Assembly (NCBI GenBank): GCA_036273715.1
Contig: DASUHB010000031.1
Location: forward strand, 1 to 64,000
DNA: 64,000 bases
Reading direction: 5' to 3'
Source: Gemmatimonadaceae bacterium
Lineage (GTDB): Bacteria > Gemmatimonadota > Gemmatimonadetes > Gemmatimonadales > Gemmatimonadaceae
Part shown: positions 1 to 64,000 of the stretch, piece after piece
Layout: every line of letters starts with the position of its first letter
How positions within the stretch are numbered: the first letter of the stretch is position 1
Made by a program: the position numbers and the translations under genes
Notes under the pieces: generated by a model
What the model was told of the DNA's origin: nothing
Databases searched by the model: none
The model's input: only the letters and a program-made list of their open reading frames with translations

Positions 1-555
1 GCCGGTGAGCTTGCGCAGCGCCTGACTCATGAGTCGAGCTTGCAGGCCAACGTGCGAGTCGCCCATTTCGCCTTCGATTTCGGCTTTGGGCACGAGCGCC
101 GCAACCGAGTCGATCACGACGACGTCGACCGCTCCGGAACGGACGAGAATTTCGCAGATCTCGAGCGCCTGCTCGCCCGTGTCGGGCTGTGAGACCAAGA
201 GGTTCTCGACGTCCACGCCCAACTTCGAGGCGTAGTCCGTGTCTAACGCATGTTCGGCATCGATGTACGCAGCGACGCCGCCGGCGCGCTGTGCGTTGGC
301 CACCACGTGCAGACACAACGTGGTCTTGCCGCTCGACTCCGGGCCGTAGATCTCCGTGACACGTCCGCGCGGAATGCCGCCCACGCCGATGGCCGCATCG
401 AGATTGATCGCCCCCGTTGGAATCGCTTCCACGCGCACCCGAGCACTGTCCGATCCCATCTTCATGATGGAGCCCTTTCCACAGCTCTTCTCGATCTGCG
501 CGATGGCCAGATTCAACGCTTTCTTCTTCTCATCTTGCAGAGTAGAAACCGCCAT
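1..555 (-). CDS. recA: RecA recombinase, N-terminal 185 codons (3' end outside window)
   Basis: RecA coats single-stranded DNA, drives homologous pairing and triggers LexA self-cleavage. The reading frame opens with ATG at 553-555 and stays open to the window edge, so it is cut by the window, not broken. Walker [10 protein letters not shown] is at residues 71-79, the Walker B strand VDVVVIDS near 143-150, and the L1 loop region ([12 protein letters not shown]) near 159-170. The N-terminal helix and the MGSDS segment are also typical of the family. It is the last gene here of a long minus-strand series and has its own likely promoter at 649-677. A TTA leucine codon occurs at residue 104. Identification is secure; only the C-terminal DNA-binding part is unseen. 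Confidence 0.98.
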
Positions 556-644
556 TCTCGTGTGTCCCGGTGAGAGATGGTGAGCCTGCTGGTTGATCTG
601 GCCGGCTCTCGAATTTACCCGAAATGCTCGGGGATTCGCATACC

Positions 645-677
645 GAACAAACTACGAAGGGACGGCCAGGACGTCAA
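645..677 (-). promoter_or_regulatory. Putative recA promoter with SOS-like element
   Basis: Read on the minus strand, TTGACG (672-677) and TAGTTT (649-654) are 17 bases apart, a good housekeeping -35/-10 pair about 95 bases upstream of the recA ATG. Overlapping the -10 on the plus strand is GAAC-N7-GAAG (645-659), one base from the GAAC-N7-GAAC arrangement of alphaproteobacterial LexA boxes. The promoter is plausible. The LexA link is inference because the LexA motif of this organism is unknown. Confidence 0.45.
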
Positions 678-683
678 GTTTGT

Positions 684-1043
684 CTACGCAACTGAAAACG
701 CGTTCTGCACATGTCGGATCCGCACCCGCGCGCCGTCGATGAGCACCCCAATGACATCGAATCGATAGCTGTCCGTGGGATTGCCGAACCGGTCGACCCA
801 GACGTGCGCCGATCGGATGAGCTCGCGCCTCTTTCTCCAATCGACTGCCTCCACCGGGTCACCGAACTCGCTGCCCCGCCTCGCCTTCACCTCCACGAAC
901 ACCACCACGCCGCCTCGTCGCGCCACGAGGTCGAGATCGCGATGCCCATTACGAAACCGTCGCTCGAGGAGTGTCCAGCCCAGTTGCTCGAGCCAACGGG
1001 CCGCGTACGCTTCACCGGCGAGTCCCAATGCCTGTGTCGACAT
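684..1043 (-). CDS. yraN: UPF0102/YraN family putative endonuclease-like protein
   Basis: A 119-residue protein of the YraN (UPF0102) family, which has a PD-(D/E)XK nuclease-like fold of uncertain cellular role. The nuclease core is visible: HRDLDLV (Asp36, Asp38) followed by VVFVEVKARR with Glu51 and Lys53. The N-terminal GLAGEAYAARWLEQLGW helix is typical. Full length for the family. It lies between a secreted protein gene and recA. In many bacteria yraN neighbours housekeeping genes without a shared function, so context adds little. Confidence 0.85.
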   Translation of the reverse strand: MSTQALGLAGEAYAARWLEQLGWTLLERRFRNGHRDLDLVARRGGVVVFVEVKARRGSEFGDPVEAVDWRKRRELIRSAHVWVDRFGNPTDSYRFDVIGVLIDGARVRIRHVQNAFSVA

Positions 1044-1124
1044 GGCGCGAATCTAGGAAGGGCTCGCGCCGAATGCAGGCGCAAAACACCGCGCGCCGGC
1101 CCAAAATCACGCCGCCGTTCCCGT

Positions 1125-1245
1125 CCGCGCTTTGTCCGTCGTGTCCGCCGTGTCCGCCTTACCGGTCCGTGGTTTCCGTTTGTGTCCGCCCCGTGTCCGC
1201 CTTACCGGTCCGTTGTCTCCGTTCGTGTCCGCGCCGTGTCCACCC
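1125..1245 (-). repeat. GGCGGACA-type repeat, 43-bp tandem form, at the 3' end of the secreted-protein gene
   Basis: On the plus strand, a 22-base stretch (CGTGTCCGCCTTACCGGTCC plus GT) occurs exactly at 1149-1170 and 1192-1213. It sits in a period of about 43 bases, with further TGTCCGCC units on both sides. On the minus strand the unit reads TAAGGCGGACA, and the TAA at 1202-1204 is the stop codon of the upstream gene. At 1126-1138 it contains GGACAAAGCGCGGAC (minus strand), the sequence also present in the repeat after secA. The repeat continues upstream of the stop and encodes the last dozen or so codons of that gene. Confidence 0.8.
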
Positions 1246-1999
1246 TCTGGACGCCGTTGAGTCCGAGCAGCATCTCCACACTCGCCCCCGCCATCCCCGC
1301 CACCGGCACCTGTTCCTTGAGCACCACGCCGTCGCTCTTCCGCACCCACAACTTTTCCTCGCTCCTGCCTAACGTCAGCGACAGGACCCAGGCATCGAAC
1401 GCCCCGTCCGGCACGGCCAGACGCTGCTCGCCCACCGTCCGCAGCACCACCGGCACCACCCCGCTCTCGTGCTTGTCCACTGCCGTGAGCTTGGCCGACG
1501 CCGACCAGTTCGCGCCTAACGACGACGCCGCGATCAACCCCTCGACCAGATAGAGCGTCGGCAGTGCGTCGCGCTCGTTGGCCGTCGCGACCGCCACCCG
1601 GCCGCTGTCGTCGTCGAACACCGTCCGCACGCTGTCGCCTGTGAACTCGGAGACCGTCTGCCCCGTCGGCGTGTGCTCGATCCGGTAGAGCGGCCGCAAA
1701 TCGGCGCGCCCCACGTACACCGACTCCGCGTATTCCGCCGTGTGCATCTGCCGCGCGTCGATCACCAGCCACGCCGCCGTCCCGTGATAGGTGGTGTCGG
1801 TGAGGCTCACGGTGCGGAAGCCGATGCGCTGCGGCGTACCCTCGCCCGTCACCAGCGAAATGACGTAGAGCCACTTCATCGGTTTGAGACGGGCCACCGT
1901 CGCCGGCGCCGCAAGACGCGCCGGCACGGACTGCGTCGCCGCCGCCGGGCTCGCCGCGGCCGCCGCGAGCGCCGCCATGACCAACACCTTGGATGCCAT
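1202..1999 (-). CDS. Secreted protein of unknown function (DUF3108-like), downstream of ftsK
   Basis: A 265-residue protein with a clear signal peptide (Ala-rich helix, residues 5-22) and no membrane anchor after it, so probably periplasmic. The remainder looks like an all-beta domain; segments such as RPLYRIEHTPTGQ and LWVRKSDGVVLKEQ recall DUF3108-type proteins. ATG at 1999 is preferred over the in-frame GTG directly before it, because GGGAGG lies six bases upstream of the ATG. Position after ftsK recalls lolA in other bacteria, but I see no LolA signature. The last residues (TARTRTETTDR) come from the tandem repeat, so the tail is probably not functional. Function unknown. Confidence 0.75.
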   Translation of the reverse strand: MASKVLVMAALAAAAASPAAATQSVPARLAAPATVARLKPMKWLYVISLVTGEGTPQRIGFRTVSLTDTTYHGTAAWLVIDARQMHTAEYAESVYVGRADLRPLYRIEHTPTGQTVSEFTGDSVRTVFDDDSGRVAVATANERDALPTLYLVEGLIAASSLGANWSASAKLTAVDKHESGVVPVVLRTVGEQRLAVPDGAFDAWVLSLTLGRSEEKLWVRKSDGVVLKEQVPVAGMAGASVEMLLGLNGVQRVDTARTRTETTDR

Positions 2000-2029
2000 C
2001 ACGTGCCTCCCGCTTCGCCCGGCGCAGCG

Positions 2030-4336
2030 TTAGGCGCGCGGGCCGCAAATGCGATCGAGATCCTCGAGTCCCATCAACACGTCGCGCGGCTTCGATCCGT
2101 CCGGCGGCCCGAGAATCCCCGCCTCGTGCAACTGATCAATAATACGCGCCGCCCGGCCGTATCCTACCTTGAGACGCCGCTGCAAGAGCGACGTCGACCC
2201 CAATTGATGCTGGATCACCACCTCCGCCGCATCGCGGAAGAGTTTGTCGCGGTCGCCCGGATCGTCGGCGTCGAGCAACGCGAGACCCGACTCCAGCGCT
2301 TCCTTCTGCCGCACGATCTCGAGGATGTCCGGCTCGGAGATCTCTTCGGGCGCCAGGCCCTTCTCGGCGAGCGCCGCCCGCTTGGCCGTCTTCCGTTGCT
2401 CGTACCACTTCATCAGCCGCTCGGTGTCTTCGCCGGCGATGAATGCTCCCTGCAGGCGCGACGGCTCCGACTTCCCCGGGGGAATGAACAGCATGTCGCC
2501 GTTGCCTAACAAGGACTCGGCGCCGACGCCGTCGATGATCGTGCGGCTGTCGACCTGCGACGCCACGCGGAACGCGATGCGGCTCGGAAAATTCGCCTTG
2601 ATCAACCCCGTGATCACGTTCACGCTCGGCCGCTGCGTGGCCAGAATCAAGTGCAGCCCGATCGCGCGCGCCTTCTGCGCGATGAGCGCCAGCGGCGTCT
2701 CGATTTCCGCCTGCACGGTCATCATGAGATCCGCCAGCTCGTCGATCACGAGCACGATGTACGGCAGGATCCCGCCCGTGTACGTCAGATCCTCGAACGC
2801 CACATCGGGCGTGCGCGGCCTGGTGAGCTGCGCGCCCGATTGCACCCGGCGGTTGAAGTCCTGGATGTTCCGGCACTGGTTCGCCGCCAACAGCTCGTAG
2901 CGCTCCTGCATCTCGTCTTTGGCCCATTTGAGCACCGACGCTGCGTCGCGGTTGTCGGTGATCACCTTGTGGCGGAGATGCGGGAGCATGTTGTACACCG
3001 ACAGCTCGACCATCTTCGGGTCCACCATCAGGAACCGCAGCGTGCGCGGCGTGTGCCGATAGATGAGCCCGGTGATGATCGTGTTGACGCAGACCGACTT
3101 TCCCGAGCCCGTGGCGCCGGCGATGAGCAGGTGCGGCATTTTCGCCAGGTCGGCGATGACCGGTTTGCCCTCCAGGTCCTTGCCTAACGCAATCGGCAGC
3201 GCCGCCCGCGCCGTCTGGAATTCGCGCGACTCGAGGAGCTCCCGGAACGCCACGATCTCCGACGTCGGGTTGGGCACTTCGACGCCCACCGCACCGCGGC
3301 CCGGAATCGGCGCCACGATGCGGATGCTCGCCGCCCGCATGGCCAGCGCCAGATCGTTGGACAGATTCGCGATCTGGCGGACTTTCACGCCCGGCGCCGG
3401 CTCGACTTCGTACTGCGTGACCACGGGCCCCGTCGTGCGCCCGGTGATCTCGGCGTCCACGCGGAAGGTGCCTAACGCTTCCTTGAGCTTGACCGCCATC
3501 GCGTCCAGCTCGCGGCGGTTCGTCTCCGCGTTGTGCGGCGGCGGCGGCGTGAGCAGGTCGGCCAGCGGCAGCTCGTCGTCGGCGGCGTCCGGGGTGGCCG
3601 ATGCATCGATCGCCGCCGCGATTTCCTCGTCGTGCTCGGCCGTGATCTCGGCTTTCGACTTCTTGCGGCGCCGGCCGCGCGGCCCGTCGCCCAGCGCCGT
3701 ATCGAGCCCCATCGGCTGCGGCGCGAACGGCTCGATCGCCGGCATTTCCTCGGGCGACGGCTCGTTGATGTCGGCCGCCGGCGCCGCGGCCGCGCGCCGC
3801 CAGGGCAGGCGCAACACACCCGCCGGCTGGATGCCTAACACAATCCGAACCGGGTTCCACGCCAGCGTGAAAATCGTGAGCGCGCAAAACGCCGCGACCA
3901 CGAAGAGCCACGCGCCCCACGCAAGCGCTTCGACGAGATAGAACGCGATGAAGCCGCCCCAGAACCCCGCCGAATCGCTCCACCGGTGCCCGAGGTGCAG
4001 CGCGAGCGCGATGGCCACGGGCACCAACAGCACGAGGCCCAACACGAACAACAGCCAGTTTCGGTCGGTGTCCGAGCGCATGCGCCCGAAGAGCCGCAGC
4101 GCGTGGATCGCCGGCAGCAGCGGCACGAGGAACGCCGCCGGCACGCCGACGAGCCACACCATCCCGGCGCGCGTGCACGCGCCCACGGGCCCCATGAGCG
4201 ATCGCGTTTGATGACACGCGCCGCCGCCGCCCGAGGTGCTCGACGCGACGGCCAGCGCGATGAACAGCGCCAGCGCCAACAGCGCGACGCCCGCCGCTTC
4301 CCGCTGCCGATGCGAGGGCGAAGGCGCGGCCGTCAC
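2030..4336 (-). CDS. ftsK: FtsK/SpoIIIE family DNA translocase
   Basis: The septal DNA pump that clears chromosome termini and activates dimer resolution. 768 residues. Four N-terminal membrane helices (about 15-160) are followed by a short acidic/Pro linker, then the alpha-beta motor. Walker A GATGSGKS is near residue 405 and Walker B VLVIDELADLMM near 525-535. The C-terminal winged-helix gamma domain (LGSTSLLQRRLKVGYGRAARII) reads polar DNA motifs. The start is GTG (4334-4336), two bases after the comB stop. The TAA stop (2030-2032) lies inside a GCCTAAC motif. The gamma domain means this organism should have KOPS-like polar sequences. Confidence 0.97.
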   Translation of the reverse strand: MTAAPSPSHRQREAAGVALLALALFIALAVASSTSGGGGACHQTRSLMGPVGACTRAGMVWLVGVPAAFLVPLLPAIHALRLFGRMRSDTDRNWLLFVLGLVLLVPVAIALALHLGHRWSDSAGFWGGFIAFYLVEALAWGAWLFVVAAFCALTIFTLAWNPVRIVLGIQPAGVLRLPWRRAAAAPAADINEPSPEEMPAIEPFAPQPMGLDTALGDGPRGRRRKKSKAEITAEHDEEIAAAIDASATPDAADDELPLADLLTPPPPHNAETNRRELDAMAVKLKEALGTFRVDAEITGRTTGPVVTQYEVEPAPGVKVRQIANLSNDLALAMRAASIRIVAPIPGRGAVGVEVPNPTSEIVAFRELLESREFQTARAALPIALGKDLEGKPVIADLAKMPHLLIAGATGSGKSVCVNTIITGLIYRHTPRTLRFLMVDPKMVELSVYNMLPHLRHKVITDNRDAASVLKWAKDEMQERYELLAANQCRNIQDFNRRVQSGAQLTRPRTPDVAFEDLTYTGGILPYIVLVIDELADLMMTVQAEIETPLALIAQKARAIGLHLILATQRPSVNVITGLIKANFPSRIAFRVASQVDSRTIIDGVGAESLLGNGDMLFIPPGKSEPSRLQGAFIAGEDTERLMKWYEQRKTAKRAALAEKGLAPEEISEPDILEIVRQKEALESGLALLDADDPGDRDKLFRDAAEVVIQHQLGSTSLLQRRLKVGYGRAARIIDQLHEAGILGPPDGSKPRDVLMGLEDLDRICGPRA

Positions 4337-4339
4337 TGC

Positions 4340-5086
4340 CTAACGCTCCCGGTCGGGACCGAGCAGCGTGATCTGCCGGTCCTGATAGATCGGAATCACC
4401 GGGTGCGCGTTGAGCGCGGCGCACGCCACCAGATCCTCGGCGAACCCGGCCTCGGCGAGCGCCCGCCCGTGCTCCGAATCGGCGAACAACCGGTCCAGCC
4501 GGTCGCCGTAGCGGCGGTCGAGCACCGTGCACGCGAACGCGCCGTCGCCTAACTCAGCACCGTCGATCTGCTTGGTCACCATCCGCGTGTACCGCCCGGC
4601 GCACGCCGCGTCCTCGAGCGACACCTGGCGGTCGCGTCCCGCGCACACGATGCTGATGTCGGTGCCGCCGCGCGCCGCCGTGCGCAGCAGCGACGTCACC
4701 GCCGCCACGTTCACGTACGACGCGATCACCACATCGCGCGCACCCTGCACGGCGAGCAACGTGGCCGTGCCGTTCGTCGTCGTGAACAGCACCGTCTTGC
4801 CGTCCACGGCCTCGCGCGTCATCTCCCGCGGCGAGTTGCCAAGATCGAATCCCGGGATCGGCTGCATCTTCCGCTCTCCCGCCGTGCGCACGTCGGCGCG
4901 CTCCAACTGCTTGGCGCGCGTCATCACGGCGTCGGCGCTTTCCAGAGGTACCACGTTGCGTGCGCCGTTGGCAAGCGCCGTCGCGATGGTCGTCGACGCC
5001 CGCAGCACGTCGATCACCGCAACCACCCGTCCCGTCACCGTCGCGGGCGCCAGCATCGACGGCCCGAACAACACATCGATTCGCAT
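4340..5086 (-). CDS. comB: 2-phosphosulfolactate phosphatase (ComB family)
   Basis: The ComB family hydrolyses 2-phosphosulfolactate to sulfolactate, in coenzyme M or sulfolactate metabolism. 248 residues, full length. Family stretches seen include VAVIDVLRASTTIATAL near the N terminus, GNSPREM, LFTTTNGT, and IVCAGRDRQVSLEDAACAG. ATG at 5084-5086 is chosen because it begins two bases after the accC TGA; the ten extra codons upstream would sit inside accC. The TAG stop is part of a GTTAGGC motif. No other coenzyme M or sulfolactate gene is in the window, so the physiological substrate is uncertain. Confidence 0.88.
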   Translation of the reverse strand: MRIDVLFGPSMLAPATVTGRVVAVIDVLRASTTIATALANGARNVVPLESADAVMTRAKQLERADVRTAGERKMQPIPGFDLGNSPREMTREAVDGKTVLFTTTNGTATLLAVQGARDVVIASYVNVAAVTSLLRTAARGGTDISIVCAGRDRQVSLEDAACAGRYTRMVTKQIDGAELGDGAFACTVLDRRYGDRLDRLFADSEHGRALAEAGFAEDLVACAALNAHPVIPIYQDRQITLLGPDRER

Positions 5087-5087
5087 C

Positions 5088-6440
5088 TCACGGCTCCCGC
5101 AACAGCGACGCCTCACGCTCGAGAAACTTGGTGTCCACCTGGCCGGCCTGAAACGCCGCGTTCTGCATCACACGCGCGAGAAACGGAATGGTCGTTGTCA
5201 CGCCTTCCAGCACGAAACTCTCGAGGGCCACCTGCACCCGCTTCACGGCTTCGGCGCGATCGCGCCCCTGACAGATCAACTTTGCCAGCAGCGAGTCGTA
5301 GTACGGCGGCACGGTGTAGCCGGCGTAGACGTGCGAGTCGATCCGCACACCCGGTCCCCCGGGCGGATGGAACACGTCGATGCGACCGGGCGACGGCTGA
5401 AAATTGCGCGACGGATCCTCCGCATTCACGCGCACCTCGATCACGTGTCCGCGCAGCGGCGGCAACTCGGCAATCGACAACGGCTCTCCCGCGGCCACGC
5501 GCAGCTGTTCCTTCACCAGATCCACGCCCGTGAGCATCTCGGTGACGCCGTGCTCGACCTGGATGCGCGTGTTCATTTCCATGAAATAGTACGAGCCATC
5601 TTCATCGAGCAGCATCTCGATCGTGCCGGCGCCGACGTAGTCGATGGCTTTCGCGCCGCGGACGGCATCGTGTCCCATCCGCTCCCGTAAGGCAGGCCCA
5701 ACGGCGGGGCTCGGCGCTTCTTCGATCAACTTCTGGTGGCGGCGCTGCACGGAACAATCGCGTTCGCCTAAATGAATCACCCGGCCGTGCTTGTCGCCCA
5801 TGATCTGGAACTCGATGTGCCGGGGACGCGAGAGATACTTCTCGACGTACACATCACCGGATCCGAACGCGGACAACGCCTCCGACCGCGCGAGTTGGAA
5901 CGCGCGCGAGAAATCCTCGGGGTCGTTCGCCACGCGCATGCCCTTGCCGCCGCCGCCCGCCGCCGCCTTGATGATCACCGGAAATCCGATGTCGCGGGCG
6001 AAGCCGAGCGCTTCGTCGGCATCTTCGATCGGCCCCGGCGTGCCGGGAACGATGGGGACGCCCACCGCGGCCATGGCCTTGCGCGCCGCCGCCTTGTCTC
6101 CCATGACGCGAATCTGCTCGGCCGTCGGTCCGATGAACGCGATGTTCGACGCGGCGCACGTCTCCGCAAACTCCGCGTTCTCGGCGAGGAATCCATAGCC
6201 GGGATGGATCGCGTCCGCGCCGGTGATCTCGGCGGCCGCGATGAGGCGCGGAATCTTGAGGTACGAGTCGCGCGCCGGCGGCGGCCCGATACAGACGTCG
6301 TCATCGGCGAACCGCACGTGCAGCGACTCGCGGTCCGCCTCCGAATAGACGGCCACCGTCTGAATGCCTAACTCACGACACGCGCGAATCACCCGCAGCG
6401 CAATTTCGCCGCGGTTCGCGATCAATACTTTCTTGAACAT
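5088..6440 (-). CDS. accC: Biotin carboxylase subunit of acetyl-CoA carboxylase
   Basis: Carboxylates biotin on AccB with ATP and bicarbonate, the first half of the malonyl-CoA reaction. 450 residues, the usual size. It has the N-terminal domain [16 protein letters not shown], the ATP-grasp glycine loop [10 protein letters not shown] (about 160-170), the active-site region [15 protein letters not shown] (about 285-300) and the C-terminal lid. Its partner accB lies upstream, but pilT is inserted between the two. The gap to pilT is about 43 bases, and comB follows at once. Confidence 0.97.
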
Positions 6441-6483
6441 GCGCGACGGTCAGGAAACCGGGGTTCGGGACGCCCGCCGGGCC

Positions 6484-7665
6484 TCACGACGTGATGTCGC
6501 TCTGGAGCGCGTCCCAGCTCTTGTCGCTCGAGCCCTCGACGCCCTGGACGCGCAATGCGAATTCGCTCGGGTTGGTCGCGAAGAACATCGCGCTCTCGTA
6601 CGAAATCGCTTTCTTCTTGTACCACTGCATCAGCGATTGGTCGAAACTCTGCATGCCGTACTGCACCGTGCCTTCCTTGATCAGGTCCGGAATGTTGAGC
6701 GACTTCGTCATGTCGCGGATCTGATCGCGAACGGCCGCGGTGTTGATGAGGATCTCGCACGCCGGCACCCGCCCCGGCTTGTCGGCGCGCGGCACCAGGC
6801 GCAGCGACACCACCGCCGACAGCGCGCTCGCCAGCATGAACCGCACTTCGTTCTGCTGGTGCGGCGCATAGAAGGACAATACCCGGCTGATGGTTTGCGT
6901 CGCGTCCGTCGTGTGCAGCGTCGAGAAGACCAGGTGTCCCGTGTCGGCGGCTTTGAGCGCGACCTCGAGCGTCTCGATGTCGCGGATCTCACCGATGAGA
7001 ATCACGTCGGGATCCTGTCGCAGCACCCGGCGCAGCGCCGCCGCGAAGCTTCCCGTGTCGGCGCCGACTTCGCGCTGATTGATGCTCGAGTTGATGTCGC
7101 GGTGCAGGAACTCGATCGGATCTTCGATCGTGATCACGTTCGCGTGGCGCTTCTCGTTGATGTGCTGGATCATCGCGGCGAGCGCCGTCGACTTTCCGGA
7201 ACCGGTGATTCCCGTCACGAGCACGAGGCCGCGCGGCCGCAACGAAATGTCGGAGATGATTTGCGGGAGATTCAACTCTTCGATCGTGCGCACCTGATAC
7301 GGCACCGACCGCAGCGCGTACGCGATCGTGCCGCGCTGTTGGTAGACGTTCACGCGAAAGCGCCCGATGCCCGGCACGCCGATCGCGAAGTCGGATTCCT
7401 TGTGCTCCGCGAAATCCTTCACCTGCTTGGGCGTCATGATCTGCTCGGCGAGCGCCTTCAGCTCCTCCGGTCTCAGCGGCGGCACATCGAGCGAGCTCAA
7501 GTCGCCGTTCACGCGTAGCACCGGCGGACGCCCGACTTTGAGATGCAGGTCGGACGCGTTCTGCTGAATCATCCGCTGCAGCACCGCCTTGAAGTTGAAC
7601 GCCGGCGCCTGTTGGGCAGGCGCGGTCGGCGACTCCGACGCGCTCGAAACCGCTGGGTTAGCCAT
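6484..7665 (-). CDS. pilT: PilT/PilU-like twitching motility ATPase
   Basis: A hexameric ATPase that retracts type IV pili at the inner membrane. 393 residues from ATG 7663-7665. Walker A GITGSGKST is at 152-160, the Asp box ITIEDPIEFLH near 178-188, Walker B DPDVILIGEIRD at 218-229 and the His box HLVFSTLHTTDA at 244-255. The start overlaps the accB TAA by eight bases (AATGGCTAAC); sixteen upstream codons would overlap accB further. The C-terminal segment RDQIRDMTKS differs from the classical PilT AIRNLIRE motif, so a PilU-like role is possible. No other pilus gene is in the window. Confidence 0.93.
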   Translation of the reverse strand: MANPAVSSASESPTAPAQQAPAFNFKAVLQRMIQQNASDLHLKVGRPPVLRVNGDLSSLDVPPLRPEELKALAEQIMTPKQVKDFAEHKESDFAIGVPGIGRFRVNVYQQRGTIAYALRSVPYQVRTIEELNLPQIISDISLRPRGLVLVTGITGSGKSTALAAMIQHINEKRHANVITIEDPIEFLHRDINSSINQREVGADTGSFAAALRRVLRQDPDVILIGEIRDIETLEVALKAADTGHLVFSTLHTTDATQTISRVLSFYAPHQQNEVRFMLASALSAVVSLRLVPRADKPGRVPACEILINTAAVRDQIRDMTKSLNIPDLIKEGTVQYGMQSFDQSLMQWYKKKAISYESAMFFATNPSEFALRVQGVEGSSDKSWDALQSDITS

Positions 7666-8188
7666 TGGGGTCGATCCGGAAGAGGACCTGTCCGTACTCC
7701 ACCGGGTGCGCATCGCTCACGAGCACTTCGCGCACGATGCCGGCGTACTCGGACTCGATCTCGTTCATGATCTTCATCGCCTCGATGATGCAGAGGATTT
7801 CGCCCTTGGCGATGCGTGATCCTTCGCTGACGTACGCCGCCGCGCCGGGCTCCGGCGAGCGATAGAACGTTCCGACCATTGGCGATTTGACCTCGAGCAA
7901 TTTCGGCTTCGACGGCTCGGCGGGCGGCGACGCGGTCTCGGGCGTGGCCGGAACGCCATCGGCGGGCGTCATGCGACCAGCGGGAAGCGGCGCCGGCATC
8001 AACGCCGGCGCCGTCATCGGCACGGCCACCTGAACCGGCGCTGCGGCTGTCGCGAGCCCCATTCCTCTCTGCTGCGGCGTCTTCGAGATGCGGATCTTCA
8101 TGCCCTTGTCGGACGAGATCTCGATCGAATCTACCGAAGACCCGTCGAGCAACTCGACGAGCTTCTTCACGTAGCGCAGGTCAATCAT
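7658..8188 (-). CDS. accB: Biotin carboxyl carrier protein of acetyl-CoA carboxylase
   Basis: Carries the biotin that shuttles carboxyl groups between AccC and the carboxyltransferase. 176 residues. The biotinylation motif EAMKIMNE has its target Lys at 139, inside a C-terminal lipoyl-like domain (about 97-175). Before it is a Pro/Ala-rich flexible linker (about 50-96) and an N-terminal segment (IDLRYVKKLVELLDGSSVDSIEI) typical of AccB. It overlaps the start of the pilT-like gene, so the two are probably translationally coupled. Confidence 0.96.
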   Translation of the reverse strand: MIDLRYVKKLVELLDGSSVDSIEISSDKGMKIRISKTPQQRGMGLATAAAPVQVAVPMTAPALMPAPLPAGRMTPADGVPATPETASPPAEPSKPKLLEVKSPMVGTFYRSPEPGAAAYVSEGSRIAKGEILCIIEAMKIMNEIESEYAGIVREVLVSDAHPVEYGQVLFRIDPNG

Positions 8189-8218
8189 AGGTGTGTCAGA
8201 GATGACTCCCTCCCGACG

Positions 8219-9307
8219 TCAGCCGACTTCGAGGAGCTCGCGCGAAAATGTCGTGAGAATTCTTGCGCTGTCACGGCCGAGTACCACGTCATCTTCCACG
8301 CGAACTCCGCCCCACCCAGCGCGATACACTCCCGGCTCGATCGTGACGACGGCGCGCTCGGGGAGCACCGCCTCCGTCGTCCGCGCCAACCGCGGCGCTT
8401 CATGCACTTCGATTCCAATTCCGTGTCCGAGGCTGTGACCGAACGCCTCGCCCAAACCGCGCTCCTCAATGTAGCGTCGAGCCAACGCATCGGCATCTTT
8501 GCCGGTCATGCCGGCGCGGACGAGATCGGACGCGCGTTCGTTGGCCGTGCGCACGATGTCGTGCACATCGCGTTGTTCCGGCGTCGCGCGGCCAACGATG
8601 ACCGTCCGCGTGATGTCGGAGCAATAGCCGTCCACTATGGCACCGAAATCAATGAGAAGGAAGTCGCCCGCGCGAACTTGCCGGCTGCCGGCTCGGGCGT
8701 GCGGCAGCGCCGATCGTTCGCCCGACGCGACGATCGTCTCGAACGGGAAGCCGGTGCTGCCCGCATCGCGCAGCGCCAGCTCGAGGGCGCCGGCAATTTC
8801 GAGCTCCGTCTGTCCTGCACGCACTCCGGCCAACGTTCGCTCGAGCGCGCGCTCCGCGACGCGTGCGGCCGACGTGATGCTCTCGATCTCGCCCGCGTCT
8901 TTCTGCTCGCGCAGCGTCTCGACCAGATCCGTCGTTGCGCGCCACTGCCAGCGCGCACCGGCATTCAACAATCGCTCGAAATCGCGGTGCACCAGATACG
9001 CCGACTCGAATCCCACGACCTCGAGACCCGTCATGTCGGCCATCTGCCGCCAGACACCGGTCCACAAGCTCTGCGCTTCGATGGCGACGCGCGCCGGGTC
9101 GCCCACTTCTTCCTTTACTTGAGTGGCGTAGCGAAAGTCGGTGACGAGCAGCAGGTCGCGCTCCGACACGACGACGATCGCGCTCGAGCCGGAGAATCCG
9201 GTGAGGTACCGGATGTTAGGCAGGCTCGTGATCAGCAGGCCGTCGAGGTGCGCTGCGCGCAGCGCGGCGGCGAGCGCCGCCACGCGCTCGGACCGGCGGT
9301 CACTCAC
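8219..9307 (-). CDS. pepP: Xaa-Pro aminopeptidase family metallopeptidase (M24B)
   Basis: A cytoplasmic pita-bread peptidase that removes N-terminal residues before proline. 362 residues. An N-terminal creatinase-like domain (about 1-130, with LLITSLPNIRYLTGFSG) precedes the catalytic domain. Metal ligands are visible in LIDFGAIVDGYCSDITRT (two Asp), GHSLGHGIGIEVHE (His), VVTIEPGVY (Glu) and GVRVEDDVVL (Glu). The GTG start overlaps the aroQ stop by eight bases. It sits between aroQ and accB, as its homologue does in many bacteria. Whether it is aminopeptidase P or a YpdF/prolidase-type enzyme cannot be settled from sequence alone. Confidence 0.93.
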   Translation of the reverse strand: MSDRRSERVAALAAALRAAHLDGLLITSLPNIRYLTGFSGSSAIVVVSERDLLLVTDFRYATQVKEEVGDPARVAIEAQSLWTGVWRQMADMTGLEVVGFESAYLVHRDFERLLNAGARWQWRATTDLVETLREQKDAGEIESITSAARVAERALERTLAGVRAGQTELEIAGALELALRDAGSTGFPFETIVASGERSALPHARAGSRQVRAGDFLLIDFGAIVDGYCSDITRTVIVGRATPEQRDVHDIVRTANERASDLVRAGMTGKDADALARRYIEERGLGEAFGHSLGHGIGIEVHEAPRLARTTEAVLPERAVVTIEPGVYRAGWGGVRVEDDVVLGRDSARILTTFSRELLEVG

Positions 9308-9737
9308 GCTCGAGGGAGGCGACGATCCCGCGGAGCGCGAGCTCGTAGCCGCGCGCGCCGAATCCGCACACCAACGCGAGGGCGCTCGGGGCGAGCATCG
9401 ACTGCCGGCGCTCCGGTTCGCGCGCGAAGATGTTGCTCAGGTGCACTTCGACGAACGGCACCTGCACGGCGGCGAACGCATCGCGGATGGCGAGGCTGCT
9501 GTGGCTGTACGCGCCGGCATTGATGAGCGCGCCATCGACGCGGCCGCGCAGCGATTGAATGACATCCACCAACTCGCCTTCTCCGTTCCGTTGGGCGAAT
9601 TCCACTTCTACGTGCAGGTCGCGCGCGATGTGGCGCAGGTGCTGTTCGATGTCGTCCAGCGATTGGCGTCCGTACAACTCCGGCTCTCGAACGCCGAGCA
9701 GATTGAGATTTGGTCCGTTGAGGACGGCGATGCGCAC
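9300..9737 (-). CDS. aroQ: Type II 3-dehydroquinate dehydratase
   Basis: Dehydrates 3-dehydroquinate in the shikimate pathway. 145 residues from GTG at 9735-9737, the normal size. Visible family motifs are VLNGPNLNLLG at the N terminus, REPELYGR (catalytic Tyr and Arg), INAGAYSHSS and EVHLSNIFARE (substrate and catalytic His regions). GTG is preferred over the ATG at 9759-9761 because it shares a base with the upstream TAG (TAGTG), matching the coupling seen elsewhere here, and because the protein then begins at the conserved strand. The ATG start, eight codons longer, remains possible. Confidence 0.93.
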   Translation of the reverse strand: MRIAVLNGPNLNLLGVREPELYGRQSLDDIEQHLRHIARDLHVEVEFAQRNGEGELVDVIQSLRGRVDGALINAGAYSHSSLAIRDAFAAVQVPFVEVHLSNIFAREPERRQSMLAPSALALVCGFGARGYELALRGIVASLERE

Positions 9738-11503
9738 TACTTCTTCAGGCCCTCGAGCCATTGATGGAAGAGCTCGAGGTCGGCGTCGTCGCCGCGGCGT
9801 GCTGCGGGCGGGGTGGACCCGGGGGCGGACGCGCGCTCGGCGGCGCCCTCCGGCTCCGCGTCGCGCGGGGCAAAGAATTCGTCGAAGGTTTGCGGGGTGC
9901 TCTCGTGCGCACCGCCGCCGAAGACGTCGTCCAGCGACAGGGCGTCGGCCGCGGCCCGCGCCGCGCGGCCGCCTCCGTTAGGCATCCCGGCCTCGGCGCC
10001 GAACGCGCCGGCGAGGGTGGCCGCCGCCTGCTCGTCGGCCGCCGACGCGCTCCGGTCCTGGAACAGCTCGGTGAACGACAGCACGCGGTTAGGCGTGAAC
10101 GCGGGCGCCGGCTCCGCCCCGGCCGGCTCCGGGGGCGCCTCGGCCGCCTCCGCCGCGACGTCGCGTTCGGTCGCCGGCGGCGCCGCCGCCGTCTCGGGCT
10201 CTGCAGGCGCGACGTCGGCGATGCTCGCTTCGTCCGCCTCCGGCGCCGTCCAGTCGGCCGATGCCAGCTGCTCGATGGGCGGCTCCTCGCCAGCGACCTC
10301 TGCTCCGGAAGACACCGGCGCAGCCGCTTCGTTAGGCGACGCGCCGTCGGCGGCGTCGGCGACGACGGCGGCGGCGACCTCCTCCGCGGGCGCAGACGCC
10401 GCGGCCGGCTCGGCCGGCTTGCTTTCGTCAGGCGATGGGACCGCGGGCTGAGGCGCGGCGGCCTCCGCGTCTAACGGCGGCAGTTCCTCCGCCAGAGCGG
10501 ACGACGCCGCCGGCGCCGGCACCGCCGCGAGGTCGGTCTCCGTGCGCACGCCCGGCGGCCGGCGGTTCGCGAAGCGGCCGAAGAACGCGCGCACCGTCCG
10601 CTCCACCGGCGCCGCCGGCGCCGGCTGCTCCAATCGCGCGATGCGATTCAGCAGCGACATGTCTCCCGGCCGCTGCGCCAGCAACAATCGATAGATGTCG
10701 AGCGCCTGCTCGCGATGCCCTTGCTGCAAGTACAACTCGGCCATCGTCTCAGTGATGAACGCCGCGGGCAACGGTTCATCGTGCGACGACGACTCGCCGT
10801 CGGCGTGCGCCGCGGCACCCGCCGCAGGCGCCTCGAGCTCCGACGCATGCTGCGCCGGCGCTGCGGCATCGGCCGGCGCGTCGAGCATTGGCGGCTCGAG
10901 CGGCGGCAGCGCCTCGGCTTCCCCGAACGACGACAACACGTCGTAGTCGAAGTCGAGATCCTTCTTGGCCGGCACCTCCGGGGGCGTCGCCGGAGCTGAT
11001 TCGTTGGCGGGCACCGGCGGCTGCGCGGATGCGGTGCTCGCCTCCGGATTGATGTCGCCCCAACCGATGGGCTCACCGGCGGGCGATGCCGGCGTGCTGC
11101 CGGCGGGCGCTTCGAGCTCCCGCAGCAGCGCTTCGACCTCTTCATTCTGCGGATCGACCTCGAGCAGGCGCTTGTACCAGCCCAGCGCACCACTGGCGTC
11201 GCCTTTGGCGCGCGCGATGTCGCCTAACTGACGGAGGCCGATCAGGTTTTCGGGATCGAGCCCGAGCGCCGTCTCGAAGGTGGCCCGCGCTTCATCCAGT
11301 TGGCCGGTCTCGTACAACGCCTGGCCCAGGACGATATAACCGCTGATGTACGTCGGCTGCAGCGGCACGTGCGCGCGACAGATCTCGATCGCGGTGTCCA
11401 GTTCACCCCGCTTCCGATATTCGTTCGCGAGACGCGCGAACACGCGCCGCGGATTCTCGGCGAATTGCTTGAGGAGGTCGTCGATCAGCGCGGAACTGGC
11501 CAT
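9737..11503 (-). CDS. TPR-repeat protein with long Ala/Pro/acidic linker
   Basis: 588 residues of unknown specific function. TPR-like helices fill the N terminus (about 15-135, with repeated ALYETGQLDEARATFETAL and ARAKGDASGALGWYKRLL patterns). A long region rich in Ala, Pro, Glu and Ser follows, broken by one more TPR (ETMAELYLQQGHREQALDIY, about 245-265). The C terminus holds short acidic/aromatic segments (FDEFFAPRD, LFHQWLEGLKK). There is no signal peptide, so it is probably cytoplasmic. It heads the aroQ-pepP-accB series and has a strong promoter just upstream. A second protein of the same style is at 15159-17753. Likely a scaffold; the partner is unknown. Confidence 0.8.
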   Translation of the reverse strand: MASSALIDDLLKQFAENPRRVFARLANEYRKRGELDTAIEICRAHVPLQPTYISGYIVLGQALYETGQLDEARATFETALGLDPENLIGLRQLGDIARAKGDASGALGWYKRLLEVDPQNEEVEALLRELEAPAGSTPASPAGEPIGWGDINPEASTASAQPPVPANESAPATPPEVPAKKDLDFDYDVLSSFGEAEALPPLEPPMLDAPADAAAPAQHASELEAPAAGAAAHADGESSSHDEPLPAAFITETMAELYLQQGHREQALDIYRLLLAQRPGDMSLLNRIARLEQPAPAAPVERTVRAFFGRFANRRPPGVRTETDLAAVPAPAASSALAEELPPLDAEAAAPQPAVPSPDESKPAEPAAASAPAEEVAAAVVADAADGASPNEAAAPVSSGAEVAGEEPPIEQLASADWTAPEADEASIADVAPAEPETAAAPPATERDVAAEAAEAPPEPAGAEPAPAFTPNRVLSFTELFQDRSASAADEQAAATLAGAFGAEAGMPNGGGRAARAAADALSLDDVFGGGAHESTPQTFDEFFAPRDAEPEGAAERASAPGSTPPAARRGDDADLELFHQWLEGLKK

Positions 11504-11550
11504 TCAAAGCCCTCGGGAATGGCGCCCAGGCAGGCGGTTAGAGGCGGCTC

Positions 11551-11580
11551 AAGATACAACTCAGTGACGATTCAAGTCAA
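11551..11580 (-). promoter_or_regulatory. Strong sigma70-like promoter for the TPR-aroQ-pepP-acc operon
   Basis: On the minus strand TTGACT (11575-11580) and TATCTT (11551-11556) are separated by 18 bases. The predicted start of transcription is near 11544, about 40 bases before the ATG at 11503. It is the best promoter match I see in the window and stands in a locally AT-richer intergenic stretch. Confidence 0.6.
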
Positions 11581-11599
11581 TCGGAAGTGACACGCTGTC

Positions 11600-11629
11600 T
11601 TGCTTTTACGCCGCCGCCGCCGGTAGATT
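11600..11629 (+). promoter_or_regulatory. Putative promoter of the ppiD-like gene
   Basis: TTGCTT (11600-11605) and TAGATT (11624-11629), 18 bases apart, lie about 78 bases upstream of the GTG start. The promoter is divergent from the one at 11551-11580, with only 19 bases between the two -35 boxes, so the two transcripts may be co-regulated. Confidence 0.4.
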
Positions 11630-11706
11630 TCGCGGTTCGCGGAGGGCACGTCGAGCGACCCCTTGCCCGCGAGCCTTCCCCCTTGTTCGACACGGAGTGA
11701 CTTCTC

Positions 11707-13536
11707 GTGCTGCATGTCTTTCGGGCGCACGCCAAGTGGATTTGGTACCTGGTCATCCCCGCCTTTCTGATCTGGTTCGTTTATATCGGCCAATCGGGAC
11801 TGGGGGATCAAGGCCCGGTCACCCCGAGCACCACCATCGCCAAGATCAACGGCACCGACGTCAACTACCGCGATTGGCTCCAGCTGCGCGAGCAGGCGAT
11901 CCAGCGCGCCCAACAACAGACATCCGGACAGTTGTCGCTCGATGACGAACAGCGCGTCGAGGACGACGCGTTCAACGACATGGTGACCAACATCCTGCTG
12001 CAGCAGGAGTACAAGAAGCGCGACATCACCGTGTCCGACCAGGAAATTCAGCAGGCCGCCCTCGAAGAGCCGCCTCCGCAGATTGTGCAGGACCCGCAGT
12101 TCCAAACCGAAGGGCAGTTCGATCTCAACAAGTATCGCCGCTACCTCTCGAGCCCGGTCGCGAAAGAATCAGGTATTCGCTTGCAGCTCGAGCAGTATTA
12201 TCGCGGCGAGTTGCCGCGCGAGAAGCTGTTTGAGCAGATCGCCTCGCAGGTGTACGTGACCGATGCCCAACTCTGGCGCGCGTGGCAGGACACGCACGAC
12301 TCGGCGCAGATCTCGTACGTCCGCTTCGACCCGAACCGCATTCCCGACTCCGCCGTCCACGTGAGCGCCGCCGAGATCCAGCAGTACTTTGACCAGCACA
12401 AGGCCGACTTCGCCGACCGCCCCGGACACGCGGTCGTGACGCTCGCAATCATTCCGCGCCCGATCACCAAGGCGGACACGGATCGCGTGTACCAGCACGC
12501 CCTCGAGCTGCGCAAAGAGATTCTGGCCGGCGCCAAGTTCGAGGACGTCGCCAAGCGCGAGTCCGCCGACTCCGCCTCGGCGGTCAAAGGCGGCTATCTG
12601 GGGCGCGTCACCAAAGGACAGTTCGTGCACGCATTCGATTCGGCGGCATTCTCCCTCAAGCCCGGCGAGCTGTCGCCGCCTGTCCTAACGCAGTTCGGCT
12701 ACCACATCATCAAGGTGGATGAGCGCAAGGGCGATACGATCGCCGTGCGGCACATCCTCCTCCCGATTCATCAGGGCGACTCGTCGGCTGCGATCAGCGA
12801 CCGCCGCGCCGACTCGCTGTCGCACGCGGCCGACCTCGACGCGCCAGCCGAGTTCGATAGCATTACCAAGCGGCTCGGCCTGACCACCGCGCGGGTCGCT
12901 GCCACCGAAGGCGATCCGCTCACCTTCAACGGACAGGATGTGCCGAGCGTGAGCGCGTGGGCGTTCACCGCGAAGGTCGGCCAGACGAGTGATCTCATCG
13001 ACGCGGATCGCGCGTACTATCTGGCGCGGCTCGATTCGCTGACGCCGGGCGGCAAGCCGACCCTCGCCAGCATGAGCGATCAGATTCGCACCGAGCTCAT
13101 TCGGCAGAAAAAACTGGACATGCTCGTGCCGGTCGCGCAGAAGGTGTCGGACGCATACGCCAAAGGGCAGACGTTCGATCAGGCGGCCAAGGCCGTAGGC
13201 CTAACGGTGAGCCAGAGCCCGACCTTCTCGCGCGTCTCGTCGGTGCCGGGCATCGGCCAGGCGAACGAAGTCATCGGCGCCGCATTCGGATTGCCCACCG
13301 GCACGGTGAGCGAGCCCGTGAAGTCGGGCGATGCCGTGTACGTGATCAAGGTGGATCGCCGTGTCGACGCGGATCGCGCCGCCTGGGAGAAGCAGAAGAG
13401 TCAGCAGCGCACCCAACTGCTGCAGCGGCTGCGCCAGCAGCGCGTCCAGGAATATCTGGCGGACCTGCGGCAGAGCGCGAAGATCGATGATCGCCGCAAG
13501 CAGGTCGAGCAGCAGACCCGGCAGACGGCAAGCTGA
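11707..13536 (+). CDS. PpiD/SurA-like membrane-anchored peptidyl-prolyl isomerase
   Basis: A periplasmic folding chaperone attached to the inner membrane by one N-terminal helix (WIWYLVIPAFLIWFVYIG, about residues 11-28). 609 residues. A SurA_N-like chaperone region (about 45-190) precedes a parvulin-type domain (about 225-350, including KRESADSASAVKGGYLGRV and FGYHIIKVDERKGD), then a second partial parvulin-like region and a charged coiled tail. The start is GTG 11707 with GGAG about ten bases upstream. It is the only plus-strand gene here. PpiD fits best by architecture; a SurA-family paralogue is the alternative. Confidence 0.9.
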   Translation: MLHVFRAHAKWIWYLVIPAFLIWFVYIGQSGLGDQGPVTPSTTIAKINGTDVNYRDWLQLREQAIQRAQQQTSGQLSLDDEQRVEDDAFNDMVTNILLQQEYKKRDITVSDQEIQQAALEEPPPQIVQDPQFQTEGQFDLNKYRRYLSSPVAKESGIRLQLEQYYRGELPREKLFEQIASQVYVTDAQLWRAWQDTHDSAQISYVRFDPNRIPDSAVHVSAAEIQQYFDQHKADFADRPGHAVVTLAIIPRPITKADTDRVYQHALELRKEILAGAKFEDVAKRESADSASAVKGGYLGRVTKGQFVHAFDSAAFSLKPGELSPPVLTQFGYHIIKVDERKGDTIAVRHILLPIHQGDSSAAISDRRADSLSHAADLDAPAEFDSITKRLGLTTARVAATEGDPLTFNGQDVPSVSAWAFTAKVGQTSDLIDADRAYYLARLDSLTPGGKPTLASMSDQIRTELIRQKKLDMLVPVAQKVSDAYAKGQTFDQAAKAVGLTVSQSPTFSRVSSVPGIGQANEVIGAAFGLPTGTVSEPVKSGDAVYVIKVDRRVDADRAAWEKQKSQQRTQLLQRLRQQRVQEYLADLRQSAKIDDRRKQVEQQTRQTAS

Positions 13537-13544
13537 CGGCCTGA

Positions 13545-13601
13545 CGTTAGGCACAAAAAGAACCGCGCGCCGATGCCGGCGCGCGGTTTGTCGTTAGGCA
13601 C
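13545..13601. terminator. Bidirectional intrinsic terminator between convergent genes
   Basis: AACCGCGCGCCG (13561-13572) pairs perfectly with 13577-13588 around the loop ATGC, giving a 12-bp stem. AAAAAG precedes it, so minus-strand transcripts get a CTTTTT tail; plus-strand transcripts get TTTGT. It ends both the ppiD-like gene (stop 13536) and tatA (stop 13607). The hairpin is bracketed by two exact CGTTAGGCAC copies (13545-13554 and 13592-13601). Confidence 0.85.
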
Positions 13602-13606
13602 CAGCC

Positions 13607-13870
13607 TCAGGTGTCGATCAGCCGCTTGGGCTCGGGCCGTACGTCATCGGCGCGGGTCTGCGGCTCTGGCGCGCGGAGGCGCTCGCGATCGTCACGCGTC
13701 GAAACCTCCTGCGTGATGGACGTCTGCACCTCGGTCATGCTCTTCTTGAATTCCCGGATCCCTTTTCCCATGGAGCCTGCGATCTCCGGGATGCGTTTCG
13801 CGCCGAAGAGCAGCAACACGATGAGAACGATGAGCAGGATCTCGCCAAAGCCAAGATTTGCGAAGTTCAT
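13607..13870 (-). CDS. tatA: Twin-arginine translocase subunit TatA/TatB-like
   Basis: A small membrane protein forming the pore or adaptor of the Tat export system. 87 residues. One N-terminal helix (GEILLIVLIVLLLFG, about 9-23), the hinge FGAKRIPEIAGSMGKG, then an amphipathic helix (IREFKKSMTEVQ) and a charged tail. This layout is TatA-type; with one gene it may serve both A and B roles. TatC is encoded at 24759-25577, well away. It is the last gene of the TPR/polyprenyl synthase/DUF4321 series and ends at the bidirectional terminator. Confidence 0.93.
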   Translation of the reverse strand: MNFANLGFGEILLIVLIVLLLFGAKRIPEIAGSMGKGIREFKKSMTEVQTSITQEVSTRDDRERLRAPEPQTRADDVRPEPKRLIDT

Positions 13871-13879
13871 GTGATGCCC

Positions 13880-14158
13880 CTAGAAGAGGGACCTGGCGAT
13901 CAAGTACGCGATCAGAACCCCGAGAAGGCTCAGCAGCGACACGTCGAGCGCAATCGGGCCTACCGCAAACTTAACGATGACGAGGTCGATTGGCAGCGGC
14001 CCCCAGCTTGGCGTCACGCCGGAGGTGAGGAACTCCTTCACCGCTCCGGCCGGCAAAAACCGGCGGGCCACCTGCGTCAGCAGGCCGCCTACGATGAAGC
14101 CGATGGAGAGGACGAGCGCGTGGAAGCCGGGGCGGTGTTTGGACGAGCCTTGAGCCAT
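13880..14158 (-). CDS. DUF4321-like small membrane protein
   Basis: 92 residues with two predicted membrane helices (about 13-31 and 71-89) and a loop between that contains GVTPSWGPLPIDL. It resembles DUF4321, small membrane proteins of unknown role. ATG 14156-14158 shares a base with the preceding TGA (TGATG), which fixes the start and implies coupling with the polyprenyl synthase. Longer readings in this frame extend into the synthase gene and have no support. Its place between a prenyl synthase and tatA suggests a membrane role; nothing more can be said. Confidence 0.75.
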   Translation of the reverse strand: MAQGSSKHRPGFHALVLSIGFIVGGLLTQVARRFLPAGAVKEFLTSGVTPSWGPLPIDLVIVKFAVGPIALDVSLLSLLGVLIAYLIARSLF

Positions 14159-15162
14159 CAATGTCTCCGATCCATGGCGTATGCGATGGCGTCGTGCAGG
14201 GCGGCGAGCACCGGCGTGTCGGGCAGGCCCTCCAGCGCTCGTTCCGCTTCCCGCGCGTACTGCACACCGCGGCGGCGGGCATAGTCGAGTCCGCCGTGCT
14301 CGACCACGATTTCGATGACGGTTTGGATGTCCGCATCGGCGGGTTCCGGTGTGGCAAACAGCGCTTCGACGTGGCGACGAGCCGATGCCGGCATCTGGCG
14401 CAGCGCGGCGATGAGCGGCAGCGTGACTTTGTGCTCGCGCAGATCGAGGCCCGTCGGTTTGCCGGTATCGGCGCTCGTCGCCGTGTAATCGAGGAGATCG
14501 TCGGCCACCTGAAAGGCCATGCCCAGCTGCTCGCCGTAGCGGGCGAAGCGCTTGCGATGCGCGCCGCCGCCGGCAATCGCGCCGATCTCGCACGTGGCCG
14601 AGAGCAGCGACGCGGTCTTGCAGCGAATGAGGGCTTCGTAGTCGGCCTCGCCGAATGCGAGCGCATCGAGCGCCGTGAGCTGGCGCATCTCGCCGATGGT
14701 CATCTCGTTGGTGGCCCGTGCGAGGACGCGGAGCACATCCCAATCGCCTAACCGCGCCAGCTCGACGACGGCCCGCGAATAGAGGAAGTCTCCCATGATC
14801 ACCGAGATCTGGTGGGTGAACAGGGAGTTGACCGTCGGCATGCCGCGCCGGAGGGTCGAGTGATCCACCGAGTCGTCGTGCACGAGCGTGGCCAGGTGCA
14901 CCAGCTCGACCACCGCCGCCAAGGTCACGGCGCGCCGGTCGCCATCACCGGCCACGCGGCTCGCCAGCAGCGCCAACGTTGGGCGAAACATCTTGCCTTT
15001 CATGAGCAAGAGGTGGCCGTTCACCTCGTCGATGAGCGGCAAGTCGGCGGTGACGATGCGCTGCAACTCCTCGCCCACCGCCGCCAGCGGCTCTCGCACG
15101 GGACGCTGCACGTCGCCTAACGTCGGGCTGCGCCGCGAGCGCGACTGCGCGACCGCCGTCAT
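14158..15162 (-). CDS. ispB: Polyprenyl (trans-isoprenyl) diphosphate synthase
   Basis: Builds the long prenyl chain of quinones by adding isopentenyl diphosphate to an allylic primer. 334 residues. The first Asp-rich motif LVHDDSVDHSTLRRG (about 91-105) and the second VADDLLDYT are both intact, with GGKMFRP-like KGKMFRPTLALL before the first. ATG 15160-15162 overlaps the upstream TPR gene stop as ATGA; codons further upstream belong to that gene. Chain length (hepta, octa or other) cannot be read securely, so the symbol is approximate. Confidence 0.92.
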   Translation of the reverse strand: MTAVAQSRSRRSPTLGDVQRPVREPLAAVGEELQRIVTADLPLIDEVNGHLLLMKGKMFRPTLALLASRVAGDGDRRAVTLAAVVELVHLATLVHDDSVDHSTLRRGMPTVNSLFTHQISVIMGDFLYSRAVVELARLGDWDVLRVLARATNEMTIGEMRQLTALDALAFGEADYEALIRCKTASLLSATCEIGAIAGGGAHRKRFARYGEQLGMAFQVADDLLDYTATSADTGKPTGLDLREHKVTLPLIAALRQMPASARRHVEALFATPEPADADIQTVIEIVVEHGGLDYARRRGVQYAREAERALEGLPDTPVLAALHDAIAYAMDRRH

Positions 15163-17753
15163 CGCGCTTTGCGCTCCACGGCGGCCAGGCGGTCGCCGAT
15201 GTCGCGAAACTGGATGTCGACCGCGAATACGCGCTCGTAGAACTTGAGCGCGTCCGGGAATCGTCCCAGCGCTTCCGATGCGTAGCCGAGCAGGTAGAGC
15301 ACGCCCACGAGTTGATCGTCCGTCGCGTGTTGGTCCGTCAGCGCGCGCGACAGGATCGTCAGCGCGATCTGATATTGCCGCTTCTCGACGAAGCATTGCC
15401 CCAACGCCTCGTACGTGCGGCCGCGGTGTTCGGTTCCACGCAGCGCCTTCTGAAATTCGGAGATGGCTTCGTCCAACAATCCCATTTCCTTGTACGCGAC
15501 GCCGAGGTCGTAGTGGCTTTCGTGGTCCGCTTCATCGACGTTGGCCGCCACGCCCTGCTTGAACATGCTCAACATCTCGGCGAAGTCGACCTGCTGCTGA
15601 TCGGTGGCGGGCTCGCCGACATCGACCACCATGCGGGTATTCTTGGCCGCATCTGCCTCGCGCAGCCAGTCGGCGAGGTTGACGAAATTCGCGTCCGAGC
15701 CGGCGGCCGGCGTGGCTGTCGGCGCCGTGGCGGCGAGCCCCCGGTCGTCGGTGCGCACCGGCGACGGGCGAACCGTCGGGCGCGAAATCGGCGTCGTGGA
15801 CGACGGCGTCGCCACGAGCGACTCTCCGCCCAACGCGGACAGCGCGGCGCGCGCGCGCTCGTCGCCGGGGTTGAGCTCCACCACGCGGCTGTAGACCGCG
15901 CGCGATTTGTCGAGCTGGCCGCTGCCGAAGAGGCACTCGGCCAACGAGAGGTACGCGTCGACGAGGCGCGCTTTGTCGTTCGCGCGCACGGCGTATTCGA
16001 CGCGCTTCTGATGGAATCGCACGCTGCCCGGCTCGACGCGGATCATCTCTTCGGCGATCGCGCTCGCGCTGCGCAGATTCCCGGCCGTCTCGAAGCCGAG
16101 CATCGCGTGTTCGAGCTCGGCCAGGCCGAGGTCGCGCTCGCCTTCTTCGAGCAGCGCTTCGGCGAGCTGCCGCCGCACGTCGAAGTCGTTAGGCGATTGC
16201 TCGACGGCCATCCGCAGGCGCTGGACGGCCGCGTCGGCCGCCGGATGGTGCACGGCGAGCGGCGTGTCGTCCATGGGCGGCAGCGGCGGCAAGTCCGCCG
16301 CGTCCTCGGGCGGACCGGCATCGATGGACGGCAGGCCGGCGAGCGGATCCACGTCCGGGTCGAAGCGCGCGTGGTCGAGCGCCGCGTCGATGGACTGCTC
16401 GAAGTCCTGGCTGTCGGGGAACGGCTCCGAGCCGAGCGGCGGGTCATCGCCGAACGCGTCCGGGGCGGCGGGCTCGGGCGCCGGCTCGTCGTTAGGCAGG
16501 TCGGGCGTCGTGTCGCCCGAGTAGATGAACGTGAGGTCGCCGCCCACGTTCTCGGGCACGTCCGCGTCATCCACCGGGATCTCGAGGAGCGGCAGATCGA
16601 TGGACGCGCCGTTCCCGGCCGGCTCGTCGGCGTCCTCCAGCTCCAGCTCGCCCAACCCGCCGCCTAACGCACCATCCAGGAGGCCGTCCTCGGCCGGCAT
16701 GGTGGTCTCGAGGCCGGCCACCGGCTCGACCCGCGAGCCGGAGTCCTCCTGCGGCTCGAACGTCGTCTGTTCGAAGCCGACGATGATGTCCGAATCCGCG
16801 TGGCTGACCAGCTCATCGCCGACGGAAGGCGCCTCGGATTCCGATTCGATGAACGTCTCGGAGCGCTCGATGCCGGAGATCGGCGCGACCTCCGGCGACG
16901 ACTCGATCTCTGCCTGCGAATTGATGAAGGGCAGATCGATGTCGGGCGCCGGTTCTTCGGTTTCCGCCGCGGGTGGCGGCGCAGGCGGCGGGAGCGGCGC
17001 GGCCGGCCGCACTGCTTTCGGCGGCGCGACCGGCGCGGCCACAGCCCGTGTGCGCGCGGGCTGCGGCCCGTCGAAGTTCACGTCGAGGAACACGAGATCG
17101 TTCGCTTTCGGTGTCGGGCGGCCCGGACCCGTTTTCGGTTCCAGCTCCGGATCCAACGCCTTCATGCGATCGACCGTCGCCCGCGCTTCGCGCGTTCGCC
17201 CCTCGGCCTCGAACTTGTCGTACAGCACCTGCAGCTGCTCGATCGCTTCGCTCTTGCGATCCTTCCGCACGAGCTGATCGGCGAGCATGAGGCGAATGTC
17301 GTCCTGATCGGGACAGAGATCGGCGAATTCCTTGAGCGCCCGGAACGCTTCCTCGAGCTCGCCCGTACGCTGCATGCGATCCGCGTACTCGAGAAAGTTC
17401 TGCTTCGCATCGTTCACGAAGCCCTTCTTCGCGCTGATCTTGCCTAACTTGTAATAGATGGACGTGCGGCCCGGCGCGTTGCGCAGGATCTTGTTGCAGA
17501 GCGCGATTGCGTTGTTGAAGAACCCGCCGTCCGTGTACAGGTCGACGGCCCGCTCGTAGTGGTCGACCGCAGCGGTGACGTCACCCTGTCGCACGAGCAA
17601 ATCGCCCACGCGGTTGTAGAGGGCGACGTCGGCCTCGTCGACGTGATCCCCCAACCCGTCGAGAATCTGCGCGTACGTCTCGAGCGCCTTGTCGAACTGC
17701 TTCTTTTGCTCGTATTCGAGCGCTCGTTTCTTGAGCTTCGCGACGTTCGACAT
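15159..17753 (-). CDS. Large TPR-repeat protein with acidic linker
   Basis: 864 residues, no signal peptide. TPR helices fill the N-terminal third (about 1-215: KKRALEYEQKKQFDKALETY, GDVTAAVDHYERAVDLY, AFRALKEFADLCP). A long acidic, Pro/Ala-rich low-complexity stretch follows (about 215-520), then more TPRs to the C terminus (EEGERDLGLAELEHAMLGF, GLLDEAISEFQKALRG, EALGRFPDALKFYERVF). ATG at 17751-17753 (MSNVAKLKKR) is preferred, since the 22 upstream codons would start inside the promoter region. Same style as the protein at 9737-11503. Probably a scaffold, perhaps for membrane or polarity functions; role unknown. Confidence 0.8.
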   Translation of the reverse strand: MSNVAKLKKRALEYEQKKQFDKALETYAQILDGLGDHVDEADVALYNRVGDLLVRQGDVTAAVDHYERAVDLYTDGGFFNNAIALCNKILRNAPGRTSIYYKLGKISAKKGFVNDAKQNFLEYADRMQRTGELEEAFRALKEFADLCPDQDDIRLMLADQLVRKDRKSEAIEQLQVLYDKFEAEGRTREARATVDRMKALDPELEPKTGPGRPTPKANDLVFLDVNFDGPQPARTRAVAAPVAPPKAVRPAAPLPPPAPPPAAETEEPAPDIDLPFINSQAEIESSPEVAPISGIERSETFIESESEAPSVGDELVSHADSDIIVGFEQTTFEPQEDSGSRVEPVAGLETTMPAEDGLLDGALGGGLGELELEDADEPAGNGASIDLPLLEIPVDDADVPENVGGDLTFIYSGDTTPDLPNDEPAPEPAAPDAFGDDPPLGSEPFPDSQDFEQSIDAALDHARFDPDVDPLAGLPSIDAGPPEDAADLPPLPPMDDTPLAVHHPAADAAVQRLRMAVEQSPNDFDVRRQLAEALLEEGERDLGLAELEHAMLGFETAGNLRSASAIAEEMIRVEPGSVRFHQKRVEYAVRANDKARLVDAYLSLAECLFGSGQLDKSRAVYSRVVELNPGDERARAALSALGGESLVATPSSTTPISRPTVRPSPVRTDDRGLAATAPTATPAAGSDANFVNLADWLREADAAKNTRMVVDVGEPATDQQQVDFAEMLSMFKQGVAANVDEADHESHYDLGVAYKEMGLLDEAISEFQKALRGTEHRGRTYEALGQCFVEKRQYQIALTILSRALTDQHATDDQLVGVLYLLGYASEALGRFPDALKFYERVFAVDIQFRDIGDRLAAVERKAR

Positions 17754-17821
17754 CAGCGCGTGGTGGGCTCCCAAGTGCGAGGCGGCTTTCGCGCCGCGCT
17801 CCGGCGTGGCGAAGGCCACGT

Positions 17822-17850
17822 AACTTACCGGTAAGTTGCGCTGGCGACAA
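17822..17850 (-). promoter_or_regulatory. Promoter carrying a perfect 16-bp palindromic operator
   Basis: AACTTACCGGTAAGTT (17822-17837) is a perfect palindrome. On the minus strand TTGTCG (17845-17850) and TAAGTT (17822-17827) are 17 bases apart, so the palindrome covers the -10 box and most of the spacer of a likely promoter for the TPR/ispB/DUF4321/tatA operon. The layout fits a dimeric repressor site. No regulator gene lies nearby. Confidence 0.55.
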
Positions 17851-17935
17851 GGTTTGGCCTAAGCCACCTACGACGGACTGCTGCGCTCCTCACCGCGTAA
17901 CGCGCCTCGAGCAGCAACCTGCGTCCGACGGCTCC

Positions 17936-18907
17936 TCACGCCATGATGTCCCGCACCCTCGTAATCGTGAGCGGCGCCTGCGACTCGCCGCGGCACGCGT
18001 AAAAGCATGCGTTGCAATCGATCGGCCGATACGAGCGAAACTCGGTCCAGTGAAAATCGTTCGGGAAGTCCGGGCACCGTCGCACGTATCCCATCGGGTC
18101 GACGTGAATGGTCCGTTGGCCTGAAAGACACGGGTCGTGCATCTCGCCCCGGACGTACCTCGGAATCTGCCGCAGATAATGGTCGGAATTCACGATGATG
18201 CCGCGCCGGCGACGTTTGATCGACAACAGCTCCGCGATCACCTGGTCGAGCGCCGGCCACTGCTCCTCGACGATCCGGTGTGAGTCGTTTCCGTTCTTGA
18301 GATCCGTGTAGGTGCTGAAGGAGACGCCCACGCCCAACGCTTCGGCGCGTCGAACGATCGGCACGATGTCGGCGAGATTGTCGCGCTTGATCACCGTGTT
18401 GAAGCGGATGCTGTCGATGCCGGCGGCGCGCAGCGCCGGCACGAGATCGAGAATTTTTCGCGAGAGCCCGGGGACGCCCCGCGCGCGATCATGCCGCTCG
18501 TCGAGAAAATCGAGCGAAATGTTGAATTGGTTGAGGCCGGCGTCCCAGAGCGAACGCGCCCGCTCGACCGTCAGCATGCCGCCATGGGTGATGAGAGCAA
18601 TGTACCGCAGCCGGACCGCGCGCGCGACGCCGGCAACGAGGTCTTCGAGATCGCGTCGCAGGAGCGGTTCGCCGCCGGTGAACGTGATCATGATGGGCGA
18701 GAAGTAGCGGGCGGCGTCGGCAAAGCTGCGCGCTTCCTGGGCGCGCGCGGACGGATCGGTTTTCCAGTAGTCGCAGAAATCGCAGCGGGCGTTGCACCGC
18801 ATGGTGACCTCGAAGTGGACGAGGATCGGGCGGCGCCTGAGCGTGAGCCACGCGTACTTGGCCGCGAACAACGGCACGTGCCACGGGGCGAAGCGGGAGG
18901 ACAGCAT
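17936..18907 (-). CDS. Radical SAM protein, substrate unknown
   Basis: 323 residues. The cluster motif CNARCDFC (Cys38, Cys42 and Cys45 by count) gives the CxxxCxxC iron-sulfur ligand set, followed by GGEP (SAM binding) in ITFTGGEPLLRRDLEDLV. A C-terminal group of cysteines (DPCLSG, RRCPDFP, DCNACFYAC) looks like a SPASM/twitch-type auxiliary cluster site. The N-terminal stretch before the first Cys is basic and hydrophobic (WHVPLFAAKYAWLTLRRRP), suggesting membrane association. The reaction is unknown. It lies after hutH with 22 bases between, so they may be co-transcribed, but no shared pathway is evident. Confidence 0.85.
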   Translation of the reverse strand: MLSSRFAPWHVPLFAAKYAWLTLRRRPILVHFEVTMRCNARCDFCDYWKTDPSARAQEARSFADAARYFSPIMITFTGGEPLLRRDLEDLVAGVARAVRLRYIALITHGGMLTVERARSLWDAGLNQFNISLDFLDERHDRARGVPGLSRKILDLVPALRAAGIDSIRFNTVIKRDNLADIVPIVRRAEALGVGVSFSTYTDLKNGNDSHRIVEEQWPALDQVIAELLSIKRRRRGIIVNSDHYLRQIPRYVRGEMHDPCLSGQRTIHVDPMGYVRRCPDFPNDFHWTEFRSYRPIDCNACFYACRGESQAPLTITRVRDIMA

Positions 18908-18929
18908 GCGCGGCGAGGGTCTCGAATGC

Positions 18930-20447
18930 CTAACGCGGCGCGACGGCGTCGAAGGCGCCCGTCGCGATCGCGCCGCTGAGCGCGGCGATGTCCGCGCTCA
19001 GCGCGCGATCGCGGTCGAGCGGCGGCACGATGCGCCGCACGATCGCCCGCGCGTCGCCCACGCGACGCGCGGGCGAGAGCGGGGCGCGGAAATCCACGGC
19101 CTGCGCCGCACACATGAGCTCGATCGCGATGACGTTCCGCACGTTCTCCACCGACCGGCGCAGCTTCCACGCCGCCCCCATCGCCATGGGCACCACGTCT
19201 TCCTTTCCACCGCCCGTCGGAATCGTGTCGACGCTCGCCGGATGCGCGAGCACCTTGCACTCGCTGGCCAGCGCCGCCGCGCTGACCTGCGCCATCATGA
19301 ACCCGCTGTTCACGCCCGCGTCGCGCGCCAGGAAGGCGGGCAGCCCGTGATTGAGATCGGGATGCAGCAACCGGTCGATGCGTCGCTCGGCGATGGTGGC
19401 AAGGTTCGCCATGGCGATCGCCATCACGTCGAGTGCTAACGCAACGGCCTGCCCATGGAAGTTGCCGCCGCTCAACATTTCGGAGTCGGACACGACGAGC
19501 GGGTTGTCCGTTGCCGCGTTCAGCTCGCGCGCGATCACCGACTCGGCGAAGCGGAGGGCGTCGCGCGCCGGGCCGTGCACCTGCGGCATGCAGCGCAGCG
19601 CGTACGCATCCTGGACCCGCGGATCGCCGACGCGGTGCGATTCGCGAATCTCGCTGTCCGCGAGCAGCGCTCGAAGCAGCGCCGCGGACTCGGCTTGCCC
19701 CACCTGACCGCGCGCCGCTTGAATGCGCTCATCGAATGCGACGGGCGTGCCCATGAGGCCCTCGAGCGACATCGCGCCCGCGACGTGCGCCGCCCGCCAG
19801 ATGCGCAGCGCATCCACGAGCGCTAGCGATGCAACCGCCGTGTGCGCCTGCGTTCCGTTGATCAGGGTGATCCCTTCCTTCGGCTCGAGCACGACGGGTT
19901 GAAGACCTGCCGCGCGCAGGACGTCGGCCGCCGTGCCGCGCGCACCGTCGCGCCGCACGATCCCCTCGCCGATCATCGCGCCGGCCAGATGTGCTAACGG
20001 AGCGAGATCGCCGCTCGCGCCGACGCTGCCCTGCTCCGGCACCTCGGGCGTCACGCCGGCGTTGAGCATTCCCGTCAGCAGATCGATCAGCTCGGCGCGT
20101 CCGCCGGAGTAGCCCTTCGCGATCACGTTCGCGCGGAGCAGCATCATCGCGCGCACCTCGCGCTCGGGCAGCAGCGGACCGACGCCGGCGGCGTGGCTGC
20201 GCACGAGATTGATTTGCAGCTCGCGCAGGCGGTCGGCAGGAATCGCGACGTCGGACAGCTTGCCGAAGCCGGTGGTCACGCCGTACACGACATCGCCGCG
20301 CTCGAGCACGTCGACGACGGCAGCGCGGGCGCGAGCCACCCGTGCGCGGGCTTGATCCGACAACGCCACCGGCGCTCGATCGACGGCCACATGGTACACA
20401 GCGTCGACGGTGAGCGAATCACCGTCGAGCAGGATCGGTTGTGTCAT
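18930..20447 (-). CDS. hutH: Histidine ammonia-lyase
   Basis: Converts histidine to urocanate and ammonia. 505 residues. The triad that forms the MIO cofactor, Ala144-Ser145-Gly146, sits in GSVGASGDLAPLAH. VVYGVTTGFGKLSD near 53-66 is the conserved active-site loop. The start MTQPILLDGDSL aligns with the usual N terminus. No hutU, hutI or hutG is in the window, so the gene is isolated from the rest of the pathway. The TAG stop is part of a GTTAGGC motif. No Shine-Dalgarno is seen; a large hairpin ends about eleven bases before the ATG. Confidence 0.95.
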   Translation of the reverse strand: MTQPILLDGDSLTVDAVYHVAVDRAPVALSDQARARVARARAAVVDVLERGDVVYGVTTGFGKLSDVAIPADRLRELQINLVRSHAAGVGPLLPEREVRAMMLLRANVIAKGYSGGRAELIDLLTGMLNAGVTPEVPEQGSVGASGDLAPLAHLAGAMIGEGIVRRDGARGTAADVLRAAGLQPVVLEPKEGITLINGTQAHTAVASLALVDALRIWRAAHVAGAMSLEGLMGTPVAFDERIQAARGQVGQAESAALLRALLADSEIRESHRVGDPRVQDAYALRCMPQVHGPARDALRFAESVIARELNAATDNPLVVSDSEMLSGGNFHGQAVALALDVMAIAMANLATIAERRIDRLLHPDLNHGLPAFLARDAGVNSGFMMAQVSAAALASECKVLAHPASVDTIPTGGGKEDVVPMAMGAAWKLRRSVENVRNVIAIELMCAAQAVDFRAPLSPARRVGDARAIVRRIVPPLDRDRALSADIAALSGAIATGAFDAVAPR

Positions 20448-20451
20448 GACG

Positions 20452-20508
20452 GGAAAATGTACGCCGCGCCGTCATCACCGCGCCAGCGGCGATGACGGCG
20501 CGGCGTAC
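20452..20508 (-). terminator. 18-bp stem hairpin with T-tract, directly before hutH
   Basis: GTACGCCGCGCCGTCATC (20459-20476) pairs perfectly with 20491-20508, with a smaller inner stem in the loop. On the minus strand ATTTTCCC follows, so it is a plausible terminator of the lipoprotein gene that ends at 20520. Because the hairpin stops about eleven bases before the hutH ATG (20447), it must also form part of any hutH leader transcribed from upstream. Confidence 0.7.
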
Positions 20509-20519
20509 AAGTCGCCCGA

Positions 20520-21647
20520 CTAACGTGCGATCGCGCCGCTTCCCGCGGTCATGTGCTCGAGCACCGGATTGCCGGGGTCGCGCTGATAGGTCCACTCGAA
20601 CACGACGAAGTTCGCGCCGACCGCGGCGACTCGAAGCGCGGCGTAGTGCACACCATCCGGCCGCGCGACCTGAAACACATAGCCGAGCCTGGCCGTTGCC
20701 CGCACCGCGCCGGAGGAGAATCCGGTGCTCGGCGCAACACCGAGGGCGGCGATGCTGGCAAGCGGCTGCGAGCTGTACAGCGCGACCGTCGTCCCCGATT
20801 TCGCCGGCACCAACCACAGGCTTCCATCGGCATGCCGGTCGACACGGAAATCGATGCCCGGGCGCGTGGCGCTCGCCACGACGCTGCGCGTGCTCGCCGA
20901 CGATGGGAAGACGAACCCGCTCTTGTTCAACGAATCGGCCGACGAGAACACCACGACGTCGCCGGATGTGGCGCTGGGCGTGGCCGCGACCGGCGTCGGC
21001 CAATCGCTTTCGTGGCCGTCGATGCTGATGGCGCTGACATCGAAGCAGCGCGGCTGCCCGTTAGGCAAGCCGCTGGCGATGAAGTCCTCCGATACGGTGG
21101 TGCCCTCGAGCACCCACGCGGTATCGCAGAGATTCTGCCCGGCGTGATAAACGGTCGAGTACACCCGGTAATAGCTGAAGGCCGACGGGTTGAACAGCCG
21201 TGCGTTAGGCGACCACGACAGCTCCACGGCCTGGTCGAGCGCGAACGCTTCCAGGCTGTCCGGCGGCGGCAGTTTGTTGGTGTTGTCGACGGTGATGACG
21301 TTGGACGGCGCGCTCATCGACCCGTCGGCCGCCTCGGAGGCGACGTAATACTGGAGATCCGGTGCGCCCAGGTCCTCGAACGACGGAGACGTCGTTTGCG
21401 CGCGGAGATTCCACGTGCCGTTCGCCGAGGACCGCGAGAACACCGCATAGTCGGCGATATCGGGATCGTTCACCGGATCCCACCGCAAATCGATCCCCTC
21501 CGGGAAATCGGCATTCCCGCTCGGGATCAGCTGGTACGTGAGGTTATTCGGCGGCGCAAGGTTGACGTGGTTCCCGGTCAGGCGATCCGAGGTCGAGCAA
21601 GCGGCGAGTGCGATCACGGCACCAGCCGCCAGAGTAGCGCGGCGCAT
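20520..21647 (-). CDS. Putative lipoprotein with fibronectin type III-like domains
   Basis: 375 residues. A lipoprotein signal is present (MRRATLAAGAVIALAAC, lipobox LAAC with Cys17). Two FN3-like beta sandwiches follow: about 30-120 (IDLRWDPVNDPDIADYAVFSR, YYVASEAADGSMSAPSNVI) and about 125-220 (AVELSWSPNARLFN, YRVYSTVY, CFDVSAISIDGHESDWP). The C-terminal 150 residues are beta-rich and unassigned. ATG 21645-21647 is chosen because GGAG lies about six bases upstream; ATG 21659 is possible. Probably an exported outer-membrane-anchored protein. No function can be assigned. It is downstream of lptD but separated by a repeat element. Confidence 0.75.
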   Translation of the reverse strand: MRRATLAAGAVIALAACSTSDRLTGNHVNLAPPNNLTYQLIPSGNADFPEGIDLRWDPVNDPDIADYAVFSRSSANGTWNLRAQTTSPSFEDLGAPDLQYYVASEAADGSMSAPSNVITVDNTNKLPPPDSLEAFALDQAVELSWSPNARLFNPSAFSYYRVYSTVYHAGQNLCDTAWVLEGTTVSEDFIASGLPNGQPRCFDVSAISIDGHESDWPTPVAATPSATSGDVVVFSSADSLNKSGFVFPSSASTRSVVASATRPGIDFRVDRHADGSLWLVPAKSGTTVALYSSQPLASIAALGVAPSTGFSSGAVRATARLGYVFQVARPDGVHYAALRVAAVGANFVVFEWTYQRDPGNPVLEHMTAGSGAIAR

Positions 21648-21781
21648 TGCAGGCTCCATCGGCGTATACGCCACCGTAGTGCACGCCCCGCGCCGAGCGC
21701 TGCGACGCGGCAAAATCAATCACATCAAGGCGTTACTTTCGGCGCACCGCGCACGCCGTCCTTCGGGGTGGACAATACGGG

Positions 21782-21840
21782 CGGACTAAAGGCGGACAGA
21801 TGGTCCGGTCGTGTCCGTCCTGTCCGCCCTGTCCGCCTTA
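21782..21840 (-). repeat. GGCGGACA-type repeat starting at the lptD stop codon
   Basis: On the minus strand the lptD TAA (21838-21840) runs straight into GGCGGACAGGGCGGACAGG and then further GGACA units. AAGGCGGACAG at 21829-21839 (minus strand) has an exact inverted partner at 21789-21799, so an 11-bp stem with a 29-base loop can form. No clear T-tract follows. Confidence 0.75.
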
Positions 21841-24762
21841 AGGGGCCGGCCCCGCCTGCGGCCTGTACGTGCTCCGGTTGTAGTCGAACTTGAGATCCGG
21901 CTCGGCCTTGAGCGCGATGTAGAAGCTGAACGCGAAGTTTCCGTTGGGCGCGCGCGAGAAGTGAAAGATCGCGCGCCAGTCGTGCATGTCGCGCTGCAGG
22001 CCGACGTCCTGGTCGGAAAACTGGTGCAGCTCGAAGTCGTAGCCGGTCGACCACTGCAGCGCCCACTTGGGCGTGAGGCTGAACGACGCATTGGCGCGCA
22101 GCGTCGTGAGCGCCGGCGTCACGAAGGGCGCGCCGCCGGCAATGGTTTGCTGCAGTGTGTCGGCCGGCTGCGGGGTGTTCAAGCATCGCTGGTAATTGAT
22201 CGGATCGTTGATCAACACCTGACACGTCGCCCGCGGATCGATCACGCGCGCGCCGGGAATCGGTCTGCTGCGTGTCGACGAAAATTGGAACGACGCGGTC
22301 CATCCCTGTCCGGTCGGAATACCGATCGGTTGTCGCACGCCGCCGGGTCCGGCGATGACCGGCTGCTGGTTGAGCGCCTGCGATGACTGGTTGGCGTTCG
22401 TGCTGTCGCCGTTCCCGAAAATCTTCGCCAGCGCGGTGATCGGGTTGTTGTTCTTCCCGATCGTGAACGACGCGGTGATTCCGGTGCGGAACGGTTTGAA
22501 CTTCGCGGTGTCGCTCTGCAGGTCGCCCTGGAACAACGAGTACTGCACGGCGAGATCGAACCCCGGCAGCAGGTCGGAGCTCACTCGATACCCGAACGTG
22601 GACGTATTGAAGCCCGACGCGTGCGTCACCTTGGCGCGTTCGAAATCGTAGCTGATCGGGTCGAGGCTGAGCGCGAGCAGCTTGATCTTCTGACCGGCGT
22701 CGGGATTCGTGTCGTTCTTGCTCTTGAGCTTTGCTTCGATCACCTGGTCTAACTGCACCGTCATGTTTTCCTGTGCGAGGCCGCCCAGGTAGGTCCCTCG
22801 GGTCTTGTTCAGGGCTTTGAGGAACTCATCGCTCACGTTGGACGCCGGCGCGTACGTGAACGTGATGCGCGGCGAAATCGAGTGCCTGATGCGCGTGAAC
22901 GGTCCGAAGCCCGGGAAGAATCCGAACAGCGTGGGTGAGCTCGACAGGCCGTACTGCAGCGTCTTCGACTGGTGCACGAACTGGCCGCCGCTCAATTGGC
23001 TGCGTACCCAGAAGCCGCTGGTCGGGTCGGCGTTCACGATCGCAAGGAACGGCGACAGCTTGAGCGTACTCTGCATGAGCGCCGGCAGGCTGATCCCGGT
23101 TTGCCAATCGATGGACGTGAGGTAGCTCGACGCATACATGCGCCGGGTGATGAGCGCGCCCGTGTTGAAATCGCGGACGTCGAACGCCTGCGGGAAGTCG
23201 TTCTCCTTGTCCGACAGCTGGAAGCTGTTCTGCCAGGTAAAGCCGAAGATGCGCACCGGGGTTTGCAGCGCTGCCGTGGTGTTGCGCTGGCTCGCGTGTA
23301 CCTGGACGCTGTCGAACACCGCTCCGTTAGACCCGGGCGTGAAGATGAACGGCGCGGCGTCCATGTTCAGGTTCTCGGTGTTGTTGAGCGAGAAATTCGG
23401 CGACCACAGGAGCCACGACCCGGCGCTCACCGGTTTCACGGACACGGTGAGGTTCGGAAAGTTCTCGTCGATCTCCTTGCGGCCCGTGTACTGGGTGCGT
23501 GTGCCGCCGATGCTGACGTTGGCCGGGCCTAACGCCTGCTGGAAGTTCACCGCCGACGCGATCGCCGCCAGCGCCTGCGCCACGTTGAACGCCTGCTGCC
23601 GGATCGCGGTGGTGTTGCTCGAGTAGTTGATCGACGCGTTGAGACTGCTGCCCTGCGAGAACTGCTGCTGGTGCGACCACGACACGTTGGTGCTCTTTTG
23701 CCCGTCGCTGAACGTGGAGTACGAGACGCCGATGCGCCCGGCGAGAAAGCGGTCGAGCCACCGGTATTCGAATTCGCCGTTCCAGCGGGTCCACCCGATG
23801 TTGCCGTTCTGGGCGTTGTTGCCGCTCCGCCAATCGAGCGACGCGGTGGCGTCGGTGTAGTCGTTGATGGCGAAGTAGTAGCCGAGGTTGTCGACTTCGC
23901 GCTGATACGACGCCGAGGTGCGTACGATGTCGGAGAGGCCGAAGCGCGGCGGGATGATGCCGCTGCGCCGTCCGGTGCGCATGTCCTGGAAAATGAACGG
24001 CAGCCAGAGGACGGGAATGTCCTGGATGTAGAGCACGGCAGGCCGCGCGACGAGCAGCCGCCGCGTGACCATCTTGATTTCCTTCGACTGGAAATGGTAG
24101 TGCGGGTCGGGCAGGTCGCAGCTGGTGACCGAGCCATCCAGCGCGTACGACGTGTTGTGTCCGTGGCCGGTGGTGTCGCCGGCGACCGCGCCGCGTTCGC
24201 CGCCCACGAACCAGGTCTGGCCCGCCTGCGCCGACGAGGTACTGAGGCGGTTGGCGATGCCTTTGTGGTTGCCGATGTCGTACTCGAGAAAGCCCAACGT
24301 CACGAGGTCCGACGTCTGCGCGCTCGGGTCGCGCAGGACGGTCGTGTCGTTAGGCGCGGTGCGCGCCGTGACGATGCGTGAGGAATCGTTGTACTCGATG
24401 GTGTCGGAGACGAGCACGGTCTGCTCGCGCTGGACGGCGCTCTGCCCCGACAGTTGCAGCGCGTGGGTCTGGGTGTTGAAGACGGCGGTATTGCCCTGGT
24501 AGCGCGTGGTGACGTAACCCGTGCGGCTCATGAGCGCGTTCATGACCGAGTCGGGCTCGTTCCACTTGACGAGGTCCTTCTTGACGCGCGACGTGTCGGT
24601 CTGGGTGGTGTCGCCGGGCCGCCGCTGGCGGTAGATGCGCTGCGTGGTGTCGGGAAAGATCGGCGGCGGCGTTGGCGGTGTGGTGGGAACGCCCTGTGCC
24701 GCCGCGGCGCCGCCTAACGGCAGCGCGAGCACGGCCAGGGCCGCGATCGTGCGCCGGATCAC
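21838..24762 (-). CDS. lptD: LptD-like outer-membrane LPS assembly protein
   Basis: A beta-barrel that inserts lipopolysaccharide into the outer leaflet, or a close homologue. 974 residues. The signal peptide (about 1-23) is followed by a Pro/Thr-rich segment, then an OstA-like N-terminal beta domain (about 90-250: NTQTHALQLSGQSAVQR, VSDTIEYNDSSRIVTAR). The hallmark TSCDLPDPHYHFQSKEIKM with YIQDIPVLWLPF marks the start of the barrel, which has strands ending in aromatics to the C terminus. Only a single Cys occurs in the CDLP motif region and another far downstream, so the disulfide pattern of the E. coli protein is not obvious. It overlaps tatC as ATGA. Confidence 0.85.
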   Translation of the reverse strand: MIRRTIAALAVLALPLGGAAAAQGVPTTPPTPPPIFPDTTQRIYRQRRPGDTTQTDTSRVKKDLVKWNEPDSVMNALMSRTGYVTTRYQGNTAVFNTQTHALQLSGQSAVQREQTVLVSDTIEYNDSSRIVTARTAPNDTTVLRDPSAQTSDLVTLGFLEYDIGNHKGIANRLSTSSAQAGQTWFVGGERGAVAGDTTGHGHNTSYALDGSVTSCDLPDPHYHFQSKEIKMVTRRLLVARPAVLYIQDIPVLWLPFIFQDMRTGRRSGIIPPRFGLSDIVRTSASYQREVDNLGYYFAINDYTDATASLDWRSGNNAQNGNIGWTRWNGEFEYRWLDRFLAGRIGVSYSTFSDGQKSTNVSWSHQQQFSQGSSLNASINYSSNTTAIRQQAFNVAQALAAIASAVNFQQALGPANVSIGGTRTQYTGRKEIDENFPNLTVSVKPVSAGSWLLWSPNFSLNNTENLNMDAAPFIFTPGSNGAVFDSVQVHASQRNTTAALQTPVRIFGFTWQNSFQLSDKENDFPQAFDVRDFNTGALITRRMYASSYLTSIDWQTGISLPALMQSTLKLSPFLAIVNADPTSGFWVRSQLSGGQFVHQSKTLQYGLSSSPTLFGFFPGFGPFTRIRHSISPRITFTYAPASNVSDEFLKALNKTRGTYLGGLAQENMTVQLDQVIEAKLKSKNDTNPDAGQKIKLLALSLDPISYDFERAKVTHASGFNTSTFGYRVSSDLLPGFDLAVQYSLFQGDLQSDTAKFKPFRTGITASFTIGKNNNPITALAKIFGNGDSTNANQSSQALNQQPVIAGPGGVRQPIGIPTGQGWTASFQFSSTRSRPIPGARVIDPRATCQVLINDPINYQRCLNTPQPADTLQQTIAGGAPFVTPALTTLRANASFSLTPKWALQWSTGYDFELHQFSDQDVGLQRDMHDWRAIFHFSRAPNGNFAFSFYIALKAEPDLKFDYNRSTYRPQAGPAP

Positions 24763-25577
24763 GCCGTCGCTCCGCGCCGCCCCGCGCCCTCCACCTCGGC
24801 CGCGTCCGCCTCACGCTGCGCCTGCCGCCGCAAACGCCGCTTGTGCACGCCGTACGTGAGGAGGACGCTGACCTCGTACAGCAGGTACAGCGGAACCGCC
24901 ATGGCGATCGTCGTCCAGACCAGGTCGCCCGGCGTGAGGAACGCGCCGATGATCACGCAGATGACGACGGCATGGCGCCGGTACTTGTTCAGGAACTGCG
25001 GCGTCACGATGCCTAACGCAGCCAGCGCCAGGATCACGATCGGCAGCTCGAAGCACAGCCCGAACGCCAGCGCCATGCTCGTCGCAAACCCGAAGTACTC
25101 GGTGGCCGTGATCATCGGCTCCAGCGCCTGCGTCTGGAAGCTCATCAGCCACTCGACCGCGAGCGGCAGCACCACGAAGAACGACAGGCACACGCCCGAC
25201 AGAAACAGCGTCGTCGCGAAGGCGAACACCGGCACGACGAGCTTCTTCTCGTGCCGGTACAACGCGGGCGCGACGAACGCCCACACCTGATACAGAATGA
25301 ACGGCAGCGCGATCACGATGCCCAACACGACCGAGGCGTCGAGGACGATCGTGAACGGGTCGCCGGGGTGCGTGTACACCAGCTTCCGGCCGTGCAGGTA
25401 CGGCTTGATCGGGCCCTCGAGGAGCCCGATCACATCGATTTTCATGAGCAGCACGAACGCGATGCCGACGCCTACGATGAGCGCTGCCAGCGACCAGATG
25501 ATGCGCCAGCGCAATTCCTCGAGGTGATCGAGGAACGGCATTTCGCCGCCCGACTGGCGCTCCGTAGGTTCGTCCAC
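24759..25577 (-). CDS. tatC: Twin-arginine translocase subunit TatC
   Basis: The receptor of the Tat export pathway, with six membrane helices. 272 residues. The N-terminal PFLDHLEELRWRIIW is the conserved signal-peptide contact site. Later helices and loops match the family: VLYQVWAFVAPALYRHEKK, SGVCLSFFVVLP and FGFATSMALAFGLCFELPIV. A basic C-terminal extension (about 238-272) is longer than in many homologues. It sits between the Tol-Pal genes and lptD. The tatA/B-like partner is at 13607-13870. Confidence 0.95.
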   Translation of the reverse strand: MDEPTERQSGGEMPFLDHLEELRWRIIWSLAALIVGVGIAFVLLMKIDVIGLLEGPIKPYLHGRKLVYTHPGDPFTIVLDASVVLGIVIALPFILYQVWAFVAPALYRHEKKLVVPVFAFATTLFLSGVCLSFFVVLPLAVEWLMSFQTQALEPMITATEYFGFATSMALAFGLCFELPIVILALAALGIVTPQFLNKYRRHAVVICVIIGAFLTPGDLVWTTIAMAVPLYLLYEVSVLLTYGVHKRRLRRQAQREADAAEVEGAGRRGATA

Positions 25578-25593
25578 CGCGACGGCTCCGATC

Positions 25594-26421
25594 TCACTTC
25601 AACTCGCGCAGATGATCGCGCGCGAGCGCGGCTTCATCCGACTGCGGGTACGTAGAGATGAGTTGGTTGAGCAGCGCCCGCGCCGCCGTCGCGTTCCCCT
25701 GCTGCTCGAGGTAGAGCGCGCGCTTGTACAGCGCCGTCGGGGCATGCGGCGACTTCGGGAACTTCTGGATGACCATCGCGTACGCCGTGTCCGCCGCGGC
25801 CGCGTTCCCCTGCGCGCGATACGCCTCGCCGAGATAGAACTGCGCTTCCGGCGTAATGTCCGCGGTGGGATAGTCCTGCAGCAGCTTCTGGAACGCCTGG
25901 ACCGCGGTGGCCGGGCTGCCGCGCTGCAGCTGCTCCATGCCTAACTGATAGAGCTGGTTCGGACCCGGCTCGCCCGCGTTCGGCGCGCCGCCGGTGGTGG
26001 GTGCGGCGCCCGGCGCGGCGGCCGCGCCCTTGGCGCCCGTCGCCGGTGGCGGGGCGGCGCCGCCGCCCATGTCCTGGTTGCGCTGCTCGATCGACGCGCG
26101 CAGCTCCTGCAGCCGGTTCTGGCTCTGCCCGGTGAGCTGCTGAATCTGCAGCAGCTGCTCGTTCACGTCATGCAGATCGCCGCGCATGTCGCCCTGCATC
26201 TTCACCACGTGCCCGCTCACCGTGCCTAACGAATCGCGCACCAGGCCGAGGGTGGCGATCACCTGGTTCACCTGCGCGGCGTGGAGCGAATCCGAGCGCG
26301 CCGTGGCGACGCGCATCGAATCGATCTGCAGCTGCAGCAGCTTCACGTCGTTGCTGGTGGCGAAGCACGCCCCGGTCGCCACCAGCGCGACCGGAGCGAG
26401 ACGCCGGAAAACGGTCTTCAT
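25594..26421 (-). CDS. cpoB: CpoB/YbgF-like Tol-Pal associated TPR protein
   Basis: A periplasmic protein that links peptidoglycan synthesis to Tol-Pal constriction. 275 residues. N-terminal signal with a possible lipobox (VATGAC), a coiled-coil (about 25-105, including KLLQLQIDSMRVATARSDSL and LLQIQQLTGQSQNRLQELRASI), a Gly/Ala/Pro linker (about 110-150), then three C-terminal TPRs (NQLYQLGMEQLQRGSPATAV to DHLRELK). ATG 26419-26421 overlaps the pal TGA as ATGA and fixes the start. It lies directly after pal, the usual place. Confidence 0.9.
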   Translation of the reverse strand: MKTVFRRLAPVALVATGACFATSNDVKLLQLQIDSMRVATARSDSLHAAQVNQVIATLGLVRDSLGTVSGHVVKMQGDMRGDLHDVNEQLLQIQQLTGQSQNRLQELRASIEQRNQDMGGGAAPPPATGAKGAAAAPGAAPTTGGAPNAGEPGPNQLYQLGMEQLQRGSPATAVQAFQKLLQDYPTADITPEAQFYLGEAYRAQGNAAAADTAYAMVIQKFPKSPHAPTALYKRALYLEQQGNATAARALLNQLISTYPQSDEAALARDHLRELK

Positions 26422-27020
26422 GGGGCTCCCTTGATCTGGTCGGCGCCGGCCGTGATCTCGAACTCGTCGCGGCGATTCTGCGACCACGACGACTCGTCGT
26501 GTCCAGTGGCGACGGGCCGCTCTTCGCCGTAGCTGATGATGTCGATCCGATCGCCCGCGATGCCGTGATCGGTGAGGTACCGCTTGGCCGCCGCCGCGCG
26601 CCGCTGGCCTAACGCAAGATTGTATTCATCGGACCCGCGCTCATCCGTGTTGCCGGCCACGCGGAGCCGCACCCCGGGGTTCGCGTTCATAATGCCGATC
26701 TTCGCGTCCAGCGACGACCGCGCATCGTCTTTGAGCGCGTCGCTGTCGAAGTCGAAGTAGATCACCTGGGTGAGCGCCTTGGTGGCCGCATCCTTCGCGT
26801 TCCGAAGTTTGTCCGCATCGGCTTGCGCGCGCGCGATCGAATCGCGGCGCGCGGCGTCGGCCCGCGCAATCGAATCGCGGCGCGCATTCTCCGCGTTGAT
26901 GCTGTCCTGATTCGGGCCCGGCGTCGCCGCGGGCTGGGTCGCCGGCGGCTTGTGCGAGCACGCCACGGCCGCGGACACGGCGAGCAGCAGGAACGGAAGG
27001 AGGCGGGTCTTACCAGTCAT
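26418..27020 (-). CDS. pal: Peptidoglycan-associated lipoprotein Pal (OmpA family)
   Basis: An outer-membrane lipoprotein that binds peptidoglycan and TolB. 200 residues. Lipoprotein signal (LLLAVSAAVAC) with lipidated Cys near 21, then a Pro/Ala stretch and a charged repeat of ARRDSIARA (about 43-75) that may be a coiled-coil. The OmpA-like domain (about 85-195) carries RVAGNTDERGSDEYNLALG, the peptidoglycan-binding signature. ATG 27018-27020 is chosen over the upstream ATG since it precedes the signal peptide and has GGGGGA upstream. Confidence 0.94.
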   Translation of the reverse strand: MTGKTRLLPFLLLAVSAAVACSHKPPATQPAATPGPNQDSINAENARRDSIARADAARRDSIARAQADADKLRNAKDAATKALTQVIYFDFDSDALKDDARSSLDAKIGIMNANPGVRLRVAGNTDERGSDEYNLALGQRRAAAAKRYLTDHGIAGDRIDIISYGEERPVATGHDESSWSQNRRDEFEITAGADQIKGAP

Positions 27021-27064
27021 GAGGAGTCCCCCGGATGAGATGTGATCCCGTGCAGCGCGAAACA

Positions 27065-28381
27065 TTACGGTGCGCTCGTCGAGTGCGACCAGGCCGCGAG
27101 CCTCGCGCCCGGATCGTGGGTCAACTGCCGCGCGCGCCCCGACTCGGCGTCGAGTACGAAAATCTCTTTCACGCCGGTGCGCGACGACGTGAAAGCGAGA
27201 TGGCGCCCGTCCGGCGCCCAGGTGGGATCTTCGTTGATCCCCTCGCTCGTCAACTGCTTCACGGTCTGGTCCCGCAACGTGATCGTCATGATCTGAAAGC
27301 GTCCGTCCAACTGCGACTGGAACGCGATCAAACGGCCGTCGGGTGACCAGTCGGGATTGCTGCGATAGTTCTGGTCGCCGAAGTTGAACGGCGTCAACAA
27401 GGCGACGTTAGAACCATCGACATCGGACGTGTACACCTCCGGATGTCCGGCCCGCCCAGACGTGAACGCCAGCCGCGCGCCGTCCGGACTGAACGTCGGC
27501 GACACGTTGTCGCTCCCCCGCCCAACCGTGACGCGCCGCGCCGCACCGGTGCCCGACGCGCTCACGATGTAGAGATCGGTCCCGTTCTCGTCGCCGTGGG
27601 CGTAGCACAACCACTGCCCGTCGGGCGAGAACGCCGGCGTGATGTTCAGTCCGCCGGGCGTCGTCGTCACGCTGTGCTCGCGACCCGTCGCCAGATCGCG
27701 AATGACGATGTTCCAACCGCTCCGCACCAATTCGCTGTACGCGATGGTCCGTCCGTCGGGCGACCACGCTGGAGCCAGGACCGTTCCCGGCTCACTCACG
27801 GGATGCTCGCCGAACCCGTCGGCGTCTATAACGTAAATACGATTGCCGCGCACGTACAGGATGCGCGTGGCCGCGATGCCGTGCACCCCGGTGATCCACT
27901 GCTCGATCTGATCGGCCATCGCGTGCACGCTCATGCGCCAATCCTCGGTGTTCGGCGCGCCGGACACCGGCACATCGTGCGAGGCCGCCACCTTCTTCGC
28001 CGACACATCGTACACGTTCACGTGCGCGGTGCTCCCCGTCACCGAGATCTGTACGACCGCGGCTGCGCTCAGCGATTTCCAGATCGTGAAGTCCACCGCG
28101 TTCTTCGCCGCCTGCTGCCGTGCCGTTTCCTGCACGGCATCGCCGCCGATGACCTCGATGCGATCGCCGTAGTCGAAGTCGCGCGACACGATGGCCTGGA
28201 GCGAATCACCGCCTGCGCCGCTCACCGGAAACACGACGACGCCCGGCTTCGTACCGGGCTGATAGGTGAGGCCGATGCGCACGCCGCGCGTCGTGTCCTG
28301 CTGTTGCGCGGTCGCGCGCGCGGGGACGCCGAGGCACGCCGTCAATGCGGCGCACGTGATCAGTCGCTGCGTGAGCTGCAT
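27065..28381 (-). CDS. tolB: Tol-Pal system beta-propeller protein TolB
   Basis: A periplasmic protein that bridges Pal and the inner-membrane Tol complex. 438 residues. Signal peptide (about 1-25), an N-terminal alpha/beta domain (about 30-165), then a six-bladed propeller of WD40-like/PD40 repeats. Each blade contains a motif of the form SPDGR or SPDGAR (PAWSPDGRTIAYS, PAFSPDGQWLCYA, PTFSPDGARLAFTS, PDWSPDGRLIAFQS, PTWAPDGRHLAFTS). Full length. The ATG lies directly next to the stop of the TonB/TolA-like gene. Confidence 0.95.
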   Translation of the reverse strand: MQLTQRLITCAALTACLGVPARATAQQQDTTRGVRIGLTYQPGTKPGVVVFPVSGAGGDSLQAIVSRDFDYGDRIEVIGGDAVQETARQQAAKNAVDFTIWKSLSAAAVVQISVTGSTAHVNVYDVSAKKVAASHDVPVSGAPNTEDWRMSVHAMADQIEQWITGVHGIAATRILYVRGNRIYVIDADGFGEHPVSEPGTVLAPAWSPDGRTIAYSELVRSGWNIVIRDLATGREHSVTTTPGGLNITPAFSPDGQWLCYAHGDENGTDLYIVSASGTGAARRVTVGRGSDNVSPTFSPDGARLAFTSGRAGHPEVYTSDVDGSNVALLTPFNFGDQNYRSNPDWSPDGRLIAFQSQLDGRFQIMTITLRDQTVKQLTSEGINEDPTWAPDGRHLAFTSSRTGVKEIFVLDAESGRARQLTHDPGARLAAWSHSTSAP

Positions 28382-29113
28382 CTAGTGGAGCACCCGTGGG
28401 TCGAAGCTGAAAATGACCGGCAGCACATCGTCGGCGAAGCCGGATGGGAGCGGACCGAACGCCTTGACCTGCGCCGCCTGATCGACCGCGCCCTGACATT
28501 CGAGGTCGAAGGCGAAATTCCCTGAGCGCGTCACGAATCGGAAATCCGAGACCGACCCATCGCGGCGGATGAGGAACATTACCTCGGCCGTGTTGTTGGT
28601 GTTCCCGGGGGGGTGAAATCGCAGCGCGATCTGGCGCACAATGTTTTCGAGATATCCGGGGAATGGAAAATCGACGCCTTCGGTGTGGACGCTTGCGACG
28701 TCGGTGCCGCGGCCTCCCTCGGGGCCGCCGCCTGCTTTCGCCGGCGGTGTGGTTGGCTTGGCCGGCGTCACATCCGGCGTCGGAGTGGCGGGCGGTGTTT
28801 TCTTCCGCGGCGGCGGCGCTTTGGTCTTCACGGGCATGGGCATCTGCTTCTGCAGCTGCTCCGCTCGTTTAGGCACGGGCGGCGCCTTTTCCGCGGGCGC
28901 CGTGGTGGGCGGCGTCGGGGTGACGATGCCGGCCGCGCGCGGCCCGGGCGGTGCGGCGACGATGTTCACGCGGTACATCGGCGGCAGCGACGGCGAGGCG
29001 TGCGGATGGATCGCGATGAACAGCGCGACGATCCCCAGATGCAGCGCGACCGACAGGCCTAACGGACCGCCGAGTCGGGCGCCTCTGGGCTCGCTGCGCA
29101 CGGCGGCGCTCAC
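28382..29113 (-). CDS. TonB/TolA-like energy-transducing protein
   Basis: 243 residues. One N-terminal membrane helix (LGLSVALHLGIVALFIAI, about 18-35), then a Pro/Lys-rich linker (about 60-135, many PP and KT pairs) that would span the periplasm. The C-terminal domain (about 150-243, YLENIVRQIALRFHPPG, VMFLIRRDGSVSDFRFVTRSG) is TonB/TolA-C-like. In position it replaces tolA between tolR and tolB, so a TolA role is likely; the C-terminal sequence looks TonB-like. The GTG start overlaps the tolR stop as GTGA. Confidence 0.85.
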   Translation of the reverse strand: MSAAVRSEPRGARLGGPLGLSVALHLGIVALFIAIHPHASPSLPPMYRVNIVAAPPGPRAAGIVTPTPPTTAPAEKAPPVPKRAEQLQKQMPMPVKTKAPPPRKKTPPATPTPDVTPAKPTTPPAKAGGGPEGGRGTDVASVHTEGVDFPFPGYLENIVRQIALRFHPPGNTNNTAEVMFLIRRDGSVSDFRFVTRSGNFAFDLECQGAVDQAAQVKAFGPLPSGFADDVLPVIFSFDPRVLH

Positions 29114-29526
29114 TTCGTGATGTCCTCGGGTTGGGCGACCAGTCCGACGTCGCCCACGCCGGCGCCGCGCATCACCGCCAGCACCTGCACCACCGTGCCG
29201 TACGGCACGCCGCGATCGGCGCGCAGGTAGATCCCGTTGCGTCCGCGCTGCGACGCGAGCGCCTTGAACGTCGACCGGAATTCCGCGTAGGTGAACTTGT
29301 CTTCGTCGACGTAGATCTGGCCCGAGTGGTCGATGGACACGACGAGACTCGATCGCGCTTCGAGCGGACGCGCTTCGGCGACCGGGAGCGCGATGTCGAC
29401 CCCGCCCTGCATCATCGGCGCGGTGATCATGAAGATCACCATGAGCAGCATCATCACGTCGATGAGGCTCACGACGTTGATGTCGGCGTTGAGGGGCAGG
29501 CCTTTCCCGCGCGTGCGGCGCGACAT
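29110..29526 (-). CDS. tolR: ExbD/TolR family biopolymer transport protein
   Basis: Part of the proton-driven motor with TolQ. 138 residues. After a short basic N terminus, the membrane helix VVSLIDVMMLLMVIFMITAP (about 18-37) carries the conserved Asp24 expected for proton flow. The periplasmic domain follows (about 45-135), including the typical YLRADRGVPYGTVVQVLAVM. The ATG comes directly after the tolQ TAG. Context with tolB and pal makes TolR more likely than ExbD. Confidence 0.93.
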   Translation of the reverse strand: MSRRTRGKGLPLNADINVVSLIDVMMLLMVIFMITAPMMQGGVDIALPVAEARPLEARSSLVVSIDHSGQIYVDEDKFTYAEFRSTFKALASQRGRNGIYLRADRGVPYGTVVQVLAVMRGAGVGDVGLVAQPEDITK

Positions 29527-30249
29527 CTAGATCCGGCCCTCGCGCACCATCATGGCGATGATCTCCGTGCCGAACCCTTCGAGTTCGTTCTCGAGCCGGT
29601 TGAGGCGCGCCGCGAAGATGTTGTACCCGAAGACCGCGGGGATCGCGACGGCGAGCGCGGCGGCGGTGGCCGTGAGCGCTTCGGCGACGCCGGGCGCGAC
29701 GGCGCTGAGATTGCCGGATCCTTTCGTCGCGATGCCCATGAAGGCGTCGATGACGCCCAACACGGTGCCGAACAGTCCGATCAACGGGCTAACGGAACCG
29801 ATGGTCGCCAGCCAGGGGATGAAGTGCGACAGGCGGTCGCGCTCTTCCGACGTCTCCGAGTCGAGCACGAGCCGCAGTGCCTCGACCTGCGAGCCGCTGA
29901 GCGGCGAGCTCGTGGCGTCGCGCAGCGCGCCCGGCTTCATCTCGGCGAAAAAATTGACGGCGCGCGAGAACACGCGGGTGAACGGACTGGCCGGGCTCCG
30001 CCGGACGATGCCGGTGGCGGTGTCGAGCGCCGGCGCGCGCGCGAACTCGCGCGTGAACGTGCGGCCCACGCGGTCGGTGCGGCGGAACTCCCACCATTTG
30101 GCCAGCATGATGGCCCAACTGACGAGCGACAGAATCACGAGTACGCCCAGCACGATTTGCGTCACCAGCGACGCGTGCGTGATCATGTCTATGGGCGCCG
30201 TGGGAATGGCGCCGCCGATCTGTGCCACTACGGGAACGAGAACCGTCAC
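29527..30249 (-). CDS. tolQ: TolQ/ExbB family proton channel protein
   Basis: An inner-membrane motor subunit with three helices: about 24-45 (SLVTQIVLGVLVILSLVSWAI), about 135-160 (WLATIGSVSPLIGLFGTVLGVI) and about 170-200 (APGVAEALTATAAALAVAIPAV). GSVSPLIGLFGTVLGV and GVAEALTATAAALAVAIPAV are the family signatures. 240 residues. The GTG start overlaps the stop of the epimerase gene as GTGA. It leads the Tol-Pal gene set in the order tolQ-tolR-tolA/tonB-tolB-pal-cpoB. Confidence 0.94.
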   Translation of the reverse strand: MTVLVPVVAQIGGAIPTAPIDMITHASLVTQIVLGVLVILSLVSWAIMLAKWWEFRRTDRVGRTFTREFARAPALDTATGIVRRSPASPFTRVFSRAVNFFAEMKPGALRDATSSPLSGSQVEALRLVLDSETSEERDRLSHFIPWLATIGSVSPLIGLFGTVLGVIDAFMGIATKGSGNLSAVAPGVAEALTATAAALAVAIPAVFGYNIFAARLNRLENELEGFGTEIIAMMVREGRI

Positions 30250-31223
30250 GAGCGTGCCTCCGGGCGTCGTTGCTTGAACCAGTCGTAGGTTTGGCGGAGC
30301 CCGTCGCCTAACGCGACGGCGGGGCGCCAGCCGAAGGTGCGCGCTGCCTTGTCGAACGCAATCGCCGAGCGAAGTTGTTCGCCCGGCCGCGCCGGCGCGT
30401 GCTTTACCGGACTCGATCCGCCCGAAACCTGCTTGAGCATCGTCGCCAGCTGCACGACGTCGGTCTCGATGGAGGTGCCGATGTTGAACGCGCGGCTGTC
30501 GAGCGCCGTCGCCGGCGGCAGGGTTGCCGACGCCGCCATCACGTTCGCCCGCGCGACGTCGCCGGCGTACACGTAGTCGCGCGTCTGCTTGCCATCGCCG
30601 AACACCGTGAGCCCGATGCCATCGAGCAGACGGTCGCAGAATATCGCGACCACGCCGGCCTCGCCATGCGGATCCTGTCGCGGTCCGTAGACGTTCGAAT
30701 AGCGCAGCGCGACCGTGTCGAGTCCGTGCACGCGCGCGAAGTATCCCATGTAGTATTCGACGCTCAGCTTCGCCGTGCCGTAGGGCGACTGTGGATCCTT
30801 GGGCGAAGTCTCGGAGGTCGGCGGCTCCACGAGGTCGCCGTATACCGCGCCGCCGGTGGACGAGAAGACGAATCGCGTGTGCGGCCGCGCGCCATTGCCC
30901 GAGGCGCGCACTGCCTCGAGCAGGTTGAGCGAGCCGCCGATGTTGAGTTGGGCATCGGCCGCCGGATCGGCCACGCTCTTGCGCACGTCGATCTGCGCTG
31001 CGAGGTGGCAGAGGACATCGAAGCGGCCATCGCGCACGAGGCGCGCCGCATCGGGCGATGTGATGTCGAGCTGGTGGAAGGTCGCGTCGCGCGGAACCTG
31101 GTCGCGCTTGCCCGTCGAGAGATTGTCGAGAACGGTGACGTCGTCGCCGGCGGCCACGAAGGCCTGCGCGACGTGGGATCCGATGAACCCCGCGCCGCCC
31201 GTGATGAGGATCCGCCGCCCCAT
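30246..31223 (-). CDS. NAD-dependent epimerase, UDP-glucose 4-epimerase-like
   Basis: An extended short-chain dehydrogenase, 325 residues. GGAGFIGSH (8-16) binds NAD and DNLSTG follows at the second strand. The catalytic set is visible: FVFSSTGGAVYGD (Ser/Thr) and SPYGTAKLSVEYY (Tyr and Lys three residues on). The C-terminal region contains GDGKQTRDYVYAGDV, usual for sugar-nucleotide epimerases of the GalE type. It is wedged between hemA and tolQ and overlaps both by a base or a few, so it is co-transcribed with them. The substrate cannot be fixed from sequence. Confidence 0.85.
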   Translation of the reverse strand: MGRRILITGGAGFIGSHVAQAFVAAGDDVTVLDNLSTGKRDQVPRDATFHQLDITSPDAARLVRDGRFDVLCHLAAQIDVRKSVADPAADAQLNIGGSLNLLEAVRASGNGARPHTRFVFSSTGGAVYGDLVEPPTSETSPKDPQSPYGTAKLSVEYYMGYFARVHGLDTVALRYSNVYGPRQDPHGEAGVVAIFCDRLLDGIGLTVFGDGKQTRDYVYAGDVARANVMAASATLPPATALDSRAFNIGTSIETDVVQLATMLKQVSGGSSPVKHAPARPGEQLRSAIAFDKAARTFGWRPAVALGDGLRQTYDWFKQRRPEARS

Positions 31224-32524
31224 CAGCGGCTCTCTACGTTAGGCGTGTCATCCGACGGCGCCTCGGTGTCCGACGACTCGAGCCCGAAGAGGTATCGGAG
31301 CGCATCCACGATCGCCAATCCGTGTCCGTTCGCCGATGCCGCGCGCAGCCGCACGCTGGGCTCGTGCAAGAATTTGTTCATCAGGGCTCGGGAAAAAAGG
31401 TCGACGGCCGCGCGGTCATCCGGGGGAAGGTGCGCGAGCTTCTTGAGAGCGTGCGCGAGCTCGTCTTCGCGCACGCGGTCCATCCGCGAACGAAATGTGC
31501 GGAGCACCGGCACGGCCGCCAACCCGGCCAGCCATTGCCAGTACAGCTCCACCTCTTCCGCGATCACCGACTCGGCGCTCGGGAGCTCCTGTCGCCGCCG
31601 TTCGATGTTGTTGGCGACCACAGACCGGAGGTCATCGAGGTCGTACAGGAACACGTTGTCGAGCGTGCCGACATCGGCAGCGACGTCGCGCGGCAGGGCG
31701 ATGTCGAGGATGCAGAGCGGCCGGTCGCCACGCTGACGCATCGCCGGCTCGACCTGCGCGCGCTCGACGATCGGGTGCGGCGCCGCCGTCGAGCAGAGCA
31801 ACACGTCGACGTCGGCGAGTCTCGGCCAGCAGTCTTCGTAGCGCAACGCTTCTCCCCCGTGCCGCTCGGCGAGGGACACGGCGCGCTCGTGCGTCCGGTT
31901 CGCCACGACCGCGGTGCGGACTCCTTCGCTCACGAGGCACTGGAGGGCGAGGTCGGCCATGTCGCCGGCGCCAAGGACCATGGCGCGGCGTCCGCTGAGC
32001 GAGCCGAAGATTTTCTTGGCCAGCTGCACGGCGGCGGAGCTCACCGATGCGGCCCCGCGGCCAACCGCAGTCTCGGTGCGGATGCGCGACGCGACGAGCA
32101 GCGACGACTGGAAGAGGCGATTGAGGATCGCGCGCGACGTACTGCGGCTCGCCTCCCAGGCATCGCGCACCTGTCCGTGGATCTGCGCTTCGCCGAGGAT
32201 CATGGAGTCGAGGCCGGATGCCACGCGATACAGATGCGCGACGGCTTCACGATCGCGCCGCACGTATCCATACGACGCCGCGTCCGCGCTTCCGCCTAAC
32301 CGGCGCGACAGGTGCGCCCAGATGCCCGGCGCGGCGGGCGCGTCGCCTTCCACGACGTAGACTTCGGTGCGGTTGCACGTCGAGAGCAGCGCGATCTCGC
32401 TGGCGCAGGTGATCTGCGCGAGCTCCTCGAGCACGCGCGGCGTTTCGTGCGACGAGACGGCCACTTTTTCGCGCACGTCGATCGGCGCGGTGTGGTGGCT
32501 CAGGCCGGCCAGGATCAGCGCCAT
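31223..32524 (-). CDS. hemA: Glutamyl-tRNA reductase
   Basis: Reduces Glu-tRNA to glutamate-1-semialdehyde, the first step of tetrapyrrole synthesis in the C5 pathway. 433 residues. The catalytic Cys50 lies in LLSTCNRTEVY; GLSHHTAPIDVREK begins the protein; YRVASGLDSMILGEAQI and the NADPH loop VLGAGDMADLA are also conserved. ATG 32522-32524 overlaps the preceding gene by ten bases; upstream codons belong to that gene. The TGA shares a base with the ATG of the epimerase gene. Confidence 0.96.
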   Translation of the reverse strand: MALILAGLSHHTAPIDVREKVAVSSHETPRVLEELAQITCASEIALLSTCNRTEVYVVEGDAPAAPGIWAHLSRRLGGSADAASYGYVRRDREAVAHLYRVASGLDSMILGEAQIHGQVRDAWEASRSTSRAILNRLFQSSLLVASRIRTETAVGRGAASVSSAAVQLAKKIFGSLSGRRAMVLGAGDMADLALQCLVSEGVRTAVVANRTHERAVSLAERHGGEALRYEDCWPRLADVDVLLCSTAAPHPIVERAQVEPAMRQRGDRPLCILDIALPRDVAADVGTLDNVFLYDLDDLRSVVANNIERRRQELPSAESVIAEEVELYWQWLAGLAAVPVLRTFRSRMDRVREDELAHALKKLAHLPPDDRAAVDLFSRALMNKFLHEPSVRLRAASANGHGLAIVDALRYLFGLESSDTEAPSDDTPNVESR

Positions 32525-33138
32525 GCCGCCAGCTCCTGCGAGAACCGCCCGCTCTCGACGGCGTCGCAGAACGTATCGCCGACCAGCGACGCCGACGCGC
32601 TGCGCCATTCGTCCCGCGAGCCCGCATCCAGCAGCCGCCGCCTGAGTCGCGCCAGGGCCGACACGGCGGCGGCATATCGCGTGTCGAACCGGGACGCAAT
32701 CGCGTCGCGCACGCGCGCGGCCACGCCAGGCACTCCGCCCGCCGTGACGGCCACCACGAGGTCGCCCGCCCGGTGCGTAGCCAGCGTGATGAACGTGCCG
32801 GCGCCGGGATCGTCGGCGAGGTTCACCAACATGCCTAACGTACGGGCCGCGTCCGCGACGCGCACGTTGACGTCGGCGCGATCGGTGGCCGCGACGACAA
32901 GGGTGGTTCGGCCCGGGACGACGTTGGGCGACAGGTCCGCCGGCGCGAACGGGCGCGCCTCGATGGTGCACCGCTCGCTGCCTAACGCACGCACGCCGGC
33001 GCCGGGCTCGACGGCGATGATGCGCACGCGCGCTCCCGCGTCCAGCAGCGCCCGCGCTTTCCGTTCCGCCACGTTGCCGCCGCCGACGATCACGGCGTCC
33101 ACCCGCGCGCCGTCGAGCGCGATCGGATACGCGCTCAC
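32515..33138 (-). CDS. Precorrin-2 dehydrogenase / sirohydrochlorin ferrochelatase (CysG N-terminal type)
   Basis: Oxidises precorrin-2 to sirohydrochlorin and may insert iron for siroheme. 207 residues from GTG 33136-33138, which overlaps the upstream TGA as GTGA. The NAD-binding start VDAVIVGGGNVAERKARALL, then VVAATDRADVNVRVADAART and LVNLADDPGAGTFI are the Met8/CysG-N signatures. The frame is open much further upstream, but that part overlaps the cytochrome assembly gene and has no support. Clustering with hemA is common. Confidence 0.9.
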   Translation of the reverse strand: MSAYPIALDGARVDAVIVGGGNVAERKARALLDAGARVRIIAVEPGAGVRALGSERCTIEARPFAPADLSPNVVPGRTTLVVAATDRADVNVRVADAARTLGMLVNLADDPGAGTFITLATHRAGDLVVAVTAGGVPGVAARVRDAIASRFDTRYAAAVSALARLRRRLLDAGSRDEWRSASASLVGDTFCDAVESGRFSQELAAWR

Positions 33139-33941
33139 AGGAAGCGTCCCTTGAGCGGGTCGATCATGCGGAACGCGATGTAGAGCACCACCACGCCGGC
33201 GAACAAGAGGTTGGTGAGCATCGCCGCGCGGTGCGCAGACCATCCGCGAACCACACGGCCGATGGTCAGCGCGGTGACCGCGAGCCAGGCGCTGTACGCC
33301 CACACCATTTTGATCGCGTGTCCCGTGCGGTACTCGAGCGCGTAGCTCGACGCGAGCCCGATGCCCACCGTGAGCGCGAGCCAGCCGGCGACCACCGCTA
33401 CGTGATTCACGCGATCCAGCGTCTCGAGCGGCGGGAAGAACCGGAAGATCGCGCCGAATCGCCGCGACTTGAGCTCGCGCCGCTCGACCAGGTACATGAC
33501 GCCTGCCGCCGCCGCGGTCGCGAACGCTGCGATGCCGAGGAAGCTCAGCGCGATGTGCGACGTGAGCCACACGCCGCGCATGCCGTTGGCCTCCGGTCCG
33601 GGAACCATGCCGGCGAGCGATGCAAACCCCGTGAGCAGCGCGGCGAGTGGCGCCGCAAACAGTGTGAGGCTGACTTCGCGCGCGAGTACTTCGACCACGA
33701 GCAGCGTGACGGCAACGAGCAACGCCGCGAACGACAGCGCGGGACCGAGGCCGGTGAGCGGCGGTTCGTCGTGAATGCGGACGAACTGGACCAGCGCCGC
33801 CGCGTGAATGGCGATGCCGGCCGCCAGAACCCAGACGACGCTGCGCACTGGAGCGCGAATTGGGCGAGCAAACGGAATGGCCGCCAATCCCGCAGCAGCG
33901 AGATACAGCACGATGGCGACGGCGTGCGCGAGGGCGATCAT
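33135..33941 (-). CDS. CcsA/HemX-type cytochrome c assembly membrane protein
   Basis: 268 residues with about eight membrane helices. The CcsA/CcmC signature region is present: WLTSHIALSFLGIAAF with a conserved His and, further on, LDRVNHVAVVAGWLALTVGI and YRTGHAIKMVWAYSAWLAV, which place His residues near the periplasmic side for heme handling. HemX next to hemA has been proposed to affect glutamyl-tRNA reductase; CcsA helps heme reach apocytochrome c. The two families are hard to separate at this length, but the hemA neighbourhood favours HemX. Confidence 0.85.
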   Translation of the reverse strand: MIALAHAVAIVLYLAAAGLAAIPFARPIRAPVRSVVWVLAAGIAIHAAALVQFVRIHDEPPLTGLGPALSFAALLVAVTLLVVEVLAREVSLTLFAAPLAALLTGFASLAGMVPGPEANGMRGVWLTSHIALSFLGIAAFATAAAAGVMYLVERRELKSRRFGAIFRFFPPLETLDRVNHVAVVAGWLALTVGIGLASSYALEYRTGHAIKMVWAYSAWLAVTALTIGRVVRGWSAHRAAMLTNLLFAGVVVLYIAFRMIDPLKGRFL

Positions 33942-33951
33942 GTCGGTGCGT

Positions 33952-33957
33952 AATCTA
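33952..33957 (-). promoter_or_regulatory. Possible -10 box of the hem-tol-tat-lptD series
   Basis: TAGATT on the minus strand lies ten bases before the ATG at 33941, the same hexamer as the -10 proposed for the ppiD-like gene. The -35 side is weak. If real, the transcript is almost leaderless. The intergenic stretch also holds the terminator of the LysM gene. Confidence 0.25.
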
Positions 33958-34003
33958 CTGAGGATCAGGCAGATCCGTACATGGGCGTCCCGGTTTTCTC
34001 CCG

Positions 34004-34043
34004 CAAAAAACGCAGACGGGGAAGGCGCGCGCGCGCCTTCCCC
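34004..34043 (-). terminator. Intrinsic terminator of the LysM gene
   Basis: GGGGAAGGCGCGC (34018-34030) is followed directly by its exact reverse complement (34031-34043), giving a stem of at least 11 bp with a CGCG loop. On the minus strand, seven bases later, TTTTTT (34005-34010) follows. It sits between the LysM stop (34095) and the CcsA/HemX start (33941). Confidence 0.8.
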
Positions 34044-34094
34044 GTCACCTTCATCCTGCGATCGTGCCGTGCTCGTGCACGGCGAGGGAATCGA

Positions 34095-35429
34095 TCACGG
34101 CATGCGCGCGGTGAGGCGTGCAGGCGTTCCGATTTTGATCGACGGCTGACGCTGGTCGAGAATAATTGCGGTGGTGCCGTGGTCCGTCACCCTGACCACC
34201 TGCGCCAGCGCAATCGGTTCCTCCGGCAGCGTCACCTGGTCTGTCGTGCCGGGAACCGTCGCTTTCTCGCGCGGACGATACAGCGTGAATTCATCGCCGA
34301 GCTTGACGCCGTCTTTGGTGGTCGCATCCAGGATTATGTAAAAGCCGACCGTCGGAAGCACGGCGCGCGACGGGATGAAAATCACACGGGCCTGTGGGCC
34401 CAGCTGCAGCGGTGCAGCGTGCGCGTCAGTCGACATGTTGAATCGATCGAGCGGCATGACGCCCTGTCCGATGAGCACTTCGTCGTACTGCTGAATGATG
34501 CGCACCGTGGTGGCTTCGCCGCCGTTGTCCGTCGCTTCGACCTGAACGATGGCTGTGGGCTGCATGACTTGTCCGCCATCGATGAGTGTCGGGCCGCGGT
34601 TGAACACCACCAGGCGATCTCCCTTCGCGGCGACGACGCCGGCAGGCAGCGTGATATAGGCGCGCGATTCGGGACCGAGGCGCTCAGCGACCGCGAGTGT
34701 TTTGGCGATGCCCGGAATATCAGCAGTGGCGACGAGCTTGCCTTGCGCCTTCGGCCCACCCACTGCGTCCAACCACGGCGCGGCGTAAAACTCCCCGACA
34801 CGTACGGGCGTGTGCGCATACTCGATCGATGTCGGCTCGAGATGGTTGCCGCCGGTCAACCGCTTCCTGAAATCCTCGCGGAACACGGTTGGGCCGCCCG
34901 AGCGCATCGGCACCGGCTCTGGCTGGAAGCGCGGCTCCATTTGATCGACCGGATCGGCGGCGACGTTCTGAACACCGCCGGGGATGTGAAGCACCTGGCC
35001 GGGATAGATCCAGTGCGGATCACGGACGATGGTCGTGTTGATGCGATAAATCTCCGGCCACAAGAAGGGATCGTTCAGGTACGTCTGGGAAAGATCCCAC
35101 AGCGTGTCGCCTTTCTTGACCGTGTGCGTCTGTGCGCCCTGAGTAGAGTCCGAGGGATTCGACGCTTGCGTGGTGTCGGATGCCGCGGGCGCCACGACAG
35201 CTGCCGGCTTGGTCATCGTGTCTGCGGGCGAGGCAGCCTGCGTATCCACCGGCGGCGACTGCGCGGGCGGCGTTTGCGGCGCCGGAGCTGGTTGCGAGGT
35301 GGAATCTTGCTGGGCGGACAGCGCCGTTGATACGGCCGCGACGGCGAGCAGCGCGACTAACCAGCCAGCACGACTGTTCGGGCGCATGGCCGACTGCCCA
35401 TGAGCTGCGGAGTGCGTGAACGGACGCAT
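34095..35429 (-). CDS. Exported LysM-domain protein
   Basis: 444 residues. A signal peptide (hydrophobic core AGWLVALLAVAAVSTALSA near 21-39) and a Pro/Thr/Ala-rich stretch precede one LysM domain (about 101-150: THTVKKGDTLWDLSQTYLND and PGQVLHIPGG) that binds peptidoglycan. The remaining 290 residues form an unassigned beta-rich region. The far N-terminal ATG (35427-35429) has GAGG about eight bases upstream; ATG 35385-35387 would give a more normal signal peptide. It is a single gene with its own terminator. The structure suggests a cell-wall-associated role, possibly with Tol-Pal; nothing shows that directly. Confidence 0.85.
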   Translation of the reverse strand: MRPFTHSAAHGQSAMRPNSRAGWLVALLAVAAVSTALSAQQDSTSQPAPAPQTPPAQSPPVDTQAASPADTMTKPAAVVAPAASDTTQASNPSDSTQGAQTHTVKKGDTLWDLSQTYLNDPFLWPEIYRINTTIVRDPHWIYPGQVLHIPGGVQNVAADPVDQMEPRFQPEPVPMRSGGPTVFREDFRKRLTGGNHLEPTSIEYAHTPVRVGEFYAAPWLDAVGGPKAQGKLVATADIPGIAKTLAVAERLGPESRAYITLPAGVVAAKGDRLVVFNRGPTLIDGGQVMQPTAIVQVEATDNGGEATTVRIIQQYDEVLIGQGVMPLDRFNMSTDAHAAPLQLGPQARVIFIPSRAVLPTVGFYIILDATTKDGVKLGDEFTLYRPREKATVPGTTDQVTLPEEPIALAQVVRVTDHGTTAIILDQRQPSIKIGTPARLTARMP

Positions 35430-35463
35430 GTACGCCTCATGATCGGTGCGAGAACCAGCGGGA

Positions 35464-35507
35464 GCGATGAGGAAGTCCGGGCGTGTCTGGCGCGCCCGGC
35501 TCCTCGC
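35464..35507. other. Strong imperfect hairpin between ssb and the LysM gene
   Basis: CCGGGCG (35477-35483) pairs with 35493-35499, and outer arms GCGATGAGGA and TCCTCGC can extend the stem with one bulge. No T-tract follows on the minus strand, so it may be a rho-dependent or structural element. A second short hairpin (CTGACCGA 35541-35548 with 35555-35562) overlaps the ssb stop codon. Confidence 0.45.
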
Positions 35508-35558
35508 TAGTGAGACGCACCGGATACGTCCGAGTCACGGCTGACCGAATGCACTCGG

Positions 35559-36077
35559 TCAGAACGGAAGATCGTCGTCTTCCTCTTCGAGCGAGCCCTT
35601 GAAATCCTCGAATTCTCCAGTGCCACTGCCTGAGGCCGCCGATGATCCGGCCACCGCGCCGCGCGACCGATCCGCGGACGCTCGACTGCGCGCCGGCGCC
35701 TCGCCCTCCATGCCGTCGGCGTTCGCGCCGCCGCGACCCGAGAGCATGATCATCTCTCGAACGTTGATCTCGGTCATGTAGCGCGTCTGATTTTCTTTGT
35801 CCTGCCATTGGCGATACTCGATGCGCCCTTCGACGTAGACCTTGTCCCCTTTCTTGAGGTAGCGCTCGACGATATCCGCCAGTTGGCTCACCTTTGAATT
35901 CCAAACGACGCAACGGTGCCATTCCGTTTTCTCTTGCCGATCACCCGACGGACCGTTCCAGCTCCGGCTGGTGGCGAGTGAAAACGTTGCCACGCGACTT
36001 CCGTTGGACGTGGACCGCACCTCAGGATCGGCGCCGAGGTTTCCGATCAACGTGACTTTATTCAAGCTTCGACTCAC
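35559..36077 (-). CDS. ssb: Single-stranded DNA-binding protein
   Basis: Coats and protects single-stranded DNA and recruits repair proteins. 172 residues. OB fold at 1-113 (NKVTLIGNLGADPEV, WHRCVVWNS, GDKVYVEGRIEYRQW), a flexible Gly/Ser/Ala linker (about 114-160) and the acidic tip DDDLPF at 167-172, the standard docking tail. The GTG start (36075-36077) has a strong AGGAGG about six bases upstream. Confidence 0.97.
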   Translation of the reverse strand: MSRSLNKVTLIGNLGADPEVRSTSNGSRVATFSLATSRSWNGPSGDRQEKTEWHRCVVWNSKVSQLADIVERYLKKGDKVYVEGRIEYRQWQDKENQTRYMTEINVREMIMLSGRGGANADGMEGEAPARSRASADRSRGAVAGSSAASGSGTGEFEDFKGSLEEEDDDLPF

Positions 36078-36116
36078 AAGGCCTCCTGGCAGATGGCGTG
36101 ATCACTCGCGGACGAC

Positions 36117-36122
36117 AGTATA
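36117..36122 (-). promoter_or_regulatory. Likely -10 box of ssb
   Basis: TATACT on the minus strand, 40 bases before the ssb GTG, within a locally less GC-rich stretch. No good -35 hexamer is found at 16-18 bases (TTGCTG is 21 bases away), so an activator or an extended element may be needed. Confidence 0.35.
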
Positions 36123-36170
36123 GACAGCCAGCGATTGAGTCGCCAGCAAACGAACGCGAGGTGGTGCAAA

Positions 36171-36665
36171 TCATCGCGGAGCATGCGTCCGCGGTTGGTG
36201 CAAGTCGAGTTTGAGGACGAGCGCATCTTCGGTCGGCGTGCGATAGTAGCGTCGGCGGCGCATCACCTGCACGAACCCACGCGACGCGTACAGTGCGCGC
36301 GCCACCTCGTTCGAGTCCCGCACCTCGAGATACACCGACGTCACGTCGCGGGTGCGCGCCTCATCGAGCGCGGCATCGAGCAGCGAGCCGCCAATGCCCC
36401 GCCTGCGCGACGTCGATGCGACCGCGAGGTTCGCAATCTCGCCTTCGTCCACTATGTACCAGGCGACGACATAGCCGTGTACGAGCCCATCATCATCGTA
36501 CGCGACGGCAAACAGCGCCCGCGGATCGCCCAACAAATTTTCGAACGATGCCCACGTCCACGCGTCGGAGAACGCTTCCGTCTCGAGCGCGACGACCCGA
36601 GCGATGTCCTTCGCCCTCGCGGGACGAATGCGCACGGCATCGCGGGATTCGGGGAGCGGCCACAT
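36171..36665 (-). CDS. rimI: RimI-like ribosomal-protein N-acetyltransferase
   Basis: A GNAT acetyltransferase, 164 residues. The acetyl-CoA loop is ASTSRRRGIGGSLL (near residues 78-91), and WASFENLLGDPRALFAVA with WYIVDEGEIANLAV matches RimI, which acetylates the N terminus of ribosomal protein S18. The start ATG 36663-36665 lies five bases after the tsaB stop. Position behind tsaE-tsaB supports the RimI call, since the three genes often travel together. Substrate not proven. Confidence 0.9.
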   Translation of the reverse strand: MWPLPESRDAVRIRPARAKDIARVVALETEAFSDAWTWASFENLLGDPRALFAVAYDDDGLVHGYVVAWYIVDEGEIANLAVASTSRRRGIGGSLLDAALDEARTRDVTSVYLEVRDSNEVARALYASRGFVQVMRRRRYYRTPTEDALVLKLDLHQPRTHAPR

Positions 36666-36670
36666 TGCGA

Positions 36671-37351
36671 TCACCGAGCGTACAGCGGTCGTCCATGTGC
36701 CTGCTCCCACCTCACCTGCGCCTCCGCGGCCCGACCGTAGTTCGGCTCCCACGTCGCGAGATCGGCGGGTCCACCGGCATCGATCAGCGGTTGCACGCGG
36801 GCGACTCCCCGGGCGTGCGGCGTGAGGTGGCCTGCCTGATCCGGTCCGACCAGGCGCGCGCCGAATCGCGAGGCGTACGCTTCAATGTGTGCGCGCGGTT
36901 GGACGGACATCCCATCGATCTCACCGATGGCGCATTGGTCATCCACCTCGAACGCTTCGGTGTACATGTCGCCGCGGAGCGCGTCGAGCACGGCGACATA
37001 GCGTCCTGGCCGCCGCGCGACATCATTGCCCGCGACGATCAACAACAGCGACGACACGCCATAAAACGGAATCCTCGCTGCACCGTCACCGAACGCGAGC
37101 GCTTTTGCTATCGACGCCGCAATACGCAGACCGGTGAAGCTTCCGGGGCCGCTGCCGCACACGATGCGCGCAACGTTGTCGAGCGTAGCTCCCGACGTGC
37201 GCAGCAACTCGACGATGGCTGGAAGGAGCGTTTCGCGTCCGACGTTGCGCATCGCCACCTCGGAGGCGGCAAGCTCCTCGGCGCCAGAGAGGAGCGCCAC
37301 CGTTCCAGCGTGAGTCGAGGCGTCCAGCGCCAGCGTCAGCGCGCGTGTCAC
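36671..37351 (-). CDS. tsaB: tRNA t6A modification protein TsaB
   Basis: A partner of TsaD in making threonylcarbamoyladenosine at tRNA position 37. 226 residues. The N-terminal ASKHA fold is visible: LALDASTHAGTVALL, then VCGSGPGSFTGLRIAASIAKALAFG, the TsaB signature. The GTG start (37349-37351) overlaps the tsaE TGA as GTGA, so the longer upstream reading is rejected. Together with tsaE here, part of the t6A machinery is encoded; tsaD and tsaC are not in the window. Confidence 0.93.
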   Translation of the reverse strand: MTRALTLALDASTHAGTVALLSGAEELAASEVAMRNVGRETLLPAIVELLRTSGATLDNVARIVCGSGPGSFTGLRIAASIAKALAFGDGAARIPFYGVSSLLLIVAGNDVARRPGRYVAVLDALRGDMYTEAFEVDDQCAIGEIDGMSVQPRAHIEAYASRFGARLVGPDQAGHLTPHARGVARVQPLIDAGGPADLATWEPNYGRAAEAQVRWEQAHGRPLYAR

Positions 37352-37809
37352 CCGGCGAGCAGCAGCCGGCGCTCGGAGTCGCGGGCGTCGTATTCGAGAT
37401 CGATCGGCACGACGTCGGCCGGAAGGCGGCTGCCCGCCCGCTCCGGCCACTCGACGAGCACGATGGCATGTGCGCTCACGAGCTCATCCCATCCGATGTT
37501 GGTGAGCTCGGCCGGCGTGCCTAACCGGTAGAGATCGAGGTGGTAGATCGTAGCGGTGGCGCCCGCGTAGCGGTGCACGAGCGCGAACGTCGGGCTCGTG
37601 ACCGGCTCGCGAACTCCGGCGCCGGCGCAGATGGCTTGCACGAGCGTCGTCTTGCCGGCGCCGAGGTCGCCCGAGATGGCGACGACGAGCGGCGGTCGCG
37701 CCGATGCGCCGAAATCCTTGCCCCATGCGATGAGCTCATCGCGCGTCAGCGCGATACGCCCGCGCGCCGCCCCCTCAGGCACGACGTGGTGATGTGGCGG
37801 CGTGGTCAC
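37348..37809 (-). CDS. tsaE: tRNA t6A modification ATPase TsaE
   Basis: The ATPase that resets the TsaB-TsaD complex. 153 residues. Walker [10 protein letters not shown] (residues 47-55 by count), then [16 protein letters not shown], which is typical for the family, and [13 protein letters not shown]. The GTG start (37807-37809) overlaps the uvrB stop as GTGA. Slightly long at the N terminus (HHHVVPEG segment), otherwise normal. Confidence 0.94.
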
Positions 37810-39851
37810 CGCGCCGCCCGCAGACGGTCGAGTCCCCCAGCGCGGCGCGCCACGTTGCCGTCCATCTTCGCCCGGAGCTCGAAGATCTGGTCGCGCAGCG
37901 CCGCGGCGGCTTCGAAGTCCAGTTGGCCTGCCGCTTCTTTCATCTGCTGCTCGAGCATCGCCACGAGCGCCGCCACATCCATTTCCTTCTCGTAAGTCGA
38001 CACGCGCTCGGCGACGCGGCGCTGGGTCTCACGTTCGCCGCGCGCATCGGCCACGCGGGTGATGAAGCGAACCTGCTCCGTGCTCTTGACCACGCTGCGC
38101 GGGGTGATCTGGTGCTCGACGTTGTGCGCCATCTGCAATTCGCGGCGGCGGCGCGTCTCGTCGATGCACCGTTGCATCGAACCGGTCATCCGGTCGGCGT
38201 AGAAAATGGCGGTGCCCGCCACGTTGCGCGCCGCGCGGCCCACGGTCTGGATGAGGGAGCGATCGCTGCGGAGGAAGCCTTCCTGGTCGGCGTCGAGAAT
38301 CGCCACGAGCGACACCTCCGGCAGATCCAGGCCTTCGCGCAACAGGTTGATGCCGACGAGGACGTCGAAGTCGCCTAACCGGAGACCGCGCACGATTTCC
38401 ATGCGTTCGATGGCATCGATGTCCGAGTGCATGTATCGCACGCGGACGCCCATCTGCTGCAGATAGTCGGTGAGATCTTCCGCCATCCGCTTGGTGAGCG
38501 TGGTGACGAGCACGCGTTCGCCGCGCTGCTCGCGCAGCCGGATCTCGTGCAGCAGGTCATCCACCTGTCCGCGCACCGGGCGCACCTGGATTTCGGGATC
38601 GATGAGTCCAGTTGGGCGGATGATCTGCTCGACGACGACGCCTTCCGAGAGCTGCAGCTCGAGCTCGCCGGGCGTGGCCGACACGAAGATCGCGCGCGGC
38701 GTGAGCGACAAGAACTCATCGAACATGAGCGGCCGGTTGTCGAGCGCACTCGGCAGACGGAATCCGTAGTCGACGAGCGTGAGTTTCCGCGCGCGGTCGC
38801 CGTTGAACATGCCGCCGATCTGCGGCAGCGTGACGTGCGACTCGTCGACGACGACCAGGAAGTCCTCGGGAAAGTAGTCGAACAAGCACGCCGGCCGCTC
38901 GCCTTCGGCGCGCCCCGAAATGTGCCGCGAATAGTTCTCGATACCCGCGCAGGTCCCGATCTCCATCAACATCTCGATGTCGAAATTGGTCCGGGACTCG
39001 AGACGCTGGGCCTCGAGCAGTTTGCCTGCGTCGCGGAGCAGCGTGAGGCGCTCGTCGAGCTCGGCTCGGATGAGACCGAGCGCGCGCTCGAGGGTGGCGC
39101 GCGAGGTGACGAAGTGTTTGGCCGGATAGATCGCAGCACGCTCGAGCTCCGCGATCGTGCGGCCGGTGACGATGTCGATCTTGGAGATGCGTTCGACCTG
39201 GTCGCCCCACATCTCGATGCGCACACCCTGCTCCTCGTACGCCGGGAAGATCTCGACAGTATCGCCACGCACGCGGAACGTGCCCCGATCGAAGGCGACG
39301 TCGTTGCGCGAATACTGGATGCCGACGAGCGCGCGCAGGATGTCGTCGCGTCCGCGCATTTCGCCGCGCTTGACCAGCACCATCCGCTCGCGATACTCGA
39401 CCGGGTCGCCTAACCCGTAGATCGCCGAGACGGTAGCGACGATGATGACGTCGTCGCGCTCCATGAGGCTCGACGTCGCGCGCAGCCGGAGCCGGTCGAT
39501 GTCTTCGTTGATCGACGCGTCCTTTTCGATGTACGTGTCGGTGGACGGCACGTACGCTTCCGGCTGGTAGTAGTCGTAGTACGAGATGAAGTATTCGACT
39601 GCGTTGTTCGGGAAAAAGCTCTTGAGCTCACCGTACAGTTGGGCGGCGAGCGTCTTGTTGTGCGACAGCACGAGCGTCGGCTTCCCGTGCGCCTGGATGA
39701 CGTTGGCAACGGTCATCGTCTTTCCGGATCCCGTGACACCGAGGAGCGTCTGGAACCGGTCGCCGCGTTGAAGTCCCGCCGAGAGCTCGGTGATGGCGCG
39801 CGGCTGATCGCCGGCGGGTTCGAAGGGCGCGGTGAGGGCGAAGTCGGCCAT
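37806..39851 (-). CDS. uvrB: Excinuclease ABC subunit B
   Basis: The damage-verifying helicase-like subunit of nucleotide excision repair. 681 residues. Walker A GVTGSGKT (38-45), the beta-hairpin [12 protein letters not shown] (about 90-102), helicase motifs (VVDESH, SATPGE), the conserved [11 protein letters not shown], and the C-terminal UVR domain ([25 protein letters not shown]) that binds UvrC. ATG 39849-39851 is chosen because the upstream codons would lie in the GGCGGACA repeat. The -10-like TACTAT lies about 11 bases before the ATG, so the mRNA may be nearly leaderless. Confidence 0.97.
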
Positions 39852-39891
39852 AAGCCTTAAATATAGTAGCCTTCGACGGGATTTGTTCGGG

Positions 39892-39986
39892 AAAGGCGGA
39901 CAAAGCGCTGACACCGCCGGATTGCTTTGCACCGAAGGCGGAGCGGTCTGTTCAATCCGGCTGTATTCGCGTTTTGTCCGCCTTCA
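39892..39986 (-). repeat. GGCGGACA-type repeat between the ppGpp enzyme and uvrB
   Basis: The TGA of the ppGpp enzyme (39984-39986) is followed on the minus strand by AGGCGGACAAAACGCG. Near 39892-39908 the plus strand reads AAAGGCGGACAAAGCGCTG, so the ends form an inverted repeat of about 16 bases with one or two mismatches. It occupies most of the 130-base spacer upstream of uvrB and could terminate or insulate transcription. Confidence 0.75.
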
Positions 39987-42176
39987 CTCCTGAGCGACCC
40001 GCTCCCGCCGCGTCACGTCCGTCACGCCCTTCACCCGCCTCACGGCCCGGATGATCTTCTGCAGGTGCGTCAGGTTCTCCACCTCCACCAGCACCGATCC
40101 CGACACGCCGCCGCCGTCACCGCTGCGCAGCTCCATGCTCTTGATGTTCGTGCCGCTGTTCGTGACGGCTTCCGCCACGTCGGCGTAGAGGCCGCGGCGA
40201 TCGGACGCCTCGAGAGCCAAACGAACGAGGAAGAGCTCGCCATCCATTTCCTGCCAGTCGATGTCGAGGCGGCGTTCCGGCTCGTGTGAGAGCAGGAGGA
40301 CGTTCGGGCAGTCCGTTCGGTGGATGCTCACGCCGCGGCCGCGCGTGACATAGCCGACGACGGGGTCGCCGGGTACGGGCTGGCAGCATTGGGAATAGCG
40401 CACCATCAAGCCGTCCACGCCCTGGATGCGCACGCCTTTCGACGCGCCGCGCATGCGGTCGACGAGGCGCTCGAACGCGCTCGACTTGGAGGGCGCCGCG
40501 CCATCCTGGAGCGCTTCGACGCCCGGGTAGATGGCCTTGAGCGCCTGGAGCACGTGCACGTCGCCCTGGCCTAACGATGCAATGAGATGCCTGGCGTCCG
40601 TTAGGCCAAGCGACTTGGCGGCGCGGCTCAGCGCATCGTCGTCGGGACGGGTGAGGTGGCGCCGGCGCACTTCCCGGTCCAGCATCTCGCGTCCCACCTT
40701 CGCCGAGGTGTTCTGCTCTTCCTGCTTGATCCACTGCCGGATCTTGTGGCGCGCGCGTCCCGTCCTCACGTGCGACAGCCAGTCGCGGCTCGGCCGCGCA
40801 CTCGGCGCGGTGAGAATCTCGACCGTGTCCGAGTTGCGCAGCTGCCGCGACAGCGGGGCGATGCGGCCGTTGACGCGCGCGCCCTGGCAGTGCAGCCCGA
40901 CCTCCGTGTGCACCGCGAAGGCGAAGTCGAGCGGCGTCGCGTTCTTCGGCAGCTGGATCACGTCGCCCGTCGGCGTGAAGACGAAGATCTCATCCTGGTA
41001 CAGGTCGAGCTTGAGCAGCTCGAGAAATTCGTCGGGCGTCTTGGCGTCGAGCTGCGCTTCGAGAATCTGGCGGAACCACGCGAGGCGCTCGTCGAACTTG
41101 TCCGTGCGGCGCGGCCCTTCGGCGCTCTCCTTGTACACCCAGTGCGCGGCGATACCGTATTCGGCCGTCTGGTGCATCTCCCGCGTACGGATCTGCACCT
41201 CGTACAACTGGCGGCCCGGTCCGAACACCGTGGTGTGCAGCGACTGGTAGCCGTTGGACTTGGGCTGCGCGATGTAGTCCTTGATCCGCTCCTGCAGCGG
41301 CGTCCAGGCTTCGTGGATGATGCCTAACGCGTGATAGCAGTCGGGCACGCTGTCGACGAGCACCCGCACCGCCATGAGGTCGTAGATCTCCTCGTACGGC
41401 TTCTCGCGCTGCTTCATTTTCTTGTAGATCGACCACAGGTGCTTCGGCCGCCCGACCACATCGACCGACGCGATGCCCGCGCGCTTGAGCTCGCGCTCGA
41501 GCGGCTCGGCGAATTGCGCGATGAGTTTTTCGCGCTCGCCGCGCTTCTGCGCCACCAGCTTCGCCAACTTTTTGTACTCGATCGACTCGAGATGCTTGAA
41601 CGACAGGTCCTCGAGCTCCCACCGTACCCGCGCCATACCGAAGCGGTGCGCCATCGGCGCGTACAGGTCCATCGTCTCCTGCGCGATGCGGCGACGCTTC
41701 TCCTCGGGGAGATAGTCCAGCGTGCGCATGTTGTGCAGGCGATCCGCGAGCTTGATGAGGATGACACGGACGTCCTTGGCGATCGAGAGCAGCAGCTTGC
41801 GGTAGTTCTCGACCTGCCGCTCCTGCGTCGAGCGGAACGAGATGTTGCCGATCTTGGTGACGCCGTCGACGATCTGCGCCATCTCGACGCCGAATTCGCG
41901 CTCGATGTCGTCGACGGTGACCGAGGTGTCCTCGACGACATCGTGAATCAGCCCGCTCGCGACTGTGATCGAATCGAGGTGCAGCTCGGCGAGAATCTTG
42001 GCGACGGCAACGCAATGCGAGACGTAGTCATCGCCAGACGAGCGCTTCTGTCCCTCGTGTGCGCGGCGGCCGAACTGATAGGCGCGCGTGAGCAGCTCGG
42101 TATCGAGCCGATCGAGCGCCGGATCGTCGGCGAGATCCCAGCCGGGAATGACGGACTTGAGTGCGGTTGCAGTCAC
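39984..42176 (-). CDS. Bifunctional (p)ppGpp synthetase/hydrolase (RelA/SpoT family)
   Basis: Makes and removes the stringent-response alarmone. 730 residues. The N-terminal HD hydrolase has RRAHEGQKRSSGDDYVSHC and the HD pair in GLIHDVVEDT, so hydrolase activity is likely intact. The synthetase domain follows (RPKHLWSIYKKMKQ, YHALGIIHEAWTP, GYQSLHTTVFGPG), then TGS (IFVFTPTGDVIQLP), a helical region and a C-terminal ACT domain. With an intact HD it is a long bifunctional Rel/SpoT-type enzyme. ATG overlaps the radC stop as ATGA. Confidence 0.96.
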   Translation of the reverse strand: MTATALKSVIPGWDLADDPALDRLDTELLTRAYQFGRRAHEGQKRSSGDDYVSHCVAVAKILAELHLDSITVASGLIHDVVEDTSVTVDDIEREFGVEMAQIVDGVTKIGNISFRSTQERQVENYRKLLLSIAKDVRVILIKLADRLHNMRTLDYLPEEKRRRIAQETMDLYAPMAHRFGMARVRWELEDLSFKHLESIEYKKLAKLVAQKRGEREKLIAQFAEPLERELKRAGIASVDVVGRPKHLWSIYKKMKQREKPYEEIYDLMAVRVLVDSVPDCYHALGIIHEAWTPLQERIKDYIAQPKSNGYQSLHTTVFGPGRQLYEVQIRTREMHQTAEYGIAAHWVYKESAEGPRRTDKFDERLAWFRQILEAQLDAKTPDEFLELLKLDLYQDEIFVFTPTGDVIQLPKNATPLDFAFAVHTEVGLHCQGARVNGRIAPLSRQLRNSDTVEILTAPSARPSRDWLSHVRTGRARHKIRQWIKQEEQNTSAKVGREMLDREVRRRHLTRPDDDALSRAAKSLGLTDARHLIASLGQGDVHVLQALKAIYPGVEALQDGAAPSKSSAFERLVDRMRGASKGVRIQGVDGLMVRYSQCCQPVPGDPVVGYVTRGRGVSIHRTDCPNVLLLSHEPERRLDIDWQEMDGELFLVRLALEASDRRGLYADVAEAVTNSGTNIKSMELRSGDGGGVSGSVLVEVENLTHLQKIIRAVRRVKGVTDVTRRERVAQE

Positions 42177-42886
42177 AGCAAACCTGTCTCCGCGAAACTG
42201 ACGTAGCGTCCGCGACCGATGATGACGTGGTCGTGAACCGGTATGTCTAACAAACGTCCCGCCGACACGAGTTGCTCCGTGACTACCCGGTCATCGACCG
42301 AGGGCGACGGATCGCCGCTCGGGTGGTTGTGCACCAGAATGATGGCCGCCGCGCGTTCGGCGATGGCTTCTCGAAAGACTTCGCGCGGATGTACGAGCGA
42401 CGAGTTCAAAATCCCGCGTGTCACCGTAATGTCCCGCTCCATGCGGTGTTGCGCATCGAGCACGGCCACGTGGAATTCTTCGACAGGCAGATCCTGGAGT
42501 CGGCCGGCGAATGCGCCGAACACGTCTCGTGGCGAGCGCATCGGAGCGCCTTCTTCGCGCTCCTCGTCCGCCATGCGGCGACCCAACTCCAGCGCAGCGT
42601 GTATCGCAATGGCGCGCGCAGGTCCCATGCCGCGGCCAGCCGTGAGCGTCGCGACGGGCTGCGCTGCGATGCGTCGGAGCGAGCCGCCTACCTTTGTCAG
42701 AATATCCTGCGCGAGTGCCAGCGTCGATCGCCCGCCGGCGCCCGAGCCGAGCACGATGGCGAGCAGTTCGCTTACACTGAGCGCACCTGCACCGTGCTGC
42801 TTGAGCCGCTCACGCGGCCGTTCGGTGCGTGGCAGCTCTTTAATACTTAACGTTTTGGCAGATTCCCGGCCAGGCTGCTCCAACAT
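42173..42886 (-). CDS. radC: RadC/YeeS-type JAMM-fold protein
   Basis: Of uncertain function, historically linked to repair. 237 residues. The N-terminal helix-hairpin-helix-like part (ELLAIVLGSG, GRGMGPARAIAI) precedes the JAB1/MPN domain, whose metal motif is seen as HNHPSGDPSPSVDD near residues 186-199. ATG at 42884-42886 has GGAGG five to eight bases upstream, and the longer reading upstream has no such site. The gene overlaps the start of the ppGpp enzyme. Confidence 0.93.
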   Translation of the reverse strand: MLEQPGRESAKTLSIKELPRTERPRERLKQHGAGALSVSELLAIVLGSGAGGRSTLALAQDILTKVGGSLRRIAAQPVATLTAGRGMGPARAIAIHAALELGRRMADEEREEGAPMRSPRDVFGAFAGRLQDLPVEEFHVAVLDAQHRMERDITVTRGILNSSLVHPREVFREAIAERAAAIILVHNHPSGDPSPSVDDRVVTEQLVSAGRLLDIPVHDHVIIGRGRYVSFAETGLL

Positions 42887-42985
42887 GCACGACCTCCGCG
42901 CCGCGGGTTGAGGGCGCAGAAGATGGGCGGTCTGGGTGGTCGAGCCCGCACCGGAACCTCGCGAAGCGGACCGAACGCTTGCAGA

Positions 42986-43078
42986 AGGGCGGACAAAGCG
43001 CGGACGTAAGCGGACAACGCGCGGACACACGAGTCCTCAAGGTCTGTGTCGTCCGTCGCTGTCCGCGCCGTGTCCGCC

Positions 43079-43081
<3 letters not shown>
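42986..43081 (-). repeat. GGCGGACA-type repeat starting at the secA stop codon
   Basis: On the minus strand the secA TAA (43079-43081) is followed at once by GGCGGACACGGCGCGGAC. On the plus strand GGGCGGACAAAGCGCGGAC at 42988-43006 is its near-perfect inverted partner, and inner GCGGACA units lie between. It fills about half of the 192-base spacer between secA and radC. The unit GGCGGACAAAGCGCGGACG is shared with the copy near 1126. Confidence 0.8.
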
Positions 43082-46372
<3,291 letters not shown>

Positions 46373-46384
46373 GGGGACATTCCT

Positions 46385-46969
46385 CTATCGGTACAGCGCC
46401 GCCGCCCGAATGTAGTCGGCGACTGCTTCAGTCACGAACCCGCGAAGCGACAGTCCCGCGCGGACGCGCGCGCGAATCTCGCTCGATGACACATCCACGC
46501 GACGCGTCGACACTCGCTCTACCGGCAGTGCCGATTTAGAGCCGCGCGCATCGGACGCCACGGCGTCTCTCCCGCGCGAGAGCACGATGACCCGCGCCAG
46601 ATCGGCAATGCGCTCCGACCGATGCCATGTGGCGATCTGCTCCGCGAGATCCTCGCCGATCAGCAGGATGCGCTCGACCGCCGGGTGCCGGGCTGCATAC
46701 GCCTCCAACGTGTCAACCGTGTAAGATAACCCGCCCCGGTCGATTTCGATCGGATCGACCTCGAATCGCGCGTCCTCTCCCACGAGGAGCCGCAGCATGG
46801 CCAGTCGCTCGGACGGCGATGCCGCCACCACGCCCTGCTTGAGCGGCTGGCTCGCTGCCGGAATGAACACGACCCGGGTCAGGTGCAGCGCGTCGTACGC
46901 GTCGCTCGCGGCAAGGAGATGCCCAACGTGGGGCGGATCGAACGTCCCGCCGAAGAGCCCCAGTCGCAC
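46385..46969 (-). CDS. nadD: Nicotinate-nucleotide adenylyltransferase
   Basis: Adenylates nicotinate mononucleotide in NAD synthesis. 194 residues. The GGTFDPPHVGHL nucleotide-binding motif is at residues 7-18, and RRVDVSSSEIRARV at the C terminus is the ISSTxIR-type signature. GTG 46967-46969 starts at the first strand (VRLGLFGGTFD) five bases after the preceding TGA; longer upstream readings overlap that gene and are rejected. It lies between a BamD-like gene and secA, presumably co-transcribed. Confidence 0.93.
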   Translation of the reverse strand: MRLGLFGGTFDPPHVGHLLAASDAYDALHLTRVVFIPAASQPLKQGVVAASPSERLAMLRLLVGEDARFEVDPIEIDRGGLSYTVDTLEAYAARHPAVERILLIGEDLAEQIATWHRSERIADLARVIVLSRGRDAVASDARGSKSALPVERVSTRRVDVSSSEIRARVRAGLSLRGFVTEAVADYIRAAALYR

Positions 46970-46974
46970 CGTGG

Positions 46975-47751
46975 TCAGGGCTTCGGCGCGACCGTCGCCG
47001 GATGCGGCGGTGGTCCGCACGTCGTCTTTACATCCGGGTCGCGCGGATATTTCTGGTAGAGCGTGGCACACGTCTGCGCGACTTCTTCCGGATACTTGAT
47101 CTGCTTGTACGATTTGACCAGCTGGATGAGCGCCAGCTTCGCGTGCTGCGTCGTCGGATACAAGCGCTCGACATCGTTGAAGTAGATGATCGCCGGATCG
47201 TACGCCTTCCGCCGATAATAGAACATGCCGGTGTCGTAGTTCTTGATCGCCAGCCACTCCGTTAGGCGGTCGATCTCCTTCTGCGCCCGCGGCTTGAGCG
47301 GCGAATCCGGGTACGCCGCGATGAAGCTCTGCAGCGTCGTGATGGCCGTCTGTCCGTAGTCCGGGTCCAGGGATGGCTTGCGCCACAACTTCGCGTACGA
47401 GATGCCGGTCTTGAACGTCGCCGGTCCCGCGAGCGTGTCTTCCGGGAAGCTCTCCGGCACGCGGGAATACGCCTGCGCCGCCAGGATGTACTCCTTCTGC
47501 CCGGTGTGCGCCTCGCCAAGATAGTAGAAGGCTGCGGGCAGTAGCGGATCGCGCGCGGGCAGATCCGTGGTCAGCTTCTCGAATCCGTTTTCCGCGTTGC
47601 CCCAGTGATGCAGCTTGAGCTGCTGCAGAGACGCTTGGAACAGCGCCTCCTTCGAGGGAAAGCTTGCCGGGATGAACGGATGCCGGTGACAAGCAGCGAG
47701 GCCGGCGAGAGCGACCAATGGGAGCGTGCGTCGTAGCGCGTTCACAAACAT
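46975..47751 (-). CDS. bamD: BamD-like outer-membrane assembly lipoprotein
   Basis: Part of the BAM complex that inserts outer-membrane proteins. 258 residues. Lipoprotein signal (LPLVALAGLAAC), then TPR-like pairs over most of the length: LFQASLQQLKLHHWGNAENGF, YYLGEAHTGQKEYILAAQAY, QTAITTLQSFIAAYPDSP, DTGMFYYRRKAYDPAIIYFND and VERLYPTTQHAKLALIQLVK. The YFxDVxRxYP-type stretch matches BamD. The ATG at 47749-47751 precedes the signal; longer readings run into the epimerase gene. Confidence 0.88.
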   Translation of the reverse strand: MFVNALRRTLPLVALAGLAACHRHPFIPASFPSKEALFQASLQQLKLHHWGNAENGFEKLTTDLPARDPLLPAAFYYLGEAHTGQKEYILAAQAYSRVPESFPEDTLAGPATFKTGISYAKLWRKPSLDPDYGQTAITTLQSFIAAYPDSPLKPRAQKEIDRLTEWLAIKNYDTGMFYYRRKAYDPAIIYFNDVERLYPTTQHAKLALIQLVKSYKQIKYPEEVAQTCATLYQKYPRDPDVKTTCGPPPHPATVAPKP

Positions 47752-47786
47752 GACGGCGGTGTCATACCCGGATTCGAGGAGACGGT

Positions 47787-48779
47787 TCACCGGAGCGCAG
47801 CAGCGCCGCGGCCCGCTGTGTCGCGAAACCATGCGACAAAACGAGGAATGCCATCGCGGATCGGCACCGCCGGCGCGTAGCCCAGGGTGTCGCGTGCGCG
47901 CGAAATATCGGCGAACGTGCAGGACACGTCGCCCGCTTGTGGCGGCAACCTGTCGATCATGGCCTTCCGACCAAGCGCATCCTCGAGCAAGGCAATCAGC
48001 TCGCTGAGCGTCGTGGTCTGCGACTCGCCCAGATTATAGACCTCGTGCCGCACCTCGGGATCGCGCGTTCGCTCGATCGCGCCGAGTACCCCCTGCACCG
48101 TATCGGTCACGTAGGTGTAGTCGCGCGACGACGACCCGTCGCCGTATACCGGAATGGGACGACCGCTCGAGATGAGCGCCGCGAATTTGTGGATCGCCAG
48201 ATCGGGCCGCTGCCTCGGTCCGTACACCGTGAAGAATCGCAGCGACACGATGCGAAGGCGCGGCTCGAGTCCGGCGAAGGTTTCACAGAGCAGCTCGGCG
48301 GCGCGTTTGGTGGCGGCGTACGGACTGACCGGCGAGATCGCGGCATCGTCCTCCGAGAACGGGACGCGGCTCGCATTCCCGTAGACGGACGAGCTCGATG
48401 CGACGACGGCGCGCGAGATGCCGCGCGCACGCGCGGCATCGAGCAACGCGGCGGTTCCGCGAACGTTGACGTCGGCATACAGCGCGGGGGCGGCAATCGA
48501 TGGGCGGACGCCGGCGCGCGCCGCCATGTGCACGACCACGTCGGGCTCGATCGTGTCCATCGCAGCGCCGAGCGCCGCGAGGTCGCGCACATCCGCCTCG
48601 GCCATGGTGAACGCCGAGGAGCAGCGGGCTCCGGCGATGTTCGCGCGCTTGATGGCCGGGTCGTAAAAGTCGTCGAAATTGTCGACGCCTAACACGCGAT
48701 CGCCGCGCGCGAGCAGCGCATCGACCAGGTGCGAGCCGATGAATCCTGCCGCGCCGGTGACCAGCACGCGCTCAGCCAC
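47787..48779 (-). CDS. NAD-dependent epimerase, UDP-glucuronate 4-epimerase-like
   Basis: 330 residues. GAAGFIGSH near the N terminus, the FDDFYDP loop typical of UDP-glucuronate epimerases, [10 protein letters not shown], and [15 protein letters not shown] (Tyr-x3-Lys). It would turn UDP-glucuronate into UDP-galacturonate. Upstream lie the dehydrogenase that makes UDP-glucuronate and a UDP-glucuronate decarboxylase, which supports the assignment. The GTG at 48777-48779 overlaps the upstream stop by eight bases; the ATG at 48821 would add 14 residues inside that gene. Confidence 0.85.
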
Positions 48780-49725
48780 GCGCGCCCACCCGCTCGGTGC
48801 CAAGCGAGCGGAAGTACTCAATGGTGCGGGCGACGCCCTCCCGAAGCGGCACCGCTGGCTCCCAGCCCAGCATCGATCGCGCGCGACTGATGTCGGGCTG
48901 GCGCACTTTGGGATCGTCCACCGGCAGCGGCCGCGCCTCGATCGGCACCTTCGCTCCCGTGAGCTCGAGGACCACCTCGGCTAACTGGCGTACGGTGTAC
49001 TCGACCGGGTTGCCGATGTTCATCGGATCGCTGTCGCCCTTCATGAAGAGCCGGTAGATGCCTTCCACTTCATCCGACACGTAGCAGAAGCTGCGGGTTT
49101 GCTTGCCGTCGCCGTACAGCGTGATCGGTTCGCCGGCCAGCGCCTGCACGATGAAATTGGACACGACGCGCCCGTCGCGCGGCCGCATGCGCGGGCCGTA
49201 CGTGTTGAAGATGCGGACGATGCGCGTGTCGAGGCCGTGATACCGGTGATAGGCCATCGTCATGGCTTCGGCAAAGCGCTTCGCTTCGTCGTACACGCCG
49301 CGCGGTCCGACGGGATTGACGTTGCCCCAATACGATTCGGGCTGCGGGTGCACCATCGGATCGCCGTACACCTCGGACGTCGACGCCAGGAAAAAACGCG
49401 ACCGCTTGGCCAGCGCGAGGCCGAGCGCGTTGTGGGTGCCTAACGCACCGACCTTGAGCGTTGGAATCGGGTGCTCGAGGTAGTCGATGGGGCTGGCGGG
49501 CGACGCGAAGTGGAGCACGCCGTCCAGCGGGCCGGCGACATACGTGTACGTCGAGATGTTGTGGCGGACGAACTCGAACCCCGCTTGGCCGACGAGGTGC
49601 GCGATGTTGTCGGCGTGGCCGGTGATGAAGTTGTCGAGGCCGACCACTTGATGGCCGTCGGCGAGAAAGCGGTCGCACAGGTGGGAGCCCAGAAACCCCG
49701 CGGCTCCGGTGATGAGCACCCTCAT
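48772..49725 (-). CDS. UDP-glucuronate decarboxylase (UDP-xylose synthase)
   Basis: Converts UDP-glucuronate to UDP-xylose. 317 residues. GAAGFLGSH at 7-15, then [38 protein letters not shown] (a strong family mark), [20 protein letters not shown] and [12 protein letters not shown] with the Tyr-x3-Lys pair. [12 protein letters not shown] and [14 protein letters not shown] are also typical. ATG overlaps the ugd TGA as ATGA. The enzyme order ugd then decarboxylase is a coherent pathway. Confidence 0.94.
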
Positions 49726-51029
49726 TCGCGACCGCGGCCGATCGACCGGTACGTGAAGCCTAACGCCGCCATTTTCTCCGGGTGATAGAGGTTTCGTCCG
49801 TCGATGACGATCGGACGCGCGAGGGAGGCCCTGATGCGCTCGAAGTCCGGATGGCGGAACTGATTCCAGTCGGTGACCACGACGAGCGCGTCCGCGCCAT
49901 CGAGCGCGTCGTAGTTGGATTCGGCGTACGAGATGCGGTCGCCTAACCGGCGCCGCGCCTCGGGCATCGCCACCGGGTCGTGCGCCACCACGCTGGCGCC
50001 GGCCTCGAGCAGCGATTCGATGAGCGTCAACGCGGGCGATTCGCGCATGTCGTCGGTCTGCGGTTTGAACGCGAGCCCCCACACCGCGATCTTGCGGCCG
50101 CGCAACCCATCCGGAATCACCGACGACAGCTTCTCGAACAACCGGTGCTTCTGCCGCTCGTTCGCTTCTTCGACGGCATTCAACACCGCGACCGATGCGC
50201 TGCGTTCCTTGGCCGTGCGCAGCAGCGCTTTCACATCCTTGGGAAAGCACGAGCCGCCGTAGCCCGGCCCGGGGAACAGAAACGACGGTCCGATGCGCAC
50301 ATCGCTGCCGATCCCCTTTCGCACGTTGTCCACGTTCGCGCCGACCTTCTCGCACAGATTCGCGATCTCGTTCATGAACGAAATGCGCGTGGCCAGCATG
50401 CCGTTGGCCGCGTACTTCGTGAGCTCGGCGGACGGAATGTCCATGAACAGAATCGGTTTTCCGGTTCGAACAAACGGCGCATAGAGCTCGGCCATCACCG
50501 ATCGCGAGTAGTCGCTGTCCACGCCAAGGACCACGCGATCGGGCCGCATGAAATCCTCGACCGCGGCGCCCTCCTTCAAGAATTCCGGATTGCTGCACAT
50601 GTGGAACGGGAACTTCGCGTGCTTGGCGATGGCGTTGGCGACCTTGTCTGCCGTGCCCACTGGCACAGTGGACTTGGTGACGACCACCATTTCGCGCGCC
50701 ATGTTGCGGCCGATCACGTCGGCCACGCTCAGGACGTGTCTGAGGTCGGCTGACCCGTCCTCATCCGGCGGCGTGCCGACGGCGATGAACACGACCTCGG
50801 CGTTTTTGACGGCGCCGCCGACGTCCGTGGTGAAGGAGAGCCGTTTCTGGCTTTGATTGCGCTCGACCAGATCTTCGAGACCAGGCTCGTAGATCGGGAG
50901 GATGTTGTCCTTCAGTCCTTTGATTTTTCGCTCGTCGATGTCGGCGCAGGTGACGTCCCCACCCGTCTCCGCCAGACATGCGCCTACGACGAGACCGACA
51001 TAGCCCGTCCCGACGACTGTGATCCGCAC
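49722..51029 (-). CDS. ugd: UDP-glucose 6-dehydrogenase
   Basis: Oxidises UDP-glucose to UDP-glucuronate, precursor for the two enzymes that follow. 435 residues. NAD-binding [10 protein letters not shown] at 7-16, [21 protein letters not shown], and the catalytic Cys261 in [12 protein letters not shown]. The GTG start (51027-51029) has no obvious Shine-Dalgarno; it is preceded by an AT-rich stretch (AATATTTACATC), which may mean a promoter close to the start. The 162-base spacer upstream holds nothing else I can identify. Confidence 0.95.
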
Positions 51030-51191
51030 GATGTAAATATTGTTGGGTTCGGTTGTTGGCCGATATGCTGCCAGCCCTTGAACTTATCGGGGGTCAGGGA
51101 GTCGGGCAATGCGAAAGCCGAGCAAAACGCAGAGAGCGCCGGACGCGACAGGAGCGTTCGGTCGCGAAAGAGACCGGTCGGGAGGCTGCAG

Positions 51192-52664
51192 CTATCGCAC
51201 GCGGGCGTCGAAGCTTCCGGTTAGCACGCGCCCTGCGCGCCGCACCTGCACCCAGATCCGATAGTGACCGGCTTTCGGGAACGCGTACGGGAAGCTCACG
51301 GTATCGGGCAGCGTTGCGCTTGTCATTGGCATTGGCAGAGGTGCGTCCCGGGTGCTGTCCCCGCCGCGACTGAAAATCGATTGCGCCGCCATCGCAATCG
51401 TGCCCATGGGATGCAGGTGGACGAACACGCTGCCATCATCGCGCGCGATCATTGCGTGGGCGGACATGCCCATGTAGGGCTGCAGGACCGCGGGTCGACT
51501 GTCTGGCGCCGTGACGGTGAAGTGCAGCGGGGCGATCACGTTCGCGACCAGCGAGGTATCGCCACGGTCCCAGCTCATGATCGATCCATCGGCCAGCGTG
51601 GCGCGTCTGGTATCCGACGCCGCCGTCAACGCACCGCTCACGATCCAGGAATCGTCGGAGTCGGTTGGGGAGAATGCGGGCGAGCCTTGCCCGCCGATGA
51701 CGAGGGTGTCGACGAGCGTCTCGGCGTAGCCGCTCCGGTGCACGATGTCGGCGTAGGTATGGTATGTCCCGGCAGGCAATGGCGGCAGCGCGACGCGAAA
51801 ATCGTTGGAGTCGCTCGTCACCGGATGCAGGTGCGCAAATGCGTCCATGCCCGGCGCACGAATCAGAAAGAAGTGGACGAGCTTTCCGTGATCGCGAACG
51901 AGCGGTGTCTCTTCGTGCTGCCTCCATCTGCTGTCCGTAATCACGAATTGAAGGACGCGTCCGGAGTCGGCGAGCGATACGCGGCTCGCGAGCGGCTTGT
52001 AAATGATGCGCCGATACGCTCGGGCCGAGTGGTTCCACCATGCGTTGCCGCCCAGGAGCGCGAGCGCGAAGATCGCGGCCGCGGAGCACACCGCAAGGCG
52101 CGCGCGTCGCCGGCGGGGCGCGTCGACCGGGACGCCGGGGTCGAGCGTCGCTTCTCGAGCGCCGGCGCCGATGATGGAGAGCAAACCGAAGACGAGAAAG
52201 GCGCCGAGCGCGAGGAGCAGCGCGCCTAACGCTGGCGACATCGGCAGCTCCCGCGTGGCCGCCGAGACGACCGGCACGTCGACGGTCCCCGTGCCCCGCG
52301 TGCCGCTGACAACGACCCGAATCGAGTAGGAGCCGGATGTCATGAGCCAGAGCCGGGTGGCGAAGGCCCCGGCTTCGCCCAGCACCGGCGCTGCGAGGTC
52401 TGGCGGCGGTGCGCCATCGGCGCCGGTCTCCCACAACACCGGCTGCACCGTCACCTGCGCGGCGGGTTCGTTGGACACCTGGACTACTACATCGAGCTGA
52501 CCGGGCACCACACCGGGCGGGCGGCTGACCACGCCGACATCGTAGGGCCCCGCCGCGCCGCGAAAGTAGACGTCCGGACTGCCGACGTGCCCGACCCCGG
52601 CGATGACCAGCACGGCGAGCGCCGCCAGCGCCGCCAGTCCGTTAGGCAGCGGCGGGCGGCTCAC
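51192..52664 (-). CDS. Membrane protein with FixH-like and duplicated HLHP domains, function unknown
   Basis: 490 residues. The N-terminal anchor (about 8-27) is followed by a periplasmic beta domain (about 40-135) that resembles FixH/YtkA-like domains. Two more helices (about 145-168 and 190-207) precede a large outer part with two copies of a similar motif: DHGKLVHFF...FAHLHP (HLHP at 278-281) and YMGMSAHAM...FVHLHPMG (HLHP at 416-419). Many His and Met residues around these suggest metal, perhaps copper, binding. It is translationally coupled to the ten-helix protein upstream (ATGA). I do not recognise the family, and the metal role is inference. Confidence 0.7.
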   Translation of the reverse strand: MSRPPLPNGLAALAALAVLVIAGVGHVGSPDVYFRGAAGPYDVGVVSRPPGVVPGQLDVVVQVSNEPAAQVTVQPVLWETGADGAPPPDLAAPVLGEAGAFATRLWLMTSGSYSIRVVVSGTRGTGTVDVPVVSAATRELPMSPALGALLLALGAFLVFGLLSIIGAGAREATLDPGVPVDAPRRRRARLAVCSAAAIFALALLGGNAWWNHSARAYRRIIYKPLASRVSLADSGRVLQFVITDSRWRQHEETPLVRDHGKLVHFFLIRAPGMDAFAHLHPVTSDSNDFRVALPPLPAGTYHTYADIVHRSGYAETLVDTLVIGGQGSPAFSPTDSDDSWIVSGALTAASDTRRATLADGSIMSWDRGDTSLVANVIAPLHFTVTAPDSRPAVLQPYMGMSAHAMIARDDGSVFVHLHPMGTIAMAAQSIFSRGGDSTRDAPLPMPMTSATLPDTVSFPYAFPKAGHYRIWVQVRRAGRVLTGSFDARVR

Positions 52665-53815
52665 CGCTTCACCCGGCGCAGCCAGTCGCCGCAGGCCAGA
52701 CCGAGCCGCGACGACAGTACCGCGAGACCGGCGGCGAGCGCCAATCCGCCGGCCAGCTTGGCCGGCCGCACCGGCGGGAAGATGTGCCGGTAGGCGTACG
52801 ACGTCTTGGGCAGCGCGTAATAATAGTTGGTGGAGGCGAAGACCCAGTTCTCCGACGCCGGCGAGTTATAGAACGAGCCGAATGACCACTGCGCGGCAAA
52901 GAACACGGCGAAGAACACGGTGCCGAGCAGCGCCGCCAGACGCCAGCCGCGCAGCGTGTCCGGCACGCGTTGGAACATCAGATCGAGCACGAACGCCGGC
53001 GCGAGCAGGAGGAGCGGAAAATCCGGCGGCACCATGTGCGTCACGGTCTGATAGATCGGGCCTAACCGGGGCGTGGCCGGGAACAGCGGCAGGAGCCAGA
53101 CCATCGCGAGCATGACGACGGTGTAGACGGCGGCAATGGACGTGGTCGGCCATCGCAGCCGCGACGCGCGGGCGAGTGTGACCAGGTAGAACGGGAACAC
53201 GAGACACGCCACCACGTAGAACTGCGGCGTGTGCATGAGGACGCGCCGATGGTACTCGGTGGTCATGATCGTCGCGTTCAGGAACAACAGCCCCGCGGCG
53301 GCCGCGTACAGCACGCGATACCGCTGCGCCGCCGCGGCGCCGGCGCGGTTCTGCAGCGCGAGCGTCATGAGCAGTGCGCCCAACTGGATGGCGGCGATGC
53401 CCAACGCGAGAACCGTGTGCGGCGGACTCAGGATCTGGACGTCGAGCCCGTAGGCGTTGTGCCACCAGTTGTCGAACGGCGCCGAGGTGAGCATCGCGAA
53501 CGTGCCCCAGATGCACACCCACGCGCCTAACGGAGCATGGAACACGCGCCAGAAGCGCACCGTGTCGCCGCGGGACGCGGCGCCGCCAAACGTGGTCGCG
53601 AGCACCAGCCAGCCGCACGACAGCCCGGCGATGAGGCCGCCGGCGTAGATCGCCATGTGCGCCGGCGTCCAGAACGTGTCGCGGCCAATCGTGCTGTGCC
53701 ACGAGATGTCCCACATCACGCCGACGATCACGCACAGCGATGCCAGCAGGGCCGCCGACAGATACCGCGGCACGCCGATCGTCTGCTCCCCGCTCGCTCG
53801 GCGATGCGGTTTCAT
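52661..53815 (-). CDS. Polytopic membrane protein, about ten helices, function unknown
   Basis: 384 residues with about ten membrane helices (roughly 17-35, 53-77, 93-111, 133-153, 168-184, 199-217, 226-246, 262-280, 292-312, 352-376). Conserved-looking polar residues lie at helix ends: MWDISWH (34-40), PAH (51-53), DNWWHNAYGLD (115-125), SPPH (130-133), EYHRR (187-191). This pattern of paired Trp, Asp and His is unusual and could bind a metal or heme. I do not recognise a family. It is translationally coupled to the HLHP protein, so they probably act together. Confidence 0.7.
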   Translation of the reverse strand: MKPHRRASGEQTIGVPRYLSAALLASLCVIVGVMWDISWHSTIGRDTFWTPAHMAIYAGGLIAGLSCGWLVLATTFGGAASRGDTVRFWRVFHAPLGAWVCIWGTFAMLTSAPFDNWWHNAYGLDVQILSPPHTVLALGIAAIQLGALLMTLALQNRAGAAAAQRYRVLYAAAAGLLFLNATIMTTEYHRRVLMHTPQFYVVACLVFPFYLVTLARASRLRWPTTSIAAVYTVVMLAMVWLLPLFPATPRLGPIYQTVTHMVPPDFPLLLLAPAFVLDLMFQRVPDTLRGWRLAALLGTVFFAVFFAAQWSFGSFYNSPASENWVFASTNYYYALPKTSYAYRHIFPPVRPAKLAGGLALAAGLAVLSSRLGLACGDWLRRVKR

Positions 53816-53822
53816 CGCCGAC

Positions 53823-55448
53823 TCAGGGATAGCGGAAGCGGTACGTCGCCATGAGTTGCACGCGCCCGTACGTCCCGGCCGGCGTCGCGACGTTGTTCAC
53901 GTTGGTCACGCGCGCGCCCTGCACCACCAGTGTGAGCGGCACGATGGGGTCGAGCCACTGCACGCTCGCGTCGGCCATCCACGCGCTCTGCACGTCGGGC
54001 GTGTCGCCGCTCGCAAACGGAAACGGCGCGCCGGCATGGCCGAAGCGGGCCGGCGGCGGACGCTGGCTGATGCGCTGGTCGCCGCGGCGCCACTTGGCGA
54101 TGCCGGCGGACACATGAAACTTCCCTGTGGGCCACACGTCCGCGAACGCCCGCGCCATGTCGGCATCCGGGCCTAACTCGGACCCCACCGGCTGATCGTA
54201 TTGCTGCCACGTCGCAGTGTAGAACGACTCGAGGTACGTGAACGCGCTCACGCGCCGGTATTGCAGCCCCAGATTCGCCGGCACGGGCAGCGACAACGCG
54301 TAGGTCCCGCGCACGTTCCAGGCGAACAAGTCGGGAAAGTTCTTCCGATCCTGCGCATCGATCTGAATGTCGTCGATGAGCAGATCGCCCTGCAGCGAGA
54401 ACCGGTCGAGATTGGCCCGCACCGATCCGAACGCCGTCAGGTTCACGTCGCCGGCCTGGCTGACGTCGCCGGATTTGTCGTTCTGCGTGACCTGAAATAC
54501 CATCAACGGATTCACGAAGTTGAGCGCGATCCCGCCGCCCTGGCGCGGAATGAGCGCCGTCTCGCCGAGCGTCAGCTCGACCTTGTGCGACGGCCGCCAC
54601 GTGAGCGCGTGCGCCACCATCATGCGATGGTACCGCTGCGTCCCGACGCTGTCCGGCAGACTGTCGGTGGCCGGCGACAGCACCACGTCGTTGAGCTCGG
54701 CCACGAGGGCCTTGAACTCGAATTTCGACCACTGCGCCGTGAGCGTGATCTTGTCCAACGCAGGGCCGTTCGCCGAGAGCACGAGCGACTCCGTGCCATC
54801 GCCGATCCACGCTTCGCGGCCGCGCCCAACGGAGAGCACGATCGGGCCCAACTTGCCCGATGCATAGGCTTCGCTGAAATCGATGACGCCGGACGTGTGC
54901 CGGAATTGATTGGCGCGCACCGTCGGATCGTTGCGGCTGTCGGTCTCGCCGTACGCCTCGCTCACCAGGACCACGTTCGGGCCGCCATCGAACGAGAGGC
55001 GCAGCCGCGCCGTCCCGACGGCCGGCGGCGTGCCCTGTCCCGTTGGGCGAACGTCGTCCCACAGCGGGTACATCTCGCCGTTGTCCAGGCCCGTCGCCTG
55101 GAGCGATGCGAGCGCGCCGAAGCGCACGCGGTTCGACGACGCCGCGGCGGCCGAGTCGGACGCGACGCTGTCGGCGAGGAACCGCGAGGCGAGCGCGTCG
55201 AGCACCCGGCCTGCACACCGTGGTTCGGCCTTGGCCGTGCGCAGGGCGCCGCGCACATCCTTCACCATGAACGGCCGGAACGCGGATACGCGCGCGGCGC
55301 CGCAGCCCAACTCCACCAGGCCGTCGAGCTGGGCGTACGCGGGATCATCGAGGGGCAGCGTGACTAGCGGATGCTGCGCGGCGGCCACACGCGCGCTTCC
55401 GGCGGCGAGGAGCAGCGCGCCGGCGGCAACGACGAACGCGGAGCGAAT
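53823..55448 (-). CDS. Wzi-like capsule assembly outer-membrane protein
   Basis: 541 residues from the proposed ATT start. The N terminus carries a good signal peptide (RSAFVVAAGALLLAAGSARV ending AAAQ), then a short helical segment of the Wzi type (PLDDPAYAQLDGLVELG...FRPFMVKDVRGALR, about 26-75) and a barrel with NPLMVFQVTQN, LLIDDIQIDAQDRKNFPD, YRRVSAFTYLES and QPVGSELGPDADMAR, all like Wzi. Wzi helps anchor capsule polysaccharide on the outer membrane. No ATG or GTG in frame precedes the signal peptide: the first GTG (55388) would remove it. ATT at 55446-55448 lies seven bases after AAAGGAG, and CTG or ACG just upstream are the other choices. Confidence 0.75.
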   Translation of the reverse strand: MRSAFVVAAGALLLAAGSARVAAAQHPLVTLPLDDPAYAQLDGLVELGCGAARVSAFRPFMVKDVRGALRTAKAEPRCAGRVLDALASRFLADSVASDSAAAASSNRVRFGALASLQATGLDNGEMYPLWDDVRPTGQGTPPAVGTARLRLSFDGGPNVVLVSEAYGETDSRNDPTVRANQFRHTSGVIDFSEAYASGKLGPIVLSVGRGREAWIGDGTESLVLSANGPALDKITLTAQWSKFEFKALVAELNDVVLSPATDSLPDSVGTQRYHRMMVAHALTWRPSHKVELTLGETALIPRQGGGIALNFVNPLMVFQVTQNDKSGDVSQAGDVNLTAFGSVRANLDRFSLQGDLLIDDIQIDAQDRKNFPDLFAWNVRGTYALSLPVPANLGLQYRRVSAFTYLESFYTATWQQYDQPVGSELGPDADMARAFADVWPTGKFHVSAGIAKWRRGDQRISQRPPPARFGHAGAPFPFASGDTPDVQSAWMADASVQWLDPIVPLTLVVQGARVTNVNNVATPAGTYGRVQLMATYRFRYP

Positions 55449-55450
55449 CG

Positions 55451-57412
55451 TCAGGCTCCTTTGGTGAATTGACGTGGCTCGGACGGCGACGACGACCGCT
55501 CGCGCAGCCGCGCGATCAGCGCCGCCTGCGGTGAAAACTCCGGCACCAGCTCCTGCAGCTTGCGCACGATGCCCCGCTCGTCGCGGGCGACGACGAGATC
55601 CCAGAGATGGCCTAACTGATGGTCGAGCGACCGCGAGGCGCCCGTCTTCACGATCCGGATTTTCTCGAAGCGTGTGGGCATCGTCTCTTCGGTTTCCGAC
55701 GTCAGCTGCTCGTGCAGCTTCTCGCCCGGCCGGAGCCCCGTGTACACGATCGGGATGTCCGCATCCGGTTCCAGTCCCGAAAGCCGGATGAGGTTGCGCG
55801 CCAGGTCGACGATCTTGATCGGATGGCCCATCTCGAGCATCACGATCCGGTCGCGCGCTTCATCCAGCGCCGACGCCTGCAACACCAGCTGCACCGCCTC
55901 GGGGATGGTCATGAAGTAGCGCGTCGCTTCCGGATGCGTCACCGTCACCGGTCCGCCATCGGCGATCTGCTCGCTGAACAGCGGTACGACGCTGCCGTTG
56001 CTGCCTAACACGTTGCCGAACCGGACCGCCACAAAATGATGGGCGCGTGAATCGGCCAGCGACAGCACCAGCTGCTCGGCGAGTCGCTTCGTGGCGCCCA
56101 TGATGTTCGTCGGGCTCACGGCCTTGTCCGTCGAGATCAGCACGAACGTCGCCCCGTACTGCGCGGCCGCCTCGACAATGTTGCGCGTGCCGAAGACGTT
56201 GTTCTGCACCGCATGGCAGACGTGCGCTTCCATCATCGGGACGTGCTTGAACGCCGCGGCGTGATACACGATCTCCGGACGCGCCTCACGGAACAGCCGC
56301 GCCACATCGGGGCTCTCGCAGATGTCGCAGATGGCCGGGCGCACGTCGAGCTGCGGATGCTTGCGGTGCAGCTCCTGCTCGATGAGGAACAGCGCGTTCT
56401 CCGACCGTTCGATCAACGTGAGCGACGCCGGATCGAACGTCGCGATCTGCCGCGCCAGCTCGGCGCCGATCGACCCGCCGGCGCCCGTGATCAGCACCCG
56501 CCGTCCGGCGATGGCGCCGCGCACGACCGCCGAATCGAGGTCCACCGGATCCCGGCCCAACAGGTCTTCCACCCGCACCGGCCGCACCTGGCTCATCTGC
56601 ACGCGGCCCGACAGCGCGGCGATCGCCGGCAGAATCTTGAACGGCAGCCGCGTGGCCAAACAGCGATTCACGATCGCCTGAATCTGCTCCCGCGTCGCCG
56701 ACGGGATCGCGATGATCAGCTCGTCGGCCGCGTTGGTCTCCAGCAGCCGGCCTAACGACTCGGTGGTGCCGAGCACCGGCACGCCGTGGATGTGAAATCC
56801 GGTCTTGCGGATGTCGTCGTCCACGAAGCCGACGGGCACGTAGCCGAGTCCGCGATTGTTGTGCATCTCGCGGAGCAGCAGCTCGCCGGCATCGCCCGCG
56901 CCGATGATCACCACGCGGCGCAGCCGCGGACCGCCGGTGGCCGGACGCCGGTTCTCGCGCAACGCGCGCAGCGCGAACCGCACACCGCCAATGAAGAAGA
57001 GCGTCAGCACCGCGTCGATGACGATCACCGAGCGCGGATACTGATACGCCTGCCCCGTGAACACCAGCAACGCCGTGAACAGCGCGCTGCTGATGGCGAT
57101 CGCCTTGACGAGCGCCACCATGTCGCGCATGCCGACGTATCGCCACCACCCGCTGTAGAGCCGGAAAAAGGCGAACGAGCCTAACCGGAAGATGAGCAGC
57201 GGCCAGAGCGTCGTCACGAACAACGACCAGTACGCCCGCGGAATCATCCGGTCGAAGCGCAGCACGAACGCGAGCCAGTAGCTGGCCACCACCAGCACCA
57301 GATGCGTCGTCACCACCATCAGGCGCCGGTAGCGGAGCGCCTTCGACGCCAACCACCCCAGCACGCGCTCCGTTGCCGGCGCGCGTTGGGCGACCACCGG
57401 ATCAGTGGCCAT
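55451..57412 (-). CDS. Polysaccharide biosynthesis nucleotide-sugar 4,6-dehydratase (CapD/WbpM type)
   Basis: 653 residues. Four N-terminal membrane helices (about 25-140) and a first Rossmann domain (GAGDAGELLLREM, about 171-183) precede the catalytic dehydratase domain with GAGGSIGAELARQ (about 310-322). LISTDKAVSPTNIMGATKRLAEQ shows the Thr/Asp and Met-x3-Lys variation typical of UDP-N-acetylglucosamine 4,6-dehydratases such as WbpM. It probably supplies the keto-sugar to the DegT aminotransferase that precedes it. The start overlaps that gene by 11 bases. Confidence 0.93.
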   Translation of the reverse strand: MATDPVVAQRAPATERVLGWLASKALRYRRLMVVTTHLVLVVASYWLAFVLRFDRMIPRAYWSLFVTTLWPLLIFRLGSFAFFRLYSGWWRYVGMRDMVALVKAIAISSALFTALLVFTGQAYQYPRSVIVIDAVLTLFFIGGVRFALRALRENRRPATGGPRLRRVVIIGAGDAGELLLREMHNNRGLGYVPVGFVDDDIRKTGFHIHGVPVLGTTESLGRLLETNAADELIIAIPSATREQIQAIVNRCLATRLPFKILPAIAALSGRVQMSQVRPVRVEDLLGRDPVDLDSAVVRGAIAGRRVLITGAGGSIGAELARQIATFDPASLTLIERSENALFLIEQELHRKHPQLDVRPAICDICESPDVARLFREARPEIVYHAAAFKHVPMMEAHVCHAVQNNVFGTRNIVEAAAQYGATFVLISTDKAVSPTNIMGATKRLAEQLVLSLADSRAHHFVAVRFGNVLGSNGSVVPLFSEQIADGGPVTVTHPEATRYFMTIPEAVQLVLQASALDEARDRIVMLEMGHPIKIVDLARNLIRLSGLEPDADIPIVYTGLRPGEKLHEQLTSETEETMPTRFEKIRIVKTGASRSLDHQLGHLWDLVVARDERGIVRKLQELVPEFSPQAALIARLRERSSSPSEPRQFTKGA

Positions 57413-58514
57413 AGAAGGCGCGAACGGCTCCGATCACTTCGTCCTGCTGGGACCGCGCGAGCTCGGGATACACCGGCAGCGAGAGCACCTCGCGCGCCGC
57501 GCGCTCCGACTCGGGACACGATCCTTCTCGATAGCCGAGGTACGTGAAGCACGGCTGCAGATGGAGCGGCAGCGGGTAGTAAATCGCCGATCCGATGCCC
57601 TTGCCCTTGAGATAGGCCTGCAGCCCGTCGCGCCGATCCGCTCGCACCGTGTACTGGTTGTAGATCGACTCGTTGCCCGCGTCGATGGTCGGCGTGCGGA
57701 TCTCCGGAACATCGGCGAACGCGCGATCATAGTATGCCGCGTGCTCGCGCCGCTTGCTGCTCCAGTCCGCCAGGTGCGGGAGCTTCGCCTCGAGCACCGC
57801 CGCTTGCAGCGCATCGAGGCGGCTGTTGTAGCCGACTTCGTCGTGGAAGTACTGCGTGGCGCCGCCGTGGACGCGCAAGCGCCGCAGGCGCGTCGCGATC
57901 TCGTCGTCCTGCGTGACCATCATTCCGCCATCGCCGTAGCCGCCGAGGTTCTTGGACGGGAAGAAGCTGAACGTGCCGATGGTCGCCCGCTCGCCGGCCA
58001 TCACCCACGTGCCGTTGATGCGGCGGCGCGCGCCGATCGTCTGCGCCGCGTCCTCGATGAGCGGTACGTTAGGCATCGCTGCGGCCAGCTCTTCGATGCG
58101 CGACATCTGGCCGAACAGGTCCACCGGGACCACGGCTTTCGTCCGGCTGGTGACCGCCGCGGCCGCATCGGGCGTCGCGATGTTGAACGTCGATGCATCG
58201 ATGTCCACGAACACCGGCGTCGCACCCACGTTGTGAATGGTGCCGGCCGTGGCGAAGAACGTGAACGGCGTCGTGATCACCTCGTCGCCGCGACCGATGT
58301 CCAGTGCGCGCAAGGCCAGCAGCAGCGCGTCGGTCCCGCTGGCGCATCCGATCGCATGCTTCGTGTGCGACAGCGCGGCAACCGCGCGCTCGAGACGCTC
58401 GACCGGTTGCCCGAGGATGAACAGCTGGTCGTCGACGACTTGCATCATGGCGCGCACGACTTCGTCCTTGATCTGCGCGTGCTGCGCCCGGAGGTCGAGC
58501 AATGGGACTGGCAT
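57402..58514 (-). CDS. DegT/DnrJ/EryC1/StrS sugar aminotransferase
   Basis: A PLP enzyme that aminates a keto-sugar nucleotide. 370 residues. The PLP lysine is Lys188 in TFSFFPSKNLGGYGDGG; GCASGTDALLLALRALDIG and VPVDLFGQM with LIEDAAQTIG (Asp near 155) complete the family set. It is adjacent to the CapD-type dehydratase, so the two likely make an amino-deoxysugar nucleotide for a surface polysaccharide. Product unknown. Confidence 0.93.
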   Translation of the reverse strand: MPVPLLDLRAQHAQIKDEVVRAMMQVVDDQLFILGQPVERLERAVAALSHTKHAIGCASGTDALLLALRALDIGRGDEVITTPFTFFATAGTIHNVGATPVFVDIDASTFNIATPDAAAAVTSRTKAVVPVDLFGQMSRIEELAAAMPNVPLIEDAAQTIGARRRINGTWVMAGERATIGTFSFFPSKNLGGYGDGGMMVTQDDEIATRLRRLRVHGGATQYFHDEVGYNSRLDALQAAVLEAKLPHLADWSSKRREHAAYYDRAFADVPEIRTPTIDAGNESIYNQYTVRADRRDGLQAYLKGKGIGSAIYYPLPLHLQPCFTYLGYREGSCPESERAAREVLSLPVYPELARSQQDEVIGAVRAFYGH

Positions 58515-58639
58515 GTCGGTTCAACAGGAGGTTCGAGGAGCGGGTCTGGCAGGCGTCGCGCCGAAGTCGAGACGTGCCGGCGGCGGCCCACCGCATCGTC
58601 GGACGACGTCTAACAACGTGTCGACGCCCGCTCGCGGCG

Positions 58640-61871
<3,232 letters not shown>

Positions 61872-61888
<17 letters not shown>

Positions 61889-62834
61889 GAATCACGTCTT
61901 CAATGATGGAGTCGAGTGAACGTCGCGGCGCCCAACCGGTGGCCGCGCGCACCTTCCTCGCGTCGCCAACCAGCATGGGCACCTCGACCGGACGGACGAG
62001 TGCGGGATCAACCTCCAATTTCGCGTCGACCTCCATGAGGGCAAGCACACGGCGCGCGACGGCGTCGACCGCGACGCCGGTTCCGCTCGCCACGTTGTAG
62101 GCTTCGCCGGCAGCGCCGCGTTCCGCGAGTGCAATGTATGCGGCAACCACGTCGTCCACGTGCAGAAAATCGCGGATTGTGGACGTGTTGCCCATGGCCA
62201 GAACGCCCGCCGGGGCAGAGCCACGCATCGCGTGCACGCGGCGGACGAGCGCCGGAATCAGGAATCGGTCGGCCTGCCCCGCTCCACTGTGGTTGAACGA
62301 GCGCGTGACTATCACGCGGACGCCTGTCGCGCGGTGCGACGCGAGCGCGACCACTTCCTGCGCGGCTTTCGACGCGGCGTACGGATTGAGCGGCCGCTGT
62401 TCGGCAGATTCGGCGAGCGGCTGTTCGCTCGCATCGTGCCGGCCGTACTGCTCGCCGCTGCCGATGAGGAGCACGACGGGATCCAGCGTTCCCGCGCGGC
62501 GACGCGCGCCGATGTCAGCCAGCAGCCGCGCCGCGGCGACGACGTTCACCTCGAGCGTGCCCGCGGGATCGCCCGTAGCGGCTGGCACGAACGCGATGCC
62601 GGCCAGATGAAACACGGTGTCCGGAATGCTGGCGTCGAGCGCGGTGGCGAGCGCGCCGGCGGCCGTCACATCGCAGTCGAGCCACCGGACGGCGTTTCGC
62701 TCGCGCGCGCCGAGTCGGCCGGCCGGCACGTCATCTCCCAGACGCGTGCCAAACACCTCCCATCCGCGAGACAGCAGCGCCTCGCAGAGCCATTGCCCAA
62801 CGAAGCCGGCGGCGCCGGTCACCAGCGCGCGCAC
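61872..62834 (-). CDS. GDP-4-keto-6-deoxy-mannose reductase/epimerase-like (RMD type)
   Basis: An SDR enzyme, 320 residues. [10 protein letters not shown] at 7-16, LIGSGEQYG (Ser position) and [14 protein letters not shown] (Tyr-x3-Lys). The N-terminal sequence resembles RMD, which makes GDP-D-rhamnose, though a fucose-type or other product cannot be excluded. The partner gmd is directly upstream with one base between, so both steps from GDP-mannose are encoded together. Starts with GTG. Confidence 0.85.
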
Positions 62835-62835
62835 G

Positions 62836-63999
<1,164 letters not shown>

Positions 64000-64000
64000 A

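What the first reader, a model, noticed from the sequence alone, without database searches (positions are those of the whole stretch)
51192..53815. A translationally coupled pair of unknown membrane proteins with metal-binding features
The 384-residue polytopic protein places W, D and H residues at helix ends (MWDISWH, PAH, DNWWHNAYGLD, SPPH, EYHRR). Its partner has a FixH-like domain and two similar outer units, each with an upstream His and an HLHP motif (278-281 and 416-419), plus several Met. Together they look like a dedicated metal or heme-related membrane system, for example copper delivery or sensing, yet I do not know a named family for either. They sit among surface polysaccharide genes and may be unrelated to them.
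Basis: partly seen in the sequence, partly recalled or inferred. Interest (0 to 1): 0.6.

Follow-up and report, generated by a model that had tools for sequence, protein, structure and literature searches.

The report
Hidden two-gene copper monooxygenase relative
Two coupled genes of no named family in a soil bacterium encode what looks like a simplified, fused relative of the copper enzymes that microbes use to oxidise methane and ammonia; the pair is common in Gemmatimonadota and Acidobacteriota, which are not generally thought to carry such enzymes.

Summary
The two genes are real and overlap by 4 bp. Protein A (384 aa) is a remote, fused relative of two subunits of copper membrane monooxygenases (pMMO/AMO). 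Its residues 17-157 carry the PmoC CuC ligands with exact spacing (D36, H40, H53 = D156, H160, H173). They also carry the CuD spacing (D115, H119, H133 = N227, H231, H245), with Asp replacing Asn. All six residues are invariant in 94 homologues. AmoC models top both Pfam and NCBIfam for family members, below cut-off. The predicted structure matches PmoA best: the first 11 entries listed from 994 PDB chains aligned are PmoA/AmoA. Protein B has a PmoB-like layout (beta domain, two TM helices, beta domains) and an invariant His at the predicted mature N-terminus (90/90), as in PmoB, plus two HxH sites; its sequence does not match PmoB. Gene order [C+A]-B mirrors xmoCAB. The gene for A occurs in 65/249 Gemmatimonadota and 33/200 Terriglobia genomes sampled; B is adjacent in nearly every locus examined. 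Most likely it is a two-gene, copper-dependent, membrane-bound oxygenase of unknown substrate. The fused PmoC-PmoA relationship is well supported (about 0.9). Catalysis is inferred (about 0.55); copper handling on the same scaffold is the main rival.

The parts
52661..53815 (-). Gene A, 384-aa polytopic protein: fused PmoC-core/PmoA-like subunit
   Evidence: Open frame; 94-member family with invariant ligands; AlphaFold2 pLDDT 93
53345..53767 (-). PmoC-like segment of A (residues 17-157), four helices corresponding to the last four helices of PmoC
   Evidence: AmoC is the top Pfam and NCBIfam hit for family members; hhalign path A 1-167 to PmoC 89-257
53657..53710 (-). CuC-type motif D36-x3-H40-x12-H53 (in WDISWHSTIGRDTFWTPAH)
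   Evidence: Invariant in 94/94; spacing equals PmoC D156/H160/H173 (PMC12576850); 19 columns at 53% identity to Methylocystis AmoC
53417..53473 (-). CuD-type motif D115-x3-H119-x13-H133 (DNWWHNAYGLDVQILSPPH)
   Evidence: Invariant in 94/94; spacing equals PmoC N227/H231/H245 (PMC12576850); same alignment path
52664..53344 (-). PmoA-like segment of A (residues 158-384)
   Evidence: VIA-align: best 11 entries all PmoA/AmoA, Z 12.1-13.1; hhalign 266-311 to PmoA 124-166
52661..52664 (-). GTGA overlap of the A stop and the B start
   Evidence: Sequence
51192..52664 (-). Gene B, 490-aa membrane-anchored protein with PmoB-like layout
   Evidence: Open frame; adjacent to A in nearly all homologous loci; AlphaFold2 pLDDT 92
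52590..52664 (-). Signal-peptide-like segment of B (residues 1-25)
   Evidence: Small residues at -1 and -3 in 85/90 homologues; helix 9-22 in the model
52587..52589 (-). His26, predicted first residue of mature B
   Evidence: His in 90/90 homologues
52245..52589 (-). N-terminal beta domain of B (26-140), CrdA/CopC/YtkA-like, with W106 and M108
   Evidence: VIA matches CrdA Z 10.7 and CopC Z 9.1; profile hit to CrdA E 0.0065; W106/M108 in 89/90
52011..52235 (-). Transmembrane hairpin of B (helices 144-171 and 182-218)
   Evidence: Model secondary structure
51822..51833 (-). HLHP of the second beta domain of B (278-281), with H259 and H264
   Evidence: H259/H264/H278/H280 in 88/90
51408..51419 (-). 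HLHP of the third beta domain of B (416-419), with M400 and H403
   Evidence: H416/H418 94% conserved

Best explanation
A and B form a reduced, two-gene relative of copper membrane monooxygenases (CuMMO: pMMO/AMO). A is a fusion of the metal-bearing helices of a PmoC-like subunit (residues 17-157) with a PmoA-like subunit (158-384). B is a PmoB-like, membrane-anchored periplasmic copper protein whose mature N-terminus is His26. Shown here: the gene pair, its conservation, the exact match of both ligand spacings, the profile similarity to PmoC, the structural similarity of the predicted model to PmoA, and the layout of B. Inferred: copper bound by D36/H40/H53 (CuC-like), and possibly by D115/H119/H133 (CuD-like), near the periplasmic face activates O2 and hydroxylates a small apolar substrate. 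B docks on A, and its His26, HxH and Met sites hold or supply copper. Substrate and electron donor are unknown. Confidence that A is a fused PmoC/PmoA homologue is about 0.9; that the complex is a working oxygenase, about 0.55.
For: (1) D36/H40/H53 and D115/H119/H133 are invariant in 94/94 A homologues down to about 40% identity. They reproduce both PmoC ligand spacings: CuC D156/H160/H173 and CuD N227/H231/H245 (PMC12576850). (2) Without prior choice, AmoC is the leading family in two libraries: Pfam PF04896 (10/78 members, best E 9e-5) and NCBIfam NF041641 and TIGR03078 (8 and 6 members, best 3.6e-5). (3) The reverse search agrees: all PF04896 matches at E<=0.001 in 399 Terriglobia genomes were A homologues, and so were 7 of 9 at E<=0.01 in 150 Gemmatimonadota genomes, each with B beside it. 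(4) hhalign against genuine PmoC scores 41.3, against a null maximum of 27.3 in 200 shuffles; the same path aligns the CuD motif. (5) An HMM of the A family ranks 14/14 genuine PmoC first, then 11/11 PmoA, then PmoB. (6) The high-confidence model of A (pLDDT 93) matches PmoA/AmoA in the top 11 entries, Z 12.1-13.1; the next entry is 9.2. (7) Gene order [C+A]-B equals xmoCAB order. B has PmoB's layout of beta domain, two TM helices, beta domain(s), and an N-terminal His (PMC12576850). (8) A and B evolve together (distance correlation 0.81, null maximum 0.06) and are adjacent across Gemmatimonadota, Acidobacteriota and others. (9) Weak: PQQ alcohol dehydrogenases are commoner in genomes with the pair (13/18 vs 5/18, P 0.018; 6/10 vs 5/18 within the family, P 0.12).
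Against: No member reaches a curated AmoC cut-off; best E-values are about 1e-5. Foldseek alone found nothing significant for A, and PmoC itself was not among VIA's listed matches. Z 13 is within the range the tool reports for unrelated helical bundles. B shows no sequence similarity to PmoB, and PmoB was not among its listed fold matches. The CuD Asn is Asp in every member, and the PmoB CuB pair H137/H139 has no obvious equivalent in B's first domain. There is no linkage to methanol dehydrogenase, hydroxylamine oxidoreductase or other downstream genes. Four loci have A without B.
Confidence: 0.6

Rival explanations
1. A copper acquisition, delivery or storage complex that reuses a CuMMO-derived scaffold: A passes or holds Cu in the membrane and B, with its CrdA/CopC/YtkA-like first domain and HxH/Met sites, collects periplasmic copper. 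No oxygenase chemistry.
For: B's N-terminal domain resembles the copper-resistance proteins CrdA (profile E 0.0065; Z 10.7) and CopC (Z 9.1). B has conserved His/Met sites in three domains. No catabolic neighbours. Sporadic distribution.
Against: Strict conservation of both PmoC-type sites including the carboxylates, and retention of a PmoA-like half, which has no known role in copper transport. No linkage to copper genes seen.
Confidence: 0.25
2. A membrane metal or heme system not derived from CuMMO: the PmoC-like motif is convergence on a helix-hairpin D-x3-H metal site, and the PmoA match is a generic helical bundle.
For: Below-cut-off E-values; Foldseek found no significant fold match; helical bundles can reach Z about 13 by chance according to the tool.
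Against: Two independent ligand sets with exact PmoC spacing in one alignment path; PmoC, then PmoA, then PmoB ranking; 11 of 11 best fold matches are PmoA/AmoA; CAB-like order; PmoB-like layout of B.
Confidence: 0.08
3. A part of the surface-polysaccharide cluster in which it lies.
For: It sits directly between a Wzi-like gene and a UDP-glucose dehydrogenase on the same strand.
Against: No such neighbours are conserved in homologous loci across genera and phyla; no carbohydrate-related signature.
Confidence: 0.02

Closest known systems
Particulate methane / ammonia monooxygenase (xmoCAB)
   Same: CuC ligand triad and CuD His pair with identical spacing; PmoA-like second half; order [C+A] then B; B with beta domain, TM hairpin, beta domain layout and a predicted N-terminal His.
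   Different: Two genes instead of three: C and A are fused and the first helices of PmoC are missing. CuD Asn is Asp. B is not alignable to PmoB, has an extra beta domain with its own HxH, and lacks an obvious CuB HxH in domain 1. No methanol dehydrogenase or HAO linkage.
Thermoplasmata (Ca. Angelarchaeales) CuMMO
   Same: Deeply divergent, conserved C site, N-terminally truncated AmoC/PmoC (PMC9038741).
   Different: Those have separate, recognisable C, A and B subunits and a conserved CuB site; the family here is a fusion below family cut-offs, in bacteria.
CrdA / YtkA / CopC periplasmic copper proteins
   Same: Fold of B's N-terminal domain and, for CopC, an N-terminal His (from general knowledge).
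   Different: B is a larger, membrane-anchored three-domain protein tied to A; YtkA and CopC matches are few and weak.

Membership tests
Copper membrane monooxygenase (CuMMO) | PmoC CuC site: one Asp and two His, D-x3-H-x12-H | tested here: met
   D36/H40/H53 in 94/94 homologues; ligands from PMC12576850
Copper membrane monooxygenase (CuMMO) | PmoC CuD site N-x3-H-x13-H (not universal: absent in Thermoplasmata CuMMOs, PMC9038741) | tested here: inconclusive
   Both His and the spacing are present in 94/94, but Asn is always Asp
Copper membrane monooxygenase (CuMMO) | Match to an AmoC/PmoC family model above the curated cut-off | tested here: not met
   Best 9e-5 for PF04896 and 3.6e-5 for NF041641; no search gave a score over the PF04896 cut-off for this family
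Copper membrane monooxygenase (CuMMO) | PmoA subunit | tested here: inconclusive
   Fold match Z 13.1 to PmoA for residues 158-384; weak sequence signal
Copper membrane monooxygenase (CuMMO) | PmoB with two cupredoxin-like domains, TM hairpin and CuB (N-terminal His33, H137, H139) | tested here: inconclusive
   Layout and predicted N-terminal His present; no sequence match; domain-1 HxH not found; PmoB not among the fold matches listed
Copper membrane monooxygenase (CuMMO) | Three separate genes, usually xmoCAB | tested here: not met
   Two genes with C and A fused, in the same order
Copper membrane monooxygenase (CuMMO) | Copper-dependent oxidation of methane, ammonia or a short hydrocarbon | not testable with these tools
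   Needs biochemistry
   No FixH hit at E up to 1 for B or its separate domains, nor among the 25 families most often matched by B-family members
YtkA / CopC copper proteins (N-terminal domain of B) | Match to PF13115 or PF04234 | tested here: inconclusive
   3/69 and 2/69 members, best E 6.7e-5 and 0.029; fold match to CrdA and CopC

The most novel reading that the evidence does not exclude
A previously unrecognised, widespread branch of the copper membrane monooxygenase superfamily with a minimal two-gene architecture ([PmoC core + PmoA] fusion plus a divergent PmoB analogue). It would oxidise a so far unknown substrate, such as short hydrocarbons, trace gases or ammonia, in Gemmatimonadota and Acidobacteriota, so that surveys based on pmoA/amoA and family models have missed this capacity in common soil bacteria.
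Probability: 0.5. Interest if true: 0.92.

Novelty: new variant of a known kind. Interest (0 to 1): 0.82.

Why it matters
CuMMOs control biological methane and ammonia oxidation, and only a few branches are known, all with separate A, B and C subunits. A far-diverged fused version that keeps both the CuC and CuD ligand sets would give a natural test of which residues the chemistry needs, a long-running dispute about pMMO. It would also imply an overlooked oxidative capacity in two of the commonest soil phyla, reachable in cultured strains such as Acidipila rosea.

Tried and rejected
Direct Pfam and NCBIfam scans of the window proteins: nothing useful. Single-sequence and profile searches of PDB sequences: nothing meaningful for A; only CrdA, weakly, for B. 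Plain Foldseek for A: no significant match; the PmoA relationship appeared only in the VIA-align second look. VIA and Foldseek for B mostly list Ig-like and fibronectin domains, which I treat as generic beta-sandwich matches; PmoB was absent from the lists, which proves nothing. PmoC was also absent from the VIA list for A. hhalign of B against PmoB gave no meaningful alignment. A viral-contig search with a genuine AmoC fragment found nothing. Using Binatota genomes as a source of full PmoC failed; Rhodococcus and Methylocystis plasmids and Verrucomicrobiota genomes with several pmo operons served instead. FixH, heme and polysaccharide readings were rejected. An apparent presence in Proteobacteria was not accepted: locus L096, titled Rhodanobacteraceae, lies in a genome grouped with the Acidobacteriota isolate of L075, and the two loci titled Betaproteobacteria were not verified.

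Full report
OBSERVATION. The two frames are as described: A, 53815-52661 minus, 384 aa; B, 52664-51192 minus, 490 aa. The B start and A stop overlap in GTGA. Upstream lies a Wzi-like gene (PF14052, E 4.5e-8) and downstream a UDP-glucose dehydrogenase. Neither A nor B matches Pfam or NCBIfam above cut-off, nor any PDB sequence as a single query.

A CONSERVED PAIR. A occurs in 20 of 60 nearest genomes (one only as a fragment at a contig end) and B in exactly those among the genomes tested, each time beside A. A scan of bacterial and archaeal genome contigs gave 80 loci, mostly Gemmatimonadota and Acidobacteriota, with some titled Verrucomicrobia, Eisenbacteria or Binataceae. B was detected directly downstream on the same strand in 75 of 80. 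Of the other five, one contig ends after A and four loci have A alone. With an A profile, 65 of 249 Gemmatimonadota and 33 of 200 genomes of the Acidobacteriota class sampled (Terriglobia by its content) carry A. A and B distances correlate at 0.81, null maximum 0.06. No other neighbour is conserved, so the pair is a stand-alone unit and the polysaccharide setting is incidental.

WHAT A IS. In 94 sequences the residues D36, H40, H53 and D115, H119, H133 never change, nor do most of their neighbours, e.g. WDxSWHxxxGRDxFWTPAH and APFDNWWHNAYGLDVxxxSPPH. This is the PmoC pattern. In pMMO the CuC ligands are Asp156, His160 and His173, and the CuD ligands Asn227, His231 and His245 (PMC12576850); both spacings match residue for residue. 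Family scans support this without being steered. Of 24,736 Pfam models AmoC (PF04896) is matched by most members (10 of 78, best E 9e-5). Of 18,950 NCBIfam models the first two are both AmoC (NF041641, TIGR03078; best E 3.6e-5). In the reverse direction, PF04896 searched against Gemmatimonadota and Terriglobia genomes found mainly this family.

COMPARISON WITH GENUINE SUBUNITS. I fetched PmoC, PmoA and PmoB from Methylocystis (C only) and Rhodococcus plasmids and from Verrucomicrobiota genomes with several pmo operons. hhalign of the A family with PmoC scored 41.3 on the CuC motif (19 columns, 53% identity); 200 column or block shuffles reached at most 27.3. The extended path runs from A 1-167 to PmoC 89-257 and puts the CuD motif in register. 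The last four PmoC helices therefore correspond to A helices 17-42, 51-76, 96-122 and 131-157, with all six ligands at helix ends on one face; charge distribution suggests the periplasmic face. Against PmoA the best local match was A 266-311 to PmoA 124-166 (score 23.5, reached by 1 of 200 shuffles). An HMM of the A family ranked all 14 PmoC first, then all 11 PmoA, then PmoB.

STRUCTURE OF A. AlphaFold2 from the family alignment gave mean pLDDT 93. Plain Foldseek found nothing significant. VIA-align of the top 1000 candidates put pMMO PmoA or AMO AmoA chains in all first 11 places (Z 13.1-12.1, about 200 of 240 residues; best match A 158-384 to PmoA 17-243), with the next entry at 9.2. That these chains are the PmoA/AmoA subunit is read from chain length and the usual chain naming of these entries. 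The tool warns that helical bundles can reach Z about 13 by chance, so this is not proof on its own. It is persuasive because the same protein independently carries the PmoC signature. I could not read coordinates, so convergence of the ligands in space is not shown.

WHAT B IS. The model (pLDDT 92) has a signal helix, a beta domain (26-140), two TM helices (144-171, 182-218) and two further beta domains. PmoB likewise has two beta-barrels joined by two TM helices (PMC12576850). All 90 homologues have His at position 26, and 85 of 90 have small residues at -1 and -3, so the mature protein probably starts with His. PmoB's CuB uses its N-terminal His33 with H137 and H139. B lacks a clear HxH in domain 1 (W106 and M108 are conserved instead), but domains 2 and 3 each carry HxHP with further His or Met. 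B does not align with PmoB by sequence. Its first domain resembles CrdA and CopC, both copper proteins. I call B PmoB-like in layout, not a PmoB.

MECHANISM. Best reading: an A-B complex in which CuC/CuD-type copper in A, close to the periplasmic face, activates oxygen for a small apolar substrate, with B holding or supplying copper. The order [C+A]-B repeats xmoCAB. Stand-alone A copies recall singleton xmoC genes (PMC6215863). PQQ alcohol dehydrogenases above cut-off are commoner in genomes with the pair (13/18 against 5/18, P 0.018), but within one family the difference is not significant (6/10 against 5/18, P 0.12), and genome size and kinship confound it. Catalysis, substrate and electron donor are inferred or unknown.

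MEMBERSHIP AND NOVELTY. I do not file the pair as pMMO/AMO: it fails the three-gene feature and the family cut-offs, and PmoB identity is unproven. It is a homologue of the C and A subunits that probably works like a CuMMO, hence a new variant of a known kind. Searches of open-licence papers found no description of such a family; closed journals and preprints were not searchable.

Noticed in passing
L063:187-2778: In this Gemmatimonadetes MAG, A and B are fused in one open frame; the last helix of A runs into the signal helix of B. Could be a natural fusion or an assembly error.
   Followed up: partly
L044, L051, L066 near 8938-10128; L078:79-1320: Copies of A without B. The assemblies of these four loci also hold a second A locus (L102, L090, L095, L081), where B is adjacent.
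   Followed up: partly
L114:1-1676: A Binatota genome (G172) that also holds this family has a genuine truncated AmoC/PmoC at a contig end (PF04896 E 1.5e-15), beside a 393-aa protein that looks like a secreted domain fused to an SCO1-like copper chaperone.
   Followed up: no
window 53823-55388, minus strand: Wzi-like capsule assembly protein ending a few bases before gene A, so A may be read from the same transcript here even though the association is not conserved.
   Followed up: no
L096: A contig titled Rhodanobacteraceae lies in a genome that the search tool groups in one class with an Acidobacteriaceae isolate, so its public label is probably wrong.
   Followed up: partly
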